A stretch of 42,989 nt of DNA from the IMG/VR virus record IMGVR_UViG_3300008113_000104, positions 1 to 42,989 of that record. One strand, written 5' to 3'. How positions within the stretch are numbered: the stretch's first letter is position 1; each line of letters opens with the position of its first letter. This stretch comes from a virus. A program made the position numbers and the translations under genes. This document shows, in pieces, positions 1 to 42,989 of the stretch. Below the pieces are notes generated by a model. It ran no database searches and was not told where the DNA came from. It was given only the letters and a program-made list of their open reading frames with translations.

Positions 1-628
1 GGTTATTAACTGTTACTGATGGAGCAGTTCCAGATCCTTGATAAACAAGTGAAGTAATGGAACCATCATTAAATGGAACATAATCAGTTCCAATATAGTT
101 CCAAGACATTGTATAGATTTTTCCAGTCTCTAAGGTGACTGATTTTGTAATCCAAGAAGCATCGGTTGGTGTTGGATTTCCGAGACCTGATGCCTGCTGT
201 TGTTGAATAAGAAGATCCTTTATTGCTTGGTTTTGCTCTGGTGTTAGTCCTAGTGCTTCTGTTGCTTGGTTAAATGTTTGTTGACCATTTGGTTGTAATG
301 CAGCACCAGCAGTTCCGTAAGGAGCAAACTCCCAAGTTGTTGGTGTTACTGCGGGTGCGTGATATGGGTTAGGAGAACCATCTTGTAATGTTGGGCTTCC
401 TACTGCGGGGAAAGAACCAGCATTGAAGATAACTGGATTATCTACAACACTAACACCAGTTCCTCCTCCACTGATTGTGGCATCTAGTGTTCCTGTTTGA
501 GTTCCAGTGTTCCATCCCGAAGTATTTCCCGACTCAAAATCTGTCCCAGATATAGTATCTGCGACTGCTGTTGGTGCTCCCATTAAAAGAGCAGACGCTA
601 CAGCAAGCGTCTTTTGAATATTGTTCAT
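1..628 (-). CDS. Secreted or virion structural protein, C-terminus outside window
   Basis: The frame is open from an ATG at 628 to the left edge, so at least 209 residues are present and the C-terminus is missing. The N-terminus is a clear Sec signal peptide: a basic start MNNIQKT, a hydrophobic core LAVASALLMGA, and a cleavage-like PTAVA-D near residue 23. The mature part is rich in Gly, Thr, Ser and Asn, with FESGNTSGWNTG and a Gln-rich segment near residue 150, as in beta-rich exported proteins. A late promoter box lies 129 bases upstream, which fits a virion gene. No family was recognised. The coding call is strong; the structural role is inferred. Confidence 0.8.
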   Translation of the reverse strand, partial: MNNIQKTLAVASALLMGAPTAVADTISGTDFESGNTSGWNTGTQTGTLDATISGGGTGVSVVDNPVIFNAGSFPAVGSPTLQDGSPNPYHAPAVTPTTWEFAPYGTAGAALQPNGQQTFNQATEALGLTPEQNQAIKDLLIQQQQASGLGNPTPTDASWITKSVTLETGKIYTMSWNYIGTDYVPFNDGSITSLVYQGSGTAPSVTVNN

Positions 629-691
629 TTTTATGCAGTGAATAAGTGATTGATTAACAAAAACAGAATGTTTTTAGATTAATAAATGCAC

Positions 692-714
692 CAAGTCACT
701 GCTAAGGTGACTTG
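692..714. other. Inverted repeat in the leader of the secreted-protein gene
   Basis: An exact 8-bp inverted repeat (caagtcac / gtgacttg) with a 7-base loop lies between the late box at 757-764 and the ATG at 628, so it falls in the predicted 5' leader. No T-run follows, so it is not an obvious terminator. Function unknown. Confidence 0.5.
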
Positions 715-756
715 TTAATAGAGTTACAAACTCAATTGACAAATCATAGGCATAAG

Positions 757-764
757 TATTTATG
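757..764 (-). promoter_or_regulatory. Late promoter box CATAAATA
   Basis: The minus strand reads CATAAATA, one base from the T4 late consensus TATAAATA. It follows the terminator at 769-788 and precedes the secreted-protein gene starting at 628. Confidence 0.6.
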
Positions 765-768
765 AAAA

Positions 769-788
769 AAGAGGGGTCACCCCCTCTT
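769..788 (-). terminator. Rho-independent terminator after the hli operon
   Basis: An 8-bp GC-rich hairpin (arms 769-776 and 781-788, 4-base loop) is followed on the minus strand by a run of six T. It ends the transcript carrying hli and the small gene behind it. The TGA of that small gene lies at the edge of the hairpin loop. Confidence 0.8.
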
Positions 789-932
789 GCTAGTATTCTG
801 AATAACGATGAACTTATCTTTTGGTAAGGTGCCTGCTATACAGACTTTAAGTTCATCATCTTTGTCCCATACCCCATCTTCTACAAGTTTCTGAAGGGCA
901 AGACTCAATTGCCCAAGCATTCCAGCACTCAC
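777..932 (-). CDS. Small unknown protein downstream of hli
   Basis: A 51-residue frame starts at a GTG that overlaps the hli stop codon in a GTGA arrangement; an ATG four codons in (920) is an alternative start giving 47 residues. The peptide is acidic to neutral, contains LGQLSLALQKLVEDG and has no recognised domain. It ends inside the terminator hairpin. Translational coupling with hli is the main support; no family was recognised. Confidence 0.55.
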   Translation of the reverse strand: MSAGMLGQLSLALQKLVEDGVWDKDDELKVCIAGTLPKDKFIVIQNTSKRG

Positions 933-1147
933 AGAACACCAGGAATGATTTGACCAGTGGTAATGTAAGTACCAACAGCAATTACAAAACCGAGCATAGC
1001 AAGACGACCATTCAGACGTTCTGCCTTTTCATTGTGAGTTTCATATACGTTGTTGTTCATAGCTTCGATAGTCTCCTGAGGAATGTACATTTGTGGTTCT
1101 TTGGCAAACATATTCTGTTGGCCAAATTCATTAGTAGTTGTGGTCAT
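929..1147 (-). CDS. hli: High-light-inducible protein (Hli/HLIP)
   Basis: A 72-residue protein whose C-terminal half carries the chlorophyll-a/b-binding-like motif ETHNEKAERLNGRLAMLGF followed by one membrane helix, the hallmark of single-helix Hli proteins. In the host these sit in the thylakoid, bind chlorophyll and carotenoid and protect photosystems; phage copies are thought to keep photosynthesis running during infection. The ATG at 1147 is chosen over upstream in-frame ATGs because those precede the predicted +1 of the promoter at 1170-1198. The N-terminal about 35 residues are polar and phage-specific. Confidence 0.95.
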   Translation of the reverse strand: MTTTTNEFGQQNMFAKEPQMYIPQETIEAMNNNVYETHNEKAERLNGRLAMLGFVIAVGTYITTGQIIPGVL

Positions 1148-1169
1148 GTTAAGTTTTGTGACAGACCAT

Positions 1170-1198
1170 ACTATATAGGATTTGTTAAGGATTGTCAA
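1170..1198 (-). promoter_or_regulatory. Strong sigma70-type promoter of hli
   Basis: The minus strand shows TTGACA (1193-1198), a 17-bp spacer and TATAGT (1170-1175), close to the bacterial consensus. The -35 lies within the last codons of the preceding gene (stop at 1185-1187). Transcription would start near 1163 and read hli and the small gene behind it. Confidence 0.8.
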
Positions 1199-1439
1199 GT
1201 GCCTCTTGTAAGACTTTGCTGACAAGATTTACAACTGGTTGGTCTCTATCGTATCCTGTGATACTACCACGACGAATGATTGCAGGTCCAACCAAAGGAT
1301 TAGGTTCAATCAATTCATATTCGTAGTTGTGTTTTGAGGTGAGACCTTTACCAGTAGAGTTCCAAATACGAATTTCAGCAAGTTGTTTACCATTAATGGT
1401 CATGCCAAAAGGTTCAAGATCAACTTTTACACGAAGCAT
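1185..1439 (-). CDS. Conserved-looking hypothetical protein, 84 aa
   Basis: A compact protein of 84 residues with an even mix of charged and hydrophobic residues, containing IRIWNSTGKGLTSKHNYEY and a basic IIRRGSITGYDRD segment. No membrane segment or signal peptide is visible. It starts two bases after the stop of the next upstream gene, so it is part of a tight operon of small genes. Function not recognised. Confidence 0.75.
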   Translation of the reverse strand: MLRVKVDLEPFGMTINGKQLAEIRIWNSTGKGLTSKHNYEYELIEPNPLVGPAIIRRGSITGYDRDQPVVNLVSKVLQEALDNP

Positions 1440-1441
1440 AA

Positions 1442-1681
1442 TTAAGAGAAAGTAATAACGTCAGGGGAAGAACTACTACTTACAGTAGTTCCAAAGAAAG
1501 GATTGGAACGATAGAGATCATTACGATCATAGTCATACCAATATTGAGAGTGTGGAACATCATCGTTTCCACCTAATACACCAGAACCAGTAATTACAGT
1601 ATTATCTTCTTTTAGATACTTTACCATTTCAGTTAGTGCATCAATAGCACGTTCTAGTTGATAGAGTGCTTTGTCATTCAT
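1442..1681 (-). CDS. Hypothetical protein, 79 aa
   Basis: The start at 1681 (MNDKALYQLERAID) is preferred because an AAGGAG Shine-Dalgarno lies 9 bases upstream; an in-frame ATG at 1702 would put that motif inside the gene. The N-terminal about 30 residues look helical and the C-terminus is low in complexity (Ser run, VSSSSSPD). It overlaps the upstream gene by 8 bases. No function recognised. Confidence 0.7.
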   Translation of the reverse strand: MNDKALYQLERAIDALTEMVKYLKEDNTVITGSGVLGGNDDVPHSQYWYDYDRNDLYRSNPFFGTTVSSSSSPDVITFS

Positions 1682-1940
1682 CGTCATCATCTCCTTTAAC
1701 ATAACATGGAACTCGATCTGGATCTAACCAGCAAGTGTAATCATGATCCTCCATGGCAGTCATCAGTTGCATCTCATTATCACAAAGATACATATCCCGA
1801 TAACGACCAGTATATGAATCTACTTTTTGAATACGACAATCAGGTTTATCATTAATTTCTAATGTACCAACCTGAACATATCGATATGGAAATCGATCAA
1901 GTAGAACTTTAATCTTTCGGTTTTGGTTTGTTGCAGTCAT
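1674..1940 (-). CDS. Hypothetical protein, 88 aa, acidic tail
   Basis: An 88-residue protein with a basic N-terminus (NQNRKIKVLLDRFPYRY) and an Asp/Glu tail (GDDDDE). It contains three Cys spread over the second half. It overlaps the preceding zinc-motif gene by 32 bases and the next gene by 8, typical of packed phage small-gene operons. No family recognised. Confidence 0.65.
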   Translation of the reverse strand: MTATNQNRKIKVLLDRFPYRYVQVGTLEINDKPDCRIQKVDSYTGRYRDMYLCDNEMQLMTAMEDHDYTCWLDPDRVPCYVKGDDDDE

Positions 1941-2094
1941 TGCAGTAGTAGGAGAACCCTGTACGAAAGTACTTTACTACCTGGTAGTGGTCCTTGTCAA
2001 GGGGTTTCTCCTGCTGACACTTGGAACACTGTCTAGTATCGTTGAGGGAGTTTTGATCCGAGGTATTCTTGATGCGATTTAAAAATTTGATCAT
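1909..2094 (-). CDS. Small zinc-ribbon-like protein
   Basis: A 61-residue protein with two CxxC pairs (C23-x2-C26 and C51-x2-C54) about 25 residues apart, the spacing of a zinc ribbon. Basic residues around the second pair suggest nucleic acid or protein contact. It overlaps the upstream gene by 62 bases, and no good Shine-Dalgarno precedes the ATG, so the exact start is uncertain. The zinc binding is inferred from spacing; no specific function. Confidence 0.6.
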   Translation of the reverse strand: MIKFLNRIKNTSDQNSLNDTRQCSKCQQEKPLDKDHYQVVKYFRTGFSYYCNDCNKPKPKD

Positions 2095-2383
2095 AATACT
2101 TGTTTTTAAAATCTTCTGGCATTACATGAGAGATCATATTTGGATCAATTGCTTCTGGATCCAAACCATTAAACAGATCTAAGTATGCATTCAATTTAAG
2201 TAAAACTCTTTCTTTCATCATCTTAGATTCACTAAATCCTGTTTTGTGATCTAAGTCTTTACCTGATTCAAATTCCTCTACTAGAGTAATTAAAAATTTA
2301 ATATCTTTTGGAAACAAAGAAGCAAATCTGGATTTTGCTTCCAACTCGGCAAAATTAACTTGTTCAAATTGTTGCTTGTCCAT
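2033..2383 (-). CDS. Hypothetical protein, 116 aa, helical
   Basis: A charged, probably all-helical protein of 116 residues with no Cys, signal peptide or membrane segment. A good AAAGGAG ribosome site precedes the ATG at 2383. It is the first gene after the tRNA-Asn gene on the minus strand and may share a transcript with it. Function not recognised. Confidence 0.75.
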   Translation of the reverse strand: MDKQQFEQVNFAELEAKSRFASLFPKDIKFLITLVEEFESGKDLDHKTGFSESKMMKERVLLKLNAYLDLFNGLDPEAIDPNMISHVMPEDFKNKYYDQIFKSHQEYLGSKLPQRY

Positions 2384-2418
2384 AATTTACTCCTTTGTTT
2401 GCACTTCCTTCACACGGA

Positions 2419-2490
2419 CTGCCCAGCCTGGGATCGAACCAGGGACCAGTCGATTAACAGTCGAATGCTCTACCGCTGAGCTACTGGGCA
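2419..2490 (-). tRNA. tRNA-Asn (anticodon GTT)
   Basis: A 72-base cloverleaf: acceptor stem TGCCCAG/CTGGGCA, D-arm, anticodon loop CTGTTAA, T-arm with GGTTCGATCC, discriminator G. CCA is not encoded. It abuts the stop codon of the small gene at 2491. Confidence 0.95.
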
Positions 2491-2661
2491 TTAAGTTTGT
2501 TGTGACTGTAACATAAACTCTACAGTATTAGCAATGTCATTCATTGCATCACGAAGATGGGGTTGTTGACCAGATTCTTGACGAACAATAGGTCTGTGAT
2601 CATCAGTGAGAGACCATCTCCATTGTTTCATTTGTTCACAGTACCATAAATTAATTTTCAT
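2491..2661 (-). CDS. Hypothetical protein, 56 aa
   Basis: A 56-residue protein starting MKINLWYCEQM and containing WRWSLTDDHRPIV. The ATG at 2661 is chosen because the upstream in-frame extension lies inside a better reading frame (2651-2806), which this gene overlaps by 11 bases. Its stop codon ends directly at the 5' end of tRNA-Asn. No function recognised. Confidence 0.65.
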   Translation of the reverse strand: MKINLWYCEQMKQWRWSLTDDHRPIVRQESGQQPHLRDAMNDIANTVEFMLQSQQT

Positions 2662-2806
2662 GTTTGAAATATTCCAATTTAATCCAGTTAATAAGTGCAT
2701 TGAATTCTGCTCTCTTTTCTTCACTGAAATCTTTTCCTTTACTGAATAGATAGAAGTCAAGAGATTCAATGACATTTTGCCGATCTTTTTGTGAAATAAG
2801 TGACAT
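2651..2806 (-). CDS. Hypothetical protein, 51 aa
   Basis: A short reading frame of 51 residues (start MSLISQKDRQNV, centre DFSEEKRAEFNALINW). Its composition is amphipathic-helical and soluble. It lies between tRNA-Gly and the next small gene, which it overlaps by 11 bases, so the two are probably co-translated. No function recognised. Confidence 0.6.
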   Translation of the reverse strand: MSLISQKDRQNVIESLDFYLFSKGKDFSEEKRAEFNALINWIKLEYFKHEN

Positions 2807-2827
2807 TGTATGTATCCTCATGGAGGA

Positions 2828-2899
2828 AGCGGATGATCGGACTTGAACCGACGACGTTCTGCTTGGAAGGCAGACATTCTACCACTGAATTACATCCGC
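2828..2899 (-). tRNA. tRNA-Gly (anticodon TCC)
   Basis: A complete 72-base cloverleaf: acceptor GCGGATG/CATCCGC, D-loop with AGTGGTAGA, anticodon stem TCTGC/GCAGA around CTTCCAA, T-arm with GGTTCAAGTCC, discriminator T. It reads GGA codons. Confidence 0.95.
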
Positions 2900-2948
2900 A
2901 GTGACCCCTCTGTTTGAGCATCGTTGATAGGCTTGAGGGGTGTTATTT

Positions 2949-3020
2949 ACCTCTGTCTGGGAATCGAACCCAGTTTCCATGTGTGTTGTCCACCCGTCCT
3001 TACCAATAGACTACCAGAGG
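2949..3020 (-). tRNA. tRNA-like gene with an abnormal anticodon arm
   Basis: Acceptor stem (CCTCTGG with ACAGAGG), D-arm (GTCT/GGAC) and T-arm (CTGGG TTCGATT CCCAG) are all in register over 72 bases. The anticodon arm is not standard: the best fold has only three good pairs (GTG/CAC) around GACAACA and lacks U33. Either the gene is degenerate or the arm needs an unusual fold. No anticodon can be assigned with confidence. Confidence 0.6.
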
Positions 3021-3092
3021 ATTGGTGAGTCGGATATGATGATCCCGACTCGTTTGAAAGGATTGAACATTTCCATTTCCGTTCCTTTCAAG

Positions 3093-3174
3093 TGCCCGAG
3101 AGAGGACTTGAACCTCCACTCCTTACAGAACATGATCCTAAGTCATGCGTGGCTACCAATTACACCACTCGGGC
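3093..3174 (-). tRNA. tRNA-Leu (anticodon TAG)
   Basis: An 82-base class II tRNA with a long variable arm, acceptor GCCCGAG/CTCGGGC, anticodon stem CATGA/TCATG around CTTAGGA, T-arm GAGGTTCAAGTCCTC and discriminator A. It is the first gene behind the promoter at 3183-3211. Confidence 0.95.
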
Positions 3175-3182
3175 ATGTACAG

Positions 3183-3211
3183 AATATAGCACTGTATATT
3201 CTGATTGTCAA
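3183..3211 (-). promoter_or_regulatory. Sigma70-type promoter of the tRNA cluster
   Basis: TTGACA (3206-3211), 17-bp spacer and TATATT (3183-3188) on the minus strand. The TGA stop of the upstream 319-residue gene is the TGA inside TTGACA. It would drive tRNA-Leu, the tRNA-like gene, tRNA-Gly, tRNA-Asn and the small genes between. Confidence 0.75.
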
Positions 3212-4167
3212 GAGACAGAAAACTGTTTTTCTGTTAGTTCAATATATGTATCTCTAATCTCTTCCCCGTATGTTTGGTTTGCATCCTTTCTTCCCTTACA
3301 ACTTCCTATTCCACAGAAACCACAATTCTTTCCAGTAACAAGATAATTACTAACAATATTTTTGTATGTTTCTTGTGGAGATGAATCAAAGAGATGTACT
3401 ACATTTTCACCAGAAAAAGTAAGAAGGTATAGTGTATTGAATACAAACCAAGTATCATCTAGATGTTGAAGATTATTAACCTTACAGAATTTTAAATACT
3501 CATTAAAATCTTTCTTTGCCAAACTATGTAATACAGAGTAAACACTACCGATTTTATTTTGAATATCCTTTGAGTGAAAGATATCAGCAACATCTGTAAC
3601 TAAAGAGTCTGAAGAAATATCAGATATTGAATTTTTATCCCATGGAAAGTTCCAATTGTTAGTGATCATATAATCAATTAGAGATCTCAGTTTTTTAGGA
3701 TCTGGGTTATCTAAGTAATTAAGTCTACCACCAGGATAGTTTACCTTCAAATAATACTGCTGATTCTCTTCATCGATAGTTTCATAACCTAGAACTTCAA
3801 TAGCACTAAGTTCAAAACCATTTTCGTCGTATAAGTTTTCTAGAATATTCAATTCTTTAATTCCACAGGCACCGATCCAATCAGTGAAATGATTTTGGTG
3901 CCTTTCTTGGAAGATGCCAAATTTGTGTTGATAGCATTTCTTACTGACAATATTGCCAAGATAAAAAATATCAGATACATCCACAAGTTCATATTCATCC
4001 GTCATTAGATCAGAAGGAAGTAAATGAACTTTGTATGGAACTCCTACTCCTTTGTAGTAAAAGTCTTTACCCTTACAAACTCTACCATTAACGTATTCAA
4101 TATCTTCAGGAATAAAAACTGAATTTATTTGAATACCTTTATTATTGTAGATGGGAATATCTGTCAT
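3208..4167 (-). CDS. Unknown protein, 319 aa, Cys-rich C-terminus
   Basis: A soluble, acidic protein of 319 residues. The visible features are a cysteine cluster near the C-terminus (CGFCGIGSCKG, about residues 284-294), which resembles a metal-binding or redox knuckle, and many aromatic residues. It overlaps the CpeT-like gene by four bases (ATGA), so the two are translationally coupled. Its stop lies in the -35 box of the tRNA promoter. No domain was recognised; coupling to a lyase does not by itself give it a role in pigment metabolism. Confidence 0.8.
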   Translation of the reverse strand: MTDIPIYNNKGIQINSVFIPEDIEYVNGRVCKGKDFYYKGVGVPYKVHLLPSDLMTDEYELVDVSDIFYLGNIVSKKCYQHKFGIFQERHQNHFTDWIGACGIKELNILENLYDENGFELSAIEVLGYETIDEENQQYYLKVNYPGGRLNYLDNPDPKKLRSLIDYMITNNWNFPWDKNSISDISSDSLVTDVADIFHSKDIQNKIGSVYSVLHSLAKKDFNEYLKFCKVNNLQHLDDTWFVFNTLYLLTFSGENVVHLFDSSPQETYKNIVSNYLVTGKNCGFCGIGSCKGRKDANQTYGEEIRDTYIELTEKQFSVS

Positions 4168-4601
4168 AATCTATCAAACACAAATGGCATTCCTACTCGA
4201 CCAAATACTATATTACCATCTTTATCATACCCTACATCTTCGGAAATGTATACAGAGTCATTAAACTTTGCCACACTTTCGATTTTTACACCCTTTACAA
4301 TACATTCACCACAGGGGGATGCAACCCAAAAAGTTCCATCCCAGGTGAATTTAAATTTACAAGTGGGTTGCCAATCCATATCATAGGATTGAAATTCAAC
4401 TTCATTAGATGATATTGTTTCATATGTATGGTACTCTTTTTTATATGGTTCCCCATCAGGGAACATATACTCGTACCAATTTTCCGATTGCAGTTTATTG
4501 CCTTCAATCTGCTTATAGATGACACGAATCATGGCATAATAAGCAGGGTTAGAAAATGCTTGTTTTTGATTCAAGTATTGTCCAACGATATTGAAGTTCA
4601 T
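4164..4601 (-). CDS. cpeT: CpeT-like phycobiliprotein (bilin) lyase
   Basis: T-type lyases attach or chaperone phycobilin chromophores on phycobiliproteins. The 145-residue product has family features: a start with GQYLNQKQAFSNPAYY followed by IRV (family GxxxNQxQAxxxP), a central WYEYMFPDGEPYKKEYH, and a C-terminal part with CKFKFTWDG, CIVKGVKIES and SEDVGYDKDGNIVFG, matching the usual order of conserved strands. The start at 4601 is chosen because the motif begins a few residues in; a frame back to a GTG at 4682 exists but has no support. It overlaps the upstream tiny frame by four bases. Phage CpeT proteins are known, and the identification rests on motif memory. Confidence 0.75.
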   Translation of the reverse strand: MNFNIVGQYLNQKQAFSNPAYYAMIRVIYKQIEGNKLQSENWYEYMFPDGEPYKKEYHTYETISSNEVEFQSYDMDWQPTCKFKFTWDGTFWVASPCGECIVKGVKIESVAKFNDSVYISEDVGYDKDGNIVFGRVGMPFVFDRL

Positions 4602-4741
4602 AAACAGGTCACCATGCACGCCACCAATTCTTTGATTGGAAATTGGAAACCAAGCGGAGAAAGAATTCCCCATCCGCACCACTTGCTTTTAGGAAGCAAG
4701 AAACCCGAGGGGTCGTAAAACCCATCCCGACCAGGGCACAT
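4598..4741 (-). CDS. Possible tiny gene ahead of cpeT
   Basis: A 47-residue frame (start MCPGRDGFYDPSGF) ends in an ATGA overlap with the chosen cpeT start. It has no Shine-Dalgarno, and its start codon lies in the repeat element at 4731-4759. The overlap favours a real gene; the composition (three Cys, many Pro and Gly) is unlike a normal domain. Kept as tentative. Confidence 0.3.
   Translation of the reverse strand: MCPGRDGFYDPSGFLLPKSKWCGWGILSPLGFQFPIKELVACMVTCL
4682..4700. other. Hairpin between cpeT and the repeat pair
   Basis: A perfect 7-bp stem (cttgctt / aagcaag) with a 5-base loop. No T-run follows on either strand. It may be a processing signal in the tRNA-cpeT transcript. Confidence 0.4.
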
Positions 4742-4759
4742 TTAACGTCTGTCCGAGAC
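4731..4759 (-). repeat. Direct repeat copy A with hairpin
   Basis: A 29-base element 26/29 identical to copy B at 4785-4813, 54 bases away. Its right end forms a 5-bp hairpin (cgtct GTCCG agacg, 4746-4760). A stem pair differs from copy B as C-G against A-T, a compensating change. Confidence 0.65.
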
Positions 4760-4784
4760 GGGCATAATTAGGGATTTGACTCCA

Positions 4785-4813
4785 CCAGGGCACACTTATA
4801 GTCTGTCCGAGAC
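4785..4813 (-). repeat. Direct repeat copy B with hairpin
   Basis: Second copy of the 29-base element. It folds as tagtct GTCCG agacta (4799-4815) with the same loop as copy A, and lies just 3' of tRNA-Arg on the same transcript. It may be a structured RNA or a tRNA-processing signal. Confidence 0.65.
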
Positions 4814-4815
4814 TA

Positions 4816-5041
<226 letters not shown>

Positions 5042-5069
5042 CGTCGTTTCCTCCGTTGCTTACCTTGTA

Positions 5070-5099
5070 AGTATATAGCATCCAGGGGGGTGGTGTCAA
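5070..5099 (-). promoter_or_regulatory. Sigma70-type promoter
   Basis: TTGACA (5094-5099), 18-bp spacer, TATACT (5070-5075). The TGA in the -35 is the stop codon of the GIY-YIG gene. Drives the 52-residue gene, tRNA-Arg and probably the cpeT region. Confidence 0.7.
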
Positions 5100-5530
5100 G
5101 GGGTTGGATTGAAGTAATCCTTCCTCATGTACCTGCCGAGGATGTTGGAATTATAGTAGGCAGGGGTCCCATCTGTCAAGGCTTCTGTCAGAACATTATT
5201 TAAGAAGAGTTGTTTTGTTTCTTCAAAGTTACATTGTCCTTTTGTTTTATGGAGGCTAAGTATTCTTCTGTCGCAGGATGTTTTTCCCCAAACGTTAATG
5301 TCTGCTTTAAGTTCTGGACAGGATCCATAATACTTTTTCCAGTCAGACTCTGATTTAACCTTTCTAGATTTTCCTTTCGGTGTCTTGAAACTCCAGAAAT
5401 ATTTTCTACCAATGTAAGACCTACCAGTTGAACGGCAGTGTATATGATAAACAAAACCAAAATAATCTTGAATGTGATCCGATTCAAAAACTTCTGAATT
5501 ATACATCCAAGGATTTTCATAACTACCCAT
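5096..5530 (-). CDS. GIY-YIG family endonuclease
   Basis: A 144-residue protein with the GIY-YIG core near the N-terminus: GFVYHIHCRSTGRSYIGRK, in which FVY replaces GIY and YIG is intact, followed by basic segments (KTPKGKSRKVK, DWKKYYGS) and a conserved-looking RRILSLHKTKG. It resembles the Seg-like or stand-alone GIY-YIG nucleases of T4-like phages, which nick or cut DNA and can be mobile. The start at 5530 is chosen because GGAGG lies 8 bases upstream; an ATG at 5548 lies inside the hairpin loop. Expression is probably limited to late infection (see the hairpin). Confidence 0.75.
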   Translation of the reverse strand: MGSYENPWMYNSEVFESDHIQDYFGFVYHIHCRSTGRSYIGRKYFWSFKTPKGKSRKVKSESDWKKYYGSCPELKADINVWGKTSCDRRILSLHKTKGQCNFEETKQLFLNNVLTEALTDGTPAYYNSNILGRYMRKDYFNPTP

Positions 5531-5534
5531 TAAG

Positions 5535-5557
5535 AATACCTCCGTCATGGAGGTATT
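5535..5557 (-). promoter_or_regulatory. Hairpin hiding the ribosome site of the GIY-YIG gene
   Basis: A perfect 9-bp inverted repeat (AATACCTCC, loop ATGAC, GGAGGTATT) whose 3' arm holds the GGAGG site 8 bases before the ATG at 5530. Read-through transcripts would sequester the site. A transcript started at the late box would lack the 5' arm. This copies the logic known for T4 I-TevI. Confidence 0.75.
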
Positions 5558-5560
5558 TAG
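5553..5560 (-). promoter_or_regulatory. Late promoter box CTAAATAC overlapping the hairpin arm
   Basis: The minus strand reads CTAAATAC over the 5' arm of the hairpin. With T4 spacing, +1 falls near 5547 in the loop. It also lies just behind the TAA of the zinc-finger gene (5561-5563). Confidence 0.5.
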
Positions 5561-5710
5561 TTAACAACTTTTACATAACTTTGGTCTTTGTGGACATTTC
5601 TCTACATGAGAGTTGTATATTTTAACAGAGTATATACTTACTTGTCCTTGTGGAGTACAACCGAATAATCCACCACAATAAGGACATGTGAACTTTGACT
5701 TATCTACCAT
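5561..5710 (-). CDS. Small zinc-finger protein, 49 aa
   Basis: A 49-residue protein with CPYCGG near residue 9, then H35, then CPQRPKLCKSC at the C-terminus. Seven cysteines in 49 residues strongly suggest metal binding. The first half resembles a C2H2 or zinc-ribbon knuckle. It sits directly behind the promoter at 5754-5782. No specific function recognised. Confidence 0.7.
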   Translation of the reverse strand: MVDKSKFTCPYCGGLFGCTPQGQVSIYSVKIYNSHVEKCPQRPKLCKSC

Positions 5711-5753
5711 CTCTATAACTCCTTAGTATGTCTCTCAACCCTCCACATGGTTG

Positions 5754-5782
5754 ATTCTACAGATAAAAAAAGGGGTTGTCAA
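5754..5782 (-). promoter_or_regulatory. Strong sigma70-type promoter
   Basis: TTGACA (5777-5782), 17-bp spacer, TAGAAT (5754-5759). It reads into the zinc-finger and GIY-YIG genes. A palindrome lies just upstream of the -35. Confidence 0.8.
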
Positions 5783-5789
5783 GTGGTCT

Positions 5790-5803
5790 TTGTCACCTGA
5801 CAA
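5790..5803. promoter_or_regulatory. Operator-like palindrome upstream of a -35 box
   Basis: An inverted repeat TTGTCA-GG-TGACAA with perfect arms lies 8 bases upstream of the TTGACA box of the promoter at 5754-5782. It may bind a dimeric regulator; no repressor gene is identified. Confidence 0.4.
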
Positions 5804-5823
5804 CCTGCGCCGACGATATACTA

Positions 5824-6054
5824 TTATTTATCTTTATTCTGTTCTTTGATAAACTTTTCCATATCTCTCTTCATCTTCCATCTAGAAATCTCCAAACCAA
5901 TCCGCATCTTATTCCCCCAGAAGAAACGGATAATATTAATCCGAATCAACTGGAGAACTAAGTGTATGAATTTAATTACATTGGAATCCATGATACAAAT
6001 GTATGCAAAGATTCCAAATACTAATAACCACAAGTAATAACTAGGTTCTGCCAT
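5824..6054 (-). CDS. Small membrane protein, 76 aa
   Basis: An N-terminal hydrophobic segment (YLWLLVFGIFAYICI, about 8-22) is followed by an amphipathic helix and a strongly basic C-terminus (KMKRDMEKFIKEQNKDK). One membrane pass with a cytoplasmic basic tail is the likely topology. It lies five bases after the endolysin gene, a position that could suit a holin or spanin-like lysis partner, but the sequence does not prove it. Confidence 0.6.
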   Translation of the reverse strand: MAEPSYYLWLLVFGIFAYICIMDSNVIKFIHLVLQLIRINIIRFFWGNKMRIGLEISRWKMKRDMEKFIKEQNKDK

Positions 6055-6059
6055 AAGAA

Positions 6060-7427
6060 TCAGTCAAAGATTCTGCCCCAGCCGTCGTTGCCACCAGGAC
6101 ACCAACGTGCTTTGAGCATTGCTCTGCTGTATACAGCACCTTTACCGTTAGTTACAGGACCAGTATAACCATCGTTGCATGAACCATAGGGATCATTCAC
6201 GACATATCCATCACCCTTCTTACCGATAACTACACACATGTGTCCACCAGTAGGAGCACTAAGAGAACCACGGTGGAGAATACCAATAACCACGGGCTTA
6301 CCAGCAGCAAGGGACTTATCCAGATCAGCAAAAGAAAGATTGTATGAGAAATGGGACTTGATACCATACGACGCAAGAACCTTCGTCTGAACCGAATGGT
6401 CAGTAGTATCACCAATCGCAAATACCTTCGTGACATACGCATCATCACCCTTAGCACCCTTGAGAGTACCTGGCTTGAGGAACTCAAGGCACATTGCACA
6501 TGAGGATGAGTTGCATGTTCTATGGGCATCACGATAGTTATCCACCTGGTTAAAGTATGGTACTGCTAGGATAGGTGGGATGGGTGGCTTGCTACGGTAC
6601 TTCTCGATCCATGCAGCATCCTGAGCACCACCTGCACCGTCGTCTACGAGGCAGTCGGGGTCCGTCTGACGCATTGCTTCCTCTAGCAGACTGACCCCCT
6701 CCACGTGCCCTGCATTGCGTTCTGAGAAGAACTCAAAGAACTTGTGGAGATCCACAGGACCACCTGCAGCATTGCCTCCACGATAAGCAACCACCCATGG
6801 GGAATCTTGCTTGAGGTGCTCAGGAATCGATGCTTCTAATAGACCAACTGCAGCAACATGGTTGGCATTATTTTCATCATAAAACTTAAAGAAATTAAGT
6901 AGTACTTTAGACATTTTAAACTCCTTTTGTGGTGTTACGTTTGTTGAGTTTGCTAAACCTTTCTTCCACAATTCACCCTCAGCAGTTCTGCGTCGAGCCA
7001 ATCCTGCCTCAACATTCGTGCCTGGATTTCTATACTTATAAAGAGCAGCAGGTACATCCTTCCAGTTTGCTTTGGACGAAAGTGCAGTAGTGATAGAATT
7101 GAAATTACTTCTATCACCATAAAATCCTGCACCTAAGTTATAAGCAAAACTTAGGATAGCACCTTGCTGCTCTGGTGTCATTTCACTCCAGTGTGGAATT
7201 TTCTTTAGTGCTGGAATGAATTGAGTTTCACATTGTGAGATGAGTAAATCATCTGCTTCTTGTTGGGTGATTGTATCACCCAATTTAAATGGAGATCCAT
7301 CTTTCTTACGGGTAGTTCCCCAACCAATTGTGATTGGCAACCCACCAGAAAGAGGATCTGGATATGCTTTTAAATGACATCCTTCAAATTGTTTAATGAT
7401 GGATAGTCCTGGTGCGGGTACAGTCAT
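6060..7427 (-). CDS. Modular endolysin: GH24 lysozyme, repeat region, C39-like peptidase
   Basis: A 455-residue protein with three parts. Residues 1-165 are a T4-type lysozyme with the expected triad E15, D24, T33 and GWGTTRKKDG; this class cleaves the glycan of peptidoglycan. Residues 174-278 hold two related units (FFKFYDENNANHV and FFEFFSERNAGHV). Residues 288-455 resemble a papain-like C39 peptidase, with C305 in HRTCNSSSC, H396 in GGHMCVV and D412 in VNDPYG. It would cut both glycan and peptide bonds. No signal peptide is visible, so a holin is expected. It overlaps nrdB by four bases. An internal ribosome site precedes M172. The lysozyme call is firm; the peptidase call rests on the Cys-His-Asp pattern. 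Confidence 0.85.
   Translation of the reverse strand: MTVPAPGLSIIKQFEGCHLKAYPDPLSGGLPITIGWGTTRKKDGSPFKLGDTITQQEADDLLISQCETQFIPALKKIPHWSEMTPEQQGAILSFAYNLGAGFYGDRSNFNSITTALSSKANWKDVPAALYKYRNPGTNVEAGLARRRTAEGELWKKGLANSTNVTPQKEFKMSKVLLNFFKFYDENNANHVAAVGLLEASIPEHLKQDSPWVVAYRGGNAAGGPVDLHKFFEFFSERNAGHVEGVSLLEEAMRQTDPDCLVDDGAGGAQDAAWIEKYRSKPPIPPILAVPYFNQVDNYRDAHRTCNSSSCAMCLEFLKPGTLKGAKGDDAYVTKVFAIGDTTDHSVQTKVLASYGIKSHFSYNLSFADLDKSLAAGKPVVIGILHRGSLSAPTGGHMCVVIGKKGDGYVVNDPYGSCNDGYTGPVTNGKGAVYSRAMLKARWCPGGNDGWGRIFD
6912..6928 (-). promoter_or_regulatory. Internal ribosome site and start codon in the endolysin gene
   Basis: AAAAGGAG (6921-6928) lies six bases before the in-frame ATG of codon 172 (6912-6914), a better site than most true starts in the window. 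Initiation here would give a 284-residue product with only the repeats and the C39-like domain. Confidence 0.6.
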
Positions 7428-8566
7428 AGTTTAAATCCTGCAAATGTATCAGTTTTTACGTCTTGTTTAATCCCACCAATAACATAAGATTCGATCTCAG
7501 TTTCTTGAGGAGCATTCTGCATCATCTTAGAATTCAACCAATGCTCGGTCCATGGAAGAGGATTATTATTTTGAGGTACATCATAAATTGGTTTTAATCC
7601 AATTGCCTTCATACGACGGTTGGCAACCCATTCAACATATTGACCAAGTAGTTTATCATTCAGACCAATCATAGATCCGTCTTTGAATAGATATTCTGCC
7701 CATGCTTTTTCTTCATCTACAGTTTCTCTAAACATTTGATAAACGTTTTCTTGCTCTTCTTGAGCAATTTGGTGCATGTCTGGGTCATCCCCGTTATTCC
7801 AGTTCTTGATAATATTTTGTGTGATGACAAGATGCTGGCTTTCGTCTCTTGCGATGAGAGAGATAATTTTAGCTGATCCTTCCATGAGTTTGAGTTCACC
7901 AAACGCAAAGCTGCAAGCAAACGAAACATAGAACCTAATCCCCTCTAAGATGTTAACATTCATGATTGCACGATAGAGTTTCCTCTTCAATTCGTACAAA
8001 GTTTCTTTAGCAGCAGGAACACCTTCTAATTGATGTTGCCACTGATTTCCAGAAGAGTAATCTTGTGCAGCACGAATGAATTCATCATATGCTTTCGTTA
8101 CACTTTTTGCTCTTCTCAAAATATTTTCATCATCTAAAATTTTATCAAACACCTCACTAGGATCAGAGTAAACATTTTTGATGATGTATGTGTAAGAACG
8201 TGAGTGAATCATTTCCATGAATCCCCACACTTCCATACATGCTTCCAGTTCAGGAAGAGAGCAATATGGAATAAATGCAATTCCTGGACCACGACCCTGA
8301 ACAGAATCAAGCAGAATCTGATACTTCAAATTAGAAGTAAAGATATGCTTTTGTTCAGAACGTAGTTGTTGATAATCAGCACGATCCTTTTGGAGGGAGA
8401 CCTCCTGGGGTCTCCAGAAATATGCAGTTTGTGTCTCCGTAAGTTTATCAAATACAGGATATTTAAATCCATCATAACGTTGAACTCCCAAGGGAGCACC
8501 AAAGAACATGGGTTGTTTCTTAGTCTCAACCTTTTCAGTATTGAAAACTGTCATACCTTCTACCAT
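7424..8566 (-). CDS. nrdB: Ribonucleotide reductase class Ia, small subunit
   Basis: NrdB holds the diiron-tyrosyl radical that NrdA uses to reduce ribonucleotides for phage DNA synthesis. Class Ia features are present in order: EACMEVWGFMEMIHSRSY with Glu and His iron ligands and the radical Tyr of SRSY, then EGIRFYVSF, then RDESQH with the Glu-x2-His pair. Length 380 residues is normal. GGGAG lies six bases before the ATG at 8566. It follows nrdA by 11 bases and overlaps the endolysin by four. Confidence 0.97.
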   Translation of the reverse strand: MVEGMTVFNTEKVETKKQPMFFGAPLGVQRYDGFKYPVFDKLTETQTAYFWRPQEVSLQKDRADYQQLRSEQKHIFTSNLKYQILLDSVQGRGPGIAFIPYCSLPELEACMEVWGFMEMIHSRSYTYIIKNVYSDPSEVFDKILDDENILRRAKSVTKAYDEFIRAAQDYSSGNQWQHQLEGVPAAKETLYELKRKLYRAIMNVNILEGIRFYVSFACSFAFGELKLMEGSAKIISLIARDESQHLVITQNIIKNWNNGDDPDMHQIAQEEQENVYQMFRETVDEEKAWAEYLFKDGSMIGLNDKLLGQYVEWVANRRMKAIGLKPIYDVPQNNNPLPWTEHWLNSKMMQNAPQETEIESYVIGGIKQDVKTDTFAGFKL

Positions 8567-8577
8567 TGATTTCTCCC

Positions 8578-10884
8578 TTAAACTTTACATGAATCACAAT
8601 CTTCTTCACCTGCCAAACTCAAATCATCAAGCAATGCTTTTAGTTTCTCTTCATTGGTGTCAGAATCAGCATCCTTCTTAGCATCATATGTATTTTGATA
8701 GTAAGAGGTTTTCCAACCGTACTTATATGTATTCAGAAAATCTTGTGCCATTACCGAAGTAGGAACTTCATTATCGGCATAATTCTCTGGATTATACGAC
8801 CAGTTTCCAGAAATCGCTTGATCGAAGAACTTTTGCATAACAGCAACAATGTTAATGTAGCCAGTATTGCTAGGCATATCCCAGAGTAACGTATAATTGT
8901 TCTTAAGAGTTTGATACTGGGGGACAATCTGCTTGAGAGGTCCCTTCTTCGATTTCTTAACGGACAGATACCCTCTAGGAGGTTCGATTCCGTTTGTTGC
9001 ATTTGACACAACGGAACTGCTCTCCGATGGCATTTGTGCGGACAGTGTTGAGTTCCTGAGACCGTGAGCCAGGATGGATGCTCTAAGTGTTTCCCAATCA
9101 TATTTCAACTCGTTAGGTACGATTTCGTCTACATCTTTTTTGTAGGTGTCGATTGGAAGAATACCATCAGAATACTTTGTGCGATCAAAGTAACCACAAG
9201 CACCCTTCTCTTTAGCAAGTTCATTGGATGATTTTAGTAGATAATACTGAAATGCTTCAGTAAGATCATGAACTAGTTTCCATGCTTGAGGATCATCATA
9301 GTGCTCACCATGACGAGCAAGATAGTGTGCAAGACCAATATATCCAATACCAAGAGAACGACGATTCTTTGTAGAATTTTCTGCTGCAATTACAGGATAC
9401 TCTTGATAATCAATCAGTGCATCTAGACCACGAACAGAGAGATCACAAAGATCTTCTAGTTCATCAAGGTTCTTAAGTTTACCAACGTTAACAGCAGAGA
9501 GAATACACAGGGCAATCTCACCTTCTGGGTCATCGATATGCTGGAGGGGTTTGGTGGGAAGAGTAATCTCTTGGCAGAGGTTGCTCATCCAAACTTTATC
9601 CTTGAAAGAAGAATGCTCATTACAGTGGTCGATGTTCATGATATAGATGCGACCAGTCTCGGCACGTTCTTTCAGGAGGTCCAGAATGAGTTCTTGAGCA
9701 TTGATAGTCTTTCTTGGAATAGACTGATCTCGTTCGTAAACCAGATATAGTTCGTCAAATCCAGCAAGACCAAAAGCATCAGACAGACCTGGAACGTCAT
9801 GAGGGGAGAAGAGTGAGATGTCTTCGTTACGGATGAATCGTTCATAGAAGAGTTTGCTGATCTGGATACTGTAGTCTAACTTACGAACACGGTTGTCCTC
9901 GGTTCCTTTATTATTTTTTAGTACTAGGATGTCTTCGATCTCTTGGTGCCAGATTGGGAAGTGGACAGTTGCTGATCCACCACGGATGCCATTTTGAGTG
10001 CAGCATCTGACAGTTGCTTCAAACTTTTTGAGGAATGGAATAACACCTGTGTGAGTAACTTCTCCCCCTCGGATCTTACTGTTGATACCACGGATTCGAC
10101 CTGCGTTGATACCGATTCCTGCCCTTTGTGCAACATAACGACCAATAGCCATGTCACTAGTAAAGATGCTATCGAGGGTGTCATCACTATCAACAAGAAC
10201 ACAAGACGCAAATTGTCGAAGTGGTGTCCTAACTCCTGCGAGGATGGGAGTGGGCACGTTGATCTTGTGCTTGCTGATTGCGTCATAGTACTTCTTCACA
10301 TATGTGAGACGTGTCTCTTTAGGATATTCGGCAAAGATAGTTGCTGAAACAAGCATATATGCATACTGAGGAGTCTCATAAATTTTTGAATTGCTTCTAT
10401 CCTGCACAAGATATTTATCTACAACCTGACGCAATCCTGCATATGTGAACAAAAAGTCACGATCATGATCAATAAAAGTATTGATCTTATCCCACTCATC
10501 CATAGAATATTTACCAAGGAGTTCTGAGTCATAGATACCCAACGAGACTCCACCAGTAAGATGATCATGAACATCTGGGAATGCTACTTTCCAATTAGCT
10601 CCAAAGACTTGCTTATATAGACCGAACAGGAGAAGACGAGCAGCAACAAACTGATAGTTTGGATGGTCAAGAGAAATAAGATCACTTGCTGATCTGACCA
10701 AAATTTCTTGAATTTCTGCCGTAGTGATTCCATCGTAAAATTGAATACCAGATTGCATTTCTACTTGTGAAGCAGAAACCCCAGAGAGATCTGCACAAGC
10801 ATGTTCTACCATAATATGAATCTTATCCAGATTCAGACCCTCTAGTTGACCGTTTCTTTTTTTAACTTTTGTACCGTTGCTCAT
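8578..10884 (-). CDS. nrdA: Ribonucleotide reductase class Ia, large subunit
   Basis: NrdA reduces ribonucleoside diphosphates. An ATP-cone-like N-terminus (VKKRNGQLEGLNLDKIH) is followed by the active-site cysteines: FASCVLVDSDD, NLCQEITLPT and ALCILSAVN, and by a C-terminal CDSC pair that exchanges disulfides with thioredoxin or glutaredoxin. The ATG at 10884 overlaps the primase stop in an ATGA; an ATG at 10896 is an alternative. Length about 768 residues matches phage NrdA. With nrdB and primase it forms a nucleotide-supply and priming operon. Confidence 0.97.
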   Translation of the reverse strand: MSNGTKVKKRNGQLEGLNLDKIHIMVEHACADLSGVSASQVEMQSGIQFYDGITTAEIQEILVRSASDLISLDHPNYQFVAARLLLFGLYKQVFGANWKVAFPDVHDHLTGGVSLGIYDSELLGKYSMDEWDKINTFIDHDRDFLFTYAGLRQVVDKYLVQDRSNSKIYETPQYAYMLVSATIFAEYPKETRLTYVKKYYDAISKHKINVPTPILAGVRTPLRQFASCVLVDSDDTLDSIFTSDMAIGRYVAQRAGIGINAGRIRGINSKIRGGEVTHTGVIPFLKKFEATVRCCTQNGIRGGSATVHFPIWHQEIEDILVLKNNKGTEDNRVRKLDYSIQISKLFYERFIRNEDISLFSPHDVPGLSDAFGLAGFDELYLVYERDQSIPRKTINAQELILDLLKERAETGRIYIMNIDHCNEHSSFKDKVWMSNLCQEITLPTKPLQHIDDPEGEIALCILSAVNVGKLKNLDELEDLCDLSVRGLDALIDYQEYPVIAAENSTKNRRSLGIGYIGLAHYLARHGEHYDDPQAWKLVHDLTEAFQYYLLKSSNELAKEKGACGYFDRTKYSDGILPIDTYKKDVDEIVPNELKYDWETLRASILAHGLRNSTLSAQMPSESSSVVSNATNGIEPPRGYLSVKKSKKGPLKQIVPQYQTLKNNYTLLWDMPSNTGYINIVAVMQKFFDQAISGNWSYNPENYADNEVPTSVMAQDFLNTYKYGWKTSYYQNTYDAKKDADSDTNEEKLKALLDDLSLAGEEDCDSCKV

Positions 10885-11882
10885 ACCTTTTTCCATTCTG
10901 CGAGTTTTATTTGTGCTTCTAGACCTTGAAAGGTGTTTGATTCTATCACGTTTTGAACATCATGTCCAGATAGAACCATCTCATTAATATCCTTCTCTTT
11001 AATAGTTTTTGGCCAAATAACTATAGGATATTGTCTAGCAATAATAGTCTCCATACGTTTTACAATTTGTGGATTCCTTGGTTCATTGTCATATACAAAT
11101 ACAAAATCTGTATACTCGTTAGCAAGAACAAACATCCAATCCACATCTGCACCAACCATTGCAATTGCATTATCTAGAAATAGACTATCAATTGGTCCTT
11201 CTGTTACATAAACAGGTTCATCATAATTAACACCATCAAGATTAAAAATTTTTGGTTGGTCACTATCCAAAATAGTTGTAATATATCTCAGTGGATTTCT
11301 AGGGTTCATTGCACGTGCTTGAAACCCAAACCAAACACCATTTGATATTAGTGGAATCACAATCCTAGAATGATCAGGATCTACTACTTTGAAAGTATCT
11401 TTTTGTGTATTTACCCAAGTCTTATATTTTTCTGCATAGTACAACTCAGAGAATTTCTCTTGAGGTATCTTTCGTGACAGTAAATATTGAACTGCTGGGT
11501 GTCCATTATTTAGTTTGTCTATAGGAATGATTCCTTCTTCTTTGTGTTGAAACTTTGGTTTTTCAAATGTAAATTTCGGTTCTGGTCGATAGGTTCCCTT
11601 ACCAACCGAAGTTTCTTTATAACTTTCTAAGATGTATTGAGAATGCAAATCTGCAGCATGTTCCTTTAAGAAATTAGAAAGTGTTCTACCTACACCACAG
11701 TTATGGCATTTATATACGTAGTCACCTTTTCGTTCATAAAAATATCCTCGTGCCTTAGTCCTGTGCTTTTGTGAGTCACCACAATAAGGGCATCGAAGAT
11801 TATAGAGATTCTCTTTTTTCTTTGCGAATTTTTCAAAACGAGGTTGAAGTAACGAAACGTACTTCGCATCAACAAAATTCAT
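10881..11882 (-). CDS. 61: DNA primase (T4 gp61-like)
   Basis: Makes RNA primers for the lagging strand with helicase gp41. The N-terminal zinc ribbon has CPYCGDSQ (about residue 31) and CHNCGVG (about 59). A Toprim-like part follows, with VTEGPIDSLFL near residue 220 and a DNEPRN acidic motif, as in DnaG and gp61. Length 333 residues is normal. Overlaps neighbours by four bases on both sides. Confidence 0.92.
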   Translation of the reverse strand: MNFVDAKYVSLLQPRFEKFAKKKENLYNLRCPYCGDSQKHRTKARGYFYERKGDYVYKCHNCGVGRTLSNFLKEHAADLHSQYILESYKETSVGKGTYRPEPKFTFEKPKFQHKEEGIIPIDKLNNGHPAVQYLLSRKIPQEKFSELYYAEKYKTWVNTQKDTFKVVDPDHSRIVIPLISNGVWFGFQARAMNPRNPLRYITTILDSDQPKIFNLDGVNYDEPVYVTEGPIDSLFLDNAIAMVGADVDWMFVLANEYTDFVFVYDNEPRNPQIVKRMETIIARQYPIVIWPKTIKEKDINEMVLSGHDVQNVIESNTFQGLEAQIKLAEWKKV

Positions 11883-12280
11883 CTGGTATGTGTGATATTT
11901 CCTCCACTCACATTAGCACCAGACTTGCCGACTGTCAAGAGGTTGCCGAAAAATGATGCTGATCCCATGACAATAATTGCGGTGGTGGCAACTCCCATAG
12001 TCACCCAACGAAACTTTGAAAGTTCTTCTACTTTTCTTTCTAGTTTCTCTAGTTTATTATTGATTGCTTTAATAAGTTCCAATATTGCTGCGTCTGCTTT
12101 ATCTACTTGTTCTAATCTATTTTCATGTCGTTCAAGAATAAGGGCAACTTGCTGATTACCCTCACTAATTCTATCAACGGCACGTTCTAGTTTATCCAAC
12201 ATCTCCTTAGAGAGATCTTCATATATTTGAAATTTTGCTTCTAAGACATCTAAATCTCTTCCTAGTCCAAATGGCATCAT
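11879..12280 (-). CDS. Coiled-coil protein with C-terminal membrane segment
   Basis: Of 133 residues, about 5-90 form a long heptad-type helix (DLSKEMLDKLERAVDRI, INNKLEKLERKVEEL), followed by one membrane segment (WVTMGVATTAIIVMGSASFFG) and a short Gly/Asn tail. The layout resembles XhlA-type phage hemolysin or holin-associated proteins. The proximity of endolysin (4.5 kb away in the same direction) is compatible with a lysis role, but that is inference. Confidence 0.75.
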   Translation of the reverse strand: MMPFGLGRDLDVLEAKFQIYEDLSKEMLDKLERAVDRISEGNQQVALILERHENRLEQVDKADAAILELIKAINNKLEKLERKVEELSKFRWVTMGVATTAIIVMGSASFFGNLLTVGKSGANVSGGNITHTR

Positions 12281-12435
12281 CCCCTCCTCATTTTTTCTAG
12301 TTCTTTATTGAGTCTTTTTTGGATAGTCTTACGAAGTCTCAAACGTTTTCCTGGTTCTACGGAAGGGGGCAAAGATACTTCAGCACCTTGATTAGGACCA
12401 ATAGAATTAGTTGGGGGATTAGATTGACCTTCCAT
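12277..12435 (-). CDS. Small protein, 52 aa, Pro-rich start and basic end
   Basis: N-terminal half is disordered and rich in Pro, Asn and Ser (NPPTNSIGPNQG); the C-terminal half is a basic helix (KRLRLRKTIQKRLNKE). The GGATGATG junction couples it to the coiled-coil membrane gene behind it, and AGGAGGGG at its end serves as that gene's ribosome site. No family recognised. Confidence 0.65.
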   Translation of the reverse strand: MEGQSNPPTNSIGPNQGAEVSLPPSVEPGKRLRLRKTIQKRLNKELEKMRRG

Positions 12436-12437
12436 AG

Positions 12438-12809
12438 TTATACCGAAGTTAGTTCGTTGTAAATGTCCATATCAATATCAACATTATGTAGTGATCCATC
12501 ATTATATTCTGGATACCTATCAAGAAAAACCAGGAACGTCTTTAGTGACGACCAATATTCACGTTCCAATTTATACATCATTAATGGAATTGTAGCATCA
12601 CCAAAGACGTTAAAAAGAATAATAATATGATTTAAGATTAGATGAGTTCTTAGTTCACCACCCTTCAAATATTTTCTAAGTAATCTTTTAAGATACTTGA
12701 ATCTCTTCATATCTTCATCAAAATCCTCTTTCGTAACCGATTGAGGATTTTCATAATGTTTAATGGCAAACATTAAGTAATTATCGGCATTTAACTCATC
12801 AAATCTCAT
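12438..12809 (-). CDS. Conserved phage hypothetical protein, 123 aa
   Basis: A helical protein starting MRFDELNADNYLMFAIKHY and containing KRFKYLKRLLRKYLKGGEL and LNHIIILFNVFGDA. I recognise the pattern as a protein common in T4-like and other tailed phages, usually next to structural genes, but I cannot name its function. It sits 16 bases behind the Ig-domain gene. Confidence 0.75.
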   Translation of the reverse strand: MRFDELNADNYLMFAIKHYENPQSVTKEDFDEDMKRFKYLKRLLRKYLKGGELRTHLILNHIIILFNVFGDATIPLMMYKLEREYWSSLKTFLVFLDRYPEYNDGSLHNVDIDMDIYNELTSV

Positions 12810-12825
12810 AACATACTTCTAATTA

Positions 12826-13434
12826 TCAGGTTCCAAATGTTAGAGTTGCAGCACCGTTAGAAATTACTTCTTCAGTACCACCAGCAGATGTAATCTTCAC
12901 TCTAAATTTGAATCCGTTTACTGCTGAAGTTGCACCTGTTAGAGTTAGAGTTGCGGTAGTAACTCCACTATAAATACCACTGTTGCTAACGTTTGCCCAG
13001 GTAGTTCCTGTTGCTGTTTGACGTTGCCACTGATATGCAAGAGTGCCAGGTGTTCCAGTTGTGCTGGTTGTAACGGTGAATGTTGCAGCACCAGAAACTG
13101 TGGTTGCATTAGCAGGTTGACCAGTGATGGTTACTGCAGATGCAACGTCTGCTGCAATGGTGTCATCTGCAAGTGATTCATCTGCATTTGCTTCACCATC
13201 AGTGAATGATACAAGATGCTCTGCTTTGTGACGAGTAACACCTTCAGCATCAGTAAATGTACTGTATGCCCACCATCCAGGAGCAGTGATGCCACGACTC
13301 TTATTTTCTGCTAGAGATGCTTCAGTGTCATCAACATAAACAACAGTTTTACTCACAGAACCATAACCATTTCCTAAAGAAGCAGCTGCTTTATTCTGGT
13401 TTCCAGTTGTATCTGTTTTTCCGTAAAGAGACAT
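12826..13434 (-). CDS. Virion protein with C-terminal Ig-like domain
   Basis: Residues 1-75 (starting MSLYGKTDTTGNQNKAAAS, with PGWWAYSTF) form a domain typical of cyanophage virion proteins. Residues about 98-200 form an Ig-like fold: ITGQPANATTVSGAATF, LAYQWQRQTATG and TLTLTGATSAVNGFKFRV with Tyr and Trp at core places. Ig domains on phage capsids and tails often bind carbohydrate or cell surfaces. A late promoter box lies 34 bases upstream. Head decoration is the likeliest role, by inference. Confidence 0.8.
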   Translation of the reverse strand: MSLYGKTDTTGNQNKAAASLGNGYGSVSKTVVYVDDTEASLAENKSRGITAPGWWAYSTFTDAEGVTRHKAEHLVSFTDGEANADESLADDTIAADVASAVTITGQPANATTVSGAATFTVTTSTTGTPGTLAYQWQRQTATGTTWANVSNSGIYSGVTTATLTLTGATSAVNGFKFRVKITSAGGTEEVISNGAATLTFGT

Positions 13435-13466
13435 TGTATTCTCCAGTAAACTTTTATATTCTGTAT

Positions 13467-13619
13467 TTATTTATGTAATACCCGTTTTAGAAATATCTGT
13501 ATAAAATCCAATATTCCATTTGCTTTGGTTCTATCTGTTTTTGATAACCATTCAGATAAAGAAAGGAGTAACCCCAAAAAGATGGTTACTCCCCAATTTG
13601 TTACGATACACGTAATCAT
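13467..13619 (-). CDS. Tiny membrane protein, 50 aa
   Basis: A 50-residue frame in an ATGA overlap with the gene ahead. It has one membrane segment (WGVTIFLGLLLSLSEWL, residues 9-25) and a basic amphipathic tail. Its early codons lie in a perfect 9-bp hairpin that could instead be a terminator, so coding status is moderate. Confidence 0.5.
   Translation of the reverse strand: MITCIVTNWGVTIFLGLLLSLSEWLSKTDRTKANGILDFIQIFLKRVLHK
13468..13475 (-). promoter_or_regulatory. Late promoter box CATAAATA
   Basis: Minus-strand CATAAATA, with a second overlapping AAATAAATAC just downstream, 34 bases before the Ig-domain gene. It overlaps the stop of the tiny membrane gene. Confidence 0.65.
13565..13592 (-). 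terminator. Possible terminator hairpin inside the tiny gene
   Basis: Exact 9-bp stem (ggagtaacc / ggttactcc) with a 10-base loop, followed on the minus strand by TTTCTTT. It lies 24 bases after the stop of the 72-residue gene, where a terminator would be expected, but inside the 50-residue frame. Confidence 0.45.
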
Positions 13620-13834
13620 AGTTTAATGCCGAGTTTTGCAGCTGCGTCTGATACTTGACCAGTAACTTGATCTTTGAACATTGCTGCTCTAACAGTAGTT
13701 AGAATCATATCATCAATGCTGTTATCAGTTGTCTTTACATACTTTTCTAGAAGATCTAGAACTAGTTTTTTGACTGCAGGACTGGTTGCGATTTGCATAA
13801 GAAGTGGTTTTACCACTGCGACTACTGCTCCCAT
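13616..13834 (-). CDS. Small conserved-type protein, 72 aa
   Basis: Starts MGAVVAVVKPLLMQIATSP with a hydrophobic helix, then a charged helix (VKKLVLDLLEKYVK) and a soluble tail. AAGGAGG lies 8 bases before the ATG and a late box 43 bases ahead, so strong late expression is expected and a structural or assembly role is plausible. No domain recognised. Confidence 0.75.
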   Translation of the reverse strand: MGAVVAVVKPLLMQIATSPAVKKLVLDLLEKYVKTTDNSIDDMILTTVRAAMFKDQVTGQVSDAAAKLGIKL

Positions 13835-13876
13835 AATGACCTCCTTAACTTTGTTTTAATGTATGGGTCTCCCCTT

Positions 13877-13884
13877 TTATTTAG
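13877..13884 (-). promoter_or_regulatory. Late promoter box CTAAATAA
   Basis: Minus-strand CTAAATAA, overlapping the TAA stop of the 434-residue gene and 43 bases before the 72-residue gene. Confidence 0.5.
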
Positions 13885-15185
13885 TCAAAACGAGATGTAT
13901 GCTTTGCCATTGATTCTGCTTCTTTTCTTTCCTTAGAAGTAAATCCGTGTTTAATCTTTCTCTGATTAGACGCATTAATTCTTCTATTCTGAGTCTCAGA
14001 TGGAGTTTCTTTCCTACCTCTTTCCTTTGGTTGCTGTCTAGAACCAGGGAAGTTCTTAGCATGTTCTCTACCTTCTTTCGATCTAGAGATGTCTAGTTTA
14101 GTTCCAGTCTTCTTCTCATGCTTATCGAGAACTGATTGTCTCTTTGCTTTTGCTGCTAGAGATGCTCTTGCTTTTTCAGCACGTTCAGCACGACGAGAAT
14201 CTCCACGATCAACACCTTCCTTATCCATTCTACGTGCTTCCATAAAGTTCGAGAATGAAAGTGCTTCTCCCATTGCTTTTTGCTTACGGAGTTTCTTAGG
14301 ATTCTTCGTCTTGTCTGCAGAGTAGTTATTATCATCCTCATTATCAGGATCTACAGCACTACGATGTCTCGTGCGTCTTTCATGATCCTGCATGTTTTCA
14401 CGACTTCTCTTTGCTTCATCGGGAGAATAGGTTCTACCACTGTTATACCATTCTTTACCAACATGACCTCTCTTCTTAGCATCAGCAGAAGCTTCCTGAC
14501 GCTTGAGTTTTCTGCGGTTTGCTTTGAAATCTTTCATGGTCATGCCTTCTTCGATTTCAAACTCTTCCTTATTATATGCTTTCCAAGCAGTAGCAAAAGC
14601 AATACCTTTCTCTTTATCGGTTAAACCATCCTTGGAATATCCTTTCTTAATATGCTTAACCATACGTTCATACTTAGCACCAGGGGGTGCTGCTTCTTGC
14701 ATCTCACGTTCTTTACGTTTTGCAGCAGTCTTAGCAAGTAGTCTTGCCTTTGCTGCATCACGTTCTGACTGAGGAATAGCAGTTACAGCACCAAGTTTTT
14801 CTGCTGGTTTACCAGGAACATATGATTCACCACGTGCTCTACGTTTTGCATACTCCATGTAAGATTCACCTGGACGTAACTTCTTAGGATCTTCTTTTGG
14901 TTTAGAAGCAGCAGCACGATCTTCACGAGCTCTTTGGTTTGCACCTGGGCCACCTAGTTTACGGTCCTTCTCAGGATCTGGATCCCAAAAATCTCCACGT
15001 TCAGATAGAGTAGAAACTTTCTCAGAAATAAGAGAAGAAAGTTTAGAATTCAGAGATTCAGTATTCACTGGAAGTTTACCCTGCTGCTTTAATTGCATCT
15101 TTTGCTTTTCAAGTTGTTGTTTTTTTAACTGCATTTGCTTTTGAAGTTGCAGTTGCTTTTGTGCTTGTTGATCAGCAGCTTCCAT
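13881..15185 (-). CDS. Lys/Arg-rich virion-type protein
   Basis: A 434-residue, highly basic, low-complexity protein. Residues 1-40 are a Gln/Lys/Leu coiled coil; the rest is Ala, Lys, Arg and Glu-rich with few hydrophobics. It carries TKNPKKLRKQKAMGE, shared exactly with the next gene. AAGGAGG lies 8 bases before the ATG at 15185, so that start is preferred over 15224. A scaffold, core or DNA-packaging-associated virion role is likely from composition and neighbours. Confidence 0.75.
   Translation of the reverse strand: MEAADQQAQKQLQLQKQMQLKKQQLEKQKMQLKQQGKLPVNTESLNSKLSSLISEKVSTLSERGDFWDPDPEKDRKLGGPGANQRAREDRAAASKPKEDPKKLRPGESYMEYAKRRARGESYVPGKPAEKLGAVTAIPQSERDAAKARLLAKTAAKRKEREMQEAAPPGAKYERMVKHIKKGYSKDGLTDKEKGIAFATAWKAYNKEEFEIEEGMTMKDFKANRRKLKRQEASADAKKRGHVGKEWYNSGRTYSPDEAKRSRENMQDHERRTRHRSAVDPDNEDDNNYSADKTKNPKKLRKQKAMGEALSFSNFMEARRMDKEGVDRGDSRRAERAEKARASLAAKAKRQSVLDKHEKKTGTKLDISRSKEGREHAKNFPGSRQQPKERGRKETPSETQNRRINASNQRKIKHGFTSKERKEAESMAKHTSRFD
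14269..14306 (-). repeat. 38-bp direct repeat, copy 1
   Basis: Identical at all 38 bases to 15317-15354 and encoding the same peptide (PKKLRKQKAMG core) in two adjacent genes. Suggests partial gene duplication or recombination between the two genes. Confidence 0.85.
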
Positions 15186-17085
15186 TATTCTTACCTCCTT
15201 TTTTGCTACCCTTCCATGCTTCACCCATTACCTCTCTCCAAGAATAAGTGCGAACTTCCATTCCACCTTCCTCTAGAGAATCCCCAATCATTTCAATATT
15301 TTCTTTAGCAAACTCACCCATTGCTTTTTGCTTACGGAGTTTCTTAGGATTCTTGGTTACTCCACCAGGACCCTCTGAAGGATAATCATGATCCTGACGA
15401 GTTCCTACACCGTGAGCAGAACCTGCTCTTGCTCTTTCTCTATCATCGGCAGTTAGACCCTTACGAGGAGAAGCATAAGCATCCTTTCTATTAGCAGGAT
15501 TTGTTCTCCTTTGCATTGCTTTGAGGAATGGTTTTCTCTTTGCAGTCATCTTGGTTTTTGATGCTGCAGCATATGCCTTTGGAGTTTCACCATAAGAACC
15601 TTCTGCTTCATAGATATCAAGCATCTCATCCCAAGTGTATTCAGAAAGGTCATATCCTTCTTCAACCAAAGCATTCACCCAAAGTTCAAAATCTTCTCTA
15701 TTAAATTGCTTCTTCTCAGCAGGAGTTAGAGCACCTCTCTGCGCTCCTCTTGCTGCTTGCTTTGCTTTTACCTTAGGATCATCAGACTTGTGAGCATATC
15801 CATGAAGACCAGGAGATGATGAAGTAGTATTACGGAAATCACCTCTTTGCTTTCTAGCAAGATCTTGTCTTTGCTTTGCTTTCTTAGCATCACCGAAAGT
15901 TGATTTATCTGCAAGTTTAGTTGCTCTATCTGCTGCAGCACCACCACCAGTTGACTTAGCGATCTTTTGACGAATTGGTGCTTCATCATAACCACGTTTT
16001 GCCATAGCAGTTGCTTCAATTACAACTGTGTATAGTTCATCAATTTCTTCCTCATTCAAATCATTCATGAGTGAGAAAAATTCATCTTCTGTTTCAATAA
16101 TTCCTTCTTCTTGTAACCAGTTAGCAACTAGTTCAACATCCTCATAAAACTGCTCTTCTAGAGTTTCTTCAGAAATAATTGAATACCCGTTCTCTTCAAA
16201 AACAACTTCCATGCCTTCTTCAATCGCAGCAAGAACTTCATGTACTGCTTCATCATCGTATCCCTCAGAGATTAGTTCATTTACTAAATCTTCATACTCT
16301 TCCTTAGGAACACAATTAGGAACTTCACGACCACCCTTCTTCTTCATACCAACCATCTGGTATCCTTTCCAGCATGGATCTTTATCCTCGGTTAGATCTG
16401 TGTCAATTTCAGTTTCTTCCTTTTTAACCTTAACATCTTGACCTGGTTCATACCACTTACCATCACCATCACTATCTTGCCAACGTAGTGGTTTCTTTTT
16501 CTTATCCTCTTTCTTTGCTTCCTTCATTAGGTCGGATGCCTTTGGATTAATTACAACTACAGTCTTTCCAGAACCAGACTTTTTCTTTGCTCCGTTAGGT
16601 GCTTCAGACGCACTCATATCCTCTTCTTCAATAGTATCAAGGACATTAAGTTCGATGGTTTCTGTTTTAGTGGTTCCAAGACCTTCACCTTTCTTAACAG
16701 ATCTCTTACCCATTTTATCAACAACTACATAATCACCGTTAGATCTTTTGTTAATAACAAGAACCTGTTGACCATTAACATCCATCACTCTACCGATGTT
16801 ACGATCTTTTGCTCGGTTCTTAAGGATATTTGCTCGATCAACTGGGAATCCACCAACACCTTCAGTTAGAGGTTCTGCATAATCAGATGCGTTTGAAAAC
16901 ACATCCCAAAATTCTCTTGCACCTTCTCTGAGATGCTTAGTTGTTAGATGTTGATCAACAAGTGAAAACATCTCATCTTCAGACTTTGATTCTGACAAAG
17001 CAAGTTCTAAAGTTCTTTGGATCTTTGCCACTTCTTCTGGTAAGTAGTCAATCATACGACTACTTAATTCTAGCATCATCGACAT
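15172..17085 (-). CDS. Large charged virion-type protein
   Basis: A 637-residue protein mixing ordered segments with long acidic and basic regions. Visible parts: N-terminal helix, a KOW-like stretch (IGRVMDVNGQQVLVI), DSDGDGKWYEPGQD that looks like a calcium-type loop, and helical acidic repeats (LVNELISEGYDDEAV, WVNALVEEGYDLSEY). Near the C-terminus it shares TKNPKKLRKQKAMGE with the next gene. Late box 34 bases upstream and an AGGAG site. Likely a cyanophage virion or core protein; no precise role. Confidence 0.75.
   Translation of the reverse strand: MSMMLELSSRMIDYLPEEVAKIQRTLELALSESKSEDEMFSLVDQHLTTKHLREGAREFWDVFSNASDYAEPLTEGVGGFPVDRANILKNRAKDRNIGRVMDVNGQQVLVINKRSNGDYVVVDKMGKRSVKKGEGLGTTKTETIELNVLDTIEEEDMSASEAPNGAKKKSGSGKTVVVINPKASDLMKEAKKEDKKKKPLRWQDSDGDGKWYEPGQDVKVKKEETEIDTDLTEDKDPCWKGYQMVGMKKKGGREVPNCVPKEEYEDLVNELISEGYDDEAVHEVLAAIEEGMEVVFEENGYSIISEETLEEQFYEDVELVANWLQEEGIIETEDEFFSLMNDLNEEEIDELYTVVIEATAMAKRGYDEAPIRQKIAKSTGGGAAADRATKLADKSTFGDAKKAKQRQDLARKQRGDFRNTTSSSPGLHGYAHKSDDPKVKAKQAARGAQRGALTPAEKKQFNREDFELWVNALVEEGYDLSEYTWDEMLDIYEAEGSYGETPKAYAAASKTKMTAKRKPFLKAMQRRTNPANRKDAYASPRKGLTADDRERARAGSAHGVGTRQDHDYPSEGPGGVTKNPKKLRKQKAMGEFAKENIEMIGDSLEEGGMEVRTYSWREVMGEAWKGSKKGGKNNGSC
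15317..15354 (-). repeat. 38-bp direct repeat, copy 2
   Basis: Second copy of the 38-base repeat at 14269-14306, 1,048 bases away. Both copies are in frame and give the same amino acids. Confidence 0.85.
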
Positions 17086-17118
17086 GTAATTACTCCTAGA
17101 AGTTATCCTTTCTGATAT

Positions 17119-17126
17119 TATTTATG
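17119..17126 (-). promoter_or_regulatory. Late promoter box CATAAATA
   Basis: Minus-strand CATAAATA two bases beyond the stop of the nucleotidyltransferase-domain gene and 34 bases before the 637-residue gene. Confidence 0.65.
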
Positions 17127-17127
17127 C

Positions 17128-18429
17128 TTAACGTTTTCTTTGTGGTAGTCCAACTATCTTGGCACCATTCAATTTTGATTTTGCTTTGACCAATGCTTCT
17201 CTTTGAGTTTTAGCATTAACCTTTTCATAATAATATTTTCCTGGACCAATTTTATCCAGAGTATATTTAACTGACCAGATTGCTGAGTTAGTTCCATCAG
17301 CAATGTGATCTGAGAACTTTTTAACTGGTTGTCCAGGAGTTAACTTCTGTACAGCAATTCGATATGCATCAGTTCCAATCTCCCATTGTGTTTTAGGATC
17401 TGCACCTTCATTTAAGGAAGTTAACCATCCACGATATGTGTTATCATTTTCATCCACATAGATCACATAGTTTGTACCACGATGAATGACTTTGCCACAA
17501 ATTCCAGTATCTAAATGTTCCACAATAGAACCAATCTTAAAAATATTACCCGAAAGATAATTTTCACGCAATCCTTCTTTATCGAGTTTAGGAGCAATTT
17601 CCCACAATTCAAACTGTTCAGGTAACTTTAATTTCTTCTTCTTTTTAACTTGTTTTATTTTCTGAATAAGTTTACCCTTCAATCCTTTAATTAAAATAGG
17701 ATTTACTTCAATATCTGGTTTGAATGAGAAGGTTAGTTCTTCAGAAAGTTTCTTTTCTTTTTGCTTTTTTTGTACTTCCTTTTTCTTTTTCTCAGCTTCC
17801 TTCATTCTTTCTTGAACTTTACTCATAAGTTCTTGAGAGATCTTTGGATCAACATGTGCAGGAACACCAGCATGAAATTGCCCATGATCATTTGATTGAG
17901 CATGTTTCCTCATCTTAGATGCTGACATTCCTTCTACACCACCATCCTCATGATCGTGTCTCTCACCTGCAGATGACACTTTGATCTTTCCAAAGTTATA
18001 CATATCAGACCCATTATACTTATTTGCTAGGTGCTCAAATTCTTTTACCCTATCTGCACCGACAACAATATGAACATTCTTGTATCCTTCTTTATGAGCA
18101 CTTGCTAGAATATCGAAAACATTCTTTGCATGACCATGGATATTGTCAGCATGATCTGGAAAGAAATGTCTCATATACTTCATCTTCTCTTCTGGATGAA
18201 GAGGATTCTTCTTTGGATCTTGAGACTGACTCGCATAGATTCTATAGTCTCCACCTTTAGATTTCTTATGGACAGAATTCACTAGTTTCTCATGTCCAAT
18301 ATGAGGTGGATTGAATCTACCAAATGTAAAAGTCAGAGTGTCATCTTTAGTCTTCGGATTATTATCATGCTTATCCGTATTATTCTTTGGTGTTGATGCC
18401 TCTGCTAAAAAGTCTTTAAAGTTCTTCAT
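17128..18429 (-). CDS. Protein with HIGH-motif nucleotidyltransferase domain
   Basis: Residues about 32-215 match the cytidylyltransferase or NMN adenylyltransferase fold: TFTFGRFNPPHIGHEKLV (HIGH at 43-46), VHIVVGADRVKEFE near 124 and a C-terminal SASKMRK near 169 like the family's second ATP-binding motif. Enzymes of this type transfer a nucleotide to NMN, phosphates or lipids. The remaining about 215 residues are basic and unknown. It stands among late virion genes and overlaps a 65-residue gene by four bases. The fold call is firm; substrate is unknown. Confidence 0.8.
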   Translation of the reverse strand: MKNFKDFLAEASTPKNNTDKHDNNPKTKDDTLTFTFGRFNPPHIGHEKLVNSVHKKSKGGDYRIYASQSQDPKKNPLHPEEKMKYMRHFFPDHADNIHGHAKNVFDILASAHKEGYKNVHIVVGADRVKEFEHLANKYNGSDMYNFGKIKVSSAGERHDHEDGGVEGMSASKMRKHAQSNDHGQFHAGVPAHVDPKISQELMSKVQERMKEAEKKKKEVQKKQKEKKLSEELTFSFKPDIEVNPILIKGLKGKLIQKIKQVKKKKKLKLPEQFELWEIAPKLDKEGLRENYLSGNIFKIGSIVEHLDTGICGKVIHRGTNYVIYVDENDNTYRGWLTSLNEGADPKTQWEIGTDAYRIAVQKLTPGQPVKKFSDHIADGTNSAIWSVKYTLDKIGPGKYYYEKVNAKTQREALVKAKSKLNGAKIVGLPQRKR

Positions 18430-18623
18430 TTAACTAATTTCTTCTTCGCAATGTACTCTAATCCAGATTGTTTCATCTTTCTATATTTATCTTTGAGTGC
18501 TTTAGTCTTTGATGTTGCAATCTTAGTGTCCATAACGATTGAATAATATGCCATAGCAACTTTGGCATCTTTATTTTTAATAAAGATCTCCATTGCTTTA
18601 TCTAGGTCTTCGTTTTGGTTCAT
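18426..18623 (-). CDS. Small basic helical protein, 65 aa
   Basis: A Lys-rich helical protein (MEIFIKNKDAKVAMAYY, KALKDKYRKMKQSGLEY). Four-base overlaps on both sides tie it to the structural gene ahead and the nucleotidyltransferase-domain gene behind. No function recognised. Confidence 0.7.
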   Translation of the reverse strand: MNQNEDLDKAMEIFIKNKDAKVAMAYYSIVMDTKIATSKTKALKDKYRKMKQSGLEYIAKKKLVK

Positions 18624-19939
18624 TCTAGTTTGATGTAAGGTGCAGAGTAAGTGGTGCTTGAACTTGCATACAAATAAATGTCTTCCATAACAGCATCTGC
18701 TTTTTGCTTATTCAAACCTTTCATAGTTTCAGCTAATTTCAATGAAAGATATTTTGAATATCTCCACTTTGGAGTTTGTGATGCTATGTAAGTGGTTAGA
18801 TCTTCATTTGTTTTAATGACTCCTAATTTTTTAAACAACTTGTTCATGGTGTCCCAATGGGTCTTCCCACCGTTCACTGCCAGTCTAGCAGACTCGTTGC
18901 TGCTTGGCAACTCGGTGACCCCATGCCGTTTCAAAATGTAATTAAGTGGACCTAGTGAAATTTTCCCCTGGTTCGCAGAGGCACCTTTCATCTCACCCTG
19001 CCAACCACTGAGACTCACATCTCCACCAAAACTTCTAAATTGTATTCTACCTTTTGTGAAATTCAAATATACATCCATAGCATCTGCATTAATACTATAG
19101 TCACTGTATACAATGTCAGATGGTCTAGCATTTGTTGGAAAATTCTTTTCCGACATAGTAGCAGTAGACCTAGTAATCTTTTTAAGTGAAACTCCTATCA
19201 GTTTCTTTGCTTGGAGTTGCTTCCACATTGCATCATTTAGTCCTCTCAATGTTGTTTCTTTTTTGATTTCATTGATATCAAAATCATCAGCAACCATATA
19301 AATGTCAGCAGGACTCCACTTGTTTAAATTACCAAATGCACCTTCGGCACGAATAATTGACCATGCATGTTTTTCAATAGCATTAACTGTTTTACTACCT
19401 CTATGAAATGTATAGTTTCCAGTTCCATGATAAACTTCCCACAATTTTGTTGCCCCTGTTGTACAGGATTTCACCCAATCATCTTTTAAATTATTGACCA
19501 TATTCTCAAATGTCTCATCGGTATCACAATGAGCACGTGCTGCTTTTAAATTCTCTACATTAATATCCCCAGCATCTAATTTTCCATTAACAACATGAAA
19601 TGCTAAGGCACAATATAGTGCTTGAGCAGACTCTGATAATTTTGTTTCTGCAGCACCTGCTCCAGATCCTCCACCCTTAGCACTCTTAAAATAGATGTAC
19701 TCTTTAGTTCCTGCTTTCAATGTAAAAATAATAGCAGCAAAACTAGACTTACTAGTTTTCTCATTTTCATAAGGAACATTAAGTGATTTTAGTTTCTTCT
19801 GAATATCTTCAGATGCTTTCATTCTATCATCAGTTACTACCTTCAACCATGTTGACTTACTATTTGCAGTATCCACAGAAACTTGATAATCAGATAGAAC
19901 CTGATTTATTGCCAATAGAATCTCAGAATCCGTTGCCAT
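18620..19939 (-). CDS. Structural-type protein, 439 aa
   Basis: A soluble protein of 439 residues with no signal peptide or membrane segment. It has a Gly/Ala patch (KGGGSGAGAAETK near 90) and a C-terminal SSSTTYSAPYIKLE. I recognise the type as a cyanophage virion-associated protein but not its role. It begins a late block behind the hairpin with an embedded late box at 19946-19978. Confidence 0.75.
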   Translation of the reverse strand: MATDSEILLAINQVLSDYQVSVDTANSKSTWLKVVTDDRMKASEDIQKKLKSLNVPYENEKTSKSSFAAIIFTLKAGTKEYIYFKSAKGGGSGAGAAETKLSESAQALYCALAFHVVNGKLDAGDINVENLKAARAHCDTDETFENMVNNLKDDWVKSCTTGATKLWEVYHGTGNYTFHRGSKTVNAIEKHAWSIIRAEGAFGNLNKWSPADIYMVADDFDINEIKKETTLRGLNDAMWKQLQAKKLIGVSLKKITRSTATMSEKNFPTNARPSDIVYSDYSINADAMDVYLNFTKGRIQFRSFGGDVSLSGWQGEMKGASANQGKISLGPLNYILKRHGVTELPSSNESARLAVNGGKTHWDTMNKLFKKLGVIKTNEDLTTYIASQTPKWRYSKYLSLKLAETMKGLNKQKADAVMEDIYLYASSSTTYSAPYIKLE

Positions 19940-19945
19940 AAAAGA

Positions 19946-19978
19946 AACCCCTCTCCACTTATATTTAGGAGAGGGGTT
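19946..19978 (-). terminator. Terminator hairpin that also masks a ribosome site
   Basis: An 11-bp stem (AACCCCTCTCC / GGAGAGGGGTT), 11-base loop, and TTTCTTTT behind it on the minus strand, ending the replication operon. The 3' arm also holds the GAGG-type ribosome site of the structural gene starting at 19939, and the loop holds a late box. Confidence 0.8.
19961..19968 (-). promoter_or_regulatory. Late promoter box CTAAATAT in the hairpin loop
   Basis: With T4 spacing +1 would be near 19955, just past the loop, so late transcripts would keep only the 3' arm and expose the ribosome site. Confidence 0.5.
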
Positions 19979-19982
19979 CTAT

Positions 19983-20189
19983 TTATTCCCAAATATCGTT
20001 GTCTAGTGGACTATGGGATTTCCGTTGTGTCTTCCTAAGTCGTTTGAGATCTTTCATCATGTCTTTGATTTGCTGATATGCATCCTCTGCAGATAGTTTA
20101 CCAGCAACTTCAAATCCAACAATCATATCAACCTTATCACCGAAACGGGCAAGTGCCCGTTCAAACTCAGTAAGATTTTCGTATACCAT
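19983..20189 (-). CDS. Hypothetical protein, 68 aa
   Basis: A helical, charged protein of 68 residues (LTEFERALARFGDKVD, AEDAYQQIKDMMKDLKRL). Starts in a TAATG junction with the MazG-like gene and is the last gene of the replication operon, just before its terminator. Function unknown. Confidence 0.7.
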   Translation of the reverse strand: MVYENLTEFERALARFGDKVDMIVGFEVAGKLSAEDAYQQIKDMMKDLKRLRKTQRKSHSPLDNDIWE

Positions 20190-20767
20190 TATCGATCACC
20201 TGCTTGACGATTCTCAGACTTATCAACATCAAAACCACCAGAAGGATACCTGCGAGCAAGTTTCATAGTGTTTTTCCAGATAACATCATCCATCCCAACA
20301 TTAAGTGCCATACATGCCTGAGCAACATACCACATAATATCACCCAGTTCGATGATCAAGTGTTCACGGTTGTCTTCACTAAAAGGTTTACCTTGGAAAT
20401 TAATCTTCTTAACAATCTCCATAAACTCTCCACCTTCTGCACAAATACCAATAGCAGCAGTGGTAAGACGACTAATATCACAACCAGATTCTTTGATTTC
20501 ATGAATTCGTTTTACCCATGCCTCAGTGTCTTTAGTAGCAGCACTGGTCATACCATCAACAAATTCAAAGTATCGTGGGAAGTCAACTTCCAAACGCATA
20601 TTCTCTTTACGAGAATTCTTCATTTTTTCAACTGCTTCTTTTGCTTCATCTACACTATAATGAGCATTAGTTTCAGCATCTTCTGCTACTGCTTTTACCT
20701 TCTCTTCGTATTGCTTACGAAAATCATCAAAGTTAAAAGCATCATCAGTGTTCTTTTTAGTTGCCAT
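20189..20767 (-). CDS. MazG-like nucleotide pyrophosphohydrolase
   Basis: Residues about 60-185 have the all-alpha NTP pyrophosphatase pattern: GICAEGGEFMEIVKK and ELGDIMWYVAQAC give the EGGE and ELGD metal-binding acidic residues, with a basic tail (KLARRYPSGG). Such enzymes hydrolyse dNTPs or related nucleotides; phage versions have been suggested to affect dNTP pools or the stringent response. The N-terminal 60 residues are a charged helix specific to this protein. Coupled by TAATG to the small gene behind. Confidence 0.75.
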   Translation of the reverse strand: MATKKNTDDAFNFDDFRKQYEEKVKAVAEDAETNAHYSVDEAKEAVEKMKNSRKENMRLEVDFPRYFEFVDGMTSAATKDTEAWVKRIHEIKESGCDISRLTTAAIGICAEGGEFMEIVKKINFQGKPFSEDNREHLIIELGDIMWYVAQACMALNVGMDDVIWKNTMKLARRYPSGGFDVDKSENRQAGDR

Positions 20768-20775
20768 AAATTACC

Positions 20776-22164
20776 TCAAATTTTGAAAGTTGCGAATACT
20801 TCTTTTTTACCAAACTTCTTTGGACGATCATCTTCATCATAATCATCCTCTTGTCCTGAGTCAAGCAGATCATCTTGTTCAGATTGATCCACATCATACA
20901 GTTTCATCTTTGCCCTGTCAATACCAACGATAAATCGTTTATTTACCGTAGGGTCATTATACCTGTTTTTAAGTTGTTTGACAAGGATTTGATTGATCTG
21001 CTCCAGTTCTTCTGTACTGATAAGAGCAAACATAAGGTCTGCAGTAGCAGGAAGTCCAAAAGATTCACTGGTATCAGTAAGATCAACATCAGTACTGCCA
21101 TACCCTGAACGAGTAGTCTGAGTAGCACTAACAATAGGCACATTAAACTCGACAGCAAGACCTCTAAGTTCTTCTGCAATTGCTTTAACATAAGTATAAG
21201 AGTTAACAATAGTTCCCTTGTATCGAGAAGACGCACAGATATTCAAATAGTCAATAAAGATAATGTCTGGTTTGAATCCTTTCTTCAGAGCAAGTTCATT
21301 AAGAAGTGCCTTGAAATGTCCAGAATGTGCAGATGCAGTTGGATACTCTTTAATAATAAGTTTGCCCACTGTCTTTTGTGCAAGTTTGATAATCTTGCTT
21401 TCGTAGAGTTGCTTGGGAATATCTACTAATTGTTGAATAGGAACATTCAGCAAATTGGCATCGATTCGTTCTGCGATTCTTTCCTCTGCCATTTCAAGAG
21501 TAATGTAGAGAACATTTTTACCTTGCAGAAGAACTGAACTGGCAACGTGACACATGAAGAGAGATTTACCAACACCCGTTCCTGCCAGTGCAACGTTGAG
21601 TGTTTTGGAAGGTAAACCACCCTTGGTGATCTTGTTAAAGAAGTCCAAATCAAAGGGAATCTTTTCTTCTTTACGATGATAGAAATCATAACGTTCCTGG
21701 AAATCGTCGATATAATCATGACCAACATGGTCATCAAAACACACACTAAGTGCTTCTTGAAGGATACTTGGAATAGCATCCCTAGTCTTATCTTTACTCT
21801 TTCCTTCAGCAATCTTTACTGCTTCAAAAAGTGACAGATATACAGCACGATCTTTACACCACTTTTCAGTAGTATTAAGTAACCATTCAAAATTATATTC
21901 AACTACAGATTGATTCTTTAGATATTCACATGCTTTCTTGTAAGAATCCTCTGTAATATCTGTCCTCTTTTCTAGTTCAATATTGATTATTGAACTATTA
22001 GGAAGAGTATTGTATTCCTGTACATACCTGTTGATTTCGTTGAATAGAATCTGCTCTACATAATCTTCAAAATATTCAGGTCTAATAAAAGGGAGGACCC
22101 TACGGCAGTAGTTATCGTCCTCCATCAACTTTGAAATAATAACAGATTCAATTCGATCAGACAT
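20776..22164 (-). CDS. 41: Replicative DNA helicase (T4 gp41, DnaB-like)
   Basis: Hexameric helicase of the replication fork. The N-terminal helical domain is followed by a RecA-type core with Walker A AGTGVGKS (about 197-204), Walker B PDIIFIDYLN and the C-terminal motifs VSATQTTRSGYG and NRYNDPTV. Length 462 residues is close to T4 gp41. Overlaps the 2OG oxygenase gene by eight bases. Confidence 0.95.
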   Translation of the reverse strand: MSDRIESVIISKLMEDDNYCRRVLPFIRPEYFEDYVEQILFNEINRYVQEYNTLPNSSIINIELEKRTDITEDSYKKACEYLKNQSVVEYNFEWLLNTTEKWCKDRAVYLSLFEAVKIAEGKSKDKTRDAIPSILQEALSVCFDDHVGHDYIDDFQERYDFYHRKEEKIPFDLDFFNKITKGGLPSKTLNVALAGTGVGKSLFMCHVASSVLLQGKNVLYITLEMAEERIAERIDANLLNVPIQQLVDIPKQLYESKIIKLAQKTVGKLIIKEYPTASAHSGHFKALLNELALKKGFKPDIIFIDYLNICASSRYKGTIVNSYTYVKAIAEELRGLAVEFNVPIVSATQTTRSGYGSTDVDLTDTSESFGLPATADLMFALISTEELEQINQILVKQLKNRYNDPTVNKRFIVGIDRAKMKLYDVDQSEQDDLLDSGQEDDYDEDDRPKKFGKKEVFATFKI

Positions 22165-22780
22165 AGTGTAAGTAAGTTCCTACGATAAATTTATCATCAC
22201 TGATTGATGGTCTGCCCGTATGTGGGAAACACCACATGGGTGGGAAGATCAGCATTCTACCTGCTTTTGGTTGCACTGTAAAGTCAATGGTATCAAAGTG
22301 TGTCTCTCCACCCTCTTCAATATCATTTAGATAGAAAAACATGGCAAGAAATCTTTTAGCACTATCATGATTACCCACATCAACATGAGTATCAAAACGA
22401 TCATCACTTCCTGCTTGATAACACTTTAAACGATATTGTTCTAGTGCATTTTGATCAGGCCAAAAGTGTCCCAAATCCAATTCCATCATATAACTCACAC
22501 ACATTTTATGTGTAGATTCAACTAGAAGATCGTGAATCTTATGGATAGGAGACTCTGGATCTTTATCAGCAGCATCAGTGAGGTTCAACTGCGTAAAGTT
22601 TGGACGACCACCGTTTTCAAATCTTTCATGATACTGAGGATGATCAGAATATAGTTTGATCAATTCTTCACATGTTTCCTCAGAAAGAACATTATCATAA
22701 ACTTTAATATAATCAGTCAGATACTTCAGTTTCACGAAGTCCTGCTGTTCCGTACTTGAATTCTTTGTTTGCTGCGTCAT
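22157..22780 (-). CDS. 2OG-Fe(II) oxygenase, prolyl-hydroxylase-like
   Basis: A dioxygenase of 207 residues. The iron-binding pattern is visible: HVD in [12 protein letters not shown], then the distal His in FPHTGRPSI, with a conserved [10 protein letters not shown] strand and LFFPP-like LIFPPMWC. Such enzymes hydroxylate proteins or nucleic acid bases and are common in cyanophages, with unknown substrates. The ATG at 22780 has GGAG upstream but overlaps uvsX by 68 bases; a GTG at 22735 is an alternative. Confidence 0.85.
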
Positions 22781-23753
22781 CTAATTTCTCCATAATTTCT
22801 TGAGTAAAATATTTGTCGGGGTCATTCAAAATAGTTTTGGCATAAGTTTTCACCCCATTAATTTCATATCGACCTGCAGACTTAGAAAAAATACCATGCT
22901 TTTCTCCAAGTTCAAGCAAACCATAATAAGGATCTAGACCAGAATCATAGAACAATCTAGTTTCTGCAATAGAATTTTCTTTTGTAAAACGAGACTTATG
23001 TGCTTTACATTTGATGATGTTACCTACGATTTCTGTTCCATCCTTCTCTTTTGATTTGCTGAGATGGATGATCGTAGATGCTGCATACTTCAATCCAGAT
23101 CCACCACCCATTTCTTTGGTAGGAACATAAGATCCAACCACATCATATGTATGGTTAGTGACAAGCATAGGTACACCTGCTTTACCAAGTTTCAGTGTAA
23201 GAACACGGAAGACAGATTTAATAACCTGAGCACGAGTCATGTCTCTTGTTTCTTTACCTTCACTGGAATCTTCCAGTTCTTTGGTTGTCGAAAGATTACC
23301 CAGTGAATCAAGTACAAACATCATAGGTTTGCGATCATTCTGCTTAAGTTCCAACACCTTATCAATGATTTTGATTGCTTGTGTTCGGAATTCCTGAACA
23401 GTAACAACAGGAACAATGATCATGCGACTGGAATCAATTCCACGTTCTTCAATCATCGAACGAGTAATAGCAGATTCAGATTCAAAGTAGATTACACCTG
23501 CATCTGGATTACTATCCAAAAAATGTTTAACAATACTCAGACAAAAGAATGTCTTACCAGTGGAAGATTCACCAGCAATAGCAGTGATCTTGTTGGCAGG
23601 AATACCACCATAGATTGAACCAGATAGAAGAGCATTGAAGATGTAACTACCAGTATCAATAAAGGCATCACAATCTCCTGCTGCAACTCCATCGGCAACT
23701 AAAGACGCATATTCATTACCAATTTCTTTGACAATATCTTGTAAAAAGTTCAT
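22713..23753 (-). CDS. uvsX: Recombinase UvsX (RecA-like)
   Basis: Strand-exchange protein for recombination-dependent replication and repair. Walker A GESSTGKT near residue 61, Walker [12 protein letters not shown], and a [10 protein letters not shown] segment matching loop 2 of RecA-type proteins. The ATG at 23753 lies one base after the polymerase stop (TAATATG); an upstream ATG at 23774 lies in the polymerase gene. Length 346 residues. Confidence 0.96.
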
Positions 23754-23754
23754 A

Positions 23755-26247
23755 TTAGGCAAATAGGAATTCAAGGGTGTTTATGTTTTCGGTTTTCCAA
23801 CCGATGATATCCAAAATAGTTTTCAGGGGTTCGAGGAAACTTTTCTCAAATTGTAGGTCATAGTCCACCGATTTGTCAAGCCCCAATTCAGTTGGAAATG
23901 TCTGAAGAAAAGAAATAACATTTTCATTGATCTTGTTCGGTGTCCTAAGCATAATGAACTTAATCTTCTCCCCATCCTGAATGATTGGATACTTGTGAGT
24001 TAGTTTATTTTTACGAATGTAAAAATTATATAGAAGAACTCCACGGACATGAATTGGAGTAGATTTAACGTAGATAGTAGAGTTACTTGAAAACTTCTTT
24101 AGGTTATTTGCACTTCGTGGAAATGCAATCTCATCTACAGGAAGATTCTTAAACTCATTTCTAAATTCTTCAATAAATTTAATCAGATCATCATTAGTTT
24201 TTGTCATGATAATCTTGAGTGCATCCTTAATCTTTTGACGGCAGGGAGCAGGAGTAGAAGATTTAACTGCTTCAATACCCATGATCTTCAGTTTTGGTTC
24301 AGTGAATCGAACACCTTCAATATCCCAGGCATTGAGAATGTATCGTTTCTTAGCAGTCCAAATACCTTTGTCAGCAATTGTCTCACGTTTCATGAACATT
24401 TTTTGTTCATAGGCATTAACATACGTTGCCAAGGTTTGATAAGATGTTTCAATATACTTTTCAAGTTCCATCCCACACACCTTATCAAGGAACGTGACAA
24501 TGCTTTCAGCATTTTTCTCTCTCCCTTTGAATACACGGTCAACCAAATGATCCAAGCACAAGTAAATAGAATCAGTGTCAATAGCAATAACATAATCTTG
24601 ATCCTCAGTATGAAGATGTTTGTTTAGGTATTCATTTAATTTCTTTTCGATCCAACGAATCGAAAGTTGACCAGACAAAGTAATTGCCTCAGCATTCTGA
24701 AGATTGTAATATCTGAAGTATTGATTTCCAATAGCACCATAAGCAGAGTTCAATTGAATCTTACGTGCCATCTGGATGTTGTTATACTTGGCAATCTTTT
24801 TAACTAGATCAGGGTCTTTCGATTTTTCATACTCTTTCTTAGCATCGAGCATTAGTTTCTTATAGATGGTGCGTTCATCATAAATCTTCTGCATCATCTT
24901 AGGCAGGAATCCTTGGTGCCTAGTATCATACATTGCACCGTTTGCACATACAGTTGAATTATTCAATTCGGACAATTCAATCTCTTGCCGTAGCAATCTA
25001 TCTACAGTTGCAGATGGATGTTTAGTTGGCAGTAGAGTTTCAGGACTGATGTTATATTGCATAATCAAGTGAGGATATAGTGAGTTCAAGTCAAAACTCA
25101 CAACCCAATTATACAAACCAGGAATAGGTTCTTTCACATACGCACCCTCATACTTCTCATCTTTATTGGGAGCACCTTTCTTAGGTGGCACAACCAGATT
25201 CTGTTCCTTGAGGAAGTTAAAGATAAGAGTATCCCAAGTACGCACCTGAGAATATACATCCTCATAATTTACCTTGGCATCGTATGCCATGGCAACAGCA
25301 AGTTCAATCAGTTTCATTTTGTCTTCCAGACGGTCAACAAGTTCCACGTCAAAGATGTTGTATTCTACAAATCTCTGCCAACCATTACGATAGAATGCAC
25401 TAAAGTTTTCAAACTCACTGTGATCCAACTTACGTTGCCCCAGTTCAACAAACGCAATATGATCGAGTCGATATGATTCCTGGTTAGTGTAAGTAAACTT
25501 CTTATACAAATCAAGGTAATCGAGAATAGAAACTCCCAGCAAAGTATATGAAATTTGCTTACGACCTTTGATATAGATTTCATTCTCCGTAATCTTATTC
25601 CAGGGGGACAGTGACTTTGCCCACTTCTCTCCTAGAATTCTTGTCGTTCGACGACAAATATAAGGAATGTCATATAGATTACAGTTCCATCCAGTCACAA
25701 TATCTGGTGTATTCTCTGCCCACCACTGAATAAAATGCTGGAGCATCTTGTGCTCATTATCACACAAGAACAAATTAACATTGTTTGGTGCTTCAAACTC
25801 ACGGGTCACCCATGTAAACACCTTTTTAGTATTAAGATTTTTGATTGTAATACAAAGAACTTCTTCCGATGATGATTCTACATCGGGGAATCCATTCTCA
25901 GATGCAACCTCAATGTCAATAGTATAGATCTGAAGAGTTTGAAAGTCATAGTCTACATGCTTAGGATATTTGTCTGCGATATATTGATACACAAACCTCT
26001 CATATCCATGGACTTCAAATCCATCGATCTTATCATACTTTTTAATGAACTCCCGTGCTTCTCTGGGAGATTCAAACTTGATTGGTTTTACATTTTGTCC
26101 ATACAAAGTTTTGTGTTTAGATTCTCCTTTTGTAGGCACAAAAAGAGTGGGAGTAAAACTCTCTCTGTAGGTGACAGGTTCTTTACCCTCATACCCACGA
26201 TAGAGAATTTTATCCCCCACTAATTCAACACTGGTATAGAAATCCAT
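23755..26247 (-). CDS. 43: DNA polymerase (T4 gp43, family B)
   Basis: Replicative polymerase with proofreading. Exonuclease motifs: [22 protein letters not shown] and YNIFDVELV. Polymerase motifs: [31 protein letters not shown] and [10 protein letters not shown]. The C-terminus [15 protein letters not shown] is the probable clamp-binding tail. Length 830 residues. The ATG at 26247 shares its A with the upstream stop (TGATG) and follows GGGGAG. Confidence 0.97.
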
Positions 26248-26624
26248 CAACTCCCCAGGCAACGATTGTACAACTTCAGGATGTCCTCCTTCGGATCCAG
26301 TATAGTAAAGATCGATTCGGTTGTCAAGAAGAGGTCTCGTTGGTCTGAGTATTTGGGGAACTCCTCAAGAATGGCATACTCATAAACATACCAATCTTTA
26401 TCGGTAGCACCCTCATCAATTTTCCTTGCGGAAAGTTTAACATGATCATTTTCAAGTGAGTGTGCTCTCTTTTCTAGAGATTCTGGATTTTCCCCATACT
26501 CAGCACACTCAACAATCTTATAACAATTTTGTAGGAAGAGTGCTGGTTCTTCATCCAATTCAGTTAAATGACCAATCAGATATTCATTCGGGTTCTGCTG
26601 GAGCAGTAGTAGTTTCACTGTCAT
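26247..26624 (-). CDS. Sm-like family protein, divergent copy
   Basis: A 125-residue protein starting MTVKLLLLQQNPNEYLIGHL. Its C-terminus (LDPKEDILKLYNRC) matches the end of the Sm-like proteins at 26584 and 34012, so it is probably a third member of that family, longer and more diverged. Directly ahead of gp43 and coupled to it. Function unknown; RNA or DNA-polymerase-associated roles are possible. Confidence 0.7.
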   Translation of the reverse strand: MTVKLLLLQQNPNEYLIGHLTELDEEPALFLQNCYKIVECAEYGENPESLEKRAHSLENDHVKLSARKIDEGATDKDWYVYEYAILEEFPKYSDQRDLFLTTESIFTILDPKEDILKLYNRCLGS

Positions 26625-26940
26625 TGTTCGTAGTTGTAGTGTTAATAATTTGAGTATATCTATCTAGAATTTCTTCATGTGGATTGTAAAGAGTTACGAT
26701 TTGATCCAGTCTTACAAGAAACTCATTTTTATCCGCTAGTGGTGCCCATGGTAGATATTGAACCTGAACATCATTTAGTTTTTGTGGTGCGTCAGTTTCT
26801 ACTACCAGTTGCTCAGATTGAATATAAACCTGATAAGGATTTGTAAGTAGCAGTCCTACAACTGTCTCATCGTTTAGTGCTTCCTTAACATCACTAATTA
26901 CGTCCTCTCCGTTTTGCAGTCTTACGATTTTTACGCTCAT
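26584..26940 (-). CDS. Sm-like (Lsm fold) protein
   Basis: Starts MSVKIVRLQNGEDVISDV, with QVQYLPWAPLADKNE and TLYNPHEEILDRYTQI in the second half, followed by a Thr/Asn/Glu tail. The same order of motifs occurs in the protein at 34012-34302. A structure of an Sm-like protein of presumed cyanophage origin has been published, and this pattern fits that family as I remember it. RNA binding is a family-based inference. Confidence 0.65.
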   Translation of the reverse strand: MSVKIVRLQNGEDVISDVKEALNDETVVGLLLTNPYQVYIQSEQLVVETDAPQKLNDVQVQYLPWAPLADKNEFLVRLDQIVTLYNPHEEILDRYTQIINTTTTNNDSETTTAPAEPE

Positions 26941-27133
26941 ACGATTTCTCCATTAATGTCTTATAGGATTCTTTAAATAATTCACTAATTGCTTTCCTTA
27001 GTGTAATATTTTTTTCATATGCCAAGTCTCTTGCAAGAATAAGTACATCATCCATGTACTGACTTGGAATATCCATATTTAAATTTTCAATATCATCACA
27101 TCCAGGTGGACATAGATTTACATAGTAGTTCAT
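26894..27133 (-). CDS. Small protein, 79 aa, helical and basic
   Basis: Start at 27133 (MNYYVNLCPPGCDDIENLNM) is supported by GGAGG upstream. The centre (YMDDVLILARDLAYEKNITLRK) and the basic end (RKNRKTAKRRGRN) suggest nucleic acid contact. First gene behind the promoter of the replication operon, so expressed early. No family recognised. Confidence 0.7.
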   Translation of the reverse strand: MNYYVNLCPPGCDDIENLNMDIPSQYMDDVLILARDLAYEKNITLRKAISELFKESYKTLMEKSYERKNRKTAKRRGRN

Positions 27134-27144
27134 AACTAACCTCC

Positions 27145-27173
27145 AGTATACACACAAAAAAGGGAGGGGTCAA
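27145..27173 (-). promoter_or_regulatory. Sigma70-type promoter of the gp43-uvsX-gp41 operon
   Basis: TTGACC (27168-27173), 17-bp spacer, TATACT (27145-27150). The -35 and spacer lie inside the hsp20 terminator hairpin. It probably reads seven or eight genes to the terminator at 19946-19978. Confidence 0.75.
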
Positions 27174-27187
27174 GCCCTTCTCCCTTT
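27159..27187 (-). terminator. Terminator of hsp20
   Basis: An 11-pair stem including two G-T pairs and a run of six T on the minus strand, 23 bases after the hsp20 stop. Overlaps the next promoter. Confidence 0.75.
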
Positions 27188-27209
27188 ATTCTGTTGTTTG
27201 ATTTATTTA

Positions 27210-27665
27210 TCAACTTTCTGTAAGTAGTTGTGGTGAAGAACCTGCAATATCATATACGGTTCTCTTTTGATGTTCTGGAATAATTTTTTCCAGATCGATT
27301 GTAAGTAGTCCATCCTCAAAACGAACGTCTTTAATTCTTACATCTTCAGATAACTGCCATGCTCTTGTAAAACTCCTTTTTGATAGTCCTTTGTGGAGAT
27401 AATTTCTTGTAGTATCTTTGTCCTCATTTTTGGAGGTAACTCTGAGAATGTTCTGTTCAGTAGAAACTTCGATCTCATCTCGTTTAAATCCTGCAAGTGC
27501 AACTTCAATTGTGAAATTACTGGAATCATGTTTGATTAAGTTGTAGGGTGGATAGTTAATGTTGTGCCCAGAAAGAGCATCTAGTCGATTAAAAATATCA
27601 TCCAGACCTACAGCATGGGGTGCGTATTCTTTCCAAAAGGTGTCTAGTGTGCTAGTTGTAATCAT
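27210..27665 (-). CDS. hsp20: Small heat-shock protein (Hsp20, alpha-crystallin)
   Basis: ATP-independent chaperone of 151 residues. The alpha-crystallin core covers about 40-140: FTIEVALAGFKRDEIEV, LRVTSKNE, GLSKRSFTRAWQL and the GLLTIDLEKIIPE end strand. It is a common cyanophage gene and may help virion assembly or protect host proteins. A perfect late box TATAAATA lies 58 bases upstream, so late expression is expected. Confidence 0.95.
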   Translation of the reverse strand: MITTSTLDTFWKEYAPHAVGLDDIFNRLDALSGHNINYPPYNLIKHDSSNFTIEVALAGFKRDEIEVSTEQNILRVTSKNEDKDTTRNYLHKGLSKRSFTRAWQLSEDVRIKDVRFEDGLLTIDLEKIIPEHQKRTVYDIAGSSPQLLTES

Positions 27666-27722
27666 TGAACTTCTCCTTAAATAAGCAAGAATTTGTAATG
27701 GACCCCGAAGGCATCCGAAAGA

Positions 27723-27730
27723 TATTTATA
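27723..27730 (-). promoter_or_regulatory. Late promoter box TATAAATA for hsp20
   Basis: Exact T4 late consensus on the minus strand, one base from the plus-strand box at 27732. The pair forms a divergent late promoter. Confidence 0.75.
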
Positions 27731-27731
27731 G

Positions 27732-27739
27732 CATAAATA
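27732..27739 (+). promoter_or_regulatory. Late promoter box CATAAATA for the plus-strand island
   Basis: CATAAATA 38 bases before the first exported-protein gene, which has a GGAGG site. Confidence 0.7.
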
Positions 27740-27777
27740 GCTTTGCCCATATAGTCTGTTTTTGGAGGATAACCCCC

Positions 27778-28230
27778 ATGAAAAAGGTATTAACCGTACT
27801 TGCGGCAGGATCCTTTTTCGTTATGCCTGGTAATGCTGCTGAAATTACATCACGAATCACTGACTCTGTTCAATTGAAAGTCGATGCTGCTGCTTCCCAA
27901 GCACTTAGAATTGGAGGACAATACTCCGTTTCAGGAACTAATATTCAATCATCTACATTTGGTGGTGTGGGTGGTGCTGGATCATATTCGATCAATACTG
28001 CTGGTCAAGCATTCAGTTTTTCTGAAAGTTTGATTGAAGCAGATACAATCCCAGCATCCGTATCTACAGGATCTATTGCCCCCTATGGAAATATTACCTC
28101 TACTGCTGCTGGTACTGCTGGAACTCTTGCTGGTACTCTTTCAGGCACATCAGTCCCTACTGTGACTGCTGGTGGTGCTGGAACAACCGCAACTGCACAA
28201 CGTAGTATCGAATTGAGTGTATTCAAATGA
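27778..28230 (+). CDS. Exported protein with Sec signal peptide, paralog 1
   Basis: A 150-residue protein. Signal peptide MKKVLTVLAAGSFFVMPGNA with a cleavage-like GNAA site. The mature part is Gly/Ser/Thr/Ala-rich and shares a module with the next gene: GGQYSVSGTNIQ, GAGSYSINTAGQAFSFSES. Good GGAGG site and a late box upstream. Exported beta-rich virion or cell-surface protein is the best guess. Confidence 0.85.
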   Translation: MKKVLTVLAAGSFFVMPGNAAEITSRITDSVQLKVDAAASQALRIGGQYSVSGTNIQSSTFGGVGGAGSYSINTAGQAFSFSESLIEADTIPASVSTGSIAPYGNITSTAAGTAGTLAGTLSGTSVPTVTAGGAGTTATAQRSIELSVFK

Positions 28231-28592
28231 GACATTTAACTCCCGTCTTGCTTTTAGCAGCGGGAGTCATTTGTACTCCTGCGATGGCTAATACTGTTGT
28301 GCCTAATTTTACCAGAGGCACAATTACTGCGACCACAGAATCAACAACCAAAGTAATAGAAACAATCCGTCAAGTTGAATACACAACTGGCACATCATAT
28401 ACTGTAACTGGAACTAACATTAACATTCCTGGCACTCCTCAACAAGGAGCAAATTATAGTATCATGACTCAAGGTGCTCCATTCCAGTTCAGTGAAACCT
28501 ATCTCGGACCTGGAGTGGCAAAAGAAACATGGATAGATCGCACAACGGAAACAAACTCGGTTACAAACTCGGTATCTGTCTTTACACAGTAG
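28227..28592 (+). CDS. Exported protein with Sec signal peptide, paralog 2
   Basis: A 121-residue protein coupled to the preceding gene by ATGA. Signal peptide MRHLTPVLLLAAGVICTPAMA. The mature part contains TSYTVTGTNINIPG and GANYSIMTQGAPFQFSET, aligned with the preceding protein, so the two are tandem paralogs. Function unknown. Confidence 0.8.
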   Translation: MRHLTPVLLLAAGVICTPAMANTVVPNFTRGTITATTESTTKVIETIRQVEYTTGTSYTVTGTNINIPGTPQQGANYSIMTQGAPFQFSETYLGPGVAKETWIDRTTETNSVTNSVSVFTQ

Positions 28593-29122
28593 GTTTTTAT
28601 ATATCGTCTGCAGTGGCTCAAACAGCTCCTAGTAATACTAACATTGCTGGTCCTAGTGCTTCTGCTACAGGTAACGTTACTAACCAAGCGGTACAAGTCT
28701 TACAGGGTCCATACGCACTCAATACGTATGGTGCTGGAGTTAGTTGCCAGGGACCAACGATGAGTGTTTCACCATTTATACTTGGGAATACCAACTTAAG
28801 TCAAGATCCAGCAACTTACCAATCATACAATGGTAATGCTGGATTAAGTTTAGGTTTTAACTTTCCTCTAGATGGTTCAATGCAAGAACTTTGTAAAGAA
28901 AGAGCACGAACCGAAATCAGAAGACAGAATGCCGAAGCAGATAAAGCACGTTTAGATTTTGAGTTAGTCAGACTTCTAAAATGTGGTGAGGCAATTAAGA
29001 GTGGAGTAATATTCCACCCACAAAGTCCATATGCAAAAATCTGTTCTGATGTAGTTGTTAGGGATCAAACACCTGGATTTGTAACAATTCCAGACCCGAA
29101 AATAAATAAGGCAGATAAGTAA
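28529..29122 (+). CDS. Exported-type protein, 197 aa, third gene of the set
   Basis: Begins inside the previous gene (64-base overlap). The N-terminus MDRSHNGNKLGYKLG is followed by a hydrophobic stretch ending in ISSAVAQ, a signal-like segment. The middle is NTNIAGPSASATGNVTNQAV and GPTMSVSPF; the C-terminal third has helical charged segments (KERARTEIRRQNAEADKARL). Resembles a cyanophage virion protein. Confidence 0.75.
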   Translation: MDRSHNGNKLGYKLGICLYTVGFYISSAVAQTAPSNTNIAGPSASATGNVTNQAVQVLQGPYALNTYGAGVSCQGPTMSVSPFILGNTNLSQDPATYQSYNGNAGLSLGFNFPLDGSMQELCKERARTEIRRQNAEADKARLDFELVRLLKCGEAIKSGVIFHPQSPYAKICSDVVVRDQTPGFVTIPDPKINKADK

Positions 29123-29129
29123 TTATACC

Positions 29130-29258
29130 GTGCGATATGTATCAGTAATGCTTCTTATGCCTAATGGAAAAGTTCGGTGGTTTGATATACCATGGGGGAA
29201 ATCCCATCTTGACGTTCTTCGTAAACACGGTACAATTCTTATGACTATTGTTAAGTAA
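29130..29258 (+). CDS. Tiny protein, about 42 aa
   Basis: GTG start at 29130 (ATG at 29148 as alternative). Contains MLLMPNGKVRWFDIPWGK and HLDVLRKHGTILMTIVK. No strong ribosome site. Position between coding genes and composition support coding, weakly. Confidence 0.5.
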   Translation: MRYVSVMLLMPNGKVRWFDIPWGKSHLDVLRKHGTILMTIVK

Positions 29259-29268
29259 GAGGTATGTT

Positions 29269-29427
29269 ATGTACACACTTTCAGAAAAAGACATTAATCG
29301 TTTAATTGTTCTGTGTGCTGAAAAATGTGTAGCATGTAAAGATGGTGAGGCTAAAAAAGACTACCAACATTTACTTAATAAATTGAAGACCTACAAACAA
29401 CAAAATCATGACACATCTAATAGTTGA
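29269..29427 (+). CDS. Small protein, 52 aa
   Basis: Starts MYTLSEKDINRLIVLCAEK with an AGAGG site upstream. A charged helical protein with three Cys in 9 residues (CAEKCVAC), perhaps metal binding. Overlaps the next gene by 20 bases. No function recognised. Confidence 0.65.
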   Translation: MYTLSEKDINRLIVLCAEKCVACKDGEAKKDYQHLLNKLKTYKQQNHDTSNS

Positions 29428-29548
29428 AATCTTAAATAATCAGGTGTGTTTGGGAATTATAGGTTTCTCTCTTGTTATGCTACCCATCATTGGTATTGCT
29501 AAAATTCATGACACCAGTAACGAAAGAAGAAGTGAAGGAGATGATTGA
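29408..29548 (+). CDS. Tiny membrane protein, 46 aa
   Basis: One membrane segment (VCLGIIGFSLVMLPIIGIA, about 13-31) and a charged tail (HDTSNERRSEGDD). Overlaps the neighbours at both ends (20 and 41 bases). Confidence 0.6.
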   Translation: MTHLIVEILNNQVCLGIIGFSLVMLPIIGIAKIHDTSNERRSEGDD

Positions 29549-29696
29549 TGCTGCTATACGACAGCACAATCGGAATGCCAGTATTATTAGTATGTGCGTT
29601 GGTTGGGTGGTTCTTGCTCTATTTGCTGAAGGACTGCTAAGACTTATTGGAGTTATTCCCCCTCTACTACCATGGCTCAACATTACCCTGAAATAA
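29508..29696 (+). CDS. Small membrane protein, 62 aa
   Basis: The ATG at 29508 (MTPVTKEEVKEMIDAAIRQH) gives a charged N-terminus and a hydrophobic C-terminal part (ISMCVGWVVLALFAEGLLRL, then a Pro-rich end). An upstream ATG at 29472 would extend it but lies in the preceding gene. Likely inner-membrane anchored. Confidence 0.65.
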   Translation: MTPVTKEEVKEMIDAAIRQHNRNASIISMCVGWVVLALFAEGLLRLIGVIPPLLPWLNITLK

Positions 29697-29851
29697 TTGG
29701 TATCGTTTTCCTGTTGGTATTTGCTGCCACGATGTTCTATCAAGGCACTTGCATTATGAGAGGGCAACGTGGATATTCTCTTCGTGATTATCTGAAACAG
29801 GATAGCACAAATATGAGAAAAAGAATAGAGGAAATACTAAAAGATAAATGA
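29672..29851 (+). CDS. Small membrane protein, 59 aa
   Basis: N-terminal membrane segment (EIIGIVFLLVFAATMFYQG, about 7-25) followed by a basic soluble tail (RGQRGYSLRDYLKQD). Overlaps the preceding gene by 25 bases and the next by four. Confidence 0.65.
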   Translation: MAQHYPEIIGIVFLLVFAATMFYQGTCIMRGQRGYSLRDYLKQDSTNMRKRIEEILKDK

Positions 29852-29955
29852 CGATTACAGAAGAAGATCTAAAAGAATTACACGAAAGAGTTCTTCAGGC
29901 AAAAATGGAAGAACTCTTTGAAGAACCATCTACCTACGAGGATGAAGATGAGTGA
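29848..29955 (+). CDS. Tiny acidic protein, 35 aa
   Basis: MTITEEDLKELHERVLQ and an acidic end (EEPSTYEDEDE). ATGA overlap with the gene ahead and an 8-base overlap with the next. A soluble helix; no function recognised. Confidence 0.55.
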   Translation: MTITEEDLKELHERVLQAKMEELFEEPSTYEDEDE

Positions 29956-30076
29956 ATTTCCATGGGGGGTTTTAATAATCTTATCCTGTGGATTGTTGTT
30001 CACACTTTATTGCATTTATTACATTTTAAAATTAGCACATGAGGAAATGAAAGATGAACCACCAACTCATCATTAG
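29948..30076 (+). CDS. Tiny membrane protein, 42 aa
   Basis: Membrane segment WGVLIILSCGLLFTLYCIYYI (within 6-26) and a short acidic His-rich tail (EEMKDEPPTHH). Overlaps neighbours on both sides. Confidence 0.6.
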   Translation: MSEFPWGVLIILSCGLLFTLYCIYYILKLAHEEMKDEPPTHH

Positions 30077-30146
30077 TAGTATCACGATATTCACAACTGT
30101 AATATTGTTTGTTTATTGGGGATTGAATAACGCATATCCACACTAA
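30054..30146 (+). CDS. Tiny membrane protein, 30 aa
   Basis: Almost wholly one membrane segment (SSITIFTTVILFVYWGLN). Overlaps the preceding gene by 23 bases. The TAA stop lies in the late box at 30143-30150. The eighth member of the overlapping chain. Confidence 0.5.
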   Translation: MNHQLIISSITIFTTVILFVYWGLNNAYPH

Positions 30147-30150
30147 ATAT
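30143..30150 (+). promoter_or_regulatory. Late promoter box CTAAATAT
   Basis: Plus-strand CTAAATAT 22 bases before the gene at 30172, overlapping the stop of the tiny membrane gene. Confidence 0.5.
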
Positions 30151-30171
30151 TAGTACTACCGAAATGTGATT

Positions 30172-30492
30172 ATGCTTTCTACTCAGTATCGACTCCGTTT
30201 GGAGTTTATATGCCAACGTATTGTAAAAGGGGAAGAAGTAAAACTTGAAGATATGATCTGGGCAGAAAAACTTGCAAAAGCAAATCGAACTGCTGGAACT
30301 ATGCTCCGTCAAGCAAGAAGGACAGCAGAGAATCCAGAAATGCAAGAGGGAGATTTAGATGATTTTCTCAACCAATTAGATATTGGTGGGACTGGTCATG
30401 AAAGATTCGGTGTATCTAGATTCAATAGTGTCGATGATATTGTTGATTTCTTTACCGATGACAAACCAGATGATTGGAGGCAACGTGACTGA
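30172..30492 (+). CDS. Hypothetical protein, 106 aa
   Basis: A soluble helical protein: YRLRLEFICQRIVKGEEVKL and MIWAEKLAKANRTAG, then an acidic C-terminal half ending DFFTDDKPDDWRQRD. The ATG at 30172 is preferred; a GTG at 30166 is possible. The size and acidic tail could suggest a small transcription co-factor, but I see no motif that supports it. Confidence 0.7.
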   Translation: MLSTQYRLRLEFICQRIVKGEEVKLEDMIWAEKLAKANRTAGTMLRQARRTAENPEMQEGDLDDFLNQLDIGGTGHERFGVSRFNSVDDIVDFFTDDKPDDWRQRD

Positions 30493-30655
30493 ACACGACG
30501 AAAAATGGAATAGGGGTCTTGATTTATTCATCGAAAGTGTATATAAACCCGATCACGAACTAAGGCAAGATGCCCATGATGAAAAATGTTATAACGAACT
30601 AATGGGTATTCGATGGCAAGTTCTAGAATACTTACAAACATTAAGAAAACATTAA
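30485..30655 (+). CDS. Small protein, 56 aa
   Basis: GTG start at 30485 with GGAGG four bases ahead and an 8-base overlap with the preceding gene. Helical, charged, with KCYNELMGIRWQVLEYLQT. No function recognised. Confidence 0.65.
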   Translation: MTEHDEKWNRGLDLFIESVYKPDHELRQDAHDEKCYNELMGIRWQVLEYLQTLRKH

Positions 30656-30684
30656 TTTAGTATCACATTTTACAATTCATTAAC

Positions 30685-30692
30685 AATAAATA
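30685..30692 (+). promoter_or_regulatory. Late promoter box AATAAATA before the aptamer
   Basis: With T4 late spacing, transcription would start near 30698, one base before the CGTTC that begins the glutamine-aptamer-like RNA. Confidence 0.55.
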
Positions 30693-30698
30693 CAAGTA

Positions 30699-30743
30699 CG
30701 TTCATCTGCTATAATGCAGACGGAAGTAAGCCGACTCGGAACG
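30699..30743 (+). ncRNA. Glutamine-aptamer-like RNA (glnA / Downstream-peptide class), 5' copy
   Basis: CGTTCA (P1 5' strand), a perfect P2 hairpin (TCTGC TATAAT GCAGA), the conserved core CGGAAGTAAG, a short CCGACT segment and GGAACG (P1 3' strand). The order matches the glnA RNA family: P1, P2, CGGAAGUAAG, P3, GAAGGAACG. The GAA bulge before GGAACG that belongs to the loop-E motif is missing here, but is present in the second 3' half at 30910-30918. The known motif binds glutamine in cyanobacteria; the Downstream-peptide class precedes small peptide genes. Confidence 0.7.
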
Positions 30744-30755
30744 GATCGTTCATCT

Positions 30756-30911
30756 ATGGAAGCACTGTTCTTAACGTGTTTACAAGCAAACTTTCTTATT
30801 AGTAGAGTATTAACTCACCCAGAGTTGAGTCATCAACAACGTAATGATATTGTCTGGGAGATTAAACAAGTTACAAAGAAAGGTTGTTTCATAGACGCAA
30901 AAGCCGACTGA
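30756..30911 (+). CDS. Small protein between the two riboswitch halves, 51 aa
   Basis: Starts MEALFLTCLQANFLISRV, continues with HPELSHQQRNDIVWEIKQV and ends FIDAKAD. Its TGA is the first part of the GACTGAAGG element. No Shine-Dalgarno is evident; an ATG at 30714 lies inside the P2 loop region and is unlikely. It looks like a cyanophage small protein, and its last codons are made from the second copy of the aptamer sequence. Confidence 0.6.
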   Translation: MEALFLTCLQANFLISRVLTHPELSHQQRNDIVWEIKQVTKKGCFIDAKAD

Positions 30912-30921
30912 AGGAACGCTC
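30899..30921 (+). ncRNA. Second 3' half of the glutamine-aptamer-like RNA
   Basis: AAGCCGACT repeated from the first copy, followed by GAAGGAACGCTC, the full glnA-type 3' element including the GAA missing from copy 1. The 5' half needed here (CGTTCA, P2, CGGAAGTAAG) is degenerate (GTTTCATAGACGCAA). It lies 29 bases before the small-peptide gene. Confidence 0.6.
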
Positions 30922-30950
30922 TTTAGCCTCAAAATTAAGGAGAAAACCTA

Positions 30951-31109
30951 ATGTCACAAGCAACCTATAGAGGGTGCAAGTATAATACTGACACCCCTAA
31001 AGAAGAATATCGTAAGTGGTATTCGCAAACACATGCACCAGCACATGCAAATAACACCTATCGTGGTGTTGCCTATCGTCCTTGTAAAAACTCGGAGGTA
31101 GCAAAGTGA
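30951..31109 (+). CDS. Small YRG-motif peptide (DUF4278-like) behind the riboswitch
   Basis: A 52-residue peptide starting MSQATYRGCKYNTDT, with a second YRGVAYRPC near the end. The YRG(V/C)xY pattern twice in a small peptide is typical of DUF4278-type cyanobacterial peptides as I recall. AAGGAG lies 8 bases before the ATG. In cyanobacteria related RNAs regulate glutamine-synthetase inactivating factors or small peptides, so a nitrogen-status role in infection is a reasonable hypothesis. Confidence 0.75.
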   Translation: MSQATYRGCKYNTDTPKEEYRKWYSQTHAPAHANNTYRGVAYRPCKNSEVAK

Positions 31110-31195
31110 AAAAAATTAATATTCTTCAACTCATTAAAGAGCAAAAGCAAAAAGAAGAACGTCGTAAACAGGCACAACTTCTGTTAAAAGGATAA
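31106..31195 (+). CDS. Tiny basic peptide, 29 aa
   Basis: GTG start overlapping the stop of the YRG gene, with GGAGG before it. KKINILQLIKEQKQKEERRK is one basic helix. Its end overlaps the convergent structural gene by 12 bases. Probably translated with the YRG peptide; function unknown. Confidence 0.5.
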   Translation: MKKINILQLIKEQKQKEERRKQAQLLLKG

Positions 31196-32110
31196 TTTAG
31201 CAGAAAGTTTTTTAGCAACTTTCTTAGCAGGGGCAAACAGGGATTTAAATCTCGTTTGCCCTTCTTTTGTAAATTTACTTGCGATTACATCATCAATAAT
31301 AATTTTATTTTCAGTCTCATAGAAGGCATTTGTTTCTACTTGTGCTCGGATATAATTCTCTACATTGTCCGTAGTACCAACTAACTTAGTCCCTTCTGCT
31401 GAGTATTCAAAGATATCTACATTCCCACTATCGGACATAACATAGTGAAGTACAGGTTTGACCTGTTTGATTTTAATCTTAAACTTATTCTTCGTTGCTT
31501 CTCGTATTATTGGTTCTGCAGCATTCTTAAGGGCATTCAGACCGATGCTAGAAACCATGGTAGCAGCAGTCGTAACCACTGCCACAGCACCAGCAGTTGC
31601 CACCAGAGAGGGGTCTGGAAGGTCGATCTTCAACCCCGCAACGGTGAAGGATGGTGTAAGGGTCTCAGCAGGGATCTCTGCCCTGGTCACTGCTGGAGGA
31701 GTCTGTGCCGTTACGAGTTGCTGAGGAATTTCAGGTGGTCTTGTATCTGGTAACCCTCTGTTCTTTTCTAATTCTTGTGCTTGGTTATCTCTATCTGCCT
31801 TCACGGCTGCATCAAACTCTGCTTGGGTTGGAACCCTTACAGTTGGATACTGGAGTGAAGGATCAGGATTTTGAAATACAGGTAAAGCAAGTCCCCGATT
31901 AACAGGGACTTGCATGTTTTGTATTACTGGAGGATCAAGCTTGGGTATCAGCGTATCTTGAAGGTCCTGGATCTTCGACACTTGATTCTGCTGCGGTCTC
32001 AACTGGTTCTGCTGCAGGGGAGGGATCGAAGATAGGTTCAACAGTTGGTTCGACTGGTACTGGAGTTGGTTCGACTGCAGTGGTTGCAGCAACGGAATCT
32101 GGTTTGGCAT
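31184..32110 (-). CDS. Virion-type protein, Gln/Asn-rich N-terminus
   Basis: A 308-residue protein. The first about 60 residues are Gln/Asn/Leu-rich and overlap the gene ahead in another frame for 176 bases. The middle is Pro-rich (LPDTRPPEIPQQL); a hydrophobic Ala/Val/Thr segment (VATAGAVAVVTTAATMV) looks like a membrane or fusion-like helix; the rest is basic. The first ATG has only AAGGA two bases away. A later start is possible (ATG near 31912). Virion role inferred. Confidence 0.65.
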   Translation of the reverse strand: MPNQIPLLQPLQSNQLQYQSNQLLNLSSIPPLQQNQLRPQQNQVSKIQDLQDTLIPKLDPPVIQNMQVPVNRGLALPVFQNPDPSLQYPTVRVPTQAEFDAAVKADRDNQAQELEKNRGLPDTRPPEIPQQLVTAQTPPAVTRAEIPAETLTPSFTVAGLKIDLPDPSLVATAGAVAVVTTAATMVSSIGLNALKNAAEPIIREATKNKFKIKIKQVKPVLHYVMSDSGNVDIFEYSAEGTKLVGTTDNVENYIRAQVETNAFYETENKIIIDDVIASKFTKEGQTRFKSLFAPAKKVAKKLSAKLSF

Positions 32111-32282
32111 CTTCCTTATCCTTCTCTTCCTTTTTCAGGGTGTCAACACCAAAGGTGGCTGCTGCGGCAGTAAAAACTGTAGCAATAAAGGTAGGGTCCA
32201 TCTTAGCAAGAAGACCTGCATAACTAGCTGTAAGTAATGCAGCACTCCAACTCAAAACTGAAATTCTAACGATAGTGCTCAT
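31935..32282 (-). CDS. Membrane protein with Pro/Glu-rich tail, holin-like layout
   Basis: ATG at 32282 with AAAGGA upstream gives 115 residues: a signal or membrane segment (VRISVLSWSAALLTASYAG), a second hydrophobic segment (FIATVFTAAAATFGV), then a charged and Pro/Glu/Thr-rich tail. Late box at 32346-32353 in its leader. Two short membrane segments and a charged tail could be a holin, but no family was recognised. Overlaps the next gene by 176 bases. Confidence 0.65.
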   Translation of the reverse strand: MSTIVRISVLSWSAALLTASYAGLLAKMDPTFIATVFTAAAATFGVDTLKKEEKDKEDAKPDSVAATTAVEPTPVPVEPTVEPIFDPSPAAEPVETAAESSVEDPGPSRYADTQA

Positions 32283-32322
32283 ACATTTTTCCTTTCTGTG
32301 GGGATCAGCCATCGTTCTAAAA

Positions 32323-32350
32323 AAATAGAGGGGTATGGTCCCCTCTATTT
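32323..32350 (-). terminator. Terminator of the gp45-regA operon
   Basis: A perfect 11-bp stem (AAATAGAGGGG / CCCCTCTATTT), 6-base loop and T-run on the minus strand, six bases after the regA stop. Its 5' arm overlaps a late box. Confidence 0.85.
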
Positions 32351-32353
32351 ATG
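32346..32353 (-). promoter_or_regulatory. Late promoter box CATAAATA
   Basis: Overlaps the 5' arm of the regA terminator and precedes the membrane-protein gene at 32282. Late transcripts would start near 32340 and lack the terminator's 5' arm. Confidence 0.6.
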
Positions 32354-32356
32354 TTT

Positions 32357-32794
32357 TCAAGCTTCCCCAGAAGTTGTTTTCTTTTTCCCAATATTATATT
32401 TACTCTCTAGAGTCCACTCACCCTTCTCTTTATATGCAATTACTTTGATTTGATTAAGTGGTGCAGCATCAGAAATATAATCTGCATTTGTCACAGTAAT
32501 CAATCCCCAATCACATAGTAGTTGGATAATTCTATTTCTACGTTGCACATCATTAACTGTAATATTTGCTCTCTTCCCATCAAGTGCAAACAGTTCTTTA
32601 AAGTGAACAATATAGTACTTACCCTTTTTGTGAAGAATATGGCAAGATTGATAGATTTTCTTTTCTTTACGGGAGGCAACACCAATACGGGTCAGAGTCT
32701 CTCTCACTTTTAGAAAGTCATCAGGTTCTTTAAGAACCACTTCTACCATCAGTTCAGGTCTCCACTGGTACTCTGTATCCATTTCATCAATCAT
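32357..32794 (-). CDS. regA: Translational repressor RegA
   Basis: RegA binds ribosome sites of early T4 mRNAs and lowers their translation. The 145-residue product contains the typical KEPDDFLKVRETLTRIGVA and YQSCHILHKKGKYYIVHFKE (T4 has closely similar segments). It has an N-terminal extension of about 15 residues before MVEVVLKE. GGAGG lies six bases before the ATG at 32794, which overlaps the gp62 stop, so this extension is well supported. Confidence 0.95.
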   Translation of the reverse strand: MIDEMDTEYQWRPELMVEVVLKEPDDFLKVRETLTRIGVASRKEKKIYQSCHILHKKGKYYIVHFKELFALDGKRANITVNDVQRRNRIIQLLCDWGLITVTNADYISDAAPLNQIKVIAYKEKGEWTLESKYNIGKKKTTSGEA

Positions 32795-33171
32795 TTCTTT
32801 CCTCCAATGTCAAGTTTTTTACGAATAAAATTAATTTCTTCTTTATTTAGAAGGGAAAGTGCCGACTTTGCTTTCTCATTACTATATCCATAATATTTTT
32901 TGATCAATTCCAAGTCATTAATCTTGTCCTTCTTCAACCAGGGAGTGAATCTCTTCTTTTTCCTGATAGCATTAAGATAGTAAGTGTATTGTAAATCACT
33001 ATCTAAGTGATTATTTATATTCATTTCATTCGCAAACATTACAGTATCGATAAAACCAGAAAGGCATCGATTGATAATATATGGAGGATATTGTTTAATT
33101 GTAATGGGATCTTCCTCAATCAAATTATTCTTTTGATAATTAATTGAGTTTAACCAGTCTTTCAATTCCAT
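32791..33171 (-). CDS. 62: Clamp-loader small subunit (gp62)
   Basis: A 126-residue protein in the gp44-gp62-regA order expected for T4-like phages. Contains LKDWLNSINYQKNNLIEED and CLSGFIDTVMFANEMN typical of cyanophage gp62 as I recall; with gp44 it loads the clamp gp45. ATG at 33171 is preferred; the track of the frame continues to a TTG at 33177. Coupled to regA. Confidence 0.85.
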   Translation of the reverse strand: MELKDWLNSINYQKNNLIEEDPITIKQYPPYIINRCLSGFIDTVMFANEMNINNHLDSDLQYTYYLNAIRKKKRFTPWLKKDKINDLELIKKYYGYSNEKAKSALSLLNKEEINFIRKKLDIGGKK

Positions 33172-33173
33172 AA

Positions 33174-34010
33174 TCAAAGTAATTCTTCAAGGGATGATTT
33201 AGTAGAATAGTTTGTAATCAAAAGTTCTGTTTTAAGATTATCTTTCCGATGAACCATTCCATATCGAAGTTGCCAGTGTTGCTGATAGAAGTCTTTATAC
33301 CTATCAGTAATCCATTCATTTACATTATAGGTAATCATAAAGTTGTGAGGACAGTGCTCAACAACATCTGCGAATCGTTCATGACTGAAAGACTTATGCA
33401 TTTCCTTATTCCTCCCATAAAGAAAATCTTTAATATCATATGGTGGATCTAGAAATACAAAAGTATCTTCCCCAGGAGTTGTAATCAACTCAGAGTAGTC
33501 TTTATTTGTAATCCTCCACCGTTGAATAATCTGAGAGTAACCTTTCAGTTTAGAGATATTTGAATGAGTAAAGTTTTGACGAGATGCAGTAACACTGAAA
33601 GTACTATTTTCCGTCAAACCAGAATAAGAACACTTATTAAGAATATAAAAAGACACTGCAGCATCCATGGTGTCTTGATTCTTAATATCATCTTTAACTT
33701 TATTAAAGAGTTCTTTGTGTGCATCATCACTACCATTCATAGCATTTTTAACTGCTAGAATAGTATCAGACAGTTCTTCCCCCGCATCCCGAAGAATAGT
33801 CCAAAAATTATAAAGAGGGTAGTAAAGATCATTCACCCAAACTGGTCGGTTAGGATATTTCTTAGTAAGATGAATACTTACCGATCCTCCACCAAGAAAA
33901 GGTTCCCGTAATTCTTTATACTCAGGGAACCACTGGTCCAGCGATTTAAGTGCTCTAGTTTTACCACCAGGATAACGAAGAGGGGATTTCAATACTTTTT
34001 GGGAGGTCAT
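33174..34010 (-). CDS. dam: DNA adenine methyltransferase (Dam, D12 class)
   Basis: Methylates adenine in DNA, likely protecting the phage genome. Motifs: SPLRYPGGKTR (SAM binding, about residues 9-19), FLGGGSVSIHL and FLDPPYD (catalytic motif IV near 190). Length 278 residues. Inserted between gp44 and gp62, two genes normally adjacent. Target probably GATC by analogy with T4 Dam, unproven. Confidence 0.9.
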   Translation of the reverse strand: MTSQKVLKSPLRYPGGKTRALKSLDQWFPEYKELREPFLGGGSVSIHLTKKYPNRPVWVNDLYYPLYNFWTILRDAGEELSDTILAVKNAMNGSDDAHKELFNKVKDDIKNQDTMDAAVSFYILNKCSYSGLTENSTFSVTASRQNFTHSNISKLKGYSQIIQRWRITNKDYSELITTPGEDTFVFLDPPYDIKDFLYGRNKEMHKSFSHERFADVVEHCPHNFMITYNVNEWITDRYKDFYQQHWQLRYGMVHRKDNLKTELLITNYSTKSSLEELL

Positions 34011-34011
34011 A

Positions 34012-34302
34012 TCAAACGATAATCTTTTTACTAGGTGTGATTACTGTACCAAACATCTTACCATACTGCTCTACGATTTGAGCATCAGGTTCAGCAATGT
34101 ACACAACAAACTGACGTTGAATTTCAATTTGTTTTTCAGATTTACTAATCATAGGTGACCAAGGAGCAAATCCAAGAGTACCTTCACCACTAGGAAATCC
34201 AACGATTGCATTCTCAACAATCACAATGTCACGTTGATCATTATCGATAACGTTAGCAATTAAATCCTCACCAGAGGACATACGAATAAGTTTTACGTTC
34301 AT
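34012..34302 (-). CDS. Sm-like (Lsm fold) protein
   Basis: Starts MNVKLIRMSSGEDLIANV and contains GFAPWSPMISKSE and AEPDAQIVEQYGKMFG, aligned motif by motif with the Sm-like protein at 26584. 96 residues. Start overlaps the gp44 stop (ATGA). Position in the clamp-loader operon suggests a replication or RNA-related role; not established. Confidence 0.7.
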   Translation of the reverse strand: MNVKLIRMSSGEDLIANVIDNDQRDIVIVENAIVGFPSGEGTLGFAPWSPMISKSEKQIEIQRQFVVYIAEPDAQIVEQYGKMFGTVITPSKKIIV

Positions 34303-35249
34303 TTGAATACACACCTCATCATTAGTTCAGTCATAAAAGCAAGAGTATTGATCTCTTGATCTGCCACAAAAGCAGATTTGTATTGATACTCAGCAAGAAT
34401 CAGAACTGCTTCTGGAATACTTGCTGATTCCATATAATCATACAGAGAGTCATAAACTCTACGAAGAATAAAGTTTGGATCATTATCCTGATTAGCAACT
34501 ACCCATTTGCGAACTTCAGTAAACTCTTTGTTCTTGAGTTTCTTCATAAGATCTGAAGCATTAATATCAGAGATAGCAGCAAGAATACCACTATCAATTC
34601 TTCCGCAGGAAGAATACCTTTGAAGTTCATTAATAATTCTCCTGAAGTCAGGGAAGTATTTCAGGATAAGTTCTGCAACAACCTTTTCTTCAAACTCGAC
34701 ATTTTCCTTCTGAAGGATCCAGGAAATCCTTTCCATGAAGGATTCGGCAAGTTGAAGTTTTGCTCTGCCTCGGATACTGAAGTCAACGACTGCACACCTG
34801 GAATGTAGAGGTTCGATGATCTTGTTTTTGTAGTTACAGGTGAAAATGAATCTGCAGTTGTTAGCAAATTCCTCAATAGATGCCCGTAGGAGGAGTTGAA
34901 CATCTGAGGTCGTATTGTCTGCCTCGTCAATAATGATGACTTTGTGTTTAGCAGACGAAGAAAGTGAGAAGGTCGAAGCAAAGTTCTTCGCATTGTTTCG
35001 GACAGTATCAAGGAATCTACCTTCGTCGGATCCATTGATGACATAATAATCTGCTCCCAATTCATTACACAGTGCTTTTGCGATGGTGGTCTTACCAATA
35101 CCAGGAGGACCAGCAAGAAGGAGATTAGGAATCTCCCCCTTATTTAGAAACCCTTTAAAGATTTCCTTATAATCATCCGTGATGATACAATCATCAATCA
35201 CTTGAGGACGATACTTTTCAACCCAGAGAAACAGATCATTCATAGTCAT
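34299..35249 (-). CDS. 44: Clamp-loader large subunit (gp44, AAA+)
   Basis: AAA+ ATPase that opens the sliding clamp. Walker A AGPPGIGKTT near residue 48, Walker B KVIIIDEADN, sensor 1 FTCNYKNKI and arginine finger SRC (HSRCAV). Length 316 residues from the ATG at 35249, which shares its A with the gp45 stop (TGATG); ATG at 35243 is also possible. Confidence 0.96.
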   Translation of the reverse strand: MTMNDLFLWVEKYRPQVIDDCIITDDYKEIFKGFLNKGEIPNLLLAGPPGIGKTTIAKALCNELGADYYVINGSDEGRFLDTVRNNAKNFASTFSLSSSAKHKVIIIDEADNTTSDVQLLLRASIEEFANNCRFIFTCNYKNKIIEPLHSRCAVVDFSIRGRAKLQLAESFMERISWILQKENVEFEEKVVAELILKYFPDFRRIINELQRYSSCGRIDSGILAAISDINASDLMKKLKNKEFTEVRKWVVANQDNDPNFILRRVYDSLYDYMESASIPEAVLILAEYQYKSAFVADQEINTLAFMTELMMRCVFK

Positions 35250-35917
35250 CACTTAGCATCAGGTTCAAGGGCAATCCAATATGAAACATTATTGTTCTTG
35301 CCAGTAAATTTAGCAACTTTAGGATTGCTAATTTGCACATCATAAGATCCAGGGAGAAGTTTCAAGTTCTCCATTTTCAAGCAGTAACAGAATTCATCTT
35401 CAGTTGTTCCTACAGGAAGAGAATAAACGTTTGAAGTTTCATTCTTTTTATCATTCACAGATAGGTAAATCTTACCGTCATGCCCATAGAGACAAAGATC
35501 AGGAACTGAATAAATTGCTGCTGCCTTTTGTAGTTGAGAAAGAACATCAGATTCCAAACTAAATTGAACATCAATGGAAGGAAGTTCAATTTCTTTATCT
35601 GGAGGAGTGACAATTACACTGGGATCTGCATAATAGAATACAGACTTTGCTCCAGTAGAATCCGTAACGGTTACTTTCTTATCATCAGAACAATCAAAAT
35701 AAGGATCTTTAAAGAGAGTCAGACCACCAAGGAAAAGACCAAGATCATAGATTGAAAGTTCTGTTGGAAAAGTTTCAGTGACTTCTGCACGGGCAAGAAT
35801 ATTCTTATTGATAGAAAGAGTAGAAATTACATTGCCTGGTTTAATGACAATGGACTTATTGATGGATGAAAAATTCTTAAGAATATTAAGAGTATTAGCA
35901 GAGATGTTTACTTTCAT
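35249..35917 (-). CDS. 45: Sliding clamp (gp45)
   Basis: Trimeric processivity clamp for gp43 and, in T4, the activator of late transcription with gp55 and gp33. Length 222 residues, starting MKVNISANTLNILKNFSSIN and ending SYWIALEPDAK; two clamp-like halves can be followed. It heads the gp45-44-Sm-dam-62-regA operon, coupled to the gene ahead by ATGA. Confidence 0.94.
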   Translation of the reverse strand: MKVNISANTLNILKNFSSINKSIVIKPGNVISTLSINKNILARAEVTETFPTELSIYDLGLFLGGLTLFKDPYFDCSDDKKVTVTDSTGAKSVFYYADPSVIVTPPDKEIELPSIDVQFSLESDVLSQLQKAAAIYSVPDLCLYGHDGKIYLSVNDKKNETSNVYSLPVGTTEDEFCYCLKMENLKLLPGSYDVQISNPKVAKFTGKNNNVSYWIALEPDAK

Positions 35918-36228
35918 ACCGATTTGAACTCCTGAAGACCGTTGTTAGTGCGAGAATAATGTTTATCAAAGTGAAGCAGAAGCATAGCATAGTGAATCAC
36001 TTTGAGAAGATCACGTTTGTTGTGTCCACTCTTATCACCATACCGACTGCCATACTTGATGATGTTTGCTTGACAGAAATCAGATGCTAGATCTTTTGCT
36101 GCCATGAGATCAATTGTTTGAATATCACGATAGTCATCACTATGCCCACAATAATGGCTGCCATATGTACTTACCAGGTATTCTTCAACATCTTTAAGGA
36201 TCTTATCCTCATTGTACTTCCATTGCAT
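35914..36228 (-). CDS. Small protein, 104 aa, DUF3310-like centre
   Basis: Start at 36228 (MQWKYNEDKILKDVEEYL) is supported by GGAGG nine bases upstream. The centre (FCQANIIKYGSRYGDKSGHNKRDLLKVIHYAML) is broken here only for length: FCQANIIKYGSRYG then HNKRDLLKVIHYAML, resembling the nucleotide-kinase-like or DUF3310 pattern of phages. The similarity is weak; function not assigned. Confidence 0.65.
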   Translation of the reverse strand: MQWKYNEDKILKDVEEYLVSTYGSHYCGHSDDYRDIQTIDLMAAKDLASDFCQANIIKYGSRYGDKSGHNKRDLLKVIHYAMLLLHFDKHYSRTNNGLQEFKSV

Positions 36229-36430
36229 AATTAGGTTCCTCCAGGATACATTCAATAGATTCAATATAGCATGTAGAGGGTTCATAGTCAACCCCATTTT
36301 CATGATAGAGATGACCAATGTAACATGCTACATCTTCACCACCATGAAATTGATAAATTTTACATTTGATAAGAAAAACACCCCCATCTATTTTACGGAT
36401 AAGGGTGTGACGGGGAAGGTTATCGTACAT
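36209..36430 (-). CDS. Hypothetical protein, 73 aa
   Basis: Starts in a TGATG junction with the CobS-like gene. Small beta-rich sequence (HTLIRKIDGGVFLIKCKIY, YIGHLYHENGVDYE) without recognised domain. Overlaps the next gene by 20 bases. It might be a Sm- or SH3-like small fold, but this is speculation. Confidence 0.65.
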   Translation of the reverse strand: MYDNLPRHTLIRKIDGGVFLIKCKIYQFHGGEDVACYIGHLYHENGVDYEPSTCYIESIECILEEPNYAMEVQ

Positions 36431-37500
36431 CAGAAGGGTGCTGCCTCCTCAACAGGGGTTTCAACCTTGTCATCCACCTTGGAATAGAGTTCCATGAAGG
36501 ACTGTTTGGTATCGGCATCGAAACGGTTCACACACACTTCGATTGCCTTGTCACGTTTGCCAAAGATCTTGTAAGCATTGGCAATGTGAACCAGACGACG
36601 GGTGCTGATAATCTCATCCACACCACCATCATAGAAGGTCTTACGGATCACCTGTGCCCAACGCACCAGTTTCTCAGCAAAGTCCTGATCCTGATCATCC
36701 ATAGCAGAAGAAACAATCTTCACTTCCGTTTTCTCTGCAGGATATTCTTGCTCAAACGTGATCGGAAAACGTTCCAGGAATGCCTCGTTGAGCACGTTGG
36801 TTCCGATGAATCGTCCATCGTCAGAACCTTTGCCCTTAGTGTTAGCAGTAGCAACCACAGTGAACCCAGCAGCAGGACGGACATACTTGCCGATCTTTTT
36901 CAGGAAAACACCTTTGCCTTCGAGAACACTTTGCAAACAAAGAATCTTGTTAGAGGCAAGGTCGATCTCATCAAGCAGAAGCACTGCACCCCGTTCAAGT
37001 GCCTCAACCACAGGACCATTGTGCCATGCCGTATTGCCATCCACAAGACGGAAACCACCGATCAGATCATCTTCATCAGTTTCGATAGTGATATTGACAC
37101 GAATCATCTCCCGTTTCAGTTGAGCACATGCCTGTTCAACACTAACAGTTTTACCGTTACCAGACAGACCAGTAATGAACACAGGATAAAACTGCTTGGA
37201 CTGGATTACTTTCTTCAGATCAGTAAAGTTCCCGAACGGGACAAAACCAGGATCTTTCTGGGGGACAAAGGTGATATGTTCCTCATCGGGAACAACAGCA
37301 GCATGAGTATAAATCTGTTCCAGTTTTTCTACCTCCTGATCAAGAGTCCAAGTTCCACGTCCAGTCTTATAGTTCTTCAGTTTATTAGAGAGAGTTTGGT
37401 AGGACATACCAATCTCAGTAGCATATTCCTTCAGTTGTGCAGCAGTCAGAGTCTTACCGAAACGTTGTTGCAGGTTAGAGATTTCCACAGTTTTCGTCAT
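36430..37500 (-). CDS. cobS: CobS/MoxR-type AAA+ ATPase
   Basis: N-terminal about 80 residues contain a helical domain (AQLKEYATEIGMSYQTL), followed by an AAA+ core: Walker A GLSGNGKT (about 111-118), Walker B AVLLLDEIDL, sensor ATANTKGKG and an arginine-rich EAFLERF. It is annotated as cobS in related phages because of similarity to the cobaltochelatase ATPase, but the neighbour with a VWA domain points to a MoxR/VWA ATPase pair. Own strong promoter at 37542-37570. Confidence 0.85.
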   Translation of the reverse strand: MTKTVEISNLQQRFGKTLTAAQLKEYATEIGMSYQTLSNKLKNYKTGRGTWTLDQEVEKLEQIYTHAAVVPDEEHITFVPQKDPGFVPFGNFTDLKKVIQSKQFYPVFITGLSGNGKTVSVEQACAQLKREMIRVNITIETDEDDLIGGFRLVDGNTAWHNGPVVEALERGAVLLLDEIDLASNKILCLQSVLEGKGVFLKKIGKYVRPAAGFTVVATANTKGKGSDDGRFIGTNVLNEAFLERFPITFEQEYPAEKTEVKIVSSAMDDQDQDFAEKLVRWAQVIRKTFYDGGVDEIISTRRLVHIANAYKIFGKRDKAIEVCVNRFDADTKQSFMELYSKVDDKVETPVEEAAPF

Positions 37501-37541
37501 GATGTAGGGTTGGTGGGTTGGGGTCCGTTGCTTACCTAGTA

Positions 37542-37570
37542 ATTATAGGGCATCGGGAGGCAGGGGTCAA
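37542..37570 (-). promoter_or_regulatory. Strong sigma70-type promoter of cobS
   Basis: TTGACC (37565-37570), 17-bp spacer and a perfect TATAAT (37542-37547). The TGA in the -35 is the stop codon of the VWA gene. The -35 region matches that of the promoter at 39717. Confidence 0.85.
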
Positions 37571-39693
37571 GCAATTTGACCCGCAAACTTCGATAAGATT
37601 ACCTTATTGACCATCTTACCATTCATATGTTTCTTAAATGCACTGGTCAATTGTGCCTTAGAAGAGGGATCTTTCACTGTAAGTTCATCCGTTTCTTCCT
37701 CTTTGGGATTCCAATAACGGTAAGAATATGCACTCTTGGGAAGGGGAAGAAGATAAAGTTCTTTGAATCCACAGTTAGGAATTGCAGCACACTTATTCTT
37801 GTCCCATTGCTTCTCAAATTGAGTGGAATCAATGTTATTTTGGTAGCACATATTACGGACCTCAGACTTACCACAGAGACGGAATCCAAGCAGATTGTAG
37901 TCAACAATGTTGGAGATGTAGTCCACAAACTCATTGGTCAGTGAACCAGAACCAGTTTCAACCTTACGGGAATAACGAGTCTTAGGATCACGAAGAATGC
38001 AGACACGATCTCCATAGATGGGTTGAGAGTGATTTTCCCTCAATGCTTTGATGTATGTTGTATATCCAGGGTTGCAAGCCTCACCGTCAGAGAGATAAAT
38101 CACATTAACTTTCTGGACCTTCTCTTCACTTTTGAATTTTTCGACAACCTGAGGGGTGGTGACGATGGTTTCTACCAGGGGGGTGCCAGACAGAGGAAAA
38201 TCGTAGTTATAACCATGATTCTTACGATAACCTTCACAGTTGACGTAAAAGTATTCCATCATGGAATCAAGAGTCTGTGCATTCATCTTGGATGAGAAGA
38301 ACTCCAGCAAACGGAAATCCTTATCAATATGAAGATGATTCAGTTTGTTCTCACAGGGAACACCAGGAAAAACATGATCATTGGTATAAGCATCGGAGAA
38401 ACCATACACACGAAAAGGAATTGCAACCTTCTTACAGAACCAAATCAGATCATACAGTTGCTTGATCGTATTCACCATACTGCTGGACATAGAACCAGAC
38501 CAGTCAAGGAAGAACACAAGACCGTGATTCTTACCGTCAGGAATAGTGGTCACTTTCTTGAACACATCATCACTGAACTTATAAGTGTGCAGTCGGGTAG
38601 TATCAAGAACACCAGTGCGGGAAGTTGATGCACGGGCATACTGATCTGCTGCTTTCTTACACTCAAACTCTTTCACCAGATAGTTCACAGACTTGATACT
38701 ATCTTTCTTGTACTCACGATACAACTTAGTGCATTCGATTCGTGCATCTTGAAAGTGATTATGATCTTGATTGATATAATTGGTGAAACTATCAAAAAGG
38801 AACTTGTAAGGAACAATCATCTCATTCAGATTGACCTTAGGAATATCAATGTACAGATAATCCTTAGCACGTTTGTCAACCAGTTCCTTTTGCTTTTCAG
38901 CAAGGGAACGATAAGTTTTAGACTCCATCTCATTGATTTCATTACCCTTACCACCCTCTACACCATCAGCAGTTCCAGTGGTAGGTTCTTTCTCTTCATT
39001 ACCATCACCCTCTTCATCACCAAAGTTTTCACCTTGATTAGTTTGTCCAGGCATTTCATCAGAACTCCGACTCTGCTTCTGACCACTAGAAGGACCATCT
39101 TGCACAGAAGCATTAGAAGGAACTTCTACTTCTTCCTGCTTCTTTTGCTTCAAGAATTCAACCAGTTCTTTACCTAGTTGAACCACATCTTCAAACGATT
39201 CAGTGTCAGCAGCACGATTGACAAACTGCATTTCATCACGTTCAAAATGCACGATGGTACGATTACCAATCACACCGATCTTAAAGTGAACATTGATACG
39301 GTCGATCAGTGCCATCTTGGAAAGATCTTTACCTTCCAGTTCAAAGAAGTTCTTCTGATCCAGTTCCGTATATCCAAGAAAGAAGGATCGTGCAAGACCA
39401 GGATACCGACGTTTCATGAGTTTCTCAACACGAACATCCTCTAGCACGTTCAGAATGTCCTGTGGCACGTCTTTCTGCACCTCAGCGTAGTTGATAGGGG
39501 TATAGAGGGCATGACCCACTTCATGACCCACCAGCATATCATAGACACTGCTGCTAACGTCCTTCCAGATGGGTAGACACAGAATACGGTTCTGCACATC
39601 GAAGTAAGCAGTCTCTACCTTGCGGTGCTCAACGTTCAGGTTCTCCGTTGCGAGCAGTTTGGCAAGAGTGCCTTTGACTTCGGTGTTGACCAT
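37567..39693 (-). CDS. CobT-like VWA protein with HExxH metallopeptidase motif
   Basis: A 708-residue protein. Residues 57-61 are HEVGH with a downstream LNVLEDVRVE (81-90), the pattern of a zinc metallopeptidase. About 190-260 is low complexity and acidic (EEVEVPSNASVQDG, GDEEGDGNEEKEP). About 385-610 is a VWA domain with MIDAS motif DWSGSMSSS, later SGTPLVET and LSDGEACN. This resembles CobT-type chelatase subunits fused to a peptidase-like head. It is likely the partner of the adjacent AAA+ ATPase. Confidence 0.85.
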   Translation of the reverse strand: MVNTEVKGTLAKLLATENLNVEHRKVETAYFDVQNRILCLPIWKDVSSSVYDMLVGHEVGHALYTPINYAEVQKDVPQDILNVLEDVRVEKLMKRRYPGLARSFFLGYTELDQKNFFELEGKDLSKMALIDRINVHFKIGVIGNRTIVHFERDEMQFVNRAADTESFEDVVQLGKELVEFLKQKKQEEVEVPSNASVQDGPSSGQKQSRSSDEMPGQTNQGENFGDEEGDGNEEKEPTTGTADGVEGGKGNEINEMESKTYRSLAEKQKELVDKRAKDYLYIDIPKVNLNEMIVPYKFLFDSFTNYINQDHNHFQDARIECTKLYREYKKDSIKSVNYLVKEFECKKAADQYARASTSRTGVLDTTRLHTYKFSDDVFKKVTTIPDGKNHGLVFFLDWSGSMSSSMVNTIKQLYDLIWFCKKVAIPFRVYGFSDAYTNDHVFPGVPCENKLNHLHIDKDFRLLEFFSSKMNAQTLDSMMEYFYVNCEGYRKNHGYNYDFPLSGTPLVETIVTTPQVVEKFKSEEKVQKVNVIYLSDGEACNPGYTTYIKALRENHSQPIYGDRVCILRDPKTRYSRKVETGSGSLTNEFVDYISNIVDYNLLGFRLCGKSEVRNMCYQNNIDSTQFEKQWDKNKCAAIPNCGFKELYLLPLPKSAYSYRYWNPKEEETDELTVKDPSSKAQLTSAFKKHMNGKMVNKVILSKFAGQIA

Positions 39694-39716
39694 CGGACCT
39701 CGTTTCGTATGTACCT

Positions 39717-39745
39717 ATAGTAGGGCATAGCAAAGCAGGGGTCAA
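39717..39745 (-). promoter_or_regulatory. Sigma70-type promoter of the VWA gene
   Basis: TTGACC (39740-39745), 17-bp spacer, TACTAT (39717-39722). The -35 and the following CCTGC are shared with the cobS promoter, suggesting the two were duplicated or are co-regulated. Confidence 0.65.
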
Positions 39746-39774
39746 GGGGTTGACCGATAAAGATTACTTATCAA

Positions 39775-39847
39775 TGGAGAATAGGAGACTCGAACTCCTG
39801 ACAGCCTGCTTGCAAAGCAGGTGCTCTACCAACTGAGCTAATTCCCC
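39775..39847 (-). tRNA. tRNA-Ala (anticodon TGC)
   Basis: A 73-base cloverleaf: acceptor GGGGAAT/ATTCTCC with the G3-U70 identity pair, anticodon loop TTTGCAA, T-arm AGGAGTTCGAGTCTCCT, discriminator A. Between gp46 and the VWA gene. Confidence 0.96.
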
Positions 39848-39852
39848 AGAAG

Positions 39853-39897
39853 GGTTAAGTGTGATATATCTCATAAGGATATAACAGGGACTTAACC
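39853..39897 (-). other. Large hairpin between gp46 and tRNA-Ala
   Basis: An 8-bp outer stem (GGTTAAGT / ACTTAACC) encloses a further ATATAT-type inner stem. Probably a processing or termination structure between gp46 and the tRNA; no T-run on the minus strand. Confidence 0.5.
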
Positions 39898-39907
39898 TCT
39901 ATCGGTT

Positions 39908-39915
39908 TATTTATA
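39908..39915 (-). promoter_or_regulatory. Late promoter box TATAAATA
   Basis: Exact late consensus, with its TAA being the gp46 stop codon. It would drive tRNA-Ala late; +1 near 39902, just before the hairpin. Confidence 0.6.
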
Positions 39916-41629
39916 CCTCTTCAACAATTTTGCTGAAGTCGGAGACTTTATCGAACTTGATATTCCTATCAAACTTATCGACCAGTATTTCTCCTTTATG
40001 AGAGATTACAAATACGTTTGTTTTTTTATCAATATTTCTAAGTATCTTCATCAGTTCTTCAGTTGCAGATGCATCCAATGAACTATCAAATACTTCGTCG
40101 AGCAACAATAAATTCGTCGAAACAGAATTTTTCATATTTGCAATTTCTCTCCAGGTGAACAAAAGAGCAAGATCGATCTTTTGTTTCTCCCCTTCAGAAA
40201 AGGAAGCATAGGTAAATTCATCACGATATCTCGATTTGATTACCTCGTTAAATTCCTCATCAAGGGTAAAGTTAACATAGAAATCCATGCTTGTCAAGTG
40301 CTTATTAATAAGTCTATTCATATTTGGAATATACTTCTTAATAATTTGTGCTTTGATTCCATTATCCTTAAGTAGATTTGCAATCACTTCATGCTCTGTC
40401 TTTTGTTTTGAGACTTCGGCACATCGTTTTTCGATATCACTATATTCTTCTTGATATGCTTCTAACTTTCCTTGCATCTTTGCAATATCTGGTGATTCAC
40501 TTAGACGTTGAATTTCTGAGTGAATCTTGGACATCGATTTCTCATTAATTGCAATCAAACTATTTTGATGTGCAATTTCAGCATGATTTCTTTTTAACTT
40601 ATCTTGCTGCCTTTGAATTTCAGTATACCTCTTATCTAAAGTAACAAGATTGGATTCTAGTTGAAGTAGAGCTTGCTCATATTCCTCAGTCTTACTACTC
40701 AAATCGGAAATCTTCCGATCTTTAAATGTTTTCTCGATAAGTTGAGTGCATGTTGGGCAGGTATCGTTATTATGAAAGAAGTCAAGATCTTTACATGCGG
40801 TAGAATTATTGTGTTGAATTTTAAATTTCAACTCATTGATATTTCTAATTCTATTACTTACATTTTCAAAATCCGTAGTCTCAATATTAATATCAATATT
40901 CTCTGCTTCAAGCATATTGATATATCTTTTAATTTCAAAGATCTCTTCTTCTAAAGTGGCAATCTCTTTGTGCTTAAGTTCGATTTCACCCTCATTCGTT
41001 ATTTGCGAATTGCGAATGTACTCTTCCTGCATCTTAAGTTTGTCTGATGCAGACTTAAGTTCATAACCACACTCTTTCTGCTGTTCCTGAATTTGCCGCA
41101 AACGATCTTTCAAAAGAACATTCATCGTAGAGAAGATTTGAATATCAAGGATGTCCTCAATAACTTCTCTACGATGTGCAGGAGTCAACTGCATGAAAGG
41201 AACAAACGTAGATGAACCAAGAATAACAACCTGAGTAAAACTCTTGTAGTTCATCTTAAGAACATTTTGTTCTAACCACTTTTGTTGATCAGATGCTGCT
41301 GCTGTTTGATCAACTAGAACATCATTTTTGTAGATCTCAAATTTATTAGGTTTGATACCACGAATAACATTCCATACAACCCCAGATATTGTAAATTCAA
41401 CTTGAACAACACATTCTTTTTCATTAATGCTGTTAACAAGTTGAGGTTTATTAATCTTACGAAAAGGTTTATTAAATAAGACAAAACAAAGAGCATCTAA
41501 AATAGTGCTCTTTCCTGCTCCGTTTGATCCCTGAATTAGTGTTGAATGTTGAGTGTCAAGTTGAATTTCGGTAAATTGATTCCCAGTGCTGAGAAAATTT
41601 TTCCATTTAATAGTGTTAAAAATAATCAT
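39911..41629 (-). CDS. 46: Recombination nuclease subunit gp46 (Rad50/SbcC-like)
   Basis: ATPase partner of gp47 in DNA end processing. Walker A GSNGAGKST near residue 34, a long coiled coil about 170-430 with zinc hook CPTC near 286, signature SFSEGEKQKIDLAL and Walker B LLLLDEVFDSSLD. Length 572 residues, near T4 gp46. Coupled to the small gene ahead by ATGA. Confidence 0.96.
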   Translation of the reverse strand: MIIFNTIKWKNFLSTGNQFTEIQLDTQHSTLIQGSNGAGKSTILDALCFVLFNKPFRKINKPQLVNSINEKECVVQVEFTISGVVWNVIRGIKPNKFEIYKNDVLVDQTAAASDQQKWLEQNVLKMNYKSFTQVVILGSSTFVPFMQLTPAHRREVIEDILDIQIFSTMNVLLKDRLRQIQEQQKECGYELKSASDKLKMQEEYIRNSQITNEGEIELKHKEIATLEEEIFEIKRYINMLEAENIDINIETTDFENVSNRIRNINELKFKIQHNNSTACKDLDFFHNNDTCPTCTQLIEKTFKDRKISDLSSKTEEYEQALLQLESNLVTLDKRYTEIQRQQDKLKRNHAEIAHQNSLIAINEKSMSKIHSEIQRLSESPDIAKMQGKLEAYQEEYSDIEKRCAEVSKQKTEHEVIANLLKDNGIKAQIIKKYIPNMNRLINKHLTSMDFYVNFTLDEEFNEVIKSRYRDEFTYASFSEGEKQKIDLALLFTWREIANMKNSVSTNLLLLDEVFDSSLDASATEELMKILRNIDKKTNVFVISHKGEILVDKFDRNIKFDKVSDFSKIVEEV

Positions 41630-41883
41630 GGGGGAAATACAATATCTTCAGGTTTAATAATACAATAATTGTAACCAAATACTTCACAATTTCTTACAAC
41701 TGTTTCTTGATCAATATCAATAACCTGCAATTCATTGTGTTCATCACCAGTAGTATTAGCAACTAATAAACCTAGGTATCTTTCTGCATCATCCTTTTCC
41801 TCAAACATTTGAACAACTTTACCGTTCTTCCTGTCTTGAACTGCGTAAACACCACCTGATGATTGATCGATTAACAAGAACAT
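41626..41883 (-). CDS. DUF3110-like small protein between gp46 and gp47
   Basis: An 85-residue protein starting MFLLIDQSSGGVYAVQD, with FEEKDDAERYLGLL and a C-terminal NYCIIKPEDIVFPP. The pattern fits the cyanobacterial DUF3110 family as I recall. Tight coupling (TAATG and ATGA junctions) to gp46 and gp47 suggests co-expression with the nuclease. Function unknown. Confidence 0.7.
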   Translation of the reverse strand: MFLLIDQSSGGVYAVQDRKNGKVVQMFEEKDDAERYLGLLVANTTGDEHNELQVIDIDQETVVRNCEVFGYNYCIIKPEDIVFPP

Positions 41884-42923
41884 TAGTATTCTAGTGCTTC
41901 GGTGTATAGGGTTTTAATTATACCAAAAACAGATGCTTTGTCAACCTTGATTTCGACCTCATCAATAAATCTCTCAAGCATCGTAAGTGTGTCTTCTACC
42001 TCAAGATCAATTTCATCTTCAGGATACTCAAAACTAAGATCTTCAATAATCTTAAGTTCTGCTGGATTTGCATCATAGACTTGTTTTAAAAATCTATCAA
42101 ACTTAAGAACGTCTTCCTTCTTTTCAACGATTAACTTAACATATTTATTGCTAATGTCAGAGAAGTCTTTAGTGAGGTCAACCGTATCTTCGTTATAATA
42201 TTCTTTATGGAACATTGTAAATGGATTACGATAAAATTTTAGATCTAAAGTTTCTGTATCTAAAATATGAAATCCACGTTTTGCTTTATAATCGTTCCAA
42301 TATAACTCATACGGATTACCAAGGTAATAAACATTACCTTTATTCGACTTAGTATGAAAGTGTCCTGATAGCACTTTCTCAAATTTTTTAAATGGTTCCA
42401 TGCCGATTCCATGATCCATTACAACTCCAGGGACAGTCTCAAAACCGTTAAACTCAAGATGGCCCACGCAGATAGGAGACACAGATTTCTCCAAAAGTTC
42501 GTAAGTTCTGGATCTTGTTTCATCACATATCCAAGGGATGCCAAGTACAGACAGACCATCAAGATTGAATTCAGTAGGACTATCGATAATCTGAATGTTT
42601 GCATACTCTCCCAGGAGGAGAGATGGGGCATTAACTCGTAGAGTGTTTTTATAGTAGATGTCATGGTTCCCAACTAACATGGTCATTTGTACTCCCATGT
42701 TGGCAAGAGGTTGAAACCACATCTCCTTTGCTGCCTCTAGAGAGTTAAAATTGATCGATTTACGACGATCGAAGGTATCACCTAGGCACAAAATATGTTT
42801 AATTTTGTATGCTTGAATAAAAGGAATTACAACCTCAGTATAAAACTTTTTATAATATTCAACATAAATTTGTGAGTCATTACGTACTCCAAAATGTTGA
42901 TCAGTGATTATCAATACCTTCAT
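41883..42923 (-). CDS. 47: Recombination nuclease subunit gp47 (Mre11/SbcD-like)
   Basis: Phosphoesterase nuclease. Motifs: ITDQHFG, LGDTFDRRK, VGNHDIYYKN, GHLEFNG and SGHFHTKSN. Length 346 residues from the ATG at 42923, which lies one base after a TAA (TAATATG); an upstream ATG at 42947 lies in the preceding frame. Works with gp46 to resect DNA ends for UvsX-driven replication. Confidence 0.95.
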   Translation of the reverse strand: MKVLIITDQHFGVRNDSQIYVEYYKKFYTEVVIPFIQAYKIKHILCLGDTFDRRKSINFNSLEAAKEMWFQPLANMGVQMTMLVGNHDIYYKNTLRVNAPSLLLGEYANIQIIDSPTEFNLDGLSVLGIPWICDETRSRTYELLEKSVSPICVGHLEFNGFETVPGVVMDHGIGMEPFKKFEKVLSGHFHTKSNKGNVYYLGNPYELYWNDYKAKRGFHILDTETLDLKFYRNPFTMFHKEYYNEDTVDLTKDFSDISNKYVKLIVEKKEDVLKFDRFLKQVYDANPAELKIIEDLSFEYPEDEIDLEVEDTLTMLERFIDEVEIKVDKASVFGIIKTLYTEALEY

Positions 42924-42924
42924 A

Positions 42925-42989
42925 TTAATATCTAGTAGCAGTTTCAATTCTTGATTTAATCTGATTATAATCTGAATAATTATAATCGT
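42925..42989 (-). CDS. C-terminus of an unidentified gene ahead of gp47
   Basis: An open frame enters from the right edge and ends RIETATRY at the TAA at 42925-42927. The TAATATG junction mirrors the gp43-uvsX junction. Too short to identify. Confidence 0.4.
   Translation of the reverse strand, partial: DYNYSDYNQIKSRIETATRY

Follow-up and report, generated by a model that had tools for sequence, protein, structure and literature searches.

A glutamine riboswitch-like RNA of cyanophages with a probable nested two-aptamer fold and a protein gene in a hairpin loop

Glutamine riboswitches of the glnA class raise the expression of DUF4278-type genes upon glutamine binding (PMC6316151). In the glutamine aptamer, G22/G23 become ordered when the ligand binds (PMC5393176), and a one-pair pseudoknot in the junction was supported by covariation and confirmed by crystal structure (PMC12510878). 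Tandem glutamine riboswitches, in which two adjacent glnA-like units share one leader, have been described (Weinberg 2010, PMC2864571; PMC9481103). A second class, the glutamine-II or Downstream-peptide RNA (RF01704), is likewise a glutamine sensor found before small genes in marine cyanobacteria.

The DNA analyzed here (hereafter the window) consists of 42,989 bases from an IMG/VR virus record, and its closest similarity was to T4-like cyanophages. Only one Rfam glutamine-riboswitch match was found in the window, at 30697-30747 (RF01739, 35.9 bits against a gathering score of 35). The first-pass annotation had reported a glnA-type 5' strand, P2 and core at 30699-30743 (site 1), and this was borne out by both the sequence (P2 TCTGC/GCAGA, core CGGAAGTA) and the covariance search, in which site 1 exceeded the cut-off by a small margin while some relatives scored 33-34 bits. 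The 3' element of site 2 was located as AAGCCGACT-GAAGGAACG at 30901-30918; as annotated, AAGCCGACT was carried by both sites, and AGCCGACT occurred twice, at 30729-30736 and 30902-30909. The 5' half of site 2 had been described as decayed. It was instead present as CGTTC-A-TCTATG at 30747-30758, after a three-base linker following site 1, and was kept apart from the 3' half by a 51-codon gene. In relatives with a short P2b, site 2 itself scored 37-40 bits with RF01739. The Downstream-peptide model, which had also been suggested, gave 18.1 bits against a gathering cut-off of 33, and membership of RF01704 was rejected. Two other structured RNAs were detected elsewhere in the window, an abiF RNA match among tRNA genes (2904-2940, minus strand, RF03085, 50.7 bits), similar to one carried by S-CREM1 (PMC9964418), and a wcaG RNA (4610-4708, minus strand, RF01761, 87.6 bits). 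The features assigned to the locus, with predicted pairings, were as follows.

30699-30703 (+): 5' strand of the outer P1, CGTTC, pairing with 30914-30918
30705-30720 (+): P2a hairpin, TCTGC-TATAAT-GCAGA, all 5 pairs of which covary in relatives
30721-30728 (+): J2/3 core CGGAAGTA; G30723 makes the long-range pair with C30919, and AGTA is the 5' strand of loop E
30729-30736 (+): 5' strand of the shared P3, AGCCGACT, assigned by covariation
30739-30751 (+): inner P1' hairpin, GAACG-GAT-CGTTC; G30744 pairs with C30898
30753-30761 (+): 5' strand of P2b, TCTATGGAA, holding the start codon of the enclosed gene (30756-30758)
30756-30911 (+): enclosed 51-codon gene inside the P2b loop, phrog_504 family, two cysteines
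30887-30895 (+): 3' strand of P2b, TTTCATAGA, overlapping the F-I-D codons of the enclosed protein
30896-30901 (+): inner J2/3, CGCAAA
30902-30909 (+): 3' strand of the shared P3, AGCCGACT, assigned by covariation
30909-30911 (+): stop codon TGA of the enclosed gene, within P3/loop E
30910-30913 (+): GAAG, the 3' strand of loop E and junction
30914-30918 (+): 3' strand of the outer P1, GAACG
30919-30942 (+): proposed expression platform, in which CTCTTTAG (30919-30926) can pair with TTAAGGAG (30935-30942)
30951-31109 (+): YRG/DUF4278-like gene, 52 aa, the proposed regulated gene
31106-31195 (+): 29-aa ORF, probably cotranscribed with the YRG gene, whose end it overlaps

Relatives were collected by scanning IMG/VR with a short pattern and then with patterns forcing variation in P3, giving at least 308 usable loci, at least 216 of them distinct; most were recovered by patterns that fix P1, so that locus frequencies are not population estimates. 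Both segments were conserved in the related cyanophages. IMG/VR and phage records together yielded at least 308 related loci that share the two-part layout; this is far more than chance would give, and the sequence feature is confirmed as real. At the matching place, S-PM2 and S-CREM1 had two short glnA-like units whose halves are not separated by a gene, and in DSL-LC03, S-SRM01, DSL-LC02 and P-SSM3 the second unit contained a gene of 50-57 codons. By comparison with these relatives, the 5' half of site 2 in the window is not decayed, and the gene of the window lies between the two P2 strands of the second unit. A pattern of the same shape matched nine times in a search of 84,980 bacterial and archaeal genomes. 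The sole cyanobacterial place among the nine was on a Prochlorococcus single-cell contig of 189,106 bases, the length also of an IMG/VR virus record among the loci. With nine places found, one of them cyanobacterial, the two-site form belongs to cyanophages. The IMG/VR loci L153-L272 included many canonical single glnA aptamers located before diverse small genes, some of them not of the YRG type.

As the first-pass annotation had noted, site 1 lacks the GAA of loop E. The AGUA strand was present only in site 1 and the GAA strand only in site 2, and the glnA loop E motif AGUA/GAA was obtained only by combining the two. A P3 shared by both sites is formed between the eight bases 3' of AGUA in site 1 and the eight bases 5' of GAA in site 2. 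Among the 216 distinct loci listed, six of the eight P3 pairs were at least 95% standard, with exchanges between loci of the types A-U/G-C/C-G, C-G/U-A and U-A/G-C/A-U. Replacements of the whole helix also kept the pairing, for example AAACGAC/GUUGUUU and AGACAACG/CGUUGCCU. The two other pairs were mostly A.C (78% and 69%); they are positions 3 and 6 of P3 (30731/30907 and 30734/30904 in the window) and occupy symmetric places in the helix.

In canonical single phage aptamers, S, the third base of CG[S]AAG, has its partner directly 3' of P1, the pair being G-C in 84, C-G in 21 and G-T in 2 of the matches listed. This long-range pair of the glnA class was found across the nested sites. The base after CG in site 1 (S1) pairs with the base following GAACG of site 2 in all of the 216 distinct loci listed, as C-G in 134 and G-C in 82. 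A further nested pair, N-N', was T-A in 90, G-C in 68 and A-T in 45 of the same loci. Formal covariation counts were made with 49 gene-bearing sequences, in which N-N' was standard in 48 and of four types. The covariation score of the pairs found only in the nested fold was 0.352 in this set, compared with 0.135 for shuffled alignments and at most 0.107 for slid versions. On the gene tree S1 changed only 6 times and N 18 times; in a sign test no supported change pair contradicted the nested model, the pairs being too few for significance.

Inside P3, P2b follows the hairpin GAACG-GAU-CGUUC; the first base of the hairpin loop is paired to the C in CGCAA. Comparison of the relatives thus shows a predicted outer aptamer, made of P1, P2a, P3 and a loop E split between the sites, which encloses an inner junction. 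The interior of P3 is, as read from the aligned loci, a second aptamer-like junction turned inside-out (P1' and P2b) and joined to the outer aptamer through P3. A nested fold with a gene in its loop is well supported by these comparisons. One reading offered by the first-pass annotation, that the 5' half of site 1 pairs with the 3' half of site 2, is favored by the S1 pairs and the shared P3. Its corollary that the gene is a giant P3 insert stands insofar as P3 encloses the gene; the insert, however, is itself structured, with the hairpin GAACG-GAT-CGTTC and a covarying P2 (TCTATGGAA/TTTCATAGA). The other reading offered there, a duplicated aptamer with a gene between its halves, is not the architecture indicated by the covarying nested pairs, although duplication may be its origin.

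The gene in the P2b loop was placed with precision. All 158 gene-sized inserts listed had an ORF with ATG 3-7 nt into P2b, and TGA or TAA fell at one fixed core position inside P3/loop E in 144. A stem of at least 4 bp closed 154 of these 158 inserts, although a stem had not been required. Double changes in P2b were seen in 17, 23 and 20 of the 49 sequences at pairs 3, 4 and 5, respectively; with both sides of P2b changing this often, there is covariation between the leader upstream of the gene and codons close to the end of the gene. The median pN/pS of the enclosed genes was 0.12, and differences at third codon positions numbered 5,399 compared with 2,857 and 1,225 at the other two, indicating purifying selection. 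No Shine-Dalgarno sequence is evident before the enclosed gene, and its translation is deduced from this selection. Exactly two cysteines were present in 135 of 136 distinct enclosed proteins listed. The protein of the window matched the phrog_504 profile (E 7.6e-06, residues 4-49), annotated in the profile database as a family without assigned function. A structure model built from 14 relatives predicted a two-helix hairpin (mean pLDDT 85), and a fold search with this model gave no match at E <= 0.001.

Genes were also found in the P2a loop in 52 of the 248 distinct loci listed, where they belong to other small protein families. The P2a type (L046, L091, L022 and about 49 others) often has a signal-peptide-like start and is closed by TCCTAT/ATAGGA or similar. 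The isolates P-SSM3 and P-SSM4 had genes in both loops, and P-HM1 had two annotated genes at matching places with a weaker P2a stem of 3 pairs. Neither loop held a gene in 68 of the 248 loci. Since these loci keep the RNA, the gene is not needed for it. This, together with the several protein families hosted by P2a and P2b, could mean that the P2 loop simply tolerates inserts, in the manner of group I introns with ORFs in their loops, and that the enclosed gene is compactly stored and has no regulatory role. However, the start codon in or at the P2b helix and the nearly fixed stop codon appear over-precise for such cargo, and the last codons of the enclosed gene consist of aptamer sequence. 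We regard a role as mere cargo as possible but rather doubtful.

The strands of P1 and P1' were invariant in the collected loci, and hardly any P1 variants turned up in scans made for them. Because these strands never vary they cannot separate a nested from a tandem arrangement, and P1 covariation was dropped as a test of topology. The four strands (CGTTC twice and GAACG twice) can pair either way, which would allow a bistable RNA in which nested and tandem folds both form through interchangeable P1 strands and glutamine shifts the balance. Predicted energies without further pairs were -18.3 to -28.9 kcal/mol for the nested and -11.3 to -21.4 kcal/mol for the tandem fold, and upon free refolding the tandem energy could equal or slightly beat the nested one. 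These predicted energies do not oppose the nested fold; their closeness is also what a bistable RNA would show. Nevertheless, covariation was found only in nested-specific pairs and in no pair unique to the tandem fold, and we consider such bistability improbable.

Less probable still is a true tandem of two independent glnA aptamers, the second with a gene in its P2 loop, exerting pseudo-cooperative control. In its favor, the two halves receive separate Rfam scores, glutamine riboswitches often occur in tandem (157 doublets, PMC9481103), and phage tandems with two intact loop E motifs do exist (L183, L214, L245, L269 and L272). In the loci studied here, however, each half lacks one loop E strand, and the shared P3 covaries between the sites. 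The partner of S1 expected in a tandem was standard in 134 of the 216 distinct loci listed and failed in 82; in the 49 gene-bearing sequences the S pair was standard in 100% when nested compared with 67.3% in tandem. The N pairs failed within each single site. Independent folding of the two aptamers was rejected on these tandem-specific pairs. At L176 (672-947), a true tandem was observed in which both aptamers have an intact loop E and the second carries a phrog_504-like gene in its P2 loop; this aptamer-loop gene is either an independent case or an ancestral one. It is hardly credible that site 2 is a defunct remnant and that the gene came to lie between the halves accidentally. Only the appearance of the window, where a 125-nt loop obscures the 5' half of site 2, suggests this, and the reading was rejected because hundreds of loci conserve both sites and show compensatory changes.

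The nested RNA is followed by a YRG/YRT-type ORF in 227 of the 248 distinct loci listed, in agreement with the YRG-motif peptide annotated downstream of it in the window. The downstream protein of the window scored 21.9 bits with DUF4278, below the cut-off of 25.3. The ribosome-binding site of the YRG gene, TTAAGGAG, can pair with CTCTTTAG directly 3' of P1, and C30919 is common to the first base of this platform helix and the long-range pair of the aptamer. A helix of this type beginning within 4 nt of the aptamer was found in 41-51% of the relatives listed compared with 21% of shuffled sequences, about twofold. The expression-platform helix is modestly supported by this excess and is plausible rather than established. 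Of the 241 usable relatives listed, 141 had a sigma-70-like -10 hexamer in the 22 nt preceding the RNA, mostly at a distance of 7-10 nt; no such match was present in the same 22 nt of the window.

We consider it probable that the locus is a cyanophage glnA (type-1) glutamine riboswitch, nested head-to-head and with a protein gene in a hairpin loop, and propose the following mechanism for it. By analogy with other glnA RNAs, the outer aptamer would bind L-glutamine, and binding would order G30723 and its pair with C30919. This would open the helix CUCUUUAG/UUAAGGAG that otherwise hides the ribosome-binding site, and the YRG (DUF4278-like) gene would be turned on. The folded RNA would lock the start codon of the enclosed gene in P2b, and a ribosome on this gene would have to unfold P2b and P3 and would halt on the aptamer core at P3/loop E. 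As the start codon lies in P2b and the stop codon in P3/loop E, translation of the gene and folding of the sensor should be mutually exclusive. Low glutamine would then favor the enclosed protein and high glutamine the YRG protein, and every round of translation would reset the sensor. This regulatory logic, drawn from the anatomy of the locus, is a good proposal. A stronger version can be offered only tentatively: that the two glutamine sites sharing P3 act together and that translation of the enclosed gene is a partner in the switch, with the ribosome melting and resetting the aptamer, glutamine closing the start codon, and phage proteins being traded according to the nitrogen state of the host.

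If the nested fold is correct, what homology searches report as a tandem or single glutamine riboswitch is an interlocked fold of its own, which is widespread among cyanophages and nearly missing from the bacterial genomes searched. An aptamer loop could then house a whole conserved gene, and the locus would be a natural, testable case of ribosome passage in direct competition with ligand sensing, suggesting that viruses control the nitrogen status of abundant marine phototrophs. In the literature searched, whose coverage of the glnA class was incomplete so that absence is not proof, no earlier account of the nested fold was found. The 'glnA' RNA of S-CREM1 was reported as one 99-nt RF01739 match of 44.0 bits (PMC9964418); this match spans both sites of the gene-less relative, and the report assigned the family name only and described no nested structure.

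Compared with glnA RNAs (RF01739), the RNA of the window has the same P1, P2, J2/3 CGSAAGUA, loop E AGUA/GAA and long-range pair between S and the base after P1, and it lies upstream of a putative DUF4278-like gene. It differs in that two sites build loop E and P3, P3 encloses a second junction, and a gene lies in P2b. The RNA probably works like the glnA class and belongs there by score, in a form that we did not find described. Whereas the units of tandem glutamine riboswitches fold separately, those of the window interlock, and some published glutamine doublets may be of the nested form. Group I introns and HEARO RNAs also carry a protein gene in a peripheral loop of a structured RNA. They share the loop-lodged gene with the RNA of the window and differ from it as RNAs of mobile elements, not ligand-sensing leaders. 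The metE B12 riboswitch of Mycobacterium tuberculosis likewise has a translated short ORF inside its aptamer that affects the downstream gene (PMC11260477). Mutation of the start codon of this internal ORF raised downstream gene expression more than tenfold; the ORF, uMetE2, runs from +123 to +170 in the metE leader and encodes a peptide for which no role was shown (PMC11260477). In contrast, the enlarged hairpin loop of the RNA of the window houses a gene whose protein family, about 50-66 aa long, is conserved and under purifying selection. By analogy, the metE B12 aptamer would be the nearest tested precedent for a contest between translation and sensing.
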